44,353 nt of DNA from the NCBI GenBank assembly GCA_016234495.1, contig JACRBI010000035.1, positions 1 to 44,353 on the forward strand, written 5' to 3'. The number at the start of each line of letters is the position of its first letter. The first letter of the stretch is position 1. Below are positions 1 through 44,353 of this stretch, one piece after another. A program made the position numbers and the translations under genes. The stretch comes from Chloroflexota bacterium (GTDB lineage Bacteria; Chloroflexota; Anaerolineae; Anaerolineales; Villigracilaceae). The notes under the pieces are model-generated. The model was not told the DNA's origin, did no database searches, and was given only the letters and a program-made list of their open reading frames with translations.

Positions 1-319
1 CTATTAATAATCTTGTGATCGCTTTGATCCATCAAGCAAATTTCCAAAATGCCGCCCAAGCCAGACGGTGGTTCGCTGTCCATCTTCCTGAGGCTTTTGC
101 CCTCCTCACCACTCCTTTTTCTTGACTTTGGAAAAACCATGATAATTGTGGTCAAATATATTGATTTTTTGGGCGATAGGCAATATACTGTGGCATCTTT
201 TTCATCTGTCCATAAAAATATTGCTTCAGCCCTGCCTTGTTTTGTAAATCATTTTTCTCAAGGAACTTATCCAAATGTTTGTTGGAATGCAAATATTGAA
301 AGGGTATGAATCGCGGCAG
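1..319. other. No supportable gene
   Basis: I see no convincing gene here. Short open frames exist on both strands but lack ribosome sites, recognisable motifs or a coding-like composition. The stretch is AT-rich compared with the genes to its right. It may be the downstream region of a gene lying before the window, because an intrinsic terminator follows it. Confidence 0.5.
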
Positions 320-346
320 CCCCGTCTTGAATGCGGGGATTTTTTT
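320..346 (+). terminator. Intrinsic terminator upstream of the secreted-protein gene
   Basis: The arms CCCCG and CGGGG enclose a 9-nt loop and are followed by ATTTTTTT. It lies about 60 bp before the next start codon, so it probably ends a transcript coming from the left. A role as a leader attenuator is possible but I see no alternative pairing. Confidence 0.55.
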
Positions 347-403
347 GTTTGTTTTGACCGTCTCGGTTGATTTCAAAATATTTTTTGTCAAAGAGGAGAA
401 GAA

Positions 404-3142
404 ATGAAAAGTGTGCGCTTGCGACTTGCAGTTGTTGTTGTCTTTGCCTTGACGGCTGTTGCCGTTCTTGTGGGCAGATCGAATCAACGCGATGTCTTCC
501 TGCCGTTTGAGCGATTTGCCCCCATGGTGTCCAGTGAGTTTTCTCCGGCGCAAGTTAACGAGATACTCCAGCAGAGCAGTGTTGGACCGGTTGTAATCAC
601 AGCGGTTCATAATGACGTCTCTGCGCCGTTGAGTTCAATTGAAGTGATTCAGCCCCAGCAATCAAAACCTGATCCCGACCTCAACGCCCTTCGCCCGATG
701 CCGAATCGCGGCGCTGGCAAGACCGGCCCCAAGGAACTGTTCATAGACCCGTTGCTGCAAAACGAAGCGCTTGCGGCGGTTCAAATTTCTGCTCCGCTTC
801 AGAGCTTCGACGGTGTCTCAAATGTCAATGGTGTTTTGCCGCCCGACACTAACGGTGATGTTGGCCCGAATCACTACGTTCAAATGGTGAACCTGTCGTT
901 TGCTGTCTACAGCAAGACCGGCGCATTGTTATACGGACCCGCCGCCGGCAATACTTTATGGAGCGGATTTGGCGGCGTGTGCTCGACCTCCAATGACGGT
1001 GACCCGATCGTTCAATACGACCATTTGGCTGACCGCTGGATGATGAGCCAGTTCGCCCTTCCAAATTACCCAAGCGGACCTTTCTACGAGTGTATCGCAG
1101 TCTCACAGACTGGCGACCCAACCGGGGCGTGGTACCGATACGAGTTCCAAATCAGTGCGACCAAGATGAACGATTATCCGCATTTGGGCGTGTGGCCTGA
1201 CGGCTATTACATGTCTGTCAATCAGTTTGCCGGGAACGCCTGGGCCGGCGCGGGTGCAGTCGCTTTTGAACGTAACAAGATGCTGCAAGGTCTTCCCGCA
1301 CAGGCTGTGTATTTTGACCTGTACAGCGTCGATCCGAATCTTGGCGGTATGTTGCCCTCTGACCTCGACGGCCCCGCGCCTGCGGCTGGCACTCCCAACT
1401 ATTTTATGCAGGCTGACGATAACGGCTTCGGCTATCCCCAGGATCAACTCGAACTCTGGCAGTTCAGTGTGAATTGGACGACCCCCTCTGCTTCCAGTTT
1501 CACTCAGGTTGGCGTTTTCCCAACCGCAGCGTTTGATTCAGACATGTGTTTGGGCAGTCGCAACTGCATTCCGCAGTCCGGCACGACCCGCAAACTCGAT
1601 GCCATCGCCGACCGCTTGATGTATCGCTTGCAATATCGCAACTTCGGCACACACCAAACCATGGTGCTCAATCAGACAGTGGACGTGAATAGCACCGACC
1701 GCGCAGGAATCCGCTGGTATGAAATGCGCAACTCCGGCGGCGGCTGGGGCATTCACCAACAAGGGACATTCTCTCCGGACACTGCCGGCCGCTGGATGGG
1801 AAGCATTGCCATGGACTCAAGCGGCAACATCGGATTGGGATATTCCGCTTCGAGCAGCACGACCTTCCCTTCGGTTCGCTACACGGGACGGCTGGCCACT
1901 GATGCCCTCGGCACGATGACTCAGGGTGAGGGGATCATCATCAGCGGTACCGGTTCGCAAACGCACACCGCGTCTCGCTGGGGTGACTATAGCAGCCTCT
2001 CTGTAGATCCTGATGGCTGTACTTTGTGGTTCACCAGTGAATACCTTGCGACGACCAGCCTCTCCTCGTGGCGGACTCGCATCGGCTCCTTCGTGTTGCC
2101 GGGCTGCGGTGCGGCACCGACGACTGGCACACTGCAAGGGACAGTCACTGATTCGGCAACCTCTGCTGCAATCAACGGCGCGACGGTGACGATTGTCGGC
2201 GGCGCAAGCACGACCACCAACGCCTCCGGTTTCTATCAGTTCACAAATGTCACGGCGGGCACTTACAGTGTGACTGCCGCGAAGGCTGGCTATAACACCG
2301 GCACAAATGCAGGTGTCTCCGTCACTGCCGGCGGAACGACCACGTCAAACTTTGCATTGACCGCAGCCGCTCCCACGACTGGAACGTTGCAGGGCACAGT
2401 GACGAATGCGACCACCAGCGCGGCGATCAACGGCGCAACTGTGACGATTGTCGGCGGGGCGAGCACCACCACCAATGCGTCTGGTTTTTATTCTTTCGCC
2501 AACGTCACACCCGGAACTTACAGCGTCACTGCATCCGCGACTGGTTATACAACTGGAACAAATACAGGAGTTGTTGTGACCGCTGGCGGAACCACAACAT
2601 CGAATTTTGCCCTTGCTCCATCGGCGATAACCAATACCGGCTTCCTGAACCCGGCTGCCAATGCCGCTACAACAGGCGGCGATAACAATGGTTATCAGAC
2701 CACCCCGACCAATGCCTATCTGGATGATGGCTTGTTCGCTGTTGACACCAATAGCGGCAATGGTACGAGCTCACTTTGCACGAACTCCAAAAAAGACAAG
2801 CACAACTTTTATAATTACGGCATCAACATCCCCGGCACCTCCGTGCTTGGCATTGAAATCAGGCTGGATGCCAAAGTTGACAGCACGACTGGCGCGCCCA
2901 AACTGTGTATCCAATTATCATGGAACGGCGGCACAAGCTGGACGACTGCCAAGCAGACCGGCACATTGACCACCACCGAGCAGACCTACCTCCTCGGCGG
3001 CGCGGCAGATAACTGGGGACGCGCCTGGACCTTGGCCGAGTTGTCGAACGCCAATTTCCGCGTCCGCATCATCAATGTGGCAACCAACACGTCACGTGAC
3101 TTTTCACTGGATTGGATTACTGTACGGGTAACGTATCAGTAG
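404..3142 (+). CDS. Secreted protein with two carboxypeptidase-regulatory-like repeats
   Basis: This is a 912-residue exported protein of unknown function. The N-terminus (MKSVRLRLAVVVVFALTAVA) is a Sec signal or membrane anchor without a clear lipobox. Residues about 130-570 form a large domain rich in Gly, Asp and Trp, with stretches such as PPDTNGDVGPNHYVQMVN that recur in secreted bacterial proteins of the beta-propeller or sialidase-like kind; I cannot name the family firmly. Two 85-residue tandem repeats (about 573-742) each read GTLQGTVT...INGATVTI...T.ASGFY.F.NVT.GTYSVTA, typical of the carboxypeptidase-regulatory (CNA-B-like) beta-sandwich. A C-terminal beta-rich domain (about 745-912) may bind a surface or carbohydrate. 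The start is supported by AGAGGAG 6 nt upstream. A terminator shared with the converging neighbour follows. It is probably a surface or extracellular adhesin or hydrolase; no catalytic motif was identified. Confidence 0.85.
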   Translation: MKSVRLRLAVVVVFALTAVAVLVGRSNQRDVFLPFERFAPMVSSEFSPAQVNEILQQSSVGPVVITAVHNDVSAPLSSIEVIQPQQSKPDPDLNALRPMPNRGAGKTGPKELFIDPLLQNEALAAVQISAPLQSFDGVSNVNGVLPPDTNGDVGPNHYVQMVNLSFAVYSKTGALLYGPAAGNTLWSGFGGVCSTSNDGDPIVQYDHLADRWMMSQFALPNYPSGPFYECIAVSQTGDPTGAWYRYEFQISATKMNDYPHLGVWPDGYYMSVNQFAGNAWAGAGAVAFERNKMLQGLPAQAVYFDLYSVDPNLGGMLPSDLDGPAPAAGTPNYFMQADDNGFGYPQDQLELWQFSVNWTTPSASSFTQVGVFPTAAFDSDMCLGSRNCIPQSGTTRKLDAIADRLMYRLQYRNFGTHQTMVLNQTVDVNSTDRAGIRWYEMRNSGGGWGIHQQGTFSPDTAGRWMGSIAMDSSGNIGLGYSASSSTTFPSVRYTGRLATDALGTMTQGEGIIISGTGSQTHTASRWGDYSSLSVDPDGCTLWFTSEYLATTSLSSWRTRIGSFVLPGCGAAPTTGTLQGTVTDSATSAAINGATVTIVGGASTTTNASGFYQFTNVTAGTYSVTAAKAGYNTGTNAGVSVTAGGTTTSNFALTAAAPTTGTLQGTVTNATTSAAINGATVTIVGGASTTTNASGFYSFANVTPGTYSVTASATGYTTGTNTGVVVTAGGTTTSNFALAPSAITNTGFLNPAANAATTGGDNNGYQTTPTNAYLDDGLFAVDTNSGNGTSSLCTNSKKDKHNFYNYGINIPGTSVLGIEIRLDAKVDSTTGAPKLCIQLSWNGGTSWTTAKQTGTLTTTEQTYLLGGAADNWGRAWTLAELSNANFRVRIINVATNTSRDFSLDWITVRVTYQ
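2120..2629 (+). repeat. Two tandem 255-bp in-frame repeats
   Basis: The unit starting at 2120 (ACGACTGGC...) begins again at 2375 (ACGACTGGA...), a period of 255 bp or 85 codons. Both units encode the same Gly/Thr-rich carboxypeptidase-regulatory-like domain. The nucleotide match is high but contains many third-position changes, so the duplication is not very recent. Confidence 0.85.
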
Positions 3143-3157
3143 ATTAGATTTCATAAC

Positions 3158-3192
3158 AAAAAGCGGCAGCCAATAACAGGCTGCCGCTTTTT
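3158..3192. terminator. Bidirectional intrinsic terminator
   Basis: A perfect 14-bp stem, AAAAAGCGGCAGCC with GGCTGCCGCTTTTT, encloses a 7-nt loop. A-rich and T-rich flanks let it work in both directions. It lies between two converging genes and ends both. Confidence 0.9.
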
Positions 3193-3207
3193 GTTTATTA
3201 TTCGCGA

Positions 3208-4659
3208 TCATATGCGCTGGGAAAGCAACCCCGCCTCAGCCACAATTCGCGGTACGATATCCTCCCAACCGACAGCCATGATATGAATTCCGTTCACGCC
3301 TTGTTTTGACCTGATTTTCTCGATTAATTCAAGCGCGATTTGAATGCCTTCCTCGCGTTCATTTCCTTTCTCTTTGGCTGCTTCCATCCGTTTGAGTATT
3401 TTCTCAGGGACAAAAACGCCGGGGATTTTGGAGTTCATATAGGCGGCGGTCTTGTAACTTTTCAACGGCGTGATGCCGGCCAAAATATACACCTTGTCCA
3501 GCACGTCGCGTTTTGCGATCTCGTTCAACCATTCATCGAGCGCGTCCGCGTCGAAGACAACATTGGTCTGAAAGAATTGAGCGCCTGCGTTGACCTTCTT
3601 CTGTTCGCGCAAAGCCTGGAACTTCATGTTCGACGCAAACGGAGATGCCGCCGCGCCGAGGAAGTATTTCGGAGGGGTATTGATCTCGCGCCCATCGAGA
3701 TATTTGCCTTCGTCACGCATCCGCCTTAAGATCCACAACATTTGAATCGCGTCTATGTCAACAATATCCATCCGTCCGCGCGGACCTGGGCCGAGTACCA
3801 TGCTGTCGCCGGTCAGGCACAACAAATTTTGCACGCCCAATGCGGATGCGCCGATTACTTCCGATTGCAGGCCAACCCGCGTGCGGTCGCGTGCTGTGAT
3901 TTGCATGACAGGCTCCGCGCCCAGTTCCAGCGCAAATTTACTGCACGCCAAAGAAGACATGCCCGGAATTGCAGACGGGCTGTCGGTGAAGTTAAGCGCG
4001 GCCACATATGGCTTGAGCAGTTCAATATTCTGTTTCAATTTATCAACGCTCGCAGAAAGGGGAGGGGTGACTTCTGCCGCCACCACAAATTCTCCCGCCT
4101 TTAAGCGCCGTTCAAGCTCAGAGACTGGCTCAGCATATTTCGGTGCATGGTACAGCGAGTCGCCTTGCCACCATTCGGGCTGGCGCACGGGTCTAAAAAT
4201 GGAATCCAATGTCTTGGAAACAGAACCAGCTTCCGGCGCAGTCAGATCCGCGATAATTTTCTTTGCTCCAATTTCTTTTGCCTTGTCAAAGACATCGCTC
4301 CATGCATCCATCCCCGCCTTGTCCCAATCCATTGGCGGCAGCACTTCAAGCAGCAACGCTTCGCGCCCAAGTTTGAACGAGCGCTCGTAAATTTTGTACC
4401 AGATGCAGGGGCGGGATTCGTCCACGTAACATTTTTCAGGGGTCGAGCCGCCGCATGGCCCGTTCCGCAAACCCTTCGGACACTCCATCGGGCAAATGAA
4501 CGCGGTCTCCTGCAGGAGGCAATTGCCGCACATGCGGCAGCCAAACAGCGGCCCCTTGACGGCGAGTTCGATTTTTGCAAGAGCGCGTTTTTTGAAAGGC
4601 ACGCGCTTGAACGGCATGAATGGGGGCTGCCAGCGGCGGCCGGGCGTGAAAACGGACAT
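3208..4659 (-). CDS. Methylenetetrahydrofolate reductase fused to an N-terminal MetV-type cysteine domain
   Basis: This 483-residue protein joins two parts that are separate in many acetogens. Residues about 35-100 carry a Cys-rich motif (GCRMCGNC, CPMECPKG, GPCGGS, CYVD, RPCIWY) of the MTHFR C-terminal/MetV family, which is associated with iron-sulfur or zinc binding. Residues about 190-480 form the MetF TIM barrel, starting with the catalytic-Glu strand VVAAEVTPP, followed by NFTDSPSAIPGMSS and LLCLTGD. The enzyme interconverts 5,10-methylene- and 5-methyl-tetrahydrofolate in the methyl branch of one-carbon metabolism. A ferredoxin- or complex-linked electron supply is an inference from the MetV part. 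The start is supported by AGGAG 9 nt upstream. It fits with the corrinoid methyltransferase homologue at 18.6 kb, but no Wood-Ljungdahl core genes are visible in this window. Confidence 0.9.
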   Translation of the reverse strand: MSVFTPGRRWQPPFMPFKRVPFKKRALAKIELAVKGPLFGCRMCGNCLLQETAFICPMECPKGLRNGPCGGSTPEKCYVDESRPCIWYKIYERSFKLGREALLLEVLPPMDWDKAGMDAWSDVFDKAKEIGAKKIIADLTAPEAGSVSKTLDSIFRPVRQPEWWQGDSLYHAPKYAEPVSELERRLKAGEFVVAAEVTPPLSASVDKLKQNIELLKPYVAALNFTDSPSAIPGMSSLACSKFALELGAEPVMQITARDRTRVGLQSEVIGASALGVQNLLCLTGDSMVLGPGPRGRMDIVDIDAIQMLWILRRMRDEGKYLDGREINTPPKYFLGAAASPFASNMKFQALREQKKVNAGAQFFQTNVVFDADALDEWLNEIAKRDVLDKVYILAGITPLKSYKTAAYMNSKIPGVFVPEKILKRMEAAKEKGNEREEGIQIALELIEKIRSKQGVNGIHIMAVGWEDIVPRIVAEAGLLSQRI

Positions 4660-4900
4660 AACTCAAACTCCTAAAAATTATACATTATATATAATTTTAC
4701 TCCCATCTTTAGTTCTTTGACCAGACCAGTTTTTGATGTAACCCCGCATCCTGCCTGACGGGTGGATGGCTTCAGTCCGAATGGGTGATTCTTTCGCTGA
4801 GGTTTTTTCGCGCGAGGCTGCTTTTCACCTTATAATTCTTCTGGATTAATATCACGTTGTTTTAGTTACATACTAACCATTCGCATTTCGTTGACCCATC

Positions 4901-4909
4901 TGATATACT
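4901..4909 (+). promoter_or_regulatory. Extended -10 promoter of the focA-type gene
   Basis: TGATATACT matches the extended -10 form TGnTATAAT with one mismatch and lies 49 bp before the start codon. No good -35 box is visible at normal spacing, which is usual for extended -10 promoters. The predicted transcription start is near 4916. Confidence 0.5.
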
Positions 4910-4913
4910 CGCG

Positions 4914-4931
4914 TTGTGAAAAAAATCACAA
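4914..4931. promoter_or_regulatory. CRP/FNR-family palindrome before focA
   Basis: TTGTGA-A6-TCACAA is a perfect palindrome containing the CRP-type consensus TGTGA-N6-TCACA. It overlaps the predicted transcription start, so binding there would be expected to repress. A second perfect TGTGA-N6-TCACA site lies before the malic enzyme gene (32401-32416). The cognate regulator is not in the window. Confidence 0.6.
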
Positions 4932-4958
4932 ATATATTCAGAAAAGAGGAAACAGCCT

Positions 4959-5846
4959 ATGAGTGAAGTTCGAATTGATGCCCTTTTGCCCGCAGAAATG
5001 GCAACTCGCGCGGAATACCTCGGTGTTCGCAAAGCCGAGATGCCGGCGTTTACCATGTTCATGCTTTCGTTGTTGGCCGGCGCATTTATTTCCCTCGGTG
5101 CGATCTTTGCCACGACCATTGCGGCGGGCGGAATGTCGGTCACTGTAGCAGATGGGGCGGTGGTGTACACCACGGGGTTGCCGTACGGCGTCACACGCCT
5201 GTTGACCGGCTTTGTGTTCTGCCTCGGCTTGATCCTGGTCGTTGTGGGCGGAGCGGAACTGTTTACGGGCAACAACCTGATCGTGATGGCATGGGCCAGC
5301 GGCAAGGTGACGGGCCGCGCGCTGCTGCGGAATTGGGGCATAGTTTACGCGGGAAATTTTATTGCCTCCATCGGCACTGCCGGATTGATGTTCTTCACCA
5401 AGCAGTACACCTTCGGTTCAGATTCAGTCGGTATTGCGGCGTTGAAGATTGCGGTGGCAAAATGCGACCTTGGCTTCATGCAGGCTGTCGCATTGGGAAT
5501 CATGTGTAACGCGCTGGTTTGCCTTGCTGTCTGGTTGACGTACAGCGCCCGCACCACCATTGATAAGATCATGGCGATCATTTTCCCCATCACTGCCTTC
5601 GTAGCCGCCGGGTTTGAGCATAGCGTTGCCAATATGTACTTCATCCCATACGCGCTTTTTGTCAAAGGGTTTGATCCGGAATTCATGGCAAAGGTGGGAG
5701 AAAAGGTTCCAAAGCTTGAACTGCTTACCTGGAAGGCATTCTTTATCAACAACCTGATTCCTGTTACCATTGGAAATATCATTGGCGGCGCGGTACTTGT
5801 GGCCGCTGTCTATTGGGTCGTATTCTTGCGCGCAAAGAAAGTCTAA
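4959..5846 (+). CDS. Formate/nitrite transporter family channel (FocA/NirC type)
   Basis: This 295-residue membrane protein has about six transmembrane helices and belongs to the pentameric FNT channels that carry formate, nitrite or hydrosulfide across the inner membrane. It shows the family signatures GIMCNALVCLAVW (residues about 180-192) and GFEHSVANMYFIP (about 217-229), whose His lines the pore. The first-half repeat has GGAELFTGNNLIVMAWASGKV, matching the internal FNT symmetry. The start is supported by AGAGGA 8 nt upstream. A 76-residue AsnC ligand-binding protein follows after 16 bp in the same operon. The sequence does not decide between formate and nitrite; formate fits a one-carbon or fermentative lifestyle and the folate enzyme encoded divergently. 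The promoter carries a CRP/FNR-like palindrome, suggesting control by energy or redox state. Confidence 0.93.
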   Translation: MSEVRIDALLPAEMATRAEYLGVRKAEMPAFTMFMLSLLAGAFISLGAIFATTIAAGGMSVTVADGAVVYTTGLPYGVTRLLTGFVFCLGLILVVVGGAELFTGNNLIVMAWASGKVTGRALLRNWGIVYAGNFIASIGTAGLMFFTKQYTFGSDSVGIAALKIAVAKCDLGFMQAVALGIMCNALVCLAVWLTYSARTTIDKIMAIIFPITAFVAAGFEHSVANMYFIPYALFVKGFDPEFMAKVGEKVPKLELLTWKAFFINNLIPVTIGNIIGGAVLVAAVYWVVFLRAKKV

Positions 5847-5862
5847 TCAAAAAGGAGCAGCC

Positions 5863-6093
5863 ATGAAAGCATATGTCATGATCAAGATTCGGGCGGGTGA
5901 CGTGAAGGACGTGGTCGGTCAACTTCGCAAGGTACAGGGAGTAATTGAAGCTCATATGACCTTTGGTCCATATGACGCTGTGGCGGTCGTTGAAACGATC
6001 GATATCGCAAAACTTGGGGCTATCACGGCTTCCGAGATTCAACCCATTCCCGGTGTCGAGCAGACTCTCACCTGCCTCGCTGTGGATGTCTAA
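5863..6093 (+). CDS. Stand-alone Lrp/AsnC ligand-binding (RAM) domain protein
   Basis: The gene encodes 76 residues, only the C-terminal alpha/beta domain of Lrp/AsnC regulators, without the helix-turn-helix. Diagnostic stretches are KAYVMIKIRAGDVKDVV, GPYDAVAVVE and IPGVEQTLTC. Stand-alone RAM proteins oligomerise and bind small effectors such as amino acids. The start is supported by AAAGGAG 6 nt upstream. It lies 16 bp after the FNT channel gene, so the two are very likely co-transcribed. A role as a cytosolic sensor or modulator of the channel, or of a full-length Lrp protein encoded elsewhere, is inference. A strong terminator follows, beyond a dispersed repeat. Confidence 0.87.
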   Translation: MKAYVMIKIRAGDVKDVVGQLRKVQGVIEAHMTFGPYDAVAVVETIDIAKLGAITASEIQPIPGVEQTLTCLAVDV

Positions 6094-6111
6094 TCAGTTT
6101 TTTTTTGACTG

Positions 6112-6217
6112 GACTTTCGCTTATTCGAAAAAACAATCCGCTAATCCTCGCAAATCTACGCTAATCTATTAAAAATTCGCGCGGATTGGCGCAGGTTAGC
6201 GGACAAAAGCGAAAGTC
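6112..6217. repeat. Dispersed palindromic intergenic repeat, copy A
   Basis: The core at 6137-6203 begins TCCGCTAA and ends TTAGCGGA. An outer 11-bp perfect inverted repeat (GACTTTCGCTT at 6112-6122, AAGCGAAAGTC at 6207-6217) surrounds it. Related cores lie at 12564-12630 and 33936-33999. All three are intergenic, as expected for a REP- or MITE-like element. Confidence 0.8.
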
Positions 6218-6228
6218 ATATTTGAATC

Positions 6229-6262
6229 AAAAGCGGTTATCTTTTCAGGATGACCGCTTTTT
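6229..6262. terminator. Intrinsic terminator between converging genes
   Basis: AAAAGCGGTTATC pairs with GATGACCGCTTTT (one G-T wobble) across a 7-nt loop, with T-rich ends in both directions. It ends the channel operon and the converging 420-residue gene. Confidence 0.88.
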
Positions 6263-6282
6263 GTTTGCCTGACGGAAGAGAA

Positions 6283-7545
6283 TTACTTGTGTAAATTCTT
6301 TGCAGCGATGAAGCTTAGGCCTGCCTTTGTCAAGTCCCATGCGGAGTGGTTGCATGCTGCGACTTTGTCAAGATAGTTTTGCTGGAGGTTATCCCAGTCG
6401 CCGGATTCGATGACTTCTTTTTTCTCGCGGAAGTAATCCAGAATGTCGGATTGATGTGCGCGGGTCACATCCACTTCGGGGTCACCGCCTTCGTGCTTCG
6501 CGGCGATGTTGGCGACATGATCGGCGAGTTCCACCAATTCAGCGCGGCGATTGTACGGCTGGATCACGATGCTCTTTTGCGGTTCGGTGATGTGATGTTC
6601 GAAGCGCACGATCTTCTCGAAGCCAAGCGACTTCCGAAAGTCGGCTGTCAATTCCATCGTCTGGTTGTTGACCGAGTTCGACCAGTTGAATCCGATCAGT
6701 GGACTTGTGCCATCGTCGCGGCTGAGCAATTTTGCCATCGTCAAAATCCACAGCGCATTATAGGGGTTATCCGCGCCGAAGAACACGGAAATCTTGAATT
6801 GGATATCCACGCCCATACGATGGAGCAGGAAGCCGAGCAGGATTGTGCCTGCGTTGAAATTCAGCACATGCTGAACGCCGTAGTTGGTGTAGTAATACAG
6901 GAACTCGTCCAGCCATTGCAGGGCGTGATCGTTGGGCTGTCCAATTCCGCCAAAATACCCGGTGATGGTGGCCGGCCCGCCAAGATGCGGATTCGAGCCG
7001 TCTGTGCCTTTGGTATCGAGCGTTTCCACGAATGACGCGCCGATGATATCCAGCGCAGCGACGATGGCCGGCAAGTCGCCATCGGCTTCGGATTCTTTCA
7101 TCTTGCGGACGGCGATGTAGCGCCCGGGCATCAGCGTTTGATTCGCTATCGCCTGCTCTGCCATCACGCGCACCCACGGGAAATATTGCAGCGCGGATAC
7201 TTCGAGCGTGACCGCATACTTATCCTTGAATTTCGTTTTCTTTGCGGCATTGCCCAGCACTTTTTTGCGGTAATCTGCCACAGAGATGAATGCGCGTTTA
7301 TCGCGCTGTTGAATCAGCCAGTTTAAATCCTTGATGTAATCAGGATTCTTTGCTTCGACCAACTTAAATAAATTATCCATCTTGCGCGCGGCGCGATGTT
7401 TGCGGTTGATTTCCTGCGGAGTGCCATACTTTGCCACCACGGAAAGGAAATCCTTCATGACCTGCGAATTTGGGTCGAGCAGGACGGAGTTAAAAGCCTT
7501 GAGTTTATCGGGCGAGATCTTGAGTGATTTTTGGATGTTTGTCAT
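6283..7545 (-). CDS. Conserved-looking protein of unknown function downstream of panB
   Basis: I do not recognise this 420-residue soluble protein. The first 150 residues look helical and Lys-rich. The middle (about 165-330) alternates hydrophobic strands and helices with Gly-rich turns, for example LGGPATITGYFGGIG, GVQHVLNFNAGTILLG and FFGADNPYNALWIL, which could be a TIM-barrel-like enzyme. No Walker, Rossmann or metal motif is clear. The start at 7545 is chosen because AGGAG lies 6 nt upstream; an in-frame extension to 7635 would translate the octamer array (YKTTRL-type repeats) and is unlikely. It lies just downstream of panB on the same strand, so co-transcription is likely. A link to pantothenate or 2-oxoacid metabolism is only a guess. 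Confidence 0.8.
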   Translation of the reverse strand: MTNIQKSLKISPDKLKAFNSVLLDPNSQVMKDFLSVVAKYGTPQEINRKHRAARKMDNLFKLVEAKNPDYIKDLNWLIQQRDKRAFISVADYRKKVLGNAAKKTKFKDKYAVTLEVSALQYFPWVRVMAEQAIANQTLMPGRYIAVRKMKESEADGDLPAIVAALDIIGASFVETLDTKGTDGSNPHLGGPATITGYFGGIGQPNDHALQWLDEFLYYYTNYGVQHVLNFNAGTILLGFLLHRMGVDIQFKISVFFGADNPYNALWILTMAKLLSRDDGTSPLIGFNWSNSVNNQTMELTADFRKSLGFEKIVRFEHHITEPQKSIVIQPYNRRAELVELADHVANIAAKHEGGDPEVDVTRAHQSDILDYFREKKEVIESGDWDNLQQNYLDKVAACNHSAWDLTKAGLSFIAAKNLHK

Positions 7546-7547
7546 TG

Positions 7548-7691
7548 TAGTCTCCTGGTCGGTTAGTCGCGTGGTCTTGTAGTCATCTAGTCTCATAGCC
7601 TTGTAGCCGGGTAGCCTTGTAGTCTTCATGACCATTTGACTAAGTGACTATTCGACTAGCTGACTATTTGACTACTTGACTAACTTGACTA
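7548..7691. repeat. 8-bp-phased inverted pentamer array (TAGTC x10 / GACTA x8)
   Basis: The left arm has ten TAGTC-like pentamers (TAGTC, TGGTC or TAGCC) starting at 7548, 7556, 7564, 7572, 7580, 7588, 7596, 7604, 7612 and 7620, exactly 8 bp apart. The right arm has GACTA-like pentamers at 7630, 7638, 7646, 7654, 7662, 7670 and 7678, also 8 bp apart, and a last one at 7687 after 9 bp. The arms are reverse complements, so the whole could fold into a long interrupted hairpin. It contains the ribosome site of the 420-residue gene and the stop codon of panB. Confidence 0.9.
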
Positions 7692-8529
7692 ATTCATCAT
7701 ATTCCTCATCCGGCATCCCGAAATAGTTTTCCTTTTCAGGAAACTGCCCGCCAATGACTTCATCGTGATAGGATTTCAATCCATTCAGGATGACTTCGCC
7801 GGCGTTGCCGTAGACCTTGGCCATCTTTGGCTTGAACTTGGGATACAACCCAAACATATCGTGGTAGATCAGGAGTTGCCCATGCGCATCGGGACCAGAC
7901 CCAAGCGACATGATGATGCAGTCGGATACGGTTTCTGTAATCAACTTGCACAAACGGTCAGGGACGAGTTCGAGCAAAATGCAAAACGCGCCCGCGTCAC
8001 GCAGGGCGATGGCATCGTCGAGGATCTTCTTTGCCAGCGAAGCAGATTTCCCTTGTAAGCGGAACCCACCCAAAGCGGAGACAGACTGCGGCGTTAATCC
8101 AAGATGCCCAATGGCGGGAATGCCCGCATCCACAATCCCCTTGATGCGGTCAGCCATCGCCGCGCCGCCTTCGAGCTTGATCGCGTCACAGCCTGCCTCA
8201 GCCATGAACCTGCCTGCGTTGCGAATCGCATTCTCGACCGAATCTTGATATGTCATGTAAGGCATGTCGCCCACGACAAACGCCGTCGGCGCGCCGCGAC
8301 GGACAGCCTGCGCGTGGCGGATCATGTCGTCCATTTTGACGGGCAGGGTGGAGTCGAAACCGAGCATGGTCATGCCGAGGCTGTCGCCGACCAAAATCAT
8401 CTCGATGCCGGCCTGCTCCTGCAAATAGGCGGTCGGATAGTCGTAACAAGTCAGCCAGGTGATCGGTTCTTTATCCGTAACTTTTTTGAACAAATACGGC
8501 AGTGTGATCTTCTTGCGTGCTTCTGTCAT
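7672..8529 (-). CDS. panB: 3-methyl-2-oxobutanoate hydroxymethyltransferase
   Basis: This 285-residue enzyme transfers a hydroxymethyl group from 5,10-methylene-tetrahydrofolate to 2-oxoisovalerate, making ketopantoate, the first committed step to pantothenate and coenzyme A. It is a Mg-dependent TIM barrel active as an oligomer in the cytoplasm. Signatures are VGDSLGM (about residues 47-53, metal-binding Asp), VVGDMPYMTY, KLEGG (about 120), GHLGLTPQS and GGFRLQGK, and the catalytic-Glu region LLELVP. The length matches the family. The start is supported by AAAGGAG 6 nt upstream. Its last codons (LVKLVK and the stop) lie inside the GACTA array, where the period changes from 8 to 9 bp, keeping the frame. 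panC and panD are not in the window. Confidence 0.96.
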   Translation of the reverse strand: MTEARKKITLPYLFKKVTDKEPITWLTCYDYPTAYLQEQAGIEMILVGDSLGMTMLGFDSTLPVKMDDMIRHAQAVRRGAPTAFVVGDMPYMTYQDSVENAIRNAGRFMAEAGCDAIKLEGGAAMADRIKGIVDAGIPAIGHLGLTPQSVSALGGFRLQGKSASLAKKILDDAIALRDAGAFCILLELVPDRLCKLITETVSDCIIMSLGSGPDAHGQLLIYHDMFGLYPKFKPKMAKVYGNAGEVILNGLKSYHDEVIGGQFPEKENYFGMPDEEYDELVKLVK

Positions 8530-8646
8530 TCTTGCTCCTTTTATGTGGTTGTGAAAGAAGTATAGATGAGAACCCCGCCCGAATCAACTGACGAAAATCA
8601 CTGAATCATGGATGGGTTTTATGTACACGGAGCGCGCGGATTTCAC

Positions 8647-8657
8647 GGGGGGGGGGG
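8647..8657 (+). repeat. Homopolymeric tract of 11 G
   Basis: Eleven consecutive G residues lie in the 220-bp gap between the panB start and the kinase-like gene. Long G tracts are prone to slippage; here it is intergenic, about 93 bp before a start codon, and could affect promoter spacing. A sequencing error in tract length is equally possible. Confidence 0.6.
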
Positions 8658-8749
8658 CTGAAAAAAACGGAAACAAAGCAATTCCTGCACAGGTTATGAG
8701 TTGGCGTTAAAATGTCTCAAAAATTCACGGCATTCATGGAGGAGTAAAA

Positions 8750-9451
8750 ATGGTCAACGAAAAACGGTTGAATGAGTTTTTGTATAAAATGTCCGGCACA
8801 ATGCGCGCAGGGCTGGCGGATGTGCAGAAGTACGTCAACGACCTGTATAAAATTGAGGAGTTGGAAGGATACCTCGACCAGCCGGATAACCCGATCGAGA
8901 ATGTCAAATCAGCGCTGCTGCCGCTCGTTTCACAAGTCAGCGATTTTCAAGATTACTCAGAGACCGTGACGGGACGTATGGAATTAAACCTCGAGGATGA
9001 AGTTGACATTCATGCAGTGTTGGACGGAGTCATGTCCATAGCCGACCAGTTGATCGAACAAAAAGAGGGAGCGGTGGCGCTGGAAGAGGAGATCGAAGAA
9101 GACCTGCCGACCATCGAAGCGGACGCGGCGCGGCTTTCACAAGTCTTGTTAAATTTGATTCACAACGCAGTCAAATTCACCGACAAGGGATTCGTCACCG
9201 TCCGCGTTGCGCTGGAGCGGGATAATATTCTGTTCGAAGTCCGCGATACAGGCATTGGGATTGCCGGGGAGAATCAGGAACTGGTCTTCGAACCGTTCGA
9301 GACCATATTGGATGACAAGGAAGATCCGCGCCTTGGGTTTGGGCTGGGCTTGAAGATCGTCGAGCACATCATTGACCTGCACGACGGCGAGACCTGGTTC
9401 GAGAGCAAGGCAGGCGTGGGCAGTTCGTTCTTCTTTACGATACCGTTGTAA
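8750..9451 (+). CDS. Histidine-kinase-like ATPase with a degenerate H-box
   Basis: This 233-residue soluble protein has a HATPase_c domain with N-box LLNLIHNAVKFTDKG (about 131-145), G1 box VRDTGIGI (about 163-170), F box FEPF and G2 box GFGLGLKIV (about 195-203), all typical of sensor kinases. The N-terminus FLYKMSGTMRAGLADVQKYV aligns with the dimerisation helix of HisKA kinases (F.a.MSHELRTPL..I..Y), but the phosphoacceptor His is replaced by Gly16 and the following residues have also changed. It has no sensor or membrane segments. It may therefore be an ATP-binding partner or regulator, or it may phosphorylate an acceptor in trans. GGAGGAG 6 nt upstream supports the start. No response regulator gene is adjacent. 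Confidence 0.85.
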   Translation: MVNEKRLNEFLYKMSGTMRAGLADVQKYVNDLYKIEELEGYLDQPDNPIENVKSALLPLVSQVSDFQDYSETVTGRMELNLEDEVDIHAVLDGVMSIADQLIEQKEGAVALEEEIEEDLPTIEADAARLSQVLLNLIHNAVKFTDKGFVTVRVALERDNILFEVRDTGIGIAGENQELVFEPFETILDDKEDPRLGFGLGLKIVEHIIDLHDGETWFESKAGVGSSFFFTIPL

Positions 9452-9504
9452 TTTGTTGCGCCAACAGTCTGCGCAACCGAATCAATACAAAATGGAGAAT
9501 CCCT

Positions 9505-10095
9505 TTGAATCATAAAATATTTAGCATGACCATTCTGGCGTTGATGCTGACCGCCTGCAATTCAGCCGCCAATGTTCAAATACAGGCTTCTGAAACCGCG
9601 CTGGTGAGCACAATGATCGTGGGAATGATGTCTGCCATTCCGCCGACATCTACATTGACCAGTACGCCTGCGCCGAGCGAGACACCTTTGCCAACGTCCA
9701 CTTTAGCGCTGACCGTTGAGGAGTCGCCGACTGCGTCTGCCGACCCATGCAACGGGCCATTGTTTGCCAACCCCGGCGGCTCTTCTCCCAGCGGAGGCAA
9801 GAGCGAAAATGGAGCGAGTGTTTTGATCGCCAACAACACCAAGGCTCCCATTACCGTCTCTTTGTATCTTTCGAAAAATGATTTTGGTCAATGCGGGTAC
9901 GTGTCTTATATTCTTGCCCCAATGCAGTCTATATCAGTAATCAATCAATTGCCTTTTGGATGTTATTCCGCTTTTGCGTATATTAACGATCCAAAGAATC
10001 CGAGCACCGCATCGGGCGGACCTGCCTGCATTACCGGCCCCGACAAGACCACGTTTACTGTGTCCGCAGATAAGATCAAGATCACGGGGCCGTAA
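9505..10095 (+). CDS. Lipoprotein with Thr/Pro linker, unknown function
   Basis: This is a 196-residue predicted lipoprotein. It begins at TTG 9505 (GGAG at 9494-9497, about 7 nt upstream) with a short signal peptide ending in the lipobox LTAC (Cys18). A linker rich in Thr, Pro and Ser (about residues 48-75) is followed by a C-terminal domain of about 110 residues with several Cys (CNGPLF, QCGYVSY, GCYSAFAY, ACITGP) and predicted beta-strands. I do not recognise the domain. The protein should be anchored on the outer face of the membrane with its domain held away by the linker. The internal ATG at 9526 would cut the signal peptide short, so TTG is preferred. Confidence 0.75.
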   Translation: MNHKIFSMTILALMLTACNSAANVQIQASETALVSTMIVGMMSAIPPTSTLTSTPAPSETPLPTSTLALTVEESPTASADPCNGPLFANPGGSSPSGGKSENGASVLIANNTKAPITVSLYLSKNDFGQCGYVSYILAPMQSISVINQLPFGCYSAFAYINDPKNPSTASGGPACITGPDKTTFTVSADKIKITGP

Positions 10096-10123
10096 GTGCT
10101 GACGGGAGTCGGGAGTTGGTAGT

Positions 10124-10585
10124 TTACTTTTTACTGAGCCTGTCCATATCCATCATTTTAATTAAGTCAGTTACATGTCCCTCGAGGACAGATTTTATAT
10201 TCTGGTCGTTTAATTCTTTGGATATCTTTAGTGCTTTTGCGAAATAGGAATATGCCTGTTCGTATTTCAATCTTTGCTTGTGCGAACTTCCTAAGTTTAT
10301 CAAGGCAATAGCCTCAAGTTCTTTATCTGAGATTGCCCGCGCGATTGCAAGACCTTGCCGATAGATTGCTTCTGATAAATCAAGATCAGAATAATAGGCA
10401 TAGATATTTCCTAATTCCATCATTAAGTTTGCTTCAGTCAATTCATCGCCATTTTTATTTGCAATTTCCAGTTGTTGCTTCGTCTCCAATACCAGATTCC
10501 ATTTGGCCATTTCTTTTTTGCGTTTGCGCGCCTCGATTTTGGCCTGTCCTTTTAGAAGAAAAATTAGAAATTCCATATTAACCAT
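10124..10585 (-). CDS. Tetratricopeptide-repeat protein
   Basis: The product of 153 residues has at least two TPR units in its second half (ANLMMELGNIYAYYSDLDLSEAIYRQGLAIAR; EAIALINLGSSHKQRLKYEQAYSYFAKALKIS), a scaffold for protein-protein contacts. The N-terminus (MVNMEFLIFLLKGQAKIEARK) has a short hydrophobic stretch followed by basic residues. The start at 10585 is preferred because AAGGAAC lies just upstream; a longer frame to 10654 would overlap the helicase gene and has no ribosome site. It lies 28 bp after the helicase gene on the same strand and is probably co-transcribed. Its partner is unknown. Base composition is more AT-rich than in the helicase, suggesting a different history. 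Confidence 0.75.
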   Translation of the reverse strand: MVNMEFLIFLLKGQAKIEARKRKKEMAKWNLVLETKQQLEIANKNGDELTEANLMMELGNIYAYYSDLDLSEAIYRQGLAIARAISDKELEAIALINLGSSHKQRLKYEQAYSYFAKALKISKELNDQNIKSVLEGHVTDLIKMMDMDRLSKK

Positions 10586-10613
10586 GTTCCTTGTTGAATA
10601 GTAGACACAGATA

Positions 10614-12527
10614 TCACTCCTCCCACACCGAATGATACGCTCCAATCGACTCAAAATATTCCACCATGCGCTGATAGAAACCGTGACTTGTGATCGTGGC
10701 GCTGTCGCCGATCACGATCAACTTGCGGCGGGCGCGAGTCAGGGCCACGTTCATGCGGCGCGTATCTGCCAGAAAGCCGACTTCGCCTTCACGGTTCGAG
10801 CGGACGAGGCTGACGATCACGGCTTCTTTTTCGCGTCCCTGGAAACCATCCACGCTGTCAATTTCAAGATCGAGATGTTTTAGTTTTTCGCGCAACAACT
10901 TTACCTGCGCCGAGTATGGCGAGATGACGGCAATGTGTTTGGGACTTAATCCGCAGGATAGCAATTCATGAACTTTCTTAATCACCAACTCTGCTTCGAG
11001 TGGATTCAATCTACTGTCGCCGTCTGCTTCCTGCTCTTCGTCATAGCTTGCGCCTGCGGTGTCTATGAAGTGGATCGGGCAATCTGTCAGCGGGGAAGAT
11101 TTCAAATTGGGCAGGTCAGTCAGCAGGGCGGTGCGAACCGTCTCATCCGCTTGCAAACTGCCTTCGTAAAAGACATCCGAAGAAAAATTCATGATGTCCT
11201 GATGCATTCGATACTGCACATTCAACAACCTGCTCACGCCGCTGTTGATATTTAACAGGCGCTCCATCAGGCTGATGTTGAAACCGCCGCGAATGGCTTC
11301 GGGGGAAATGACCGTGGGCGGAAGCTGGAAATGATCGCCCGCCAGCACCAGACGATTTGCGTATTGGACGGGAATCCACGCCGAGGGCTCGACGCTCTGA
11401 CTGGCCTCGTCCATGATGCACCAATCAAATTTGCGCCGCGCGAATGTTTCTGAGTCCAGCCCAGTGGCAGTGGCACAAACGATCTTCGCGTTGTTGATAA
11501 TTCTTTCGGTCACCGAATCTTCGATCTGACGCGCTTCGTTCAATAATTGTTTTGCTTCTTCACGAAGTGACTGCCGCAGGTTGGGGTCGGGTTTCACTCG
11601 AAAATATTTCGATGCCTGTTTGCGCAGTGAATGCGCGTCGCGGGTTAACTTACGCGCGAGTTTCATATCGGGATGGACTTCGGTAAGTTCATCGAGTGTG
11701 TGTTCGCGCAAGACAGGCGACACGCGCGCGGGGTGACCAAGCCGAATGGCATTCTCGCCCGCGTCGATCAAACGCTCCAGCATGTTATCCACCGCCAAAT
11801 TGCTCGCCGCCACCGCCAGCATAGTCTGCCCGTTGTGTGTTATCTGGCGCATCAACTCGATCAGCGTGGTGGTCTTGCCCGTCCCCGGCGGCCCGTGGAT
11901 GATGGCGACATCCTCCGCGCTCAACGCAAATGCAACCGCTTGATTTTGCGAATTGTTTAATTTGTTATTACATGGGATCGGAACTTCGATCTTGTTGAAA
12001 ACAGGATTTTGTTTTCCCAACAGCACATCGCGCAGGATGGCAAGCCGCGTCCCTTTCGCGCCCCGGCTTGATTCCAATGCCAGTCTTTGTCTCTGCCTTG
12101 AGATTTCATCCGTCGAACGGTCCAGCCTGAAAGTGGGTCTGTCCGAATCAGTTTCAGGCCAGTGCGTGAACGCAACTTGAATCGTATCCTTGTTTGCGCG
12201 GCTGACAATTCCGCGCCAACTGGGAGCGTCTTTATCGTGCAGTCCCTCTTCCGAAAGAATGACAGGGCTGCCGTTCCCAATGCGGCTCCACGGCAGATGT
12301 AAGTTCTCGTTGCGCTTGCCGAACGTCAACAGGATTTTTCCGCCCAGCCCAGAATCCTCTTCGCGGATGACGAGTTGAATCAGGCTGTTGCCAGATGCTT
12401 CTGCCTCGGCAGGTGACATCTTCTCCAACGAGCGGACAGTCTCCTGCTTCTCGGCTTCGGCTTCAAGGTCAAGCAGGCGCGCCAGTCGTTGAAAATGGTC
12501 TTCGGAGATTTTGAGGCGGTCATCCAT
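10614..12527 (-). CDS. Superfamily 1 helicase, UPF1/IGHMBP2-like (DNA2/NAM7 group)
   Basis: A 637-residue ATP-dependent DNA/RNA helicase. The N-terminal 200 residues form the beta-barrel region typical of IGHMBP2-like proteins. Motif I is GPPGTGKTTTL, the Q-type preceding motif is LNNSQNQAVAFAL, motif II is DEASQS, motif III is LAGDHFQLPP, motif IV region is LNVQYRMH, motif V is VDGFQGREKEAVIVSLVRSN and motif VI is NVALTRARRKLIVIGD. Such 5'-3' helicases act on nucleic-acid intermediates in repair, replication or RNA quality control; the precise job in bacteria is not settled. The start at 12527 follows a TAAAAT box by 11 nt; an in-frame ATG at 12548 is an alternative. A dispersed repeat abuts its upstream side. 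No nuclease domain is present. Confidence 0.93.
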   Translation of the reverse strand: MDDRLKISEDHFQRLARLLDLEAEAEKQETVRSLEKMSPAEAEASGNSLIQLVIREEDSGLGGKILLTFGKRNENLHLPWSRIGNGSPVILSEEGLHDKDAPSWRGIVSRANKDTIQVAFTHWPETDSDRPTFRLDRSTDEISRQRQRLALESSRGAKGTRLAILRDVLLGKQNPVFNKIEVPIPCNNKLNNSQNQAVAFALSAEDVAIIHGPPGTGKTTTLIELMRQITHNGQTMLAVAASNLAVDNMLERLIDAGENAIRLGHPARVSPVLREHTLDELTEVHPDMKLARKLTRDAHSLRKQASKYFRVKPDPNLRQSLREEAKQLLNEARQIEDSVTERIINNAKIVCATATGLDSETFARRKFDWCIMDEASQSVEPSAWIPVQYANRLVLAGDHFQLPPTVISPEAIRGGFNISLMERLLNINSGVSRLLNVQYRMHQDIMNFSSDVFYEGSLQADETVRTALLTDLPNLKSSPLTDCPIHFIDTAGASYDEEQEADGDSRLNPLEAELVIKKVHELLSCGLSPKHIAVISPYSAQVKLLREKLKHLDLEIDSVDGFQGREKEAVIVSLVRSNREGEVGFLADTRRMNVALTRARRKLIVIGDSATITSHGFYQRMVEYFESIGAYHSVWEE

Positions 12528-12563
12528 GTGGGAGGCATATTTTAACATGGGCTTTCGCTTTTA

Positions 12564-12630
12564 TCCGCTAATCCTCGCTAATCTACGCTAATTTTTTTAA
12601 ATTTCGTGGGGATTGGCGGAGATTAGCGGA
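12564..12630. repeat. Dispersed palindromic intergenic repeat, copy B
   Basis: It begins TCCGCTAATCCTCGCTAATC and ends GATTAGCGGA, matching copy A (6137-6203) closely in both arms, including a CTTTCGCTT flank on the left. A different common-looking repeat phrase (CCGTGCTCTCTGTGGTCTCC) follows at 12662. It sits between the divergently transcribed helicase and DUF4258 genes. Confidence 0.8.
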
Positions 12631-12711
12631 CTATTTTTGGAGGTTTTTTTAAAGACTTTCTCCGTGCTCTCTGTGGTCTCCGTGGTGAAATCTTTATTTC
12701 TGCTCCCAAAG

Positions 12712-12717
12712 TATAAT
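12712..12717 (+). promoter_or_regulatory. -10 box of a probably leaderless toxin gene
   Basis: A perfect TATAAT ends exactly 6 nt before the ATG at 12724, placing the predicted transcription start on or next to the A of the start codon. There is no Shine-Dalgarno sequence in between. No good -35 is seen. Confidence 0.55.
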
Positions 12718-12723
12718 CACCCC

Positions 12724-12999
12724 ATGACCAAAATTCTCTACCGCGCCCACGCTGTCCAGCGCATGTTCGAGCGTGAAATATCCCCAGTCAAAGTCCGCAA
12801 GGCATTGGAGACTGAGGATGTGATCGAGGATTATTCCACTGAAATGCCCGAGCCGAGCAGGTTGATTCTGGGCTTTCAGGGCAAGCGCCCGTTTCATGTG
12901 GTCACTTCGGAGAACCCGCAAGCAAATGAAATTACAGTGGTTACCGTTTATATCCCTGACCCGAATAAATGGAAAAAAGATTATCGGAGTCGAAAATGA
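12724..12999 (+). CDS. DUF4258 protein, putative toxin of a type II pair
   Basis: This 91-residue protein opens with YRAHAVQRMFEREIS, followed by KVRKALETEDVIEDYS and RPFHVVTSE, and ends with VVTVYIPDPNKWKKDY, the usual pattern of the DUF4258 family (H.l.Rm.eR.is...i...i....G.vie.Y....p....l.lG....rplHvv.......iitvY.Pd...W). DUF4258 proteins are commonly paired with YgiT-type zinc-finger proteins as toxin-antitoxin modules, probably with a RelE/BrnT-like fold and RNase activity (known for relatives, inferred here). The partner follows after about 60 bp at 13060. A longer in-frame start upstream is rejected because it translates a repeat. The mRNA is probably leaderless. Confidence 0.87.
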   Translation: MTKILYRAHAVQRMFEREISPVKVRKALETEDVIEDYSTEMPEPSRLILGFQGKRPFHVVTSENPQANEITVVTVYIPDPNKWKKDYRSRK

Positions 13000-13003
13000 T
13001 CAA

Positions 13004-13045
13004 CCACGAAGGCACGCGAAGAAAAGCCTTTGTGACTCTTTGTGG
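13004..13045. repeat. Imperfect inverted repeat between toxin and antitoxin genes
   Basis: CCACGAAGGCACGCGAAG faces CTTTGTGACTCTTTGTGG. The phrase resembles a palindromic intergenic repeat seen in many bacterial genomes (from memory). It fills the gap between the DUF4258 and YgiT genes and could fold into RNA in their shared transcript. Confidence 0.6.
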
Positions 13046-13059
13046 CTAAAAAGGTTTTT

Positions 13060-13278
13060 ATGATTTGCATTATTTGCAGGCAGGCTGATATGACGAACGG
13101 ATATACCTCCATCCTCTTCGAGCGGGGGGAATTTCGTTTGACGGTGAGCCACGTCCCCGCGCAGGTCTGCCCTCAATGCGGCGAAGCGGTTGTGGGTGAA
13201 GAAGCGGCAATCCATTTGTTGGATAAAGCCGAGAACACTTTTGAACAAGGGATTATGGAAGATACCCTTGAATATTAA
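13060..13278 (+). CDS. YgiT-type zinc-finger protein, putative antitoxin
   Basis: The 72-residue product has two CxxC pairs (C3-I-I-C6 and C37-P-Q-C40) that form the zinc-binding domain of MqsA/YgiT proteins, with the typical TSILFERGEFRLTVSHVPAQVCPQCGE between and around them. The C-terminal helices (EEAAIHLLDKAENTF) could contact the toxin. The usual DNA-binding HTH domain of MqsA is absent, as in many DUF4258-linked antitoxins. ATG 13060 is preferred over GTG 13042 because the conserved first CxxC follows immediately; neither has a strong ribosome site. The next gene overlaps its end by 11 bp. Confidence 0.85.
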   Translation: MICIICRQADMTNGYTSILFERGEFRLTVSHVPAQVCPQCGEAVVGEEAAIHLLDKAENTFEQGIMEDTLEY

Positions 13279-14410
13279 TTCAACTTTGCCGGGGAAATTT
13301 TCAACCCTATTTATTGCCTCCGCCATTCTACTGGGCTGCGCTTCGCCTGCGCCCATCGCGCCGGTGTCCACCCTTCCTCCGCCAAATGTGACCATCATCC
13401 CCGCCACATTGACTCCCACCATAACGCCGAGTCCCACTGCCACGCGAACCACCGAACAGGCGATTTTTCCATACACCATCGAGGGCTTGCGCAGCCATAA
13501 ATTTCAAAGCGGAAAGATCGTCATCCGCAAGACTCTGCTCGAAGCCGATGACTTCACGCGTTATCTGATCGAATATCCCAGCGACGGCCTGACCATCACA
13601 GGCATCTTGCAGGTGCCAGCCAAAGGCGAACCGCCTTACCCGGTCATCGTCATGAACCACGGATTCTTTTCGCGCACCGTCTATCACTCGGGCGATGGCA
13701 CCGACCGCGCCGCTGATTTTTTGAATCGCTACGGCTACCTGACCGTTTCATCGGATTACCGCACCTGGGGCGGTTCTGAAACTGGCGAGAGTCTGTTTTA
13801 TTCAGGCCTCGCCATTGACGTCATCAATCTCATGCGAGCTCTTCCATCCATTCCGCAGGCCGACCCTGAGCGTATCGGCATGTGGGGTCACAGCATGGGC
13901 GGCGGGGTGACTCTCAAAGTGCTGACCATTCTTGGCGGGGCGAATCAGCCCGGGGTTAACGTCAAAGCCGCCGTGATCTATTCCTCCGTCAGCGCAGACT
14001 TTGCCGACATCATCCAACGCTGGGGGCCGGGCTGTGACGGCGATGTGCTTGAAGGTGAAGCTGCATTCGGATGCAATTCATCAGACGTCCTCCCTGTGGA
14101 TTTACCTGCCGACTTGCGCGCGTCATACTTTAACTCTGTAACTGATTCTGAAATACTGAAAGCGGTTTCGCCGCTCTATCATTTGGACGGCGTCACCGCG
14201 CCTGTGCAGATCAATTACGGCACCGAAGACGGCAAGACCTCTGCCGGCACACCGCCCGAATGGTCAACGAAAATGTATGACGGATTCATAGCCGCGAACA
14301 AGGATGTTCAAATATTTTCACAGGCCGGCGAAGGACATTCCTTTATCGGTCAATCCTGGTTTGAGTTCATGCTCCGCTCGTTGAAATTCTTCGACAAACA
14401 TGTGAAATGA
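13268..14410 (+). CDS. Lipoprotein alpha/beta hydrolase (esterase/peptidase-like)
   Basis: This protein of about 380 residues has a signal peptide ending in the lipobox LLGC, a Thr/Pro-rich linker (STLPPPNV...TPTITPSPTATR) and an alpha/beta-hydrolase domain (about residues 85-380). The nucleophile elbow is GHSMGG (Ser209) and the catalytic His is in GEGHSF (His357). The acid is probably the Asp in YGTEDGKT. The oxyanion region is VIVMNHGFFS. It resembles secreted dienelactone-hydrolase or acetyl-xylan-esterase-like enzymes; the substrate is unknown. The start is uncertain: TTG at 13268 gives a normal lipoprotein signal and overlaps the antitoxin gene by 11 bp, and TTG at 13286 is an alternative. 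The stop overlaps the next ATG (ATGA), so the two are translationally coupled. Confidence 0.85.
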   Translation: MNINSTLPGKFSTLFIASAILLGCASPAPIAPVSTLPPPNVTIIPATLTPTITPSPTATRTTEQAIFPYTIEGLRSHKFQSGKIVIRKTLLEADDFTRYLIEYPSDGLTITGILQVPAKGEPPYPVIVMNHGFFSRTVYHSGDGTDRAADFLNRYGYLTVSSDYRTWGGSETGESLFYSGLAIDVINLMRALPSIPQADPERIGMWGHSMGGGVTLKVLTILGGANQPGVNVKAAVIYSSVSADFADIIQRWGPGCDGDVLEGEAAFGCNSSDVLPVDLPADLRASYFNSVTDSEILKAVSPLYHLDGVTAPVQINYGTEDGKTSAGTPPEWSTKMYDGFIAANKDVQIFSQAGEGHSFIGQSWFEFMLRSLKFFDKHVK

Positions 14411-16863
14411 AAAAATATCCATTCATCTTACTGGTATTCCTTTTCCTAACTTCCTGCGCCCGTGCAAATTCGTCGATTTCAATTTCGACTCCCGCCCCGT
14501 CTTCTCCGACCGACGGCCAATGGCAGGGGACAGGCTCAACATCTGACGGCAGGGAATTCAAAGTTTTTCTCACGATCCAAAACTCCGCTCTGGCGGGGTT
14601 GATCTATAACTTCAACGGCGCAAATGGAAACCCCTGCACCTCCATCGGGTACGGACAAATTCCTGCTGTGAGCCAGCCAAAAATAATAGACAATGAACTT
14701 GAGTCCGTGCTCGGTGAAGATTTAACGATTTCAGCCTCCTTCAAATCAGATTCGGAATCTACAGGTCGCCTCATCATTTACTGGCGCGGACATCAAGCCA
14801 ACTGCAATGGCGATTACGAAGTGACCTGGTCAGCCACAAAGCAAGTTCCACAGACTGCCGCTCAATCGACAAATAAGCCAAACCCAAATGCGCCGAATCC
14901 GTTTGAGACTCTTATTCAAATCCTGATCTTCGGATTATCAAATGGCGCGGTTCTCGCTCTCAACGCCATCGGTGTGACGTTGATCTACAGCACTGTCCGC
15001 ACTTTGAATCTGGCGCATGGCGATGTTTTTGCCTTGTGTACTGCGCTGGTCACCTCCATCATCAACATCATTGGCATCAAGCAAAATTGGCCGCCCATGC
15101 AAATCGCTGGCGGACTGGTCTTCGTGCTGTTGGCCGCGATGCTGCTTGGCGCGTTACTGAGCGTTGGCGTAGAGCGCCTTGCCTTCGCTCCCTTCCGCGG
15201 ACATTCGCGCCTTGCGCCGTTGATTGCCACACTTGGGCTTTCGTTCATCCTTTTTCAAGGCGCGCTGATCTGGCGTACCTTTCAAGGCTCGTGGATTGTC
15301 GGTGAGCATCGCAGTGTCCCCGGCCTGCCCGAAGTCCCCACTGATGGAATTCCATCCCTGTTGCCTGAGATAAATCTCGTGAAAGCTTTGGACCTGCCTT
15401 TCAATATCATCATCCGCTTTAGCGATGTCTTCGTTATTTTGATGGCGTTTGCCTTGGTGGCAATCGCGACCTGGTTCATGTTAAAAACCCGCACAGGCAG
15501 AGCCATCCGCGCATTGTCACAGAGTCACCAAATGGCAGAGATGATCGGCATCAACGTTAATCAAACGATTCGGCGCGCCTTTGCCTTCGGCGGAGCGTTC
15601 GCCGGCGCGGCAGGCTTTATCTTCGCCTTGTATTACTCGCGTCCGTTTGGCAGTCACGGCGCGCAAAGCGGTCTCTTCGCATTCATGGCCGCACTGCTTG
15701 GCGGCATCGGCAACCCGCTTGGCGCATTGGTCAGCGGATTGTTGATTGGCGTGGTCTCTTCGTTGTGCGATTATTATTTCGCGGCGCAATGGACTCCCGC
15801 CTTGTTGCTGGCTCTGCTGGTGATTCTCTTTGCCTGGAAGCCAACTGGCTTCGGCGGGGAAGGGGAGGCGGAATCAGCTACGGTCCGCGATTCTATTATT
15901 TTGACGGCGCCCTCTCAACGGTCAGGTGTGAAGCGTTGGTTTATCCTCCTGCTCATCGCGCTTGCAATCGCTCCTCTCGTTTTGCAAAGCGGCCAAACCA
16001 TCCTGCGTCTTGCATCAATTTTTATTTTGCTCACGCTCGGATTGAATCTTGCGCTCGGCATTACGGGTCTGCTTGATCTTGGTTTTGCCGCGAGCTTTGG
16101 TCTTGCGGCTTATATCACTGCGTTATTCTCTTCCAAATTTGACATCGTTTTGGTTCTGGTCATTGGCGCGAGCGCGGGAGCTTTCCTTGGTTTGCTGAAA
16201 GGATTTTTATCGCAGCGATTGCGTAGCGACTTTTTTGCCGTTGCGACTCTTGCGCTTGGATTGCTCGTTCGACAGGTGATCGTCAATTTGGATTTTACCG
16301 GCGGCATGGGCGGGATCGGTGGAATCAGCGCGCCTCATTTTCTTAACCTCAGCCTGCTCAGCCAGACCCAGAAATATTACCTCGTCCTCGGCATTGTGAC
16401 TCTCGCCGCGTGGATGAGTCACCGCCTGATCACATCCCGCACCGGCCGCGCATGGATCGCCCTGAGCGAAGATGAACTCGCCGCGTTATCCGTTGGCGTC
16501 GACGTGGGTCGCGCGCGCACGATCTCTTTGATGTTGAGTTCCGCACTGGCGGGAATTGCCGGTGCGCTATATGCAAGCACACTGTCCTTTGTTGAACCAG
16601 ACTTAATGGCTTTTCACGTTTCAAGCATGATTCTGACGATGGTCATTCTCGGCGGCGCAGGCAATGTGACTGGCGCGTTTGTCGGCGCGCTGGCGATCAT
16701 CTTATACGACAAATCCATCATCCCCCAGCTTGCAGATTGGCTGGCATTGATCTGGCCGAAGAACGTCTTTATCGGCTCGGTGCCGGACATCCGCGGCGCG
16801 TCCTTTTTTAATTTCGGCATCGTGTTATATCTGACCGTGCTATTGCGCGCGCGAAGAAGATAA
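14407..16863 (+). CDS. Lipoprotein domain fused to LivH- and LivM-like permeases
   Basis: An 818-residue three-part protein. Residues 1-17 form a lipoprotein signal ending LTSC (Cys17). Residues about 35-145 are a beta-rich extracytoplasmic domain (DGQWQGTGSTSDGREF, Cys residues in NPCTSIGY and ANCNGDYE) that I do not recognise, followed by a Pro/Asn linker. Residues about 163-480 match LivH of branched-chain amino-acid ABC transporters (GVTLIYSTVRTLNLAHGD; the EAA-like loop GINVNQTIRRAFAFGGAFAG). Residues about 505-818 match LivM (LALGITGLLDLGFAASFG; ALSVGVDVGRARTISLMLSSALAGIAGALY). LivH and LivM are normally separate. No LivF, LivG or binding protein is nearby, so the ATPases must come from elsewhere. 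The start overlaps the hydrolase stop by ATGA, suggesting a shared role at the membrane. Confidence 0.88.
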   Translation: MKKYPFILLVFLFLTSCARANSSISISTPAPSSPTDGQWQGTGSTSDGREFKVFLTIQNSALAGLIYNFNGANGNPCTSIGYGQIPAVSQPKIIDNELESVLGEDLTISASFKSDSESTGRLIIYWRGHQANCNGDYEVTWSATKQVPQTAAQSTNKPNPNAPNPFETLIQILIFGLSNGAVLALNAIGVTLIYSTVRTLNLAHGDVFALCTALVTSIINIIGIKQNWPPMQIAGGLVFVLLAAMLLGALLSVGVERLAFAPFRGHSRLAPLIATLGLSFILFQGALIWRTFQGSWIVGEHRSVPGLPEVPTDGIPSLLPEINLVKALDLPFNIIIRFSDVFVILMAFALVAIATWFMLKTRTGRAIRALSQSHQMAEMIGINVNQTIRRAFAFGGAFAGAAGFIFALYYSRPFGSHGAQSGLFAFMAALLGGIGNPLGALVSGLLIGVVSSLCDYYFAAQWTPALLLALLVILFAWKPTGFGGEGEAESATVRDSIILTAPSQRSGVKRWFILLLIALAIAPLVLQSGQTILRLASIFILLTLGLNLALGITGLLDLGFAASFGLAAYITALFSSKFDIVLVLVIGASAGAFLGLLKGFLSQRLRSDFFAVATLALGLLVRQVIVNLDFTGGMGGIGGISAPHFLNLSLLSQTQKYYLVLGIVTLAAWMSHRLITSRTGRAWIALSEDELAALSVGVDVGRARTISLMLSSALAGIAGALYASTLSFVEPDLMAFHVSSMILTMVILGGAGNVTGAFVGALAIILYDKSIIPQLADWLALIWPKNVFIGSVPDIRGASFFNFGIVLYLTVLLRARRR

Positions 16864-16888
16864 ACCAACTTCAAGGGAAATTTCATCC

Positions 16889-16917
16889 TTGACTTTCCTG
16901 CAGGGCTGCTATAAAAT
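16889..16917 (+). promoter_or_regulatory. Sigma70-type promoter of a leader-peptide RNA
   Basis: TTGACT (16889-16894), a 17-bp spacer, then TAAAAT (16912-16917) form a strong housekeeping promoter. The predicted start is near 16924, about 33 nt before the small ORF. Confidence 0.75.
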
Positions 16918-16956
16918 CTGGTCACTATATCTCACTACGAAAGGAGGCACGAACAA

Positions 16957-17019
16957 ATGATAATCAATACATCGACCACCCAATATGTTTTAAGCGCGCC
17001 TCCCGCAGGTGATATGTAG
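16957..17019 (+). CDS. 20-residue leader peptide
   Basis: A 20-codon ORF starts 9 nt after the near-perfect ribosome site AAGGAGG (16941-16947), downstream of a good promoter and upstream of two terminators, so it is very likely translated. The peptide has TSTTQYVLSAPPAGDM at its end. The 25-residue leader peptide of the ABC exporter (40245-40322, minus) shares TT, V, L and SAP in the same order, and in both the Ser-Ala-Pro codons (AGY GCG CCT) form the switching RNA segment. The peptide itself is probably not the functional product; its translation is likely the sensor. Confidence 0.65.
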   Translation: MIINTSTTQYVLSAPPAGDM

Positions 17020-17050
17020 TAACGACTTTTGTCGGTATTTCTACCAGTCA

Positions 17051-17081
17051 ACCGCAGGCGCGATGCCTGCGGTATTTTTTT
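17051..17081 (+). terminator. Terminator 1 of the leader RNA
   Basis: A perfect 9-bp stem, ACCGCAGGC with GCCTGCGGT, with loop GCGAT and tail ATTTTTTT. Its left arm can alternatively pair with the leader ORF. Confidence 0.9.
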
Positions 17082-17087
17082 GCCTGG

Positions 17088-17121
17088 CCGCAGGGCGCAA
17101 TTTCCCTGTGGTTTTGTTTTT
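17088..17121 (+). terminator. Terminator 2 of the leader RNA
   Basis: CCGCAGGG pairs with CCCTGTGG (one wobble) and is followed by TTTTGTTTTT. It looks like a diverged duplicate of terminator 1. Its left arm is also complementary to the right arm of terminator 1. Confidence 0.75.
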
Positions 17122-17155
17122 AATACGGCCACGTGATTAACAAGTGAGCAACATA

Positions 17156-17515
17156 ATGAAAGCATACAATAACAAGCTCGTTGTCCGCCGTTATTTTGAA
17201 GATGTTTTGCTGAATGGCAGGCTCGAATTGATCGAAGAATTATTTGACCCGAAGATATGCGGTCTCGTCAGACGCTACGCCTTTTTTGCGCCAGAGTCAT
17301 TTAGTATCAGCGACATGGTTGCGGAAGACGATACGGTGATGGTGCGCTGGCACACACCTCCGTTTCTAGGCGCGCAGTTCGATCAAAATGGATTTGCCGT
17401 TTGCTATCTTGAAGACGGCATGATTGTCGGGCTGGAGTTGATGGACGTTAACGGCATCATGCGCCAGATTGGCGCGGAAGTATTTTCTCCTGAATTTGAA
17501 ATACAAAGGTGCTAA
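17156..17515 (+). CDS. SnoaL-like / NTF2-fold protein
   Basis: This 119-residue protein has the SnoaL-like pattern: NKLVVRRYFEDVLLNGRLELIEELFDPKI at the start, then VAEDDTVMVRWHTP and a final VGLELMDVNGIMRQIG. Such cone-shaped NTF2-fold proteins include polyketide cyclases, isomerases and many small-molecule-binding proteins; the substrate here is unknown. ATG 17156 has no clear ribosome site; GTG 17144 in the same frame is an alternative start. The next gene begins at the base after its stop, so the two form an operon with the RIO kinase, downstream of the attenuator leader. Confidence 0.75.
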   Translation: MKAYNNKLVVRRYFEDVLLNGRLELIEELFDPKICGLVRRYAFFAPESFSISDMVAEDDTVMVRWHTPPFLGAQFDQNGFAVCYLEDGMIVGLELMDVNGIMRQIGAEVFSPEFEIQRC

Positions 17516-18529
17516 ATGAGCAAGAATAAACTTCTTGAACTATATGAAGAAATCGAAGACCTGGATGAGGATGCGACAGAGTCGGCGCCGAAGCGGTTGA
17601 CACAAAAGCGCGAGTCGAAGAAGCAGGTCATGGACGCAAAAGTATTTGTCCGCGCGCAGGAGGTTTCGCGCGAATTCAAATTCACCTACAAAGCCGCCCG
17701 CTTCGAGGAAGCCTGGCTGTTGGATTCTCTGGCTGAGATCGCCCAGCATCAGTGGATCTCGGACGTTCTGCGCAAAGTCAAAGGCGGGAAGGAAGCCTCG
17801 GTCTACCTGTGCAGGTCCGGGGTCGCAGTGGATGCGCCTCTCGTCGCCGCGAAGGTCTATCGCCCGCGGTCGCTCCGCAATCTGAAGAACGATCAGCAAT
17901 ATCGCGTCGGCCGCGTTGACCTTGGCGAGGACGGCAATGCCCTCGTAAAAAGCGCGGATGTTCACGCGATTGCCAAACGGAGCAGCTACGGTGAAGGCCT
18001 CCGCCACCAGTCGTGGATCGCGTACGAATTCAGGACTCTTGAAATTTTACACGAGGCAGGTGTGGATGTCCCCAAGCCGTACGCGATGGAGAAGAACGCA
18101 ATCCTGATGGGATACGTCGGCAGCCTTGAACGCTCTGCGCCAGCTTTGAGTTCTGTCTCCCTTGAGCTGGATGAAGCTAAACATCTCTATGACCGCACGG
18201 TTCACAACATTGACCTGATGCTCACACACGATCGCATTCATGGCGACCTCTCGGCTTATAACATATTGTATTGGGACGGCGATATCACCCTGATCGATTT
18301 TCCGCAGGTGGTATTGCCCGAGTCGAACCCCGCTTCGTGGAATATCTTCCTGCGCGACGTGACCCGCGTCTGTCAGTACTTCTCCTTGCAGGGAGTGGAA
18401 TGCGATGGCCGAAAGCTTGCAACTGAGCTATGGACTTCTCACGGGCACAAGACAGTCAAGGAGATAGACCCGCGTTACCTCGATGCTGAGAAGCCAGAAG
18501 ACCGTAAAGTTTGGGAAAAACAAAAATAA
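17516..18529 (+). CDS. RIO1-family atypical protein kinase
   Basis: A 337-residue RIO kinase. The N-terminal 80 residues are charged and flexible. The kinase domain has the nucleotide-binding stretch VKGGKEASVYLC (about 87-98), the ATP-anchoring Lys in AAKVYRP (about 110), the catalytic HGDLSAYN (242-249, Asp244 and Asn249) and the metal-binding IDFPQ (about 259-263). Archaeal and eukaryotic RIO1 works in small-subunit ribosome maturation; bacterial RIO kinases are less understood. If the upstream leader senses ribosome stalling, a ribosome-linked kinase would fit, but this is inference. It starts directly after the SnoaL-like stop with AAAGGTG upstream. A strong terminator follows. Confidence 0.93.
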   Translation: MSKNKLLELYEEIEDLDEDATESAPKRLTQKRESKKQVMDAKVFVRAQEVSREFKFTYKAARFEEAWLLDSLAEIAQHQWISDVLRKVKGGKEASVYLCRSGVAVDAPLVAAKVYRPRSLRNLKNDQQYRVGRVDLGEDGNALVKSADVHAIAKRSSYGEGLRHQSWIAYEFRTLEILHEAGVDVPKPYAMEKNAILMGYVGSLERSAPALSSVSLELDEAKHLYDRTVHNIDLMLTHDRIHGDLSAYNILYWDGDITLIDFPQVVLPESNPASWNIFLRDVTRVCQYFSLQGVECDGRKLATELWTSHGHKTVKEIDPRYLDAEKPEDRKVWEKQK

Positions 18530-18539
18530 AATGGAACGA

Positions 18540-18575
18540 AGTGGCTGTCATTTTTAAAATGACAGTCACTTTTTT
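18540..18575 (+). terminator. Intrinsic terminator after the RIO kinase gene
   Basis: A 14-bp stem, AGTGGCTGTCATTT with AAATGACAGTCACT (one wobble), has a 3-nt loop and a T tract. Confidence 0.88.
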
Positions 18576-18603
18576 ACTGTAAAATCAGGCAGGAGAATCC
18601 ACC

Positions 18604-20019
18604 ATGAACAACGTCCGTCCGCGCCTGACTTTAATGACTGATGAGCAAATCCACGAAGCCCACCGCAATACCTTGCGCGTGTTGAGTGAAACCGGCGTGC
18701 GGGTTGACTCGCCTGAAATCCTCCAAATACTTGAACGCAAACTCGGATTGAAATCACAAGATCGCATTATCAAGTTTCCGCCTGAAGTTGTGGAGGAGGC
18801 GATCAAGTCTGCACCGAAGACAATTGACCTCTACGACCGGCGCGGCGAACATATATTGAAACTTGGTGAAAACCGATTAAGTTTTGGCGTGGGCGTGACA
18901 GCATTGTTTTATCAAAATCCCATTGACGAAAAATTGGATTTGTTCAAGCGCCGAAACTTTCAAGACCTTGTGCGGCTCGGCTCGTCCCTGCCGCATTATG
19001 ACGTCATCTCCACTGTCGGCATCGTCCGCGACGTACCCGAAGACCAAAGCGACCTCGTCGGCTCGCTCGAACATATTGCCAACACGACCAAGCCCCTCGT
19101 TCTGCTTGTCTCAGACGAACACAAATTCCCTGCCGTTATGGAGATGTACGAAAAACTTCACGGCGACCTCGGCGCAAAGCCCTTTGTCATTCCCTACTTC
19201 AACCCGGTCAGCCCGCTTTGTATGAATGCCGGCACCGTGGACAAAATGAAGATTTCCATCGAGCGCGGCCTGCCGGTCATTTTTTCAAATTACAGCATGG
19301 CCGGCGCTTCCACTCCGCTCACGCCTGCAGGCACGCTCACACTGCTCATGGCCGAACTGCTCGCGGGTCTCGTCATCAGCCAGACCATCAAAAAAGGCGC
19401 GCCGATCCTGCTCGGTATGCTGCCGGTCTATTTCGACATGCGCACCATGCTCAACTTCTACGACCCGCAATCCGTGCTCATCAGCGTCGCCTGTTCCGAG
19501 ATGATGAAACATTATGGCATCCCGCATTGCTCGACTTCAGGAAGTGGAACAGGCTGGGGCATGGATTTGATCGCCGCCGACACGTATTGGATGAACACCC
19601 TCGCGCTTCTTCTCTCAAGCGGACATCTGGCCCCGTTCATTGGAGATTCTCTCGGCTCGAAGTCGATCTCGCCAACCACCATCGTCCACGTCCACGAGAT
19701 CATCGACCAGGCTTTGAGATTCTCGAACGGCTTCCAGCTTGACGATGTCAACTCCGCGATAGATGAAATCCACAAAGTTGGCCCGGGTAAAAGTTTTTTG
19801 AGTCAGCCATCCACGTTGAAGAATTACAAAACGGGATACTATGTCAGCAGGGTCTATCCGCGCTACAGCATGGAAAAATGGCAGGATGCCGGCGAGCCAC
19901 CAGCCCGTCAGGTCTTGCGCGAGAAGACACAGGATCTGCTTGCCAGTTTGCCCATCCCGGAGGATCATGATGACTTGATCGGCAGGGGAGAGGAGTTTAT
20001 CAGGCGGCAGGTCAACTAG
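18604..20019 (+). CDS. Trimethylamine methyltransferase family (MttB-like, non-pyrrolysine)
   Basis: This 471-residue TIM-barrel protein belongs to the MttB family, whose members move a methyl group from a quaternary or tertiary amine (trimethylamine, glycine betaine, carnitine and others) to the Co(I) of a corrinoid protein. Family features include HRNTLRVLSETGVRVDSPE at the N-terminus, LSFGVGVTALFYQNP, SNYSMAGASTPLTPAGTL (about 225-243) and GTGWGMDLIAADTYWMN. There is no in-frame amber codon, so it is a non-Pyl MttB paralogue and the substrate cannot be read off. The methyl group would finally enter tetrahydrofolate, which fits the MetF fusion at 3.2 kb. AGGAGA 8 nt upstream supports the start. 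No corrinoid protein or reactivase gene is visible nearby. Confidence 0.9.
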   Translation: MNNVRPRLTLMTDEQIHEAHRNTLRVLSETGVRVDSPEILQILERKLGLKSQDRIIKFPPEVVEEAIKSAPKTIDLYDRRGEHILKLGENRLSFGVGVTALFYQNPIDEKLDLFKRRNFQDLVRLGSSLPHYDVISTVGIVRDVPEDQSDLVGSLEHIANTTKPLVLLVSDEHKFPAVMEMYEKLHGDLGAKPFVIPYFNPVSPLCMNAGTVDKMKISIERGLPVIFSNYSMAGASTPLTPAGTLTLLMAELLAGLVISQTIKKGAPILLGMLPVYFDMRTMLNFYDPQSVLISVACSEMMKHYGIPHCSTSGSGTGWGMDLIAADTYWMNTLALLLSSGHLAPFIGDSLGSKSISPTTIVHVHEIIDQALRFSNGFQLDDVNSAIDEIHKVGPGKSFLSQPSTLKNYKTGYYVSRVYPRYSMEKWQDAGEPPARQVLREKTQDLLASLPIPEDHDDLIGRGEEFIRRQVN

Positions 20020-20100
20020 CGGGTATTACAATCTTTCAGTAATTTTTTACTCCGCGTTTGCTGATAGAATTTGTGCTACCGAAGAAAAGAGGATATGCAA

Positions 20101-20808
20101 ATGAGCCGACAGCGATTCCCCCGGATAATTATTTGGTTGATGGCAGCCTTGATTTTATCCGCCTGCACCTTTCCGCTGTTAACCAAGCCCACACAAGCCC
20201 CACAGTCTTTGGCTCCCGAATCATTGGGTACCTCCATTGTGCAAACTGCTGTCGCAGCAAAAACGCAGACTGCCATTAACATGCCGCCTTCGCTTACTCC
20301 AAGCCCAACACGCTTTCCGACCGGAACGCTCATCGCAGTATCTTCCCCATCAACATTTGTCTTCGCCCTGCCAACATTTACTCCGCTCCCCACGTGGACT
20401 CCAACCCCGGGTGCGGTGATTCAAATTCCCGGCGGCGGGGGCAATGCAACAGACGACGTCGATAGCGTCTTCACCGGCAAGGAATGGACATGCGCCATCA
20501 GAGAAAAAAAACCCCCGATGGGCGCGGTCATCCAGGCAGGCACAAGCTTTTATGTGTCAGTAACTTTGTTTAATACTGGAACAAAAAGCTGGCCGCGCGA
20601 TAGTGTTGATTTTCGCTATAAGAGCGGTTTCCAAAGTGGAGGCAAACTGATTCAGGATTTCCCGAGGTCAGTTGCCGTTGGCGACCAGATCACGCTAAGT
20701 ATATATTTGACTGCCCCCGAAAAGCGGGATACATACAGCACCATTTGGACCTTGAAAGTCGGACGGACAACCTTCTGCGGGGTGAAATATACTTTTGAAG
20801 TTAAGTAA
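20101..20808 (+). CDS. Lipoprotein with C-terminal NBR1-type Ig-like domain
   Basis: A 235-residue lipoprotein. The signal peptide ends with the lipobox LSAC, followed by a long Thr/Pro/Ser-rich linker (about residues 30-125). The last 105 residues show the pattern of the Ig-like domain named after NBR1: ..AGTSFYVSVTLFNTGTKSWP, then YKSG, VAVGDQITLSIYLTAP, and DTYSTIWTLKVGRTTFCGVKYTFEV. The architecture is common in Chloroflexota surface proteins and probably serves adhesion or ligand binding outside the cell. ATG 20101 is preferred because AGAGG lies 8 nt upstream; ATG 20095 is too close to it. The converging gene overlaps its 3' end by 8 bp, with no terminator between. Confidence 0.85.
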   Translation: MSRQRFPRIIIWLMAALILSACTFPLLTKPTQAPQSLAPESLGTSIVQTAVAAKTQTAINMPPSLTPSPTRFPTGTLIAVSSPSTFVFALPTFTPLPTWTPTPGAVIQIPGGGGNATDDVDSVFTGKEWTCAIREKKPPMGAVIQAGTSFYVSVTLFNTGTKSWPRDSVDFRYKSGFQSGGKLIQDFPRSVAVGDQITLSIYLTAPEKRDTYSTIWTLKVGRTTFCGVKYTFEVK

Positions 20809-22000
20809 ACTTTCCCCATAATCCATAGCCTTCATTGCGCCTTTTCTCACGCCGCTCATGCTGTTCGTGGATTTGTTCCACGTGTTCAATTTTCTCTGCG
20901 ATAGCCGCCTCAAGCCAGAGGCGGCCTTTTTCTGCGGTGGCATGACTCCCCGCACCGTACGCACCGGTCTTTGTGTCATCATCCCAGGGCGGGTTGGCAA
21001 CGAGCGAGCCGCCTTCGATCCAGTCCATGTAGTAGTCAGGCGTGGCGACAAAATCCGTTTCGTCAACGACCCGCTCCATCTGGCAAAGGTCAGGCCGCAG
21101 GTGAAGCATGTAAGATGTCTCCAATTCGCCTGCATGACCCATGCCTCCAATTGACGAGGTGCGATATTTCTCCAAGGCAGCGGCGCCGATCGAACCTGAT
21201 GTGTGCAGGAACGCCGTCGCACAGAAAATCCGCCGATGGCGCTCGCCAGCATATTTCACAATGTTCACCAAAAACGACGAGTTGCCGCCGTGTCCGCTCA
21301 TAAAGTAGAAGCGATCAAACCCGCGCGCTGCGAGCACGTCAATTACTGCAACCCAGAAATCTTCGAAAGCCCTTCCGCCCGCGTTCATGGTTGCGGCAAA
21401 AGAAGATCGATGCGTGCTAACACCATAAGGCATGACTGGCAAAGCGTAACTGCGTGTAGGCACTTGAAACACTACGCCTTTTGCTATCGAGTCAATTATG
21501 TTGGTATCAACTGAAAGAGGGAGGTGGTAGCCGTGCTGCTCGGTGTGGCCGATCGGAATCAAAATCACTTTTCCACGCTCACTGTCTGGGGGAAGAAAAG
21601 CTGTCGGCGCAAAAGTGGAAGGATGTGGCTGTGTAAGGATAAAAGCTGAAAGCTGAAGGCTGAAAAGGGATTGAGGGTCTAAACCTTGCGGTGTCAGACA
21701 ATAAACTTGTGTGAAGCCGTCATCTCGTAAGCTATTGAGCAAGTTTGCAATGTGTTGGAAGAAGATTGGTTCAGGTAAGGCAAGCCCACTGCCGCGCCAA
21801 CCGAACGGGAAAGCTGGCAGGAGTCCGACACGGGGCGGATTGCTCAATTGGTCAGCAAGCAGATTCAGGTTGTAGCCTGAGCCGAGCGGAAGGATAAGCG
21901 GTGTATCACGTGGAAGATCCGCAACAACGTCCCAGGTCAAATCGTCATAGTTGAAGAATCCTGTACTTCGCGTAGGCAATTCAGCATTAATGTTATTCAT
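20801..22000 (-). CDS. Creatininase-family amidohydrolase with an N-terminal degenerate creatininase-like domain
   Basis: The C-terminal part of this 399-residue protein (about 140-380) is a full creatininase-family domain: VILIPIGHTEQHGYHLPLSVDT holds the first metal ligands (Glu, His, Asp), YGVSTHRSSFAATMNAGGRAFEDF and MSGHGGNSS the next, and HAGELETSYML the last Glu. Such Zn/Mn amidohydrolases open cyclic amides such as creatinine or formamidopyrimidines. The N-terminal part (about 15-130) repeats the same order (DLTWDVVADLPRDTPLILPLGSG, then LLPAFPFGW, FFQHIANLLNSLRDDGFTQVYCL) but lacks the metal ligands, so it looks like a dead second copy. AGGA 9 nt upstream supports the start. It lies 10 bp after the GNAT gene in a three-gene minus-strand operon. 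Confidence 0.87.
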   Translation of the reverse strand: MNNINAELPTRSTGFFNYDDLTWDVVADLPRDTPLILPLGSGYNLNLLADQLSNPPRVGLLPAFPFGWRGSGLALPEPIFFQHIANLLNSLRDDGFTQVYCLTPQGLDPQSLFSLQLSAFILTQPHPSTFAPTAFLPPDSERGKVILIPIGHTEQHGYHLPLSVDTNIIDSIAKGVVFQVPTRSYALPVMPYGVSTHRSSFAATMNAGGRAFEDFWVAVIDVLAARGFDRFYFMSGHGGNSSFLVNIVKYAGERHRRIFCATAFLHTSGSIGAAALEKYRTSSIGGMGHAGELETSYMLHLRPDLCQMERVVDETDFVATPDYYMDWIEGGSLVANPPWDDDTKTGAYGAGSHATAEKGRLWLEAAIAEKIEHVEQIHEQHERREKRRNEGYGLWGKFT

Positions 22001-22010
22001 ATTATTTATC

Positions 22011-22517
22011 CTAAACAGAAAACAAGGAAAATTCTGGGCAGTATTTAATCAGCCCTTTTTCAAGATTGCAATCCGTCAACTTGATAACCATGAACGGATT
22101 ATCCACCCCATATTCGTTTTGAATGCCAAAATCGCTGGCCTTGCTGAAACCAAAGCGCTGGTAATAATTTGGATCGCCAAGTAAAACCACATAATCGTAT
22201 TCCAGTTCTGCACACATGCTCAACCCTTCTCTCACCAATTGGGCACCGACTCCTTGTTTTTGATATTCAGGCTTTACCGCCAATGGCGCAAGACCAAGTC
22301 CTTTGATTATGGAGGATGGGGAAGTGGTGACTGGCGAAAACATCACGTGCCCAACAACTTCGCGGTTATATACGGCAACCAGGGACAAGATCACTTTATC
22401 GTTAATGCGAAGCATGGCTACAAGTTTGCTTTCAGCATCAGTTCTAAAACATGTGGTAAGAATTTTATGTACTGCATGATTATGTTCGGGCAGTTCTTTT
22501 TGAATGCTTATATTCAT
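22011..22517 (-). CDS. GNAT-family N-acetyltransferase
   Basis: This 168-residue protein resembles YhbS-type acetyltransferases. It has the acetyl-CoA-binding signature VKPEYQKQGVGAQLVREGL (motif A, Q..G.G) after the strand LGLAPLAV, followed by YVVLLGDPNYYQRFGFSKA, typical of the family's C-terminal half. The acceptor substrate is unknown. The start codon shares one base with the stop of the preceding peptidase gene (TAATG), showing translational coupling. A longer in-frame start at 22544 is less likely. It lies between a peptidase and an amidohydrolase gene, which suggests handling of amides or peptides, but this is only inferred. Confidence 0.88.
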   Translation of the reverse strand: MNISIQKELPEHNHAVHKILTTCFRTDAESKLVAMLRINDKVILSLVAVYNREVVGHVMFSPVTTSPSSIIKGLGLAPLAVKPEYQKQGVGAQLVREGLSMCAELEYDYVVLLGDPNYYQRFGFSKASDFGIQNEYGVDNPFMVIKLTDCNLEKGLIKYCPEFSLFSV

Positions 22518-24382
22518 TAAATTTGACCCGGAAGTAAATACCAATCGAGAAATCTCTCCATGCGCTCATATACGTCGAAAAGATTCTCGCGCCGCAAAAA
22601 GCCGTGCGGCTCATCGTCGTAGGTCTTATATTCGAATATCTTTCCCTCACGTTTGAGCGCCTCAACCCATTCTTCACCCGCCTCGGGCGGGACGATTGTA
22701 TCAAGCAAGCCATGCAAAATCAAAACTGGCTTTTGGACATTTTTCACCTCTGCAATGGGGGAGCCTTTCAGGTAGGCTGCGGTATTTTCAACCGGATGAC
22801 CAAGGAATATTTCTGTATAAACTCGCAGACGTTTTTCGCATTGTGCCCAGGAACTGACCAGATTCGAATCACCATATTTCATCACGCCGCAGGCAAACAG
22901 GTATTCAGGGTCACGAGCAAGAGAGCAGGCAGCCATGTAACCGCCATAGCTTCCGCCGGAAATTCCAATGCGGTCAGGCTTGATATCTTTGAGCGTCCGC
23001 AAAAATTTTGCACCATGCAAACAATCCTGCGTATCGCCGACGCCCCAATCGTTGTAGTTGGCCCGCTCAAATTCCTGGCCGTATCCCGTGGAACCGCGAT
23101 AATTTGGCGCGAGGTAGGTATAACCCTTTGCCGTGAAGTATTGCGCAAGCTCGTCCCAGCCAAAAATGTATTGATCCTTTGGTCCGCCATGCGGATACAG
23201 AATCGCCGCGCCATTTGATTTTTCAGGACGGTATAAAAATGCGGGAATTTCGAGTCCGTCAAAACTTTTATATGAAACGATTTCAGGCACGACCATTTTA
23301 TTTTGCACAGCATGAAGGGCGGGCGGGGTTGAAAATGTAAGTTGCGTCACCTTCTTGTCTGTCAGATCCATGCGATATATATCGGGCGGGAGGGTCGGAC
23401 CTTCGAACTCAAATGTGACATATGATTCATCCGCCGCCCAATTTGGATTCGAATGAATGCCCGCTTCGCTTCTTAATTCGGATGTTGAGCCTGATTCTGT
23501 TTCGAGGAGCATTAACTCAAACGAGCCGCTTCTGTTCGCCACCACGAGCATCCGTGTTCCCAAAGGCGACCATTCATATTGGAAAATATCCTGTCCTTGT
23601 TTGGTAAGTTGATGCAGTCCGTCGCCATTCGGCTTGATAAGATACAACTCCTCGCGGCCGGATTCCTGCGAGATGAAGGAAATCCATTTACCGTTCGGTG
23701 ACCATTTTGGAGACAATGCCCGCGTGGACGGTTTTCCGTACAGGGTCGTCTGTTTGCCGGTTGCGATCTCCAGCAGAATTATGTCGAGTCGGTTCAGGTC
23801 ATCAAAGCGGCGCAGGTTGAAAACGATAAATTTCCCGTCAGGCGAGGGGCGCGCATCCCAGTGGTCACCGATAGTGTCTGTGGTCAGGGCGCGCGGCCAG
23901 GAACCGTCGCGGTCGGTGAGGAGTAGCTGGTCAATCTCATTTCTTTCGACAGTGACGATCAAACTGTTCGAGTCGGGCATCCATCGTGGACCGCTTGCTG
24001 TGGTGGTAAAGTCGGTAATCTTTTTGGGCAGCCCGCCTTCACGCGGGACAATGTGGACATGTCCCTTGATGCAAAATGCCAGCCAGTTTCCGTCAGGTGA
24101 CCACTCTGGAATTTCATCGTCCCAATAAGCAGCCAGCGGACGGTCGGTTGTGATACGTGAAAGCCAGCCGCCGCTTGCGGGCAGGGTGAAAACATCGGAA
24201 AGAGTTTCGCCGTCCTTGATGCAGGCAATCTGTCCCTGAGAAGAAAGCGCATGAGACCGAATCCGCTCAAGGGAAGTAAGAAGCGAAAGGCTCCATCCCG
24301 CAGGAGGTTGTAGATCAGGCCGTTTGATCGATGGCCATCCATTGCGTTCGTATTTTTCTGTGAGTTTGATTGGGTTTTCCAT
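22517..24382 (-). CDS. S9-family prolyl oligopeptidase-like peptidase
   Basis: A 621-residue serine peptidase with an N-terminal TolB/WD40-like beta-propeller (about 40-350; repeated blades such as IPEWSPDGNWLAFC, GPRWMPDSNSLIV, SPKWSPNGKWISFIS and NPNWAADESYVTFEF) and a C-terminal alpha/beta-hydrolase. The catalytic triad is Ser478 (GGSYGGY), Asp561 (GLLDTIVPP) and His593 (DEPHGF). It probably cleaves short peptides, as acylaminoacyl- or dipeptidyl-peptidases do. There is no signal peptide, so it should be cytoplasmic, which suits peptides imported by the transporter encoded next door at 24.6-30.2 kb. No Shine-Dalgarno sequence precedes the ATG; TAAAAT 11 nt upstream suggests a very short leader. 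It is the first gene of a peptidase-GNAT-amidohydrolase operon. Confidence 0.94.
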   Translation of the reverse strand: MENPIKLTEKYERNGWPSIKRPDLQPPAGWSLSLLTSLERIRSHALSSQGQIACIKDGETLSDVFTLPASGGWLSRITTDRPLAAYWDDEIPEWSPDGNWLAFCIKGHVHIVPREGGLPKKITDFTTTASGPRWMPDSNSLIVTVERNEIDQLLLTDRDGSWPRALTTDTIGDHWDARPSPDGKFIVFNLRRFDDLNRLDIILLEIATGKQTTLYGKPSTRALSPKWSPNGKWISFISQESGREELYLIKPNGDGLHQLTKQGQDIFQYEWSPLGTRMLVVANRSGSFELMLLETESGSTSELRSEAGIHSNPNWAADESYVTFEFEGPTLPPDIYRMDLTDKKVTQLTFSTPPALHAVQNKMVVPEIVSYKSFDGLEIPAFLYRPEKSNGAAILYPHGGPKDQYIFGWDELAQYFTAKGYTYLAPNYRGSTGYGQEFERANYNDWGVGDTQDCLHGAKFLRTLKDIKPDRIGISGGSYGGYMAACSLARDPEYLFACGVMKYGDSNLVSSWAQCEKRLRVYTEIFLGHPVENTAAYLKGSPIAEVKNVQKPVLILHGLLDTIVPPEAGEEWVEALKREGKIFEYKTYDDEPHGFLRRENLFDVYERMERFLDWYLLPGQI

Positions 24383-24575
24383 AGGTTTCGTTCATTTTAC
24401 CAAATTCACTTTCCCTAATTCTGAAATTACAGTAAAATCTTAATCAGTGGATATTCCCCCAAACACTCTCGTTTTGCATTAACGATCAGCAACTGCGCTG
24501 TGGCAGATGATTTCTGTCATGGCGCATATTGTTTTTAGGAATATCAAAATCTGCATATCTTGGAGAGGAGAAAAT

Positions 24576-26213
24576 ATGAAAAGCAAAATCCTGTATCTAT
24601 TGATCCTGGCCACTCTGGTACTTTCAGCGTGTGGCGCGAAACCGGCTGAGCCGTCAGTTGTAAAAGCTGGTTGGGCAGGCAGCCCTGACTCGCTTAATCC
24701 GGGGCTGGCAGTATTAGTTGAAGCCTACACCATCTTTGAACTGGTCTATGATTCGATGTATGACCTCAACCTTGACGGGTCTTTTACTCTCAGCCTCGCA
24801 GATAGCGTAACTCGCTCAGATGACGGCCTGGTTTATACGTTCAAGATCAAGGAGGGAATCAAATGGCATGATGGGCAGACATTGACTGCCGCCGATGTCG
24901 CTTTTACATACAACCTTTACAAGGACACTCCGGAATATCCCTATTTGAATGGATATTACACACCTTACTTTTCGTCAATTGAGGCGAATGATAAAAACGA
25001 GGTCATTCTGACTCTCACAGAAGCGATTCCGAATTTAGAGAGCCAGTTGGTTTTCCTTTATGTCTTGCCGAAACATATTTGGGAGGGTGTCAATAAACTC
25101 GAGTTTGAGAATCTGGAAATGGTCGGCTCTGGCCCGTTCAAAATGGCTGAATATGTCCAGAATGAATTTGTTCGGCTCGCCGCCAACAAGGAGCATTTTT
25201 CGACTCCGCCCAAAGTGGACGAGGTGATCTTCCAGACTTTCGAAAATCAGGACGCGCTTGTGCAGGCACTTAAGACCGGTCAGCTGGATATGATTACAGA
25301 AATGCAGAATACAGCGGTTGCCACCCTGCAAGGGACTGAAAATATCGAGGTTGTGATCGGCGCGCCATTTTCGCCGGGCGTGACTGATATCATTTTCAAT
25401 CAGACGGCTCCTGAAAATTGCCCGACACCCGATGAAGGAGGGATTTGCACGGGGCACGCCGCCCTGCGCGACAGGAACGTCCGCCTTGCCATGGCACATG
25501 CCACAGACAAACAGAAATTGATCGACCTGATTCTGCTCGGGCTTGGCTCGCCCGGCCTGACTCTAATCCCTGACGGGCTTGGTGTTTGGTACAACAACTC
25601 GCTTAAGGATTATGAATATGATGTTGCCAAAGCCAATCAAATTCTTGATGACGCGGGATACCTGGATACCGACAATGACGGCACGCGCGAAATGCCGGAC
25701 GGGTCGAGTCCGCTCACATTCCGCTTGAACTGGCCCAGCGACAGCATCACTGCGCCGCGAACAGCGGAGTTGCTGAGCGAAATGTGGGGCGAGATCGGCA
25801 TTGCCTTGGAAATGCAAGCTGTGGACCCGGACGCGTTAACTTCTCAATGCTGCCCGGCATTTGATTTCGACATCATGATCTGGGGCTGGGCTTCCGACCC
25901 CGACCCGAGCGCGCTTTTGTATGTTTATACGACCGAAGCCATTCCAACCGGCTCAAGCGAGACTGGTTATTCGAATCCGGCTTATGATGAATTGTACGCC
26001 CAACAACAGACGGAACTCGATGCCGCCGCCCGCAAGGATATTGTTTGGGAAATGCAAAAGATCGTGCATGATGACGTTGTGTACATCATTCCATACTATG
26101 AACAGGCGACACAAGCTTACCGAACCGACCGTTTCACTGGCTGGATCACAGACCAGCCCAAGGTTGAACTTTCAGACACCACATCACTGGTAGTGATCGA
26201 ACCAGTCAAGTAA
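24576..26213 (+). CDS. Peptide ABC transporter substrate-binding lipoprotein (SBP_bac_5 family)
   Basis: This 545-residue protein has a signal peptide ending in the lipobox LSAC, then the extracytoplasmic solute-binding fold of DppA/OppA proteins: PDSLNPGLAVLVEAYTIFELVYDSM near the start, then LADSVTRSDDGLVYTFKIKEGIKWHDG and TAADVAFTYN, the classic family signature. The C-terminal half has DAGYLDTDNDGTREMPDG, which resembles a calcium-binding DxDxDG loop. It captures peptides (or another oligomeric solute) and delivers them to the permease encoded next. The start follows AGAGGAG by 6 nt; an upstream in-frame ATG at 24507 would bury the signal peptide. A strong intercistronic stem follows, which may raise its level relative to the permeases. 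Confidence 0.95.
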   Translation: MKSKILYLLILATLVLSACGAKPAEPSVVKAGWAGSPDSLNPGLAVLVEAYTIFELVYDSMYDLNLDGSFTLSLADSVTRSDDGLVYTFKIKEGIKWHDGQTLTAADVAFTYNLYKDTPEYPYLNGYYTPYFSSIEANDKNEVILTLTEAIPNLESQLVFLYVLPKHIWEGVNKLEFENLEMVGSGPFKMAEYVQNEFVRLAANKEHFSTPPKVDEVIFQTFENQDALVQALKTGQLDMITEMQNTAVATLQGTENIEVVIGAPFSPGVTDIIFNQTAPENCPTPDEGGICTGHAALRDRNVRLAMAHATDKQKLIDLILLGLGSPGLTLIPDGLGVWYNNSLKDYEYDVAKANQILDDAGYLDTDNDGTREMPDGSSPLTFRLNWPSDSITAPRTAELLSEMWGEIGIALEMQAVDPDALTSQCCPAFDFDIMIWGWASDPDPSALLYVYTTEAIPTGSSETGYSNPAYDELYAQQQTELDAAARKDIVWEMQKIVHDDVVYIIPYYEQATQAYRTDRFTGWITDQPKVELSDTTSLVVIEPVK

Positions 26214-26226
26214 GTTATAAACAAGT

Positions 26227-26265
26227 TTGCGAGGGGCATTTGTGAAAAACAAATGCCCCTCGCAA
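26227..26265 (+). other. 17-bp intercistronic hairpin in the peptide transporter operon
   Basis: A perfect 17-bp stem runs from TTGCGAGGGGCATTTGT to its complement with loop GAAAA. There is no T tract, so it is not a standard terminator. It sits 14 bp after the binding-protein stop and 24 bp before the first permease start. Such stems often protect the 3' end of the upstream message, giving more binding protein than permease. Confidence 0.75.
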
Positions 26266-26289
26266 TAAGCACGGCTCATTGGAGTTGCC

Positions 26290-27318
26290 TTGAACAGATC
26301 CCGCGCAATTCTGAGGAAAATTGGATGGGCGTTTTTTACCATCCTTTTTGTTGTCATCCTCAATTTCTTTTTGTTCCGCGTCCTCCCGGGCGATCCGGCA
26401 CGGGCCGGGATTCGCGACCCGCGTTTGAAAAAAGAGGCGATCGAGATGCTGCGCGTCCGCTTTGGTTTGGACAAGCCGGTCATTAACTGTTTCGAGGCAT
26501 TGAACCCAATCAAGCTCGGAAGCTGTGCGGTAAATCCGCTGGATACACAGTTTTTCATTTATGTCCGCAATCTGGCTCAAGGTGAATTGGGTGTCAGCTA
26601 TCACACCAACCGTCCAGTGGCGGACATCCTCTCAGAGCGCTTGTGGAATACCGTCCTGTTAATCGGTGCGGGGCAGATCCTCTCGATCATCATCGGCGTG
26701 ATCTTTGGCGTTTTCGCGGCATGGAAAGCACGGACAGCCATTGACTTTACCTCCGTTGTCTCCAGCCTCATCGTGTGGAGTCTGCCGACTTTTTGGCTCG
26801 CCATCATTCTTCTATTTTGGGGAAGCAACAACGGATTGCCGCTGGCCGGCAAGGCGACACCGGGAGCCAGCTCCTTACCGCTTTTGCAGCAATGGGCCGA
26901 CATTGGCCGGCACATGCTCCTGCCGACCATCACCTACACCATCGTCTACATGGGTGAATACACCTTGATCATGCGCTCAAGCCTGATGGATGTCCTTTCG
27001 GAAGATTATATATTGACAGCAAAAGCCAAGGGGTTGAGTACTTTTCAGATATTAAAAGATCATGCATTGAAGAATGCGATGCTTCCGCTGGTGACTGTAA
27101 TTGCGATCAACCTTGGGTTTACCGTGGCAGGCGCAATTCAAATTGAAGCGGTCTTTTCCTGGCCCGGGCTGGGCGGCGCGGTCTTTGAGGCGGTCGGGCG
27201 GCGCGATTTTCCCGTTTTGCAGGGAGCGTTTCTCTTGATCGCTGTCGCAGTGATCTTCGCCAACCTGATCGCTGACCTGACCTATAGCTACCTCGACCCG
27301 CGCGTACAGACGGAGTGA
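26290..27318 (+). CDS. Peptide ABC transporter permease (DppB-like)
   Basis: A 342-residue inner-membrane protein with about six helices. The N-terminus FFLFRVLPGDPARAGI is the conserved DppB/OppB start, and the EAA loop that contacts the ATPase is RSSLMDVLSEDYILTAKAKG (about 231-250), followed by ALKNAMLPLVTVI. It forms the transport pore with the DppC half encoded next. The start is TTG 26290 with GGAG 5 nt upstream. A loop of extra residues after the first helix (FEALNPIKLGSCAVNPLDTQ) matches a subgroup with a longer periplasmic region. The next gene begins 3 bp after the stop. Confidence 0.95.
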   Translation: MNRSRAILRKIGWAFFTILFVVILNFFLFRVLPGDPARAGIRDPRLKKEAIEMLRVRFGLDKPVINCFEALNPIKLGSCAVNPLDTQFFIYVRNLAQGELGVSYHTNRPVADILSERLWNTVLLIGAGQILSIIIGVIFGVFAAWKARTAIDFTSVVSSLIVWSLPTFWLAIILLFWGSNNGLPLAGKATPGASSLPLLQQWADIGRHMLLPTITYTIVYMGEYTLIMRSSLMDVLSEDYILTAKAKGLSTFQILKDHALKNAMLPLVTVIAINLGFTVAGAIQIEAVFSWPGLGGAVFEAVGRRDFPVLQGAFLLIAVAVIFANLIADLTYSYLDPRVQTE

Positions 27319-27321
27319 TTC

Positions 27322-29259
27322 ATGGACACCACAGCACAGGTAACTGAAGCTCAAACCCAATGGATTATCCGCCTGCTGAATTTCTGGCGGATATTTAGCC
27401 GAAACCGCATCGGGTTGGCTGGTTTGGCGATGCTGATTCTGCTTATCTTTGTGGCGGTCTTCGCGCCTCTAATCGCGCCTTACGATTCCTCCTCCTCTGC
27501 ATCGGTAAAAATCGGTGATGTTTATAACCCGCCAAGCAGCTCACACTGGTTCGGGACAGACGATGCCGGCCAGGACGTATTTTCCAATTTTGTATTCGGT
27601 TCGCGCGTCTCTCTGACAGTCGGATTCTTTGCCGCGTTTATTTCCATCATCATTGGCGGCTCACTGGGGTTGGTCGCAGGCTTCTTCGGCGGGCGCATGG
27701 AAAACTTCCTGATGCGCTTTACCGACATCATGCTTGTCATCCCAGACCTGCCCTTGATGGTGGTCATCGTTGCGCTGACAAAACCATCCCTGCTGAATAT
27801 TATTTTTGTGATCGGTCTGCTTGGCTGGACGACGACTGCGAGGGTTGTCCGCTCGCAAACATTGGCGGTGAAATCGCGCAAGTTCGTGCTGCGCGCGCGC
27901 GCCGTCGGCGCAGGCAAGCGACATATCATCTCGCGCCACATCCTGCCATTGGTGATGCCCATCCTGGTTGTGCAGGCTGTGCTGGTCGTATCGCTTGCCA
28001 TCCTCAACGAAAGCGCGCTTTCATTTCTCGGGCTTGGCGACCCGACCGCGCTTTCGTGGGGACAAATGCTCAATTACGCATTCAGCCGCGGAGCGATGTC
28101 CATTGGCGCGTGGTGGGCGTTATTCGTGCCGGGCTTTGGAATCGTGTGGGTCGTCCTTGGTCTTACCCTGCTCGGGCAGGGGCTTGAGCAGATATTAAAC
28201 CCAAGGCTGGATACACACCACTTAATGCCGGGCAGGCCCATAGTCAGGGGAGATGCGGGCGAAGCTTCCGAAAAAAATTCACTGCTTGAAGTCCGCAATC
28301 TTTCCATCAATTATGTCAATAACGGCAAGCCTCCCGCGCGGGCTGTGGAAAATATCAGTTTTTCGTTGAAGGAAGGGGAGCTTATCGGGCTGGTGGGGGA
28401 AAGTGGCTGCGGTAAAACTACGCTGATGCTTGCCCTGCTGCGACTGTTACCGTCAGCGGGACAGATTGTGAATGGACGGGTTATCTTCAACGGCAAAGAC
28501 CTGACCACGCTCAGCGAAGAGGAAATAAATGTCGTGCGCTGGAAGGATATTTCGATCGTGTTCCAAGGTGCGATGAATGCGCTCAACCCCGTGCGGACAG
28601 TGGGCGAGCAGATCGCCGAAGCGATCACAAAACATTTGCCCGGCTTCCCGCGCGACCAGAGATTGCAGGAACGCGTGATTGAACTGCTTGATCTGGTTGG
28701 AATCGCCGCCGATCACAAAGATCATTTTCCGCATCAATACTCAGGCGGGATGCGTCAGCGCGCAATGATCGCGATGGCTTTGGCGTGCAATCCGCAAGTG
28801 ATCATTGCTGACGAACCGACCACTGCTTTGGATGTGATGATCCAGGCGCAAATTTTGGAACTGCTCGACAGCCTGCGCAAGAAACTTGGACTCGCCATTA
28901 TTTTTGTGACGCATGATCTCGGCGTTGTGGCTGAAATGTGTGATCGGGTTTTGGTAATGTACGGCGGCGTGACGGCGGAATACGCGGACGTGGATATCAT
29001 TTACAACGACGCCCGCCACCCGTACACGCAGGAATTGCTCAAAGCCTTCCCTGACTTGACCAAGCCGAAGAAAAAACTTTCATCCATTCCCGGGTACCCG
29101 CCGCGCTTGGACGCCCTGCCTGTTGGCTGCCGATTCGCGCCGCGTTGTCCGCAAGCATTTGAGCGCTGCCACAGGGAACAGCCGATCCTGCATAAATTAA
29201 ACAATCCGCAAAGTGCTGCGCACATCGCGAGCTGTCATCTGCTTGAGGCGTCAAAATGA
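27322..29259 (+). CDS. Fused peptide ABC transporter permease and ATPase (DppC-DppD)
   Basis: This 645-residue protein joins two normally separate subunits. Residues about 25-300 are a DppC permease (FWRIFSRNRIGLAGL; HWFGTDDAGQDVFS; the EAA loop LRARAVGAGKRHIISRHILP). Residues about 320-645 are a DppD ATPase with Walker A GESGCGKTT, Q-loop VFQGAMNALNP, signature YSGGMRQRAMIA, Walker B VIIADEPTTALD and the H-loop THDLG. The C-terminal oligopeptide motif GCRFAPRCP has clustered Cys. The fusion forces equal amounts of pore and motor. GGAG precedes the start. The stop overlaps the DppF start by ATGA. A frame error making an artificial fusion is unlikely, because the linker (PGRPIVRGDAGEASEKNS) is smooth and in frame. 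Confidence 0.94.
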   Translation: MDTTAQVTEAQTQWIIRLLNFWRIFSRNRIGLAGLAMLILLIFVAVFAPLIAPYDSSSSASVKIGDVYNPPSSSHWFGTDDAGQDVFSNFVFGSRVSLTVGFFAAFISIIIGGSLGLVAGFFGGRMENFLMRFTDIMLVIPDLPLMVVIVALTKPSLLNIIFVIGLLGWTTTARVVRSQTLAVKSRKFVLRARAVGAGKRHIISRHILPLVMPILVVQAVLVVSLAILNESALSFLGLGDPTALSWGQMLNYAFSRGAMSIGAWWALFVPGFGIVWVVLGLTLLGQGLEQILNPRLDTHHLMPGRPIVRGDAGEASEKNSLLEVRNLSINYVNNGKPPARAVENISFSLKEGELIGLVGESGCGKTTLMLALLRLLPSAGQIVNGRVIFNGKDLTTLSEEEINVVRWKDISIVFQGAMNALNPVRTVGEQIAEAITKHLPGFPRDQRLQERVIELLDLVGIAADHKDHFPHQYSGGMRQRAMIAMALACNPQVIIADEPTTALDVMIQAQILELLDSLRKKLGLAIIFVTHDLGVVAEMCDRVLVMYGGVTAEYADVDIIYNDARHPYTQELLKAFPDLTKPKKKLSSIPGYPPRLDALPVGCRFAPRCPQAFERCHREQPILHKLNNPQSAAHIASCHLLEASK

Positions 29260-30242
29260 GTAAAGACCATTTTCTCGAAGTGCGCGGACTTAAAAAATAT
29301 TTTGAAGCCGACCGCCCCTCCATCTTCACGCGCGAGGCACGCCATGTCCATGCTGTGGACGGCGTTGATTTCAATCTCAGGCACAGCGAAGTGATCGCGC
29401 TGGTCGGCGAGAGCGGCTGCGGAAAATCAACGCTCGCGCTTCTGCTGATGGGGCTGGAAGAACCGACCGCAGGCACGATCTCATTTGAAGGGCGCGACAT
29501 TACCCATCTGAACGACAACGAACGCAAGAGCCTGCGGCGCAAGATTCAAATGGTGTTTCAAGACCCCTACGAATCTCTAAATCCCACACAAACCATCGAA
29601 GAGATCATCAACGAGCCATTGCTCGTTCACGGAATAGGAGCGGATAAAACCGAACGCGATGGGCGCGTAAAAAAAGCCATGGAAGACTCGGGTCTGAAAC
29701 CCGCCGAAGTTTACCTAAAGCGCTTTCCGCACGAACTCTCCGGCGGACAGCGCCAGCGCGTGGTGATCGCCTCCGCGCTTGTGCTTGAACCTGAAATCCT
29801 TCTCGCCGACGAGCCTGTCTCGATGCTGGATGTTTCCATCCGCGCCGAAATCATCAACCTGCTGGCCGAACTTCGCATCACCCGCCAGATCGCGGTCATT
29901 TTCATCACGCACGATCTCGGCTCTGTCGGTTTCTTCGCCGACCGCGTGGCGGTCATGTACCTGGGCCGCATCGTTGAAATTGGCACCATGCTCGAAGTTT
30001 TGGAAAAACCCCAACACCCATATACAAAGGCTTTGATCTCCGTCATCCCCGTCCCCAACCCGCGCTTGCGGCGCGAGCGCATTATTTTGCAGGGCGAAAC
30101 GCCAAATCCCATTGACGTACCGCAGGGCTGCCGATTCCATCCGCGCTGCCCGTTGGTGATGGCAACCTGCAAGGCCAGCGACCCGCCTTTTGTGACGCTC
30201 AGCAAGACACATCAGGCCGCCTGTTTATTGTTGGTGAAGTAG
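29256..30242 (+). CDS. Peptide ABC transporter ATPase (DppF-like)
   Basis: A 328-residue cytoplasmic ATPase, second motor of the peptide importer. It has Walker A GESGCGKST, Q-loop VFQDPYESLNP, signature LSGGQRQRVVIA, Walker B ILLADEPVSMLD and H-loop ITHDLG, plus the oligopeptide C-terminal motif QGCRFHPRCP. The start overlaps the fused permease-ATPase stop (ATGA). It completes a full transporter: binding protein, DppB, DppC-DppD and DppF. The adjacent cytosolic S9 peptidase could digest the imported peptides, an inference from neighbourhood only. Confidence 0.95.
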   Translation: MSKDHFLEVRGLKKYFEADRPSIFTREARHVHAVDGVDFNLRHSEVIALVGESGCGKSTLALLLMGLEEPTAGTISFEGRDITHLNDNERKSLRRKIQMVFQDPYESLNPTQTIEEIINEPLLVHGIGADKTERDGRVKKAMEDSGLKPAEVYLKRFPHELSGGQRQRVVIASALVLEPEILLADEPVSMLDVSIRAEIINLLAELRITRQIAVIFITHDLGSVGFFADRVAVMYLGRIVEIGTMLEVLEKPQHPYTKALISVIPVPNPRLRRERIILQGETPNPIDVPQGCRFHPRCPLVMATCKASDPPFVTLSKTHQAACLLLVK

Positions 30243-30279
30243 GGGCGGGGTGACCCCGCCCGTACGAAATTAAGAAAAA

Positions 30280-31053
30280 ATGGATATCACAAGTTTACAA
30301 AACCCAAAAGTCAAATACATCGTCAAACTGCGCGAGGATAAACGTCTTCGCCGGCAGGATGGTTTAATGCTGGTGGAAGGCCGCGATGAGTTGACTCTGG
30401 CTCTCAGCACCGGACTCAAGCCGCAAACGGTTCTGACCGCGCCTGAGCTTGCTTCAATTTCAATGGGCATTCCCGCCGCTGAAATAGTCACCGTCACCCG
30501 CGCCGTGTTCGAAAAAATATCGTACCGCGACAATCCCGATGGCTGGCTGGGAATTTTTCCCATTCCAAAAACATCACTCGAAGATTTAACGTTGGGCGAG
30601 TCTCCGTTTGTGATCGTGGCCGAGACGGTGGAGAAGCCGGGCAACCTCGGCGCAATCCTGCGGACGGCAGATGCCGCGCACGTGGATGCTGTCATCGTCT
30701 GTGACCCGCGCGTGGACTTGTGGAATCCAAACGTCGTGCGCGCCTCGCGCGGGACGATCTTTACCGTACCCACCGTCGAGGTTGAGTCGCCGAATGCGCT
30801 GGCATTTCTCAGGTCAAGAAAGATGCGTGTGCTGGCGGCCACGCCGTCTGCCGAGGCGTTGTACACTGATGTTGATCTGAGTCAGCCCACAGCGTTGGCA
30901 GTCGGCACAGAAGATGAAGGACTGACAGATTTCTGGATGCAAAACGCAGACGTCAAAGTAAAAATCCCGATGCTGGGGAAAGTGAATTCGCTGAATGTTT
31001 CCATCGCAACGGCGTTGATCACCTATGAAGCAGTGAGGCAGAGAAGATCATGA
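30280..31053 (+). CDS. TrmH/SpoU-family RNA 2'-O-methyltransferase
   Basis: A 257-residue SPOUT methyltransferase. The N-terminal part (LQNPKVKYIVKLREDKRLRR, LMLVEGRDELTLAL) is the SpoU substrate-binding domain; the C-terminal trefoil-knot domain has motif 1 VEKPGNLGAILRTADAA, motif 2 LAVGTEDEGL and motif 3 IPMLGKVNSLNVSIATALI, which bind S-adenosylmethionine. It likely methylates a ribose in rRNA or tRNA; the exact site is not visible. Only 37 bp separate it from the transporter operon, so readthrough is possible. The start has no strong ribosome site. The stop overlaps the dehydrogenase start (ATGA). Confidence 0.92.
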   Translation: MDITSLQNPKVKYIVKLREDKRLRRQDGLMLVEGRDELTLALSTGLKPQTVLTAPELASISMGIPAAEIVTVTRAVFEKISYRDNPDGWLGIFPIPKTSLEDLTLGESPFVIVAETVEKPGNLGAILRTADAAHVDAVIVCDPRVDLWNPNVVRASRGTIFTVPTVEVESPNALAFLRSRKMRVLAATPSAEALYTDVDLSQPTALAVGTEDEGLTDFWMQNADVKVKIPMLGKVNSLNVSIATALITYEAVRQRRS

Positions 31054-31997
31054 AGGCTTTGTGGCTTGAGAATAATCAGATTTCGATGCGGGAAATTGCA
31101 CAGTCAAATAAACCTGGTGAGGCTTTAATAAAAATCCGCAAAGCGGGCATTTGCAGTACCGACCTGGAATTGGTTAAGGGATATTATCCTTACAAAGGCA
31201 TCCTCGGCCATGAATTTGTGGGCGAAGTTGTTAGTGCTCCCGATGCGTCGTGGGTCGGCCAGCGCGTGGTGGGGGAGATCAATGCGGTCTGCGGCAAATG
31301 CGAAGCCTGCCTGAACGGACGCCCCACTCATTGCGAGAACCGCACGGTGCTTGGAATCTCCAATCGCGACGGCGTGTTTGCCGAATTCACCAGCCTGCCG
31401 CTGGAAAATTTATATCGTGTGCCAGATTCTGTCCCCGATGAACAGGCAGTGTTCGTTGAGCCTTTAGCGGCGGCATTGGAAATTCAACAGCAGATGCAAA
31501 TTCACCCCACGGACAGAGTTCTGCTGGTTGGCGCCGGCAGGCTTGGGCAGCTCATCGCGCAAACGCTCGCGCTGACAGGCTGCGACCTGCATGTCGTGGC
31601 GCGACATGCGTTCCAGCGGGAAATTTTATCTGCGCGGGGAATCCGCACGATCGCCGAAGAAAATATCCAGCCGCAAAAATGGGATATGGTTGTGGAGGCA
31701 ACAGGCTCGCCCGATGGGTTCAACCTTGCGCGCCGCGCAGTCCGCCCGCGCGGGACGATGGTGTTAAAGTCCACATACAAGGGCGGGATGAATGTAAATT
31801 TTTCGTCCATTGTGGTGGATGAGATCAATATTATCGGTTCGCGCTGCGGTCCGTTTGAGCCTGCTTTGCGCCTGCTGGAAAAGCGCGAAGTTGACCCAGG
31901 CGTGCTGATTTCCGATCAATATAAGCTTCAGGACTCGCTCAAGGCATTTGAGAGAGCCGCTCAGGCAGGCGTGCTTAAAGTCCTGTTGGAAAATTAG
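31050..31997 (+). CDS. Zinc-dependent medium-chain alcohol dehydrogenase
   Basis: A 315-residue MDR oxidoreductase. The catalytic zinc ligands are in GICSTD and GHEFVGEV; the structural zinc is held by the four Cys of CGKCEACLNGRPTHC (about residues 74-88). The Rossmann stretch is VLLVGAGRLGQLIAQ. The protein is somewhat shorter than typical MDR enzymes (about 340-350). The substrate is unknown; sorbitol- or threonine-dehydrogenase-like polyol or amino-alcohol oxidation would fit. Translation is coupled to the SpoU gene by a 4-bp overlap, an unusual partner. No terminator is evident after it. Confidence 0.92.
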   Translation: MKALWLENNQISMREIAQSNKPGEALIKIRKAGICSTDLELVKGYYPYKGILGHEFVGEVVSAPDASWVGQRVVGEINAVCGKCEACLNGRPTHCENRTVLGISNRDGVFAEFTSLPLENLYRVPDSVPDEQAVFVEPLAAALEIQQQMQIHPTDRVLLVGAGRLGQLIAQTLALTGCDLHVVARHAFQREILSARGIRTIAEENIQPQKWDMVVEATGSPDGFNLARRAVRPRGTMVLKSTYKGGMNVNFSSIVVDEINIIGSRCGPFEPALRLLEKREVDPGVLISDQYKLQDSLKAFERAAQAGVLKVLLEN

Positions 31998-32058
31998 AAA
32001 TAAATGGTGAAAACTGCGTTATCTGTGGATGAATCCCGCCAATAACAGGAAAGCCGAT

Positions 32059-32358
32059 TTAATTTGATCTGGCGATCGAGAATAGCATCTGCATGAAGAG
32101 GATTAAAAATGGCGCGCCGACCAATGCAAGCGCAATTCCAGAAATCAATCTTGAGTCGTTCTTTTTGATGAATCCGACTACACCAAGCATTACAGCCAGC
32201 GGGGCAAGGATGCAGGCGGTCAGGGCGGTAACTATGTTTAGGAAGCTGAAAGATTCCGGGGAAATATCCAGCTGCGAGACGCCGAAGTTCGCTCCAAGAA
32301 ATAGAACAGACAAAGTCCCCGCCATCAGGGATGTTAGACCGAAGTAGGATTTTTTCAC
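32059..32358 (-). CDS. Small membrane protein, unknown function
   Basis: About 99 residues with three hydrophobic segments (LTSLMAGTLSVLFLGANFG; FLNIVTALTACILAPLAVMLGVVGFI; LISGIALALVGAPFLILFMQML) and a KKNDSR loop between the last two, typical of small DUF4190-like proteins. GTG 32358 is chosen because TATAAT ends 6 nt upstream, making the mRNA leaderless; an in-frame ATG at 32415 would run through the CRP-like palindrome and the promoter and is less likely. It is transcribed divergently from the malic enzyme gene. Confidence 0.65.
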   Translation of the reverse strand: MKKSYFGLTSLMAGTLSVLFLGANFGVSQLDISPESFSFLNIVTALTACILAPLAVMLGVVGFIKKNDSRLISGIALALVGAPFLILFMQMLFSIARSN

Positions 32359-32364
32359 ACGGAA

Positions 32365-32370
32365 ATTATA
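32365..32370 (-). promoter_or_regulatory. -10 box of a probably leaderless small membrane-protein gene
   Basis: A perfect TATAAT (minus strand) ends 6 nt before GTG 32358, the same spacing as at 12712 and 41407. No ribosome site lies between. Confidence 0.45.
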
Positions 32371-32400
32371 GCTGAATAAAGTACATTTATCCCCTTGTTG

Positions 32401-32416
32401 TGTGATACTTATCACA
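32401..32416. promoter_or_regulatory. CRP/FNR-family palindrome before the malic enzyme gene
   Basis: TGTGA-TACTTA-TCACA matches the CRP half-sites perfectly. Its centre is about 50 bp upstream of the predicted malic enzyme transcription start, a position compatible with activation. It also lies upstream of the divergent small membrane-protein promoter. Confidence 0.6.
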
Positions 32417-32442
32417 ATTATTGAGCCAAACTTCGGTCACGA

Positions 32443-32451
32443 TGCTAGAAT
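32443..32451 (+). promoter_or_regulatory. Extended -10 promoter of the malic enzyme gene
   Basis: TGCTAGAAT fits TGnTATAAT with one mismatch. The weak -35 TTGAGC lies 19 bp upstream. The predicted start is near 32458, giving a leader of about 64 nt. Confidence 0.5.
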
Positions 32452-32521
32452 GATTAAAAGAAGTCGTGTTTTTTATAGTGATAACGCGTTTATCCGCATT
32501 GTCACCAAGGAGGCACCTTAT

Positions 32522-33907
32522 ATGAATACCGAAGAGCTGCTTGCGAAGGCGAAGAAGCCTTCTGCGGATGCCATGAGATTGCATCCGTTCTACCGGGGGA
32601 AAATTGAAACCACGCTTAAATGCACCGTCCACAGTTTTGATGATTTCGCCATTTGGTACACCCCCGGAGTTGCCGCGCCGTGCAAAGCAATTCAGGCTGA
32701 CCCCGAACTTGTCTACGAATACACCAACAAATGGAACACCGTAGCCGTGGTCAGCGATGGGACGCGTGTGCTTGGGCTGGGCGATATCGGGCCCAAGGCA
32801 GGGCTGCCGGTCATGGAAGGCAAAGCCCTGTTATACAAATATCTGGGGGGAGTGGACGGTGTTCCGATCATGCTCGACACCAAAGACCCGGATGCGATCA
32901 TCAACGCTGTGATGATGCTCCAGCCCGGGTTTGGCGGGGTCAATCTCGAAGACATCTCCAACCCGAAGTGTTTTTACATCCTCGACACCCTGCGCGAAAA
33001 GGCGGAGATTCCGATCTGGCATGATGACCAGCAAGGCACGGCCACCGTCACACTGGCGGGACTCATCAACGCTCTCAAAGTCGTCGGCAAAAAGATGGAG
33101 GATGTCAGCATTGCCTTTATCGGCGCCGGCGCATCGAACGTCGCCTGTTCGCGCCTGATCTTTGGCTGGGGCGCTGACCCGTCCAAGTGCTTTGTTGTAG
33201 ACACCAAAGGCATCCTCGGCAAGCATCGCAAGGATATCGAGATGCGCAAAGCCGAATACAAAGACAAGTGGAAACTCTGCAACATCACGAATCACGCGGG
33301 ACGCGAAGGCGATATTCCCGAAGCCATGAAAGGCGTGGATGTGGTGATCGCTCTTTCGAAGCCCGGGCCGGATGTGCTGCTCCCGGAGTGGATCAAGGCT
33401 ATGGCAAAGGACTCGATCGTCTTCGCCTGCGCAAACCCCGTCCCTGAGATCTGGCCCTGGGTGGCGAAAGAAGCAGGCGCGGCCGTCGTCGCGACCGGGC
33501 GCTCCGACTTCCCGAATCAGGTAAATAACTCGCTGGGATTCCCCGGCATCTTCCGCGGCACGCTGGACGTCCGCGCCAGAACCATCACCGACGAGATGTG
33601 CTTTGCCGCGGCGCAAGCCATGGCGAACCATGTTGGCGAGCGGCTCGCAGCGGACTTCATCCTGCCCAACATGGACGACTGGGAGGTCTTCCCAAAGGAA
33701 GCCGCCGCAGTCGCAATGAAAGCCATCGAACAGGGATTGGCGCGCATCGAATGTACCTACGAGGACGAATTCAAGCGAGCCTCAACCATCATCAAACGCT
33801 CGCGCGATATGACAAAGCGCATGATGGAGGAAGGCTTTATCGCCGAGCCGCCCGCGGACGACACCGCGCATGACATTGACCTTGAAACAATCAAGTCGGC
33901 TTATTAA
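32522..33907 (+). CDS. Malic enzyme (NAD(P)-dependent, oxaloacetate-decarboxylating)
   Basis: This 461-residue enzyme oxidises and decarboxylates malate to pyruvate and CO2. It belongs to the short bacterial class. Catalytic Tyr46 lies in WYTPGVA and Lys101 in PVMEGKALLYK. Metal ligands are in VNLEDI and HDDQQGTA. The cofactor-binding motif is FIGAGASNVA, and the ANPVPEIWP stretch closes the site. There is no phosphotransacetylase extension. The start follows AAGGAGG by 7 nt, so the longer in-frame start at 32402 is rejected. The C-terminus (about 400-461) is a charged helical tail. The CRP-like palindrome upstream suggests control by carbon or redox state. Confidence 0.95.
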   Translation: MNTEELLAKAKKPSADAMRLHPFYRGKIETTLKCTVHSFDDFAIWYTPGVAAPCKAIQADPELVYEYTNKWNTVAVVSDGTRVLGLGDIGPKAGLPVMEGKALLYKYLGGVDGVPIMLDTKDPDAIINAVMMLQPGFGGVNLEDISNPKCFYILDTLREKAEIPIWHDDQQGTATVTLAGLINALKVVGKKMEDVSIAFIGAGASNVACSRLIFGWGADPSKCFVVDTKGILGKHRKDIEMRKAEYKDKWKLCNITNHAGREGDIPEAMKGVDVVIALSKPGPDVLLPEWIKAMAKDSIVFACANPVPEIWPWVAKEAGAAVVATGRSDFPNQVNNSLGFPGIFRGTLDVRARTITDEMCFAAAQAMANHVGERLAADFILPNMDDWEVFPKEAAAVAMKAIEQGLARIECTYEDEFKRASTIIKRSRDMTKRMMEEGFIAEPPADDTAHDIDLETIKSAY

Positions 33908-33935
33908 CGAGCGGCTGGGAGCCGAAAAACCATCC

Positions 33936-33999
33936 TCCACTAATCTTCGCCAATCTGCGCGAATGGCAACCGTAGCGAAAATTCGCGCAGATTAGCGGA
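33936..33999. repeat. Dispersed palindromic intergenic repeat, copy C
   Basis: It starts TCCACTAATC and ends GATTAGCGGA. An internal perfect 12-bp inverted repeat (AATCTGCGCGAA with TTCGCGCAGATT) gives a stable hairpin. Its arms match copies A and B. It lies between the malic enzyme and flavoprotein genes. Confidence 0.8.
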
Positions 34000-34026
34000 T
34001 AAAGGTTTCAGGAAAGGAGTATCAGT

Positions 34027-34932
34027 ATGTACGATCTAATTATCATCGGGGGCGGACCGGCCGGTTTAACAGCCGCCGTGTATGCCATCCGTAAACGGCT
34101 GAATGTCCTGCTCATCTCGAAGGATTTGGGCGGAAAGACCAATTACCGCCTCTCCCTGCCGTGGGTCGAAGATTATCAGGTCATCAAGGGACTGGAGATT
34201 ATCAATAAATTCCGCAATGAGCTGGAGTATCTTGATTTTGCCCGTCACATTGAAGCGGTTGATAAAGTGGAAAAGAAGGATGAACACTTCATCGTCACCA
34301 CCAAAGGCGGCGCAATTTTGGAATCCAAAGCGGCCATCCTCGCTACAGGGACGCGTCAGGTGTTGATGAATGTGCCTGGCGAAAAAGAATATGCGATGAA
34401 GGGACTGTGTTATTCGGCGCTTTCCTATGCACCGCTTTTCATTGACAAATCGGTGATGGTGATTGGCGATGCAGACCTCGCGCTGCGTTCTGCCGGCGAA
34501 CTTGCCACCGTCGCCAAAAATGTGACCATGGTCTGCACCGACGATAAACTGCTTGATTCCCCGCTCGGGCATAAACTTCAACAATCTCACAATGTGAAGA
34601 TCATTCAGGGATGCGAGGTTGTCGAAGTACAGGGTGATGTATTTGCGCGCAAGCTGGTGCTGAAAGATAAAGCCGGCAAGGTCAACGAGTATTCCGCCGA
34701 CGGCATGTTCGTGGAGAAAGCCCTCACGCCCAACACGAAAATGGCGTCTGGTTTGGTTCAACTGGATGAATTGGGCCGCGTGGTCGTGGACAGCGCCTGC
34801 CGCACCAATGTCCCGGGCTTTTTTGCCGCGGGTGACGTCACCAACAGTTACGCCGAGCAGGTCCTGGTGGCGGTCGGCGAAGGCGCCAAGGCTGCTTTGA
34901 GCGCATACGAATATCTTTTACCGATGATCTAG
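34027..34932 (+). CDS. Thioredoxin-reductase-like flavoprotein lacking the CxxC
   Basis: A 301-residue two-dinucleotide-domain flavoprotein. FAD binding is shown by IIIGGGPAGLTAAVYAIRK at the N-terminus and by FFAAGDVTNSYAEQVLVAVGEG at the C-terminus, both as in thioredoxin reductase. The central domain, however, lacks the redox CATC: the equivalent place has GLCYSALSYAP with a single Cys128. The pyridine-nucleotide motif is also altered (VMVIGDADLALRSA instead of GGGxSA). It cannot act as a normal thioredoxin reductase. A ferredoxin- or flavodoxin-type oxidoreductase, or another single-Cys enzyme, is possible. The start follows AAAGGAG by 7 nt. It is separated from the malic enzyme gene by a repeat and probably has its own promoter. 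Confidence 0.88.
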   Translation: MYDLIIIGGGPAGLTAAVYAIRKRLNVLLISKDLGGKTNYRLSLPWVEDYQVIKGLEIINKFRNELEYLDFARHIEAVDKVEKKDEHFIVTTKGGAILESKAAILATGTRQVLMNVPGEKEYAMKGLCYSALSYAPLFIDKSVMVIGDADLALRSAGELATVAKNVTMVCTDDKLLDSPLGHKLQQSHNVKIIQGCEVVEVQGDVFARKLVLKDKAGKVNEYSADGMFVEKALTPNTKMASGLVQLDELGRVVVDSACRTNVPGFFAAGDVTNSYAEQVLVAVGEGAKAALSAYEYLLPMI

Positions 34933-34942
34933 CAATAGCCAC

Positions 34943-35035
34943 GTCATTGCGAGGGCGATTATTCTTTTTGCCCGAAGCGATCTCCTACCGTGTTGGGGAT
35001 TGCTTTGTCAGAAAGGGCATCCTCCTCGCAATGAC
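34943..35035. repeat. REP/MITE-like element with GTCATTGCGAGG termini
   Basis: A 12-bp perfect terminal inverted repeat (GTCATTGCGAGG, 34943-34954; CCTCGCAATGAC, 35024-35035) flanks about 69 bp that include CCCGAAGCGATCTCC. The phrase resembles a small palindromic repeat found in many bacterial genomes (from memory). It lies between two converging genes and may serve as a terminator. Confidence 0.78.
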
Positions 35036-35036
35036 A

Positions 35037-35690
35037 TTAAGCCCCCATTACCTTTTTCACCACATATACACCCCCCGCAAAAGCAATACCTAATATTCCA
35101 GTAATCGAAGGCAGTACCCACATCAGCATTGAACTATCCAGGGATTTGATGCGCGCGTCGAGCGGATGTTCGGGGTCGTACAGCACGGTGACTTCATTCC
35201 CCTTTTCATAGAACGGAAAATCGCTGCCTTCACTGACCTGTACAGTTCGCCTGCGCCCATCGCTGGCGGTAAATTCGATGACCGGGTAATAGAAATCGCG
35301 GACGATGTTATTCTGCTCGTTGACAACCACCTTTTGCACCACCACATCCACCACGCGCCCGGGAGTGCTCTCCTCTTTGCCGATTTTTTGAATATTCGAA
35401 AAAATGGAGATCGCAGTGATCAGGAGCATGATGGCCGCAATGGCGGTAAACCCTCCCAGCACCCATCTTTCCATGGACGGGCTTGCAGCGGCTTTTCTCA
35501 ACTCCTCGAATTCTTTTTCATCGAACTTGATATCCTCAAAGTCATCTTCGGAGGCCTGAACCATTGCGGCGAGCTTGTCCCTGTCTTCCCAGTCGGGGAC
35601 ATCATCCAGCGAGTTATAGGTCACGCTGTTTACTTCAAAGGACTGCGCTTCATCGTTTTCCCAGTTGATCGAATATTTTTTCTTTGGCAT
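35037..35690 (-). CDS. DUF3592-type membrane protein
   Basis: This 217-residue protein has a charged cytosolic N-terminus, one transmembrane helix (about 75-97), an extracytoplasmic DUF3592-like beta domain (GRVVDVVVQ, YYPVIEFTASDGRRRTVQVSEGSDFPFYEKGNEVTVLYDPEHP) and a final helix (about 190-212). DUF3592 proteins have this order but no known reaction. The stop lies 1 bp from the REP-like element. AAGGAAA 6 nt upstream supports the start. No operon partner is evident. Confidence 0.82.
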   Translation of the reverse strand: MPKKKYSINWENDEAQSFEVNSVTYNSLDDVPDWEDRDKLAAMVQASEDDFEDIKFDEKEFEELRKAAASPSMERWVLGGFTAIAAIMLLITAISIFSNIQKIGKEESTPGRVVDVVVQKVVVNEQNNIVRDFYYPVIEFTASDGRRRTVQVSEGSDFPFYEKGNEVTVLYDPEHPLDARIKSLDSSMLMWVLPSITGILGIAFAGGVYVVKKVMGA

Positions 35691-35777
35691 TTATTTTCCT
35701 TTATTTTCTCTAATTGCGAATTTATTTAGTTGTTTCGTATTTTACCTTTAAGAGGCTTAAAATCGCTTGTAAACTGA

Positions 35778-35826
35778 GACCTCGGAGATTTCGCCCGCAG
35801 GGTGCTTCGCAAAAATCTCCGAGGTC
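35778..35826. repeat. Inverted repeat, 14-bp arms
   Basis: GACCTCGGAGATTT (35778-35791) faces AAATCTCCGAGGTC (35813-35826) across 21 bp. It is intergenic and probably a mobile or REP-like palindrome. No gene is seen in 35691-35922. Confidence 0.75.
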
Positions 35827-35865
35827 TGTTAAATCTGCCCCCTCCGTCCTCGCTTCGCGGGACAC

Positions 35866-35906
35866 CTCCCCCAAATACGAGGATACTTCTGTCGTATTTG
35901 GGGGAG
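35866..35906. repeat. Inverted repeat, 15-bp arms, after the ABC exporter operon
   Basis: CTCCCCCAAATACGA (35866-35880) pairs perfectly with TCGTATTTGGGGGAG (35892-35906). It lies 17 bp past the stop of the converging exporter gene and could end transcription, but it lacks a T tract. Confidence 0.75.
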
Positions 35907-35922
35907 GGCAGGGTGGGGGTGG

Positions 35923-37782
35923 TCAATCCGCCGCCATCACATCACTTACTTCTTCCTCGTTACTCGTCGTTTCACTCTCATCCGCTACACCGTACTGCAC
36001 TTCCAACTGATGACGGAACTGCTGGGTGTACAACCTGTAATAATGTCCGCGCAGTTTGAGCAGTTCGGCATGTGAGCCTTGCTCGGCAATGTGACCGTTC
36101 TCGATCACTAGGATTCTGTCCGCGCGGCGGATGGTGCTGAGGCGGTGCGCAATGACGAAGGAGGTGCGGCCTTTCATCAAGGCGTCCATGCCGCGCTGGA
36201 TGAGCGCCTCGGTCAATGTGTCTACCGATGAGGTGGCTTCGTCCATGATGAACAACTCGGGGCGGGCAAGCACGGCGCGCGCGAGGCTGATCAACTGCTT
36301 CTGCCCGACCGACAACAAATTTCCGCTTTCACCCACGTTCTGCTCGTAGCCCTTTTCGAGAGTCACAATGAAATCATGCGCGCCCGCAATCTTGGCGGCT
36401 TCCTCAACTTGCGCATCGTCCGCAGACAAATTACCGTAGCGGATATTCTCGCGCACCGTCCCCGAGAACAGGTGCGGCGTTTGCAGTACGATGCCGATCT
36501 TGTCATGGATCGACTCCAGTTTATAGTCCATGTAATCCAATCCGTTGATGCGGATCACGCCTTTGCTCGGCTCATAAAAGCGGCAGAGTAGATTCACGAT
36601 CGTGCTTTTGCCGCCACCTGTCGGCCCGACAAGAGCGATCATCTCGCCAGGATTCACCTTCAGTGTGAAATCTTTCAAAACGGATTTCCTATCCTCGTAG
36701 AAAAAATCCACTGAATCAAATTCGATCTCGCCGAGCAGAGTTTTCGCTTCGACGGCATCGGGTCTATTGTGGACCTCGGGCGGGGTGTCGACCAACTTGA
36801 AGATTCGTTCCGCTGAGGCGATGCTGTGCTGCATCTCGGAATATACACGCGCCAGGTCTTGAATGGGCCACATCATAAAAGTGAGATACGCCACGAAGGC
36901 TTGAATGCCGCCGATGGTCATCAGCCCGATCTCGATTTGCAGTCCGCCGTACCCGACGATAAAACCGAGCGCGAGCGCGGCGATCATTTGCACAGTCGGC
37001 AGGAAGAGCGCCGAGAGCCACGCCGCGCGGTACGAGGCGTGATACATCCTGGAAGTCAGCCCTTGAAACTCGCGGGTGTTTTCATCTTCGCGGCCAAGCG
37101 CCTTCGTGACGCGTGTCCCTTGAAAACTTTCGTTGAACGCGCCTGTGATCTTGCTGTTGGCGCGGCGCGAGATACGGAACTGCTCCAAAATCCGCTTGCG
37201 GAATTCCACCGCGATGATCATCATGACGGGGATGATGGTCAGCACAATCAACGCCAGCTTCCAGTTGATGATGAGCATAAAGACCGTGGACGAGGTTATG
37301 TTCATTACAGCCCAAGTTGAATCGACCACGCCCCAGGTCAGCAGGTCAGAGACGCGCCCTGTATCAGAAGTCACGCGCGCGATCAAACGTCCGACCGCGT
37401 TCTGTGAATAATACGAGAGCGAGAGGTCTTGCAAGTGATTGAAAAGCATCTTGCGCAGGTCATATTGAATGCGCTCGCCCAGCACGCCAGCGAGGTAAAT
37501 GAAGGTAAATACCGCGGCAGACTGCACAAGAATGAACGAGCCGTAAATGACAGTGATCTGTATCACGCGCGCGGTATCTTTCAGGACAATTCCCTGATCG
37601 ATGATTTGCTTGTTCAGGTACGTGAAATACGCATCCAGCCCGGAGACGAGCGCGATGGTCAGTAAAAAGCCCGCAACCCATTTCCAGTGCGGTTTGAGCA
37701 ATCCGCCGATGCGTTTCAGCACGGGGGTGGTTAGTTGTGAAGTAAATTCTTCTTCTTCGAGTTCGAGTATTTCGTCGGTCAT
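35923..37782 (-). CDS. ABC exporter half-transporter with degenerate signature (heterodimer subunit 2)
   Basis: A 619-residue type IV exporter subunit with six transmembrane helices (about 30-320) and a nucleotide-binding domain (about 350-590). Walker A is GPTGGGKST, Walker B is LFIMDEATSSVD (catalytic Glu present) and the H-loop is IAHRLS, but the signature reads LSVGQ rather than LSGGQ. The other subunit (38312-40162) has a normal signature but Asp in place of the catalytic Glu. Together they form one active and one degenerate ATP site, as in TM287/288- and BmrCD-type heterodimers. It likely exports drugs or lipids. The acidic tail (ESETTSNEEEVSD) is cytosolic. GGAG 9 nt upstream supports the start. 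A four-helix-bundle gene separates it from its partner. Confidence 0.93.
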   Translation of the reverse strand: MTDEILELEEEEFTSQLTTPVLKRIGGLLKPHWKWVAGFLLTIALVSGLDAYFTYLNKQIIDQGIVLKDTARVIQITVIYGSFILVQSAAVFTFIYLAGVLGERIQYDLRKMLFNHLQDLSLSYYSQNAVGRLIARVTSDTGRVSDLLTWGVVDSTWAVMNITSSTVFMLIINWKLALIVLTIIPVMMIIAVEFRKRILEQFRISRRANSKITGAFNESFQGTRVTKALGREDENTREFQGLTSRMYHASYRAAWLSALFLPTVQMIAALALGFIVGYGGLQIEIGLMTIGGIQAFVAYLTFMMWPIQDLARVYSEMQHSIASAERIFKLVDTPPEVHNRPDAVEAKTLLGEIEFDSVDFFYEDRKSVLKDFTLKVNPGEMIALVGPTGGGKSTIVNLLCRFYEPSKGVIRINGLDYMDYKLESIHDKIGIVLQTPHLFSGTVRENIRYGNLSADDAQVEEAAKIAGAHDFIVTLEKGYEQNVGESGNLLSVGQKQLISLARAVLARPELFIMDEATSSVDTLTEALIQRGMDALMKGRTSFVIAHRLSTIRRADRILVIENGHIAEQGSHAELLKLRGHYYRLYTQQFRHQLEVQYGVADESETTSNEEEVSDVMAAD

Positions 37783-37816
37783 GGTGTGGTTCTCCGTGGC
37801 TATGGTGAAGGAGGGC

Positions 37817-37892
37817 GAATTATGAAATCTGAATTATGAATTATGAAAGAAAAACTAAAACAATCCTGAATTCAGAATTCATCCTTCATAAT
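37817..37892. repeat. AT-rich palindromic repeat, left flank of the four-helix-bundle gene
   Basis: It contains GAATTATGAATTATGAA and its near complement TTCAGAATTCATCC then TTCATAAT, arranged as an interrupted inverted repeat. A similar arrangement flanks the gene on the other side (38275-38335). Confidence 0.65.
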
Positions 37893-38258
37893 TTATCTGC
37901 CAATTCTTTTCTTCACCTTTGTTACGATAGTTACGAGAATTGCAATGATTTCATCCGTTTCTTTGCGAAGGGATTCGAGTTTGGATGCGGGGACAATATC
38001 AGATTTGACAAGGAGTTCGAGCCAATACGCGGTTTCATCCGCCTCCTGCAAACAACTCTCGAGTTTATTGATAAAGTCCGCGTCCGACTTGGCGCGTTGA
38101 CTTTCGCGAAACTGCGCTCCCACAGATGTTCCCGAGCGCAAGACTTGCTTACCCAACGTCTGCGCAGCGGTGGACTTTGGCAAAGTCGAATACATGCGGA
38201 CAATTCGTAAAGCAAAACTTGTCGTTCGTTCCCGCAGATCGTTTTGATTTTCGCTCAT
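37893..38258 (-). CDS. Four-helix-bundle protein (S23 / 23S rRNA intervening-sequence family)
   Basis: A 121-residue, mostly helical protein of the four-helix-bundle family: LRERTTSFALRIVRMYSTLP, then LGKQVLRSGTSVGAQFRESQRAKS and DFINKLESCLQEADETAYWLELL are the usual family patterns. Such genes were first found in intervening sequences of 23S rRNA and are now known as scattered genes with unknown roles, probably RNA-binding or mobile. It sits between the two halves of the heterodimeric ABC exporter, flanked on both sides by AT-rich palindromic repeats, which suggests a late insertion. AAGGAGAAAACC before ATG supports the start. Confidence 0.9.
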   Translation of the reverse strand: MSENQNDLRERTTSFALRIVRMYSTLPKSTAAQTLGKQVLRSGTSVGAQFRESQRAKSDADFINKLESCLQEADETAYWLELLVKSDIVPASKLESLRKETDEIIAILVTIVTKVKKRIGR

Positions 38259-38274
38259 GGTTTTCTCCTTGTAT

Positions 38275-38335
38275 AAATTCAGAAATCAAAATTATGAATT
38301 TCTTTCTGATTTCATAATTCAGACTTCATAATTTC
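38275..38335. repeat. AT-rich palindromic repeat, right flank of the four-helix-bundle gene
   Basis: On the minus strand ATTATGAAGTCTGAATTATGA is followed by AGAAATTCATAATTTTGATT. It includes the last codons of the preceding exporter gene (IMKSEL), so the repeat seems to have entered or replaced its 3' end. The left flank (37817-37892) has matching motifs. Confidence 0.6.
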
Positions 38336-40162
38336 CTGTTCCAACTCCGTATCAATCTTCGTTTGGATATCGTAAATCTTCCGATACATGCCGTCTTTTT
38401 CTTTCAGCAGTTCGTCATGTGTGCCCATTTGCACCACTTCGCCCTTATCCAGCACGAGGATCAAATCCGCGACCATCACAGACTGAATGCGGTGCGCAAT
38501 GATGAAGGTCGTGCGGTTTTGCATCAAGCCGTTCAGCGCCTCACGGATCTCCGCTTCGGTTTCAGTGTCCACTGACGAAGTCGAGTCGTCGAGAATCAAG
38601 ATGCGCGGATTTTTCAACAGGGTGCGCGCAATCGCCACACGCTGTTTTTGCCCGCCGGAGAGGGTCACGCCTTTCTCGCCGACCAGCGTATTGTAGCCAT
38701 CGGGGAAAGTCAGAATTACATCATGCACAGCGGCGGCTTTCGCGGCGCGTTCCACTTCCTCAGCCGGTACATCGCGCTCCACTCCGTACATGATGTTTTC
38801 ACGGATCGAGCGGCTGAATAAAAATGGCTCCTGCTCCACGATGCCAATCTGCTTGCGCAGGTAGGCGCGCGAGTAATCCTTCAGCTCCACGCCGTCGAGC
38901 AGAATTCGTCCGCCCGTGTATTCGTGAAAACGGGGGAGCAGGTTCACCAGCGATGTCTTGCCTGAACCCGTTGACCCAAGCAGCGCGATTGCCTGTCCAG
39001 GCTTGGCGTGGAACGAGACGTTCTTCAACACATCTGATTTGCCGTCGGAATACATGAACGAGACATCCTCGAAAAGGAGATCGCCTCGCGCCGCGCCCTC
39101 GGGCTGGTGCTTGCCATCGAGCAGTGGTTCACGCTGCTGCTTGACCACTTCCATCAGACGCGCGTACGAGACCATGCCGGTTGAGGTTGAAACGATAATG
39201 CGCCCAAGGTTGCGGATGGGAAAGATCAACCAGACCACAAGCCCGATGTAGGCTACATACGTACCCATTGAAATTTCGCCGTTGATGGCCATGTACGCGC
39301 CATAGACAAACCCGAACAGCATTTGGAATCCGAGCACTATATCCGAGAGCGGCCAGAACATGGAATGCATGAAAAGCAGTATCTTGCCTTTTAGATACTT
39401 GCCCCAATTGTCTTTCTCGAACTTGCTTTTTTCGTAGTCCTGGCGAGCAAAGGCTTTGACCACGCGGACGCCCGTCAGGTTTTCCTGCAAGGTGGTCGAG
39501 AGAACAGCCTCTTGTGCCTGATAGGCTTCGTAGGCCTTGGTCACTTTTTTGAAGAACCAAATGGACACAACGAAGATGATCGGAATAGTGACGATGGATA
39601 TCCACGCAAGTTCCGCGTTGAGGTTATAGATTGCCACAAAGTTGATGACGAACAGCAGGATGATGCGTCCCATGCCGATGGCCTGTTCACTGAAGAAGCG
39701 GCGCAGGGCATCCACGTCCGAGGTGACACGCTCGATCAAATCACCTGTGGGGGTGGTGGCGTGATACGAGAAACTCAGTCGCTGAATGTGGTCAAAGAGG
39801 AAGTCTCTCAAACGGCGGGTAATGCCCTCGGCGGTGTACGCGGCCAAACGTCCAGAAAGGAACGAGAAGGTCCCCTCAAAAGCGGCCAGGGTAATGAATC
39901 CCACGCCGATCCAGATCAGTGACGATGTCAGCGAGTCGCCAATGAACTTTTTCTGCGCCAATACATCATCTGCAAAAAAGCGCAGGAGGATGTAGGTATA
40001 GGTCTTCGAGAGGGCTGAGATCGCCAGGGCGAGGGTGGCCGCGATGTAGGACAGGCGGTAATCCGACATCATTTGCCATAAGCCTTTCAGGCGGTTGGCT
40101 TGCAGGGTGGGGCGGAAGTCAAAGGTGAGTGCAGGTTCGTGGGCGGGGTTAAGTGTGGTCAT
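38312..40162 (-). CDS. ABC exporter half-transporter with non-canonical Walker B (heterodimer subunit 1)
   Basis: A 616-residue type IV exporter half with six transmembrane helices (about 35-325) and a nucleotide-binding domain (about 350-595). Walker A is GSTGSGKTS, the signature is the normal LSGGQKQRVAIAR, but Walker B ends ILILDDSTSSVD, so the catalytic Glu is Asp. Paired with the subunit encoded at 35923-37782, which has a degenerate signature, this makes exactly one non-hydrolytic site, as in BmrCD- and TM287/288-type exporters. ATG 40162 is chosen because GAGGAAA lies 5 nt upstream; a frame extending to 40219 would overlap the leader terminator. The gene is preceded by a leader peptide and attenuator, so expression is probably inducible. 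Confidence 0.93.
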   Translation of the reverse strand: MTTLNPAHEPALTFDFRPTLQANRLKGLWQMMSDYRLSYIAATLALAISALSKTYTYILLRFFADDVLAQKKFIGDSLTSSLIWIGVGFITLAAFEGTFSFLSGRLAAYTAEGITRRLRDFLFDHIQRLSFSYHATTPTGDLIERVTSDVDALRRFFSEQAIGMGRIILLFVINFVAIYNLNAELAWISIVTIPIIFVVSIWFFKKVTKAYEAYQAQEAVLSTTLQENLTGVRVVKAFARQDYEKSKFEKDNWGKYLKGKILLFMHSMFWPLSDIVLGFQMLFGFVYGAYMAINGEISMGTYVAYIGLVVWLIFPIRNLGRIIVSTSTGMVSYARLMEVVKQQREPLLDGKHQPEGAARGDLLFEDVSFMYSDGKSDVLKNVSFHAKPGQAIALLGSTGSGKTSLVNLLPRFHEYTGGRILLDGVELKDYSRAYLRKQIGIVEQEPFLFSRSIRENIMYGVERDVPAEEVERAAKAAAVHDVILTFPDGYNTLVGEKGVTLSGGQKQRVAIARTLLKNPRILILDDSTSSVDTETEAEIREALNGLMQNRTTFIIAHRIQSVMVADLILVLDKGEVVQMGTHDELLKEKDGMYRKIYDIQTKIDTELEQEIMKSEL

Positions 40163-40180
40163 GGTATTTCCTCGGAAAAA

Positions 40181-40216
40181 ATTAAACAAAAAGGCTGTGA
40201 CGAGTGCGCCACAGCC
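40181..40216 (-). terminator. Attenuator terminator before the ABC exporter operon
   Basis: On the minus strand GGCTGTG pairs with CACAGCC, with an inner loop containing GGCGCACTCG, followed by TTTTTGTTTAATTTTTT. It lies just 8 bp before the exporter ribosome site, an odd place for anything but an attenuator. Confidence 0.85.
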
Positions 40217-40244
40217 CAAAACAAACAGGGGACAGGTAGGAGAC

Positions 40245-40322
40245 CTAGTTTTGGTCTACAGGCGCACTCCGAGAAGGCAATTTGCCAACTGCATTGGGTG
40301 TAGTGAAGATTGTGACGGACAT
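40245..40322 (-). CDS. 25-residue leader peptide of the ABC exporter operon
   Basis: A 25-codon ORF with ATG at 40322 and AAAGGAG (40333-40339) 10 nt upstream; TTG 40325 is an alternative start. The peptide begins MSVTIFTTPNAVGKL and ends SAPVDQN. It has no run of one amino acid, so stalling by an antibiotic or a nascent-peptide effect is more likely than amino-acid starvation. It shares TT...V...L...SAP with the 20-residue peptide at 16957-17019. The closest known parallel is BmrB, the leader peptide of the heterodimeric exporter BmrCD of Bacillus subtilis, which works by ribosome-mediated attenuation; sequence similarity is not claimed. Confidence 0.7.
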   Translation of the reverse strand: MSVTIFTTPNAVGKLPSRSAPVDQN

Positions 40323-40372
40323 CAAGAGTGCGCTCCTTTCTTTGGGATGTGTACTTTTTGAGTACGGTCGTG

Positions 40373-40402
40373 AGTTTACCCTGTGAGATTGGGAAGTGTC
40401 AA
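40373..40402 (-). promoter_or_regulatory. Promoter of the ABC exporter operon
   Basis: On the minus strand a perfect TTGACA (40402-40397), an 18-bp spacer and TAAACT (40378-40373). The predicted start is near 40366, giving a leader of about 200 nt. Confidence 0.7.
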
Positions 40403-40424
40403 GGAGAAATTCATGAATATTGCA

Positions 40425-40451
40425 CGTAACTTTTGAAAAGCAAAAGCGACT
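40425..40451 (+). promoter_or_regulatory. ECF-sigma-type promoter, ferredoxin 1
   Basis: CGTAACTTTT-N12-CGACT. The same two blocks with identical spacing lie at 40909 and 42276. The form GTAAC-N16-CGAC matches the promoters of ECF sigma factors such as SigX. The ATG follows CGACT by 13 nt, so the leader is very short. Confidence 0.7.
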
Positions 40452-40464
40452 ACTTATCATATCT

Positions 40465-40851
40465 ATGACTCACGTGATAACAAGTTTGTGCCTGAGAGAT
40501 AACGGCTGTGTGGCGGTTTGCCCGGTAAAGTGTATTTACCCCGGCGAGCCGGCGTCGCAATGGCCGACATTTTTTATCGACCCCACAACCTGCACTGATT
40601 GCGGATCGTGTGTGCCGGAGTGTCCATTTGACGCAATCTTCCCCTTGACCGAGGTGCCCGGAGCATATTTGGCCAGGGGCGGGGAGTACGTCAATCAGGT
40701 TGGGCTAACGGGTCGGTATGAAGGTTTTGATCACCACGGAAATAAAATAGTGCTGGACACTGCTCGCCTGCTGGCGGCGGGAGAAATAATAGATTTGAGG
40801 AGCAGCATCAAGGAAACTGTGATGTGGTCCTGTCATTTCCTCGACATTTAA
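40465..40851 (+). CDS. Ferredoxin 1, dicluster iron-sulfur protein
   Basis: This 128-residue protein has eight Cys in a bacterial two-cluster ferredoxin pattern: C9-x5-C15-x3-C19-P-x2-C23 and C43-x2-C46-x2-C49-x3-C53-P. The spacing is close to 7Fe/8Fe ferredoxins of the Azotobacter FdI type, but the first pair is 5 rather than 7 residues apart, so clusters could be two [4Fe-4S] or a [3Fe-4S]/[4Fe-4S] pair. A C-terminal extension of about 70 residues (TEVPGAYLARGGEYVNQVGL) follows, also present in ferredoxin 2. It carries electrons at low potential. The start at 40465 matches that of the paralogue; there is no ribosome site, but it lies just downstream of the ECF-type promoter. A tandem duplicate follows. 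Confidence 0.9.
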   Translation: MTHVITSLCLRDNGCVAVCPVKCIYPGEPASQWPTFFIDPTTCTDCGSCVPECPFDAIFPLTEVPGAYLARGGEYVNQVGLTGRYEGFDHHGNKIVLDTARLLAAGEIIDLRSSIKETVMWSCHFLDI

Positions 40852-40908
40852 TTGAGTTTTTACTGTTTAAAGCAAAAGTTAAAACCGTATTAGGACATGC
40901 ACAGGGAA

Positions 40909-40935
40909 CGTAACTTTTCCGATGGCGGTGCGACT
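40909..40935 (+). promoter_or_regulatory. ECF-sigma-type promoter, ferredoxin 2
   Basis: CGTAACTTTT-N12-CGACT, identical in blocks and spacing to those at 40425 and 42276, while the 12-bp spacer differs fully. It lies 29 bp before the start codon. Confidence 0.72.
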
Positions 40936-40964
40936 TGTAGGCATACCTAACCAAAGGAGATAGT

Positions 40965-41336
40965 ATGACTCACGTAATAACAAGTTTATGCCTTAGAGAC
41001 AACGGCTGCCTCTCTGTTTGCCCGGTTGAATGTATTCAGCCTGGTGAGCCGGCGGCGCAATGGCCGACGTTTTATATTGACCCAGGCACCTGCATCGATT
41101 GCGGCGCATGTGTACCGGAATGTCCTTTCCATGCAATTTTCCCATTGGATGAAGTGCCGGGTACCTACAAAGCGAAAGGTGGAGAATACATTAACCAGAC
41201 CGGGCTGACGGGTTACTACGAAGGAACCAATCACAATGGTGATAAAGTTGTTCTTGAAACCACTCGCGTGCTGGCGGCCGGCGAGGTCGTCGATTTGAAA
41301 CCCAGCATCAAGGACAACGAAAATTTCTACAAATAG
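40965..41336 (+). CDS. Ferredoxin 2, tandem paralogue of ferredoxin 1
   Basis: A 123-residue dicluster ferredoxin with the same Cys layout (C9, C15, C19, C23, C43, C46, C49, C53) and the same C-terminal extension (DEVPGTYKAKGGEYINQTGLTGYYE). The two paralogues agree over nearly their whole length, so they arose by tandem duplication. The start follows AAAGGAG by 5 nt, unlike ferredoxin 1. It has its own ECF-type promoter. Keeping two copies under the same promoter type suggests a need for a high dose or for two partners under stress. A terminator follows. Confidence 0.92.
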   Translation: MTHVITSLCLRDNGCLSVCPVECIQPGEPAAQWPTFYIDPGTCIDCGACVPECPFHAIFPLDEVPGTYKAKGGEYINQTGLTGYYEGTNHNGDKVVLETTRVLAAGEVVDLKPSIKDNENFYK

Positions 41337-41358
41337 TTGATGAAGAAGGGTAAAGTCC

Positions 41359-41396
41359 AAATCAGCATATCGCTTTGCGGTGTGCTGATTTTTTAT
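41359..41396 (+). terminator. Intrinsic terminator after ferredoxin 2
   Basis: AAATCAGCATATCGC pairs with GCGGTGTGCTGATTT (15 bp with two wobbles) across TTT, followed by TTTATT. Confidence 0.85.
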
Positions 41397-41406
41397 TGCC
41401 ATAAAG

Positions 41407-41412
41407 TAAAAT
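41407..41412 (+). promoter_or_regulatory. -10 box of the probably leaderless aminotransferase-like gene
   Basis: TAAAAT ends 6 nt before ATG 41419, with no Shine-Dalgarno sequence. The same 6-nt spacing occurs at 12712 and 32365. Confidence 0.5.
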
Positions 41413-41418
41413 CAGCAT

Positions 41419-42243
41419 ATGAGTATTAAATTATTTCAGATCACTACTTCGGGCAACATTCCAGTCGAGACCCATTCCACAACCTTGGACGAGGCAGCGC
41501 GGGAGTTGTCACAAGGCTACTACACAACTTTCAGCACGCTCGGTCAAGGAACCAGGGTTGCGGGCTTGCATGTACACCTGCAAAGGTTGTATTCTCCCGC
41601 GGCTGAACATATGCTCAAACCTTCAGTCAACGAGGATATATTAAAGATAAGGATTGCAGAACTTGCAAGAGGAAATTGCCCGAAAGAATCTCGGATCCGC
41701 TTGGTGCTGACCAGGGATGAAGGCGTGGTTTATATTGCAATTCAACCCTTCAAATCACTTCCGCAACATGTTTACGATCAGGGCGTCAGAGTTGTCACTG
41801 CTGAATTGGCGCGTAATGATCCGCGTGTAAAAGACACAGGATTTATCACTGAGAGTGCTGGTCAAAGAAAGCGGGTTGGAGGGAATGTGTTTGAAGTGTT
41901 GCTAACAAGGAACGGAAGGATCCTGGAAGGTATGACTTCCAATTTCTATGGCGTCGTTGAGAATAAATTGGTCACTGCCCGCCTGGGAATATTACCCGGC
42001 GTAACAAGACGGTCGCTCCTGCGAATTGCAAGAGGGGAGGGGATGACTGTTGAATATCGCGCACCTTTTGTGGCTGAAAAATTTGACGAGGCGTTTTTAA
42101 CTTCCAGTTCGCGCGGAGTTGTTCCGATAGTGTCTATTGATAATGCGGCAGTGGGGCAGGGGAGGGTTGGCAAATGGACGAAAATGCTCTCGAAGGCGTA
42201 TCAGGCTTTCGTCGAGGAGAGGAGCGAGAGTCTTCTTGAATGA
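41419..42243 (+). CDS. Class IV aminotransferase / aminodeoxychorismate lyase-like PLP enzyme
   Basis: A 274-residue fold-type IV PLP enzyme, the family that includes branched-chain aminotransferases, D-amino-acid transaminases and 4-amino-4-deoxychorismate lyase (PabC). Typical stretches are GYYTTFSTLG near the start, HLQRL, the region RVKDTGFITESAGQRKR where the PLP Lys is expected (Lys in VKDTG), GRILEGMTSNFYGVV (PLP-phosphate loop), and ILPGVTRRSLLRIA. The final SSSRGVVPIVSIDNAAVG binds the substrate side chain. PabC-like or transaminase activity cannot be distinguished here. The mRNA is probably leaderless. It is not preceded by the ECF-type box of its neighbours. Confidence 0.88.
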   Translation: MSIKLFQITTSGNIPVETHSTTLDEAARELSQGYYTTFSTLGQGTRVAGLHVHLQRLYSPAAEHMLKPSVNEDILKIRIAELARGNCPKESRIRLVLTRDEGVVYIAIQPFKSLPQHVYDQGVRVVTAELARNDPRVKDTGFITESAGQRKRVGGNVFEVLLTRNGRILEGMTSNFYGVVENKLVTARLGILPGVTRRSLLRIARGEGMTVEYRAPFVAEKFDEAFLTSSSRGVVPIVSIDNAAVGQGRVGKWTKMLSKAYQAFVEERSESLLE

Positions 42244-42275
42244 ATCATGCTGAAAAATAGTCGCTCAGTGAGGTG

Positions 42276-42302
42276 CGTAACTTTTTCGAGTTGAAATCGA
42301 CT
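42276..42302 (+). promoter_or_regulatory. ECF-sigma-type promoter, small Cys protein
   Basis: CGTAACTTTT-N12-CGACT, third copy of the motif. It lies 34 bp before the start codon, followed by AAAAGGAG. Confidence 0.72.
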
Positions 42303-42336
42303 TCTAAAATAAGGAAATTTCAAAAGGAGTGCTTGC

Positions 42337-42537
42337 ATGAGTCACTATTCATCCTGGGGTTGTTTGAAGGAAAAAGCAGGGTCTGGCGATAAATGCGTTG
42401 TATGTAGAACAGGATGCCCGTTTTATTTGGACCAATCCGAAGACGAGGTTAAATTATTGGCAGATGAACTAGAAAGAATGTCTAAAGAAATGGAACAGAA
42501 CGATTTCGTCAAGCCGTTTGTATTTTTTATAAAGTAG
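42337..42537 (+). CDS. Small Cys-rich protein, putative iron-sulfur or zinc binder
   Basis: A 66-residue protein with four Cys (C9, C20, C23, C27) in the form WGC...KCVVCRTGCPFY, resembling a small zinc or iron-sulfur site. The second half is a charged amphipathic helix (LLADELERMSKEMEQ). I do not recognise the family. The start has AAAAGGAG 7 nt upstream. It shares the ECF-type promoter motif with the two ferredoxins, so it is likely part of the same response, perhaps in metal or redox handling. The converging recombinase gene ends 1 bp away. Confidence 0.8.
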   Translation: MSHYSSWGCLKEKAGSGDKCVVCRTGCPFYLDQSEDEVKLLADELERMSKEMEQNDFVKPFVFFIK

Positions 42538-42538
42538 C

Positions 42539-43456
42539 TTACTTTTTATTAAATATCTCGTCGTAGGCGGCGTCTGTTTCGCTTCCAAAATGAGCATAAC
42601 GATTTGTTGTGGTAATGCTTTCGTGCCGGGCCAGCTCTTGGGATAATTTCAAGTTTCCTTTTGCCAGGTAAGTCATAGTGACAAAGTAGTGGCGGAAATC
42701 ATGAATGCGCACATCGCTTCGATCTACGCCAGCCTCTTCAATACGCGATTTAATGGCTTTCCACATTCCGCCAGACGTGATCGGACGAATCTTTTTACTG
42801 GCGCGGATGTCGTGGCGGGCGAAAATTGGCTGGGAGCCGAGCGGGGTACGGGAATTGGGCTCAACAACCGACCTTGCGTGTAGATAGCCTTTCAGCGCCT
42901 CAACTGACCGATTGGAGAATCGAATAACCGCCTGCTTATCTCCTTTTCCGATAATTATGGCTCGTTGCTCCATCCAATCAATGTCGCTGCGTTTGAGCGC
43001 GCAAGCTTCGGATATCCGTAAGCCCGTATCTACGAGTGTCAAAACAAAGGCGCGGTCACGCAAAGCCTCCAGCTTGATCCTCGACGAGGATGAAGGATCG
43101 CCGTTGAGAGACGAGCAGTACTCAATAACTTTCTCTACAGCCTCGCGGTTGAAATTGACAATACGTTTTCCCTGTTTGCGCGTGGAGTGCTGCGTGGCCT
43201 CCTTTAGTTCAGCAGGGTTTCCTGATTTACAAAATGCATAGAATTTTCGAACTGCTGTCGTATAAACACGCTGTGTGGAAGGGGACCTTGATTTAAGTGT
43301 TGCAAGAAATGCTTTGTATGTTTCTGTATTTAACTCAGCATCTTCTTCGCCAATTGAATGTTGGAATTGTTGCAGAGCGTTACGATAAGTAAAGATCGTG
43401 CATGGAGAACGGTCTAAAGTGCCCAGAAAGCGTGTGATTTCAGTTTTTATATTCAT
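42539..43456 (-). CDS. Tyrosine recombinase (integrase)
   Basis: A 305-residue phage-type integrase. The N-terminal SAM-like core-binding domain (about 1-90; SRSPSTQRVYTTAVRKFYAFC) is followed by the catalytic domain with Arg147 (TGLRISEA), Lys in IIGKGDK, His252 and Arg255 (HDFRHYF), His278 (ARHESI) and nucleophile Tyr287 (NRYAHF), so all six are present. It cuts and joins DNA at attachment sites. It is encoded about 280 bp from a tRNA 3' remnant, a typical attachment locus. A palindrome over the -10 box (43482-43497) suggests self-regulation. XerC/D proteins are similar, but the neighbourhood favours an element integrase. The start codon has no well-spaced ribosome site. Confidence 0.92.
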   Translation of the reverse strand: MNIKTEITRFLGTLDRSPCTIFTYRNALQQFQHSIGEEDAELNTETYKAFLATLKSRSPSTQRVYTTAVRKFYAFCKSGNPAELKEATQHSTRKQGKRIVNFNREAVEKVIEYCSSLNGDPSSSSRIKLEALRDRAFVLTLVDTGLRISEACALKRSDIDWMEQRAIIIGKGDKQAVIRFSNRSVEALKGYLHARSVVEPNSRTPLGSQPIFARHDIRASKKIRPITSGGMWKAIKSRIEEAGVDRSDVRIHDFRHYFVTMTYLAKGNLKLSQELARHESITTTNRYAHFGSETDAAYDEIFNKK

Positions 43457-43481
43457 CCTTATTATTCCATGTAATATAAAT

Positions 43482-43497
43482 TATATCGAATGATATA
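43482..43497. promoter_or_regulatory. Palindrome over the integrase promoter
   Basis: TATATC-GAAT-GATATA is a perfect palindrome overlapping the TATAAT box of the minus strand (43480-43485). It is a candidate operator for the integrase or an excision factor. Confidence 0.45.
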
Positions 43498-43694
43498 GGG
43501 GAAGTCAAGGATTCAAAAAAGCGGCTTGCTCCCCTATCCCCTAGCATAGATTTGCGGTTTATCCAGTTACATTTGCAGACAACGCCTTGTAACGTGAGAA
43601 AACATTTCCCGTTCATGTTGGCTAATGATCGATTGATCTTTTTGCAAACCATGGAATCTCCCCTCCCCCATTGAATGTAAACGCCAGTTGGGTA

Positions 43695-43730
43695 TAAAAA
43701 ACCACAGTCTCGATCCGAAAATCGAAACTG
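43695..43730 (-). terminator. Terminator following the tRNA remnant
   Basis: On the minus strand ACAGTTTCGAT pairs with ATCGAGACTGT (one mismatch) and is followed by GGTTTTTT. It lies just 3' of the tRNA remnant, where a tRNA terminator belongs, marking the native chromosomal side. Confidence 0.7.
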
Positions 43731-43734
43731 TTGA

Positions 43735-43758
43735 TCGGTCCTGCCGGGATTCGAACCC
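43735..43758 (-). pseudogene. tRNA 3' end remnant (attachment-site candidate)
   Basis: On the minus strand CGGGTTCGAATCCCGGCAGG, then ACC, forms the T arm and 3' acceptor strand of a tRNA. The rest is missing: no 5' acceptor CAGGACC complement, D arm or anticodon arm is found further right. The T stem loses pairing at its first base, where identity to a tRNA should end. This is what remains of a tRNA at the far end of an integrated element. Confidence 0.75.
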
Positions 43759-43871
43759 GCGAAGTGTAACTACTTTCCTGCTGACGATGAATTGATTTTG
43801 CGTCTTGTTAGGAATTTTCCTGTAAAGACTGGCTTATTCTATTCGGGGACACTGAGAAAATCAAGCAATTG

Positions 43872-44216
43872 ATGGAGGATTTAGTTTTAATAGGCGAACA
43901 CACATTTATGAAAATTACCCCCGCAATGTTTCTGAAATATTCGCTCGATCATCCCAGTATTTGGCACATGATGATTAATCAAAAAATCCAACATAGCCTA
44001 TTCGGTGATGGTGTTATAAAAGAAATTAGATTGGGTGATAACGTCTTAAGAAATTCATCAGCAACCATTCAATTTAACAAACAAATCGAGTCAGACATCA
44101 GAGGTTTGACTGACACAATAGAGATAGGGTTAAAAGGTTTTAATGATCTTATAATAACTAAGCTTTCTGTCCTAAATGAACTAGCCGAGAAAATAACAGA
44201 AGAATTCAAAAGCTAG
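43872..44216 (+). CDS. Hypothetical protein, possibly SH3/Tudor-like
   Basis: A frame of about 114 residues in AT-rich sequence beyond the tRNA remnant. The middle has IQHSLFGDGVIKEIRLGDN...SATIQFN, which resembles the DUF3553/CarD-like pattern (H..FG.G.I..I....V.F) found at helicase ends. The C-terminus is helical. TTG 43869, ATG 43872 and ATG 43908 are possible starts; none has a strong ribosome site. It is probably cargo of a mobile element. Function unknown. Confidence 0.5.
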   Translation: MEDLVLIGEHTFMKITPAMFLKYSLDHPSIWHMMINQKIQHSLFGDGVIKEIRLGDNVLRNSSATIQFNKQIESDIRGLTDTIEIGLKGFNDLIITKLSVLNELAEKITEEFKS

Positions 44217-44353
44217 CCACCTGACAGTTTGCTCAAAGAGCGCATAGAGGTAGCGAAAAAGAAAGCGAGAGAAGCAGGCAACGGTCAATGAAACGCAAGC
44301 CAATCTGAAAGAGGCTCAAGTCACGGCGATCCTTGCGATCCACAAAATGGCGC
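44217..44353. other. No feature seen
   Basis: The last 137 bp show no gene, repeat or promoter that I can support. The composition is Lys/Glu-codon-like (AAAGAAAGCGAGAGAAGCAG), so a gene fragment is possible. Confidence 0.3.

Follow-up and report, generated by a model that had tools for sequence, protein, structure and literature searches.

A predicted translation-coupled attenuator ahead of a heterodimeric ABC exporter in Anaerolineae, and an apparently class-wide family of related leaders

The window analysed here, a stretch of 44,353 nucleotides from a Chloroflexota bacterium (contig JACRBI010000035.1), carries ahead of an ABC exporter operon a leader which, judged by sequence comparison and computed folds, is very probably a translation-coupled transcription attenuator. 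The leader combines a short open reading frame (ORF), equipped with a Shine-Dalgarno (SD) sequence and a promoter, with a predicted intrinsic terminator before the structural gene and an antiterminator computed to be incompatible both with that terminator and with a ribosome terminating translation. It appears to belong to a class-wide family of leaders, the attenuator being of a known kind and the family itself apparently new. Open-licence literature on Chloroflexota and Anaerolineae leader peptides, attenuation, RNA motifs and ribosome stalling gave no description of the leader among the matches listed, within the portions of those sources available.

The leader lies on the minus strand between 40402 and 40162, where a script-based check gave the order promoter, SD, 25-codon ORF, terminator with U tract, and exporter ribosome site and start (Table 1). 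The promoter, AAAGGAG, ORF and terminator named by a first-pass annotation of the DNA are all present there, and the terminator does stand upstream of the exporter ribosome site, although the U tract and the exporter GAGG are 10 bases apart and not 8 as that annotation had it; the exporter starts at 40162. Its proposal that three segments pair only in exclusive combinations, 1:2 or 2:3, is borne out, since segment 2 is common to both pairings, and segment 3 does sit inside the terminator hairpin, in the 5' arm and loop (40210-40202). The minimum-energy fold of the window leader consists of 1:2 plus the terminator (-52.2 kcal/mol, z -2.55; 2 of 200 shuffles were as stable). Of 159 related leaders, 150 have a TTGAC-N17/18-TA-type promoter, where shuffling predicts 0.9. 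Among these 150 the -10 box is strikingly uniform, 124 of them having TAAACT.

Table 1. Features of the two leaders and the adjoining genes, in window coordinates.
Feature	Position	Strand	Details
Promoter TTGACA-N18-TAAACT	40373..40402	-	TTGACA 40402-40397, spacer 18, TAAACT 40378-40373; 10/12 consensus
Leader ORF Shine-Dalgarno AAAGGAG	40333..40339	-	
Segment 1, GCGCACTC	40326..40333	-	Putative anti-antiterminator half; between leader SD and start, overlaps SD end
Leader ORF, 25 codons, MSVTIFTTPNAVGKLPSRSAPVDQN then stop	40245..40322	-	Stop codon 40247-40245
Segment 2, GAGTGCGCC	40261..40269	-	Putative pivot; codons 18-21; first base 40269 is the Arg wobble base
Small hairpin AGACC/GGTCT at stop codon	40241..40257	-	Seen in sequence; weakly supported as a general feature
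Segment 3, GGCGCACTC	40202..40210	-	Putative antiterminator half; within terminator 5' arm and loop
Predicted intrinsic terminator	40184..40217	-	Stem 40217-40207/40202-40192, 11 pairs, loop CACT (4 nt), U tract 40191-40184
ABC exporter half 1 (P0001)	38312..40162	-	Walker B ILILDD, LSGGQ (by eye)
ABC exporter half 2 (P0002)	35923..37782	-	Walker B FIMDE, LSVGQ (by eye)
Second-leader promoter TTGACT-N17-TAAAAT	16889..16917	+	
Second leader ORF, 20 codons, MIINTSTTQYVLSAPPAGDM then stop	16957..17019	+	Ends SAPPAGDM; SD present; segment-2 equivalent AGCGCGCC 16993-17000
Second-leader terminator with GGCGCG	17052..17081	+	GGCGCG is the segment-3 equivalent
Further terminator-like hairpin	17088-17119	+	In tandem with the second-leader terminator
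SnoaL-like protein gene	17156-17515	+	Behind second leader
RIO1-like kinase gene	17516-18529	+	Behind second leader

In the proposed switch, a ribosome would translate the 25-codon ORF as RNA polymerase synthesises the leader. On arriving at the stop codon it would mask segment 2, the terminator would form and the exporter would stay untranscribed. A ribosome held in the first dozen or so codons would leave segment 2 free to pair with the newly made segment 3, a pairing that would break the terminator and allow the exporter operon to be transcribed. If no ribosome were loaded, 1:2 could form first where segment 1 exists, leaving the terminator intact; of the three branches we are least sure of this one. 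What the sequences show is the anatomy of the leader, its conservation and covariation, the retention of frame and stop, and the gene context; the transcript start, translation and termination, together with stalling and what brings it about, are inferred.

The switch was folded in a set of 162 leaders taken from the order and from named Chloroflexota contigs, part of which had been picked by a pattern that included segment 1. With a ribosome early in the ORF and the terminator 3' arm not yet made, 2:3 is predicted in 157 of 162, and with the ribosome at the stop codon the terminator is predicted in all 162 and 2:3 in none. Full-length RNA without a ribosome folds into the terminator in 160 leaders and 1:2 in 147, while before the 3' arm is made 1:2 is found in 81 and 2:3 in 73, the window leader among the latter, which leaves the no-ribosome branch unsure. 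At equilibrium, full-length RNA with an early ribosome retains the terminator in 148 leaders and favours 2:3 in 14, including the window leader (-36.8 kcal/mol), so most leaders would need 2:3 to form first and then persist, in the manner of a kinetic switch. Folding with and without a ribosome footprint, the check proposed in the first-pass annotation, thus agrees with it for the early and the terminating ribosome, but splits between 1:2 and 2:3 where no ribosome is present. Along with conservation of 2:3 and of the ORF end, the early- and terminating-ribosome folds support the logic of ribosome-mediated attenuation that the annotation had recognised.

Conservation of the pairings is extensive. 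Helix 2:3 has at least 6 bp in 153 of the 162 leaders and 1:2 in 149 (9 and 13 fall below 6 bp, respectively), so that 1:2 is not universal. Within the ORF, the window that pairs best with segment 1 is segment 2 in 150 leaders, and the same holds for segment 3 in 149. In the 71 leaders for which only segment 2 and a start with SD served as selection criteria, at least 6 bp are kept by 2:3 in 63 and by 1:2 in 60. Segment 1 is absent in some lineages; four leaders that have none (L229, L230, L266 and L269) keep 10 bp of 2:3. On the alignment, 89.4% of 789 cells in 2:3 are standard pairs, as opposed to 31-53% in slid versions, and the 2:3 pairing proposed in the annotation is kept in related leaders. 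Cells of 2:3 changed on both sides number 15, against 5.7 after shuffling, but 18 in the version slid by +1; counted as pairs, those changed on both sides number 4, which does not exceed the 5 seen after the +1 slide, and 4 was attained in 46 of 500 shuffles.

Compensatory changes in related genomes, which the annotation had suggested looking for, occur at 8 of 8 predicted pairs of the terminator (87 leaders), and the wobble base of segment 2 covaries with both partners. As the third base of the conserved Arg codon, it can vary without altering the peptide. Pairing of this base with segment 1 is found in 140 of 159 leaders (mean of 88 under permutation) and with segment 3 in 77 of 101 (mean of 46); 0 of 500 permutations reached either value, the permutations taking no account of relatedness among the leaders. 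With the register fixed without the tested column, wobble pairing is found in 115 of 148 leaders for segment 1 and 64 of 94 for segment 3. Across 42 disjoint closest pairs of leaders differing at this base, the base pairs with the partner from its own leader in 58 of 74 cases for 1:2, and with the swapped partner in 24 of 74 (5 pairs unscorable); for 2:3 the figures are 19 of 28 and 9 of 28 (28 pairs unscorable, 14 of 42 scored).

The same data bear on two explanations that dispense with the ribosome. Segments 1 to 3 could be DNA sites of a regulator, three spaced copies of an octamer lying about 60 bp apart in the window, the terminator merely ending a small transcript. We give this very little credence. 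Frame and stop are kept even though ORF length, and with it the spacing, ranges from 18 to 40 codons; a base of segment 2 varies together with its partners in segments 1 and 3 as base pairing would require; and in 21 of 162 leaders the terminator loop contains the whole of the segment 3 core. Conserved alternative pairings would also suit a ribosome-independent RNA switch, either a riboswitch or a protein-binding RNA, which nonetheless seems highly implausible: Rfam covariance models gave no match at gathering score in the stretch 39900-40900 (two matches, of 22.9 of 54 and 18.9 of 111 bits, are at chance level), the alignment has no strongly conserved block beyond SD, start, segment 2 and terminator, and the reading frame is kept across leaders. 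A three-way-junction antiterminator consisting of 2:3, the stop hairpin and a third hairpin was considered for the genus and is not claimed, because a 6-bp stop hairpin is present in 45 leaders as against 56 after shuffling; a stop hairpin of at least 5 bp is present in 139 of 162 leaders and in 101 of 162 after shuffling.

The leader ORF is kept in relatives with the same end point, as the attenuation reading anticipates. In 68 unique, exact-pattern leaders, from which matches lacking an ORF had already been removed, the distance from start to segment 2 falls in one frame in 61, in a second in 7 and in the third in none, and the stop codon lies 10-14 nt past segment 2 in 67. The seven off-frame leaders (L105, L138, L140, L142, L147, L151 and L176) mostly end in EVRLLTV and retain the RNA, with the stop at its usual distance in six. 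A different peptide on the same RNA suggests that RNA and place of termination outweigh the C-terminal peptide, at least in these leaders, which would amount to a natural test that this peptide is dispensable. Among leaders of the same kind segment 2 is near-invariant and the N-terminal part variable, and selection on codons 2-15 is weak (dN/dS 0.58 in 27 leaders; 0.92 and 0.64 in shifted frames). In three class-level leaders (L366, L382 and L387) the stop codon falls inside segment 2 itself (..TCGTAGTGCGCC).

Peptide composition speaks to two further alternatives. Classical amino-acid attenuation, by which the ORF would sense a scarce aminoacyl-tRNA, has in its favour the same architecture as that of trp-type leaders, yet it is very unlikely here: no single amino acid is in excess in the N-terminal parts pooled over the 162 leaders (I 9.6, L 9.4, V 8.8, T 8.3 and F 8.1%), and the typed downstream genes are not biosynthetic. 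The ErmC/ErmA-like motif I[AF]x occurs in the N-terminal part of 34 of 162 leaders against 12.3 after shuffling, and serves as a lead only, having been chosen after looking. The second alternative, that the ribosome is arrested by the conserved C-terminal peptide itself (RSAPVDR, SAPPAG) and held there, is improbable, if the least so of the explanations weighed against attenuation. The core of this peptide resembles RAPP-type arrest peptides and recurs outside the order (23 of the 39 loci read) as well as in ABC-F leaders whose 2:3 looks weak. Against this, a ribosome held at the C-terminal peptide would cover segment 2 and, by the folds with a ribosome at the stop, favour the terminator; the other-frame leaders lose the peptide and keep the RNA; and segment 2 is conserved at the nucleotide level, as pairing demands. 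RAPP arrest peptides are named in the available part of PMC12992588.

The distribution of the leader extends well beyond the window. A search of the leader DNA against 101 genomes returned strong matches (E < 1e-10) in 48 of 56 other genomes of the genus and in one of the same family, and a homologue of P0001 adjoins the leader at all 30 loci returned by that search, the window included. Following up weaker DNA matches revealed further leaders, ahead of other genes, that share the SD, the segments, the SAPV[DR]R ending and the terminator. The pattern of SD and segment 1 followed by segment 2 occurs in 23 of 301 genomes of the order, all of one family (reversed pattern, 1 of 301), and segment 2 alone (PSRSAPVD codons, up to 3 mismatches) in 120 of 301, with 16 of 301 for the reversed control by manual count. 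In named genomes the full pattern gave 87 stretches, 69 with a leader ORF. In fifteen of the other 18, no ORF starting at a nearby ATG runs through segment 2; in three (two Lentisphaerae contigs and one uncultured bacterium) a longer ORF does so, but there is no terminator. These 18 fit chance, as nearly all of their sources, among the titles listed, lie outside Chloroflexota (one is from Anaerolineae, L129; the title of L183 is not listed). Two pattern matches in viral contigs had no ORF.

At the level of the phylum, segment 2 with up to 2 mismatches is found in 21 of 400 genomes, one of them outside the class and taken as chance given the 2 matches of the reversed control. At a cut-off of E 0.001 (the E-values here are rough), a covariance model built from 87 non-redundant leaders has matches in 125 of the 298 class genomes, 106 of these outside the order. 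On reading the 39 better-scoring loci outside the order, [SIG]AP was found near the end of a short ORF in 23, a near variant in 12 and another frame in 4. Four weak model matches outside the class (E 4e-5 to 4e-4, two partial) were likewise taken as chance. In the genome that the window comes from, the model finds the leader before the window exporter, a second exporter (C17), an ABC-F gene (C28) and at a second site in the window; a fifth match (C22, E 0.12) has no leader ORF.

The second window site, on the plus strand (16889-17119), is well supported despite a weak model score (E 0.004), on account of its parts, its related loci and a RIO1 context that includes an independent leader. Its DNA matches 12 of 61 genomes, the own genome included, and a leader ORF is present on one strand at 16 of 17 loci. 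Of these leaders 14 are unique, and their peptides end in, for example, SAPPAGDM, FSAPPTGEW or NAPSEG. A RIO1-kinase homologue follows 11 of the 14 and also the independent class leader L388, whose segments 1 and 2 (GGCGCACG and CGTGCGCC) pair perfectly; the remaining three (the SAPP-type leaders L420, L423 and L424) precede a 416-423-aa gene that is Xaa-Pro aminopeptidase-like by eye.

A long ORF comes next in 155 of the 162 leaders. It encodes the window exporter type in 85, a second ABC exporter type in 28, a DrrA-like ABC ATPase below the NCBIfam cut-off for DrrA in 12, a GNAT in 13 forming two clusters plus 3 singles (one by similarity only), a family without assignment in 5, an MFS protein in 2 and RtcB in 1, with 6 partial or not typed. 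Further loci bring in ABC-F (5) and RsgA (5), each typed by similarity to one Pfam- or NCBIfam-tested member, and the RIO1 kinase. The own-genome ABC-F gene passes the cut-off for a ribosomal-protection-like protein (426.5 vs 380 bits), and its leader has no clear SD and, by eye, a short and shifted 2:3. Four leaders before ABC-F (L369, L394, L406 and L409) look leaderless, with TATAAT about 7-10 nt before the ATG and no SD seen, a spacing that makes segment 1 impossible. RsgA-like GTPase genes stand behind L375, L404, L407, L408 and L410, the last 38% identical and longer. Directly before the RtcB RNA ligase of one same-genus genome, L321 has a degenerate promoter and a changed segment 2. Six leaders, of the GNAT type or distant (L035, L036, L037, L042, L045 and L048), have a second terminator-like hairpin after the first.

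This list of downstream genes points to translation stress as the theme. With leaders preceding genes for drug export, drug modification, ribosome protection, and ribosome biogenesis or RNA repair, what the leaders sense is most likely a slowing of elongation by compounds that target the ribosome. The annotation had proposed induction of the exporter by compounds that stall ribosomes; we infer the same of ribosome-targeting or stalling compounds, and the downstream genes strengthen the case. The leaders are best read as a translation-stress regulon built from copies of one attenuator.

Several known systems resemble this arrangement in part. In trp-type leader attenuation a ribosome at the stop masks one half of the antiterminator and a ribosome held upstream frees it. 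In erm leaders an upstream ORF (uORF) senses ribosome-targeting antibiotics and acts on ribosome-site access. The predicted window leader would share the trp/ilv-type masking and freeing, but differs in having no excess of one amino acid and in the resistance and ribosome-care genes downstream. A case of ilvB1 leader attenuation appears in the available portion of PMC13236596, together with the uORF attenuation of whiB7 in Mycobacterium, which works similarly to what is predicted here; there, however, one attenuator drives a transcription factor, whereas here each target operon is preceded by a leader of its own, all of one kind. The uORFs of toiL (PMC12121999) and msrD (PMC10314930) sense ribosome-targeting antibiotics, that of toiL acting on access to the ribosome site; for toiL and msrD, the source portions available describe no single leader common to many unrelated genes.

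The parallel drawn by the annotation was the BmrB leader of bmrCD in Bacillus subtilis, where a leader ORF, terminator, antiterminator and predicted anti-antiterminator precede a heterodimeric multidrug exporter and antibiotic-slowed ribosomes are proposed to favour the antiterminator, according to the parts available of PMC4191407. By analogy, the way of working and the kind of exporter are alike, with a leader ORF and exclusive pairings before a heterodimeric ABC exporter, the control being predicted in the present case. The likeness fails in the placing of the terminator, which lies inside the bmrB coding sequence (PMC4191407, same parts) but follows the stop codon in the window. In the window leader, moreover, segment 2 is within the ORF and segment 1 abuts the leader SD.

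On balance we lean, with some reserve, towards a wider proposal, in which Anaerolineae would possess a translation-stress regulon that needs no transcription factor. A single attenuator module, whose near-invariant octamer pivot serves at once as SAP codons and as one half of an RNA pairing, would be copied before each operon (several exporters, GNATs, ABC-F, RsgA, RIO1 kinase, RtcB and the aminopeptidase-like gene), including the apparently leaderless ABC-F forms, the N-terminal codons of each copy being tuned to a different stall. Leader-peptide attenuation is textbook knowledge, and one module across many unrelated resistance and ribosome-care operons of a class would differ from it. If true, this would be a stress regulon in which copies of the sensor act in cis, as opposed to a single sensor that governs a single regulator. 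It would hint at what the uncharacterised exporters, GNATs, RIO1 kinases and RsgA copies of Chloroflexota do, and the variable N-terminal codons would form a natural series from which to learn the kind of stall that each copy reads.

The exporter downstream of the window leader is, from its protein sequences, of the heterodimeric type, as first annotated. Both proteins match chains of solved heterodimeric exporters (TM287/288, TmrAB and YheI/YheH, the last also called BmrC/BmrD), and one ATPase site is degenerate by eye. The asymmetry of ILILDD/LSGGQ against IMDE/LSVGQ is usual between the halves of such exporters. Between the two halves lies a 121-aa gene (37893-38258, minus strand), presumably for a four-helix-bundle (S23-type) protein. 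Divergent from the exporter promoter, two similar genes that look ferredoxin-like by eye follow each other in tandem on the plus strand (40420-40851 and 40965-41336).
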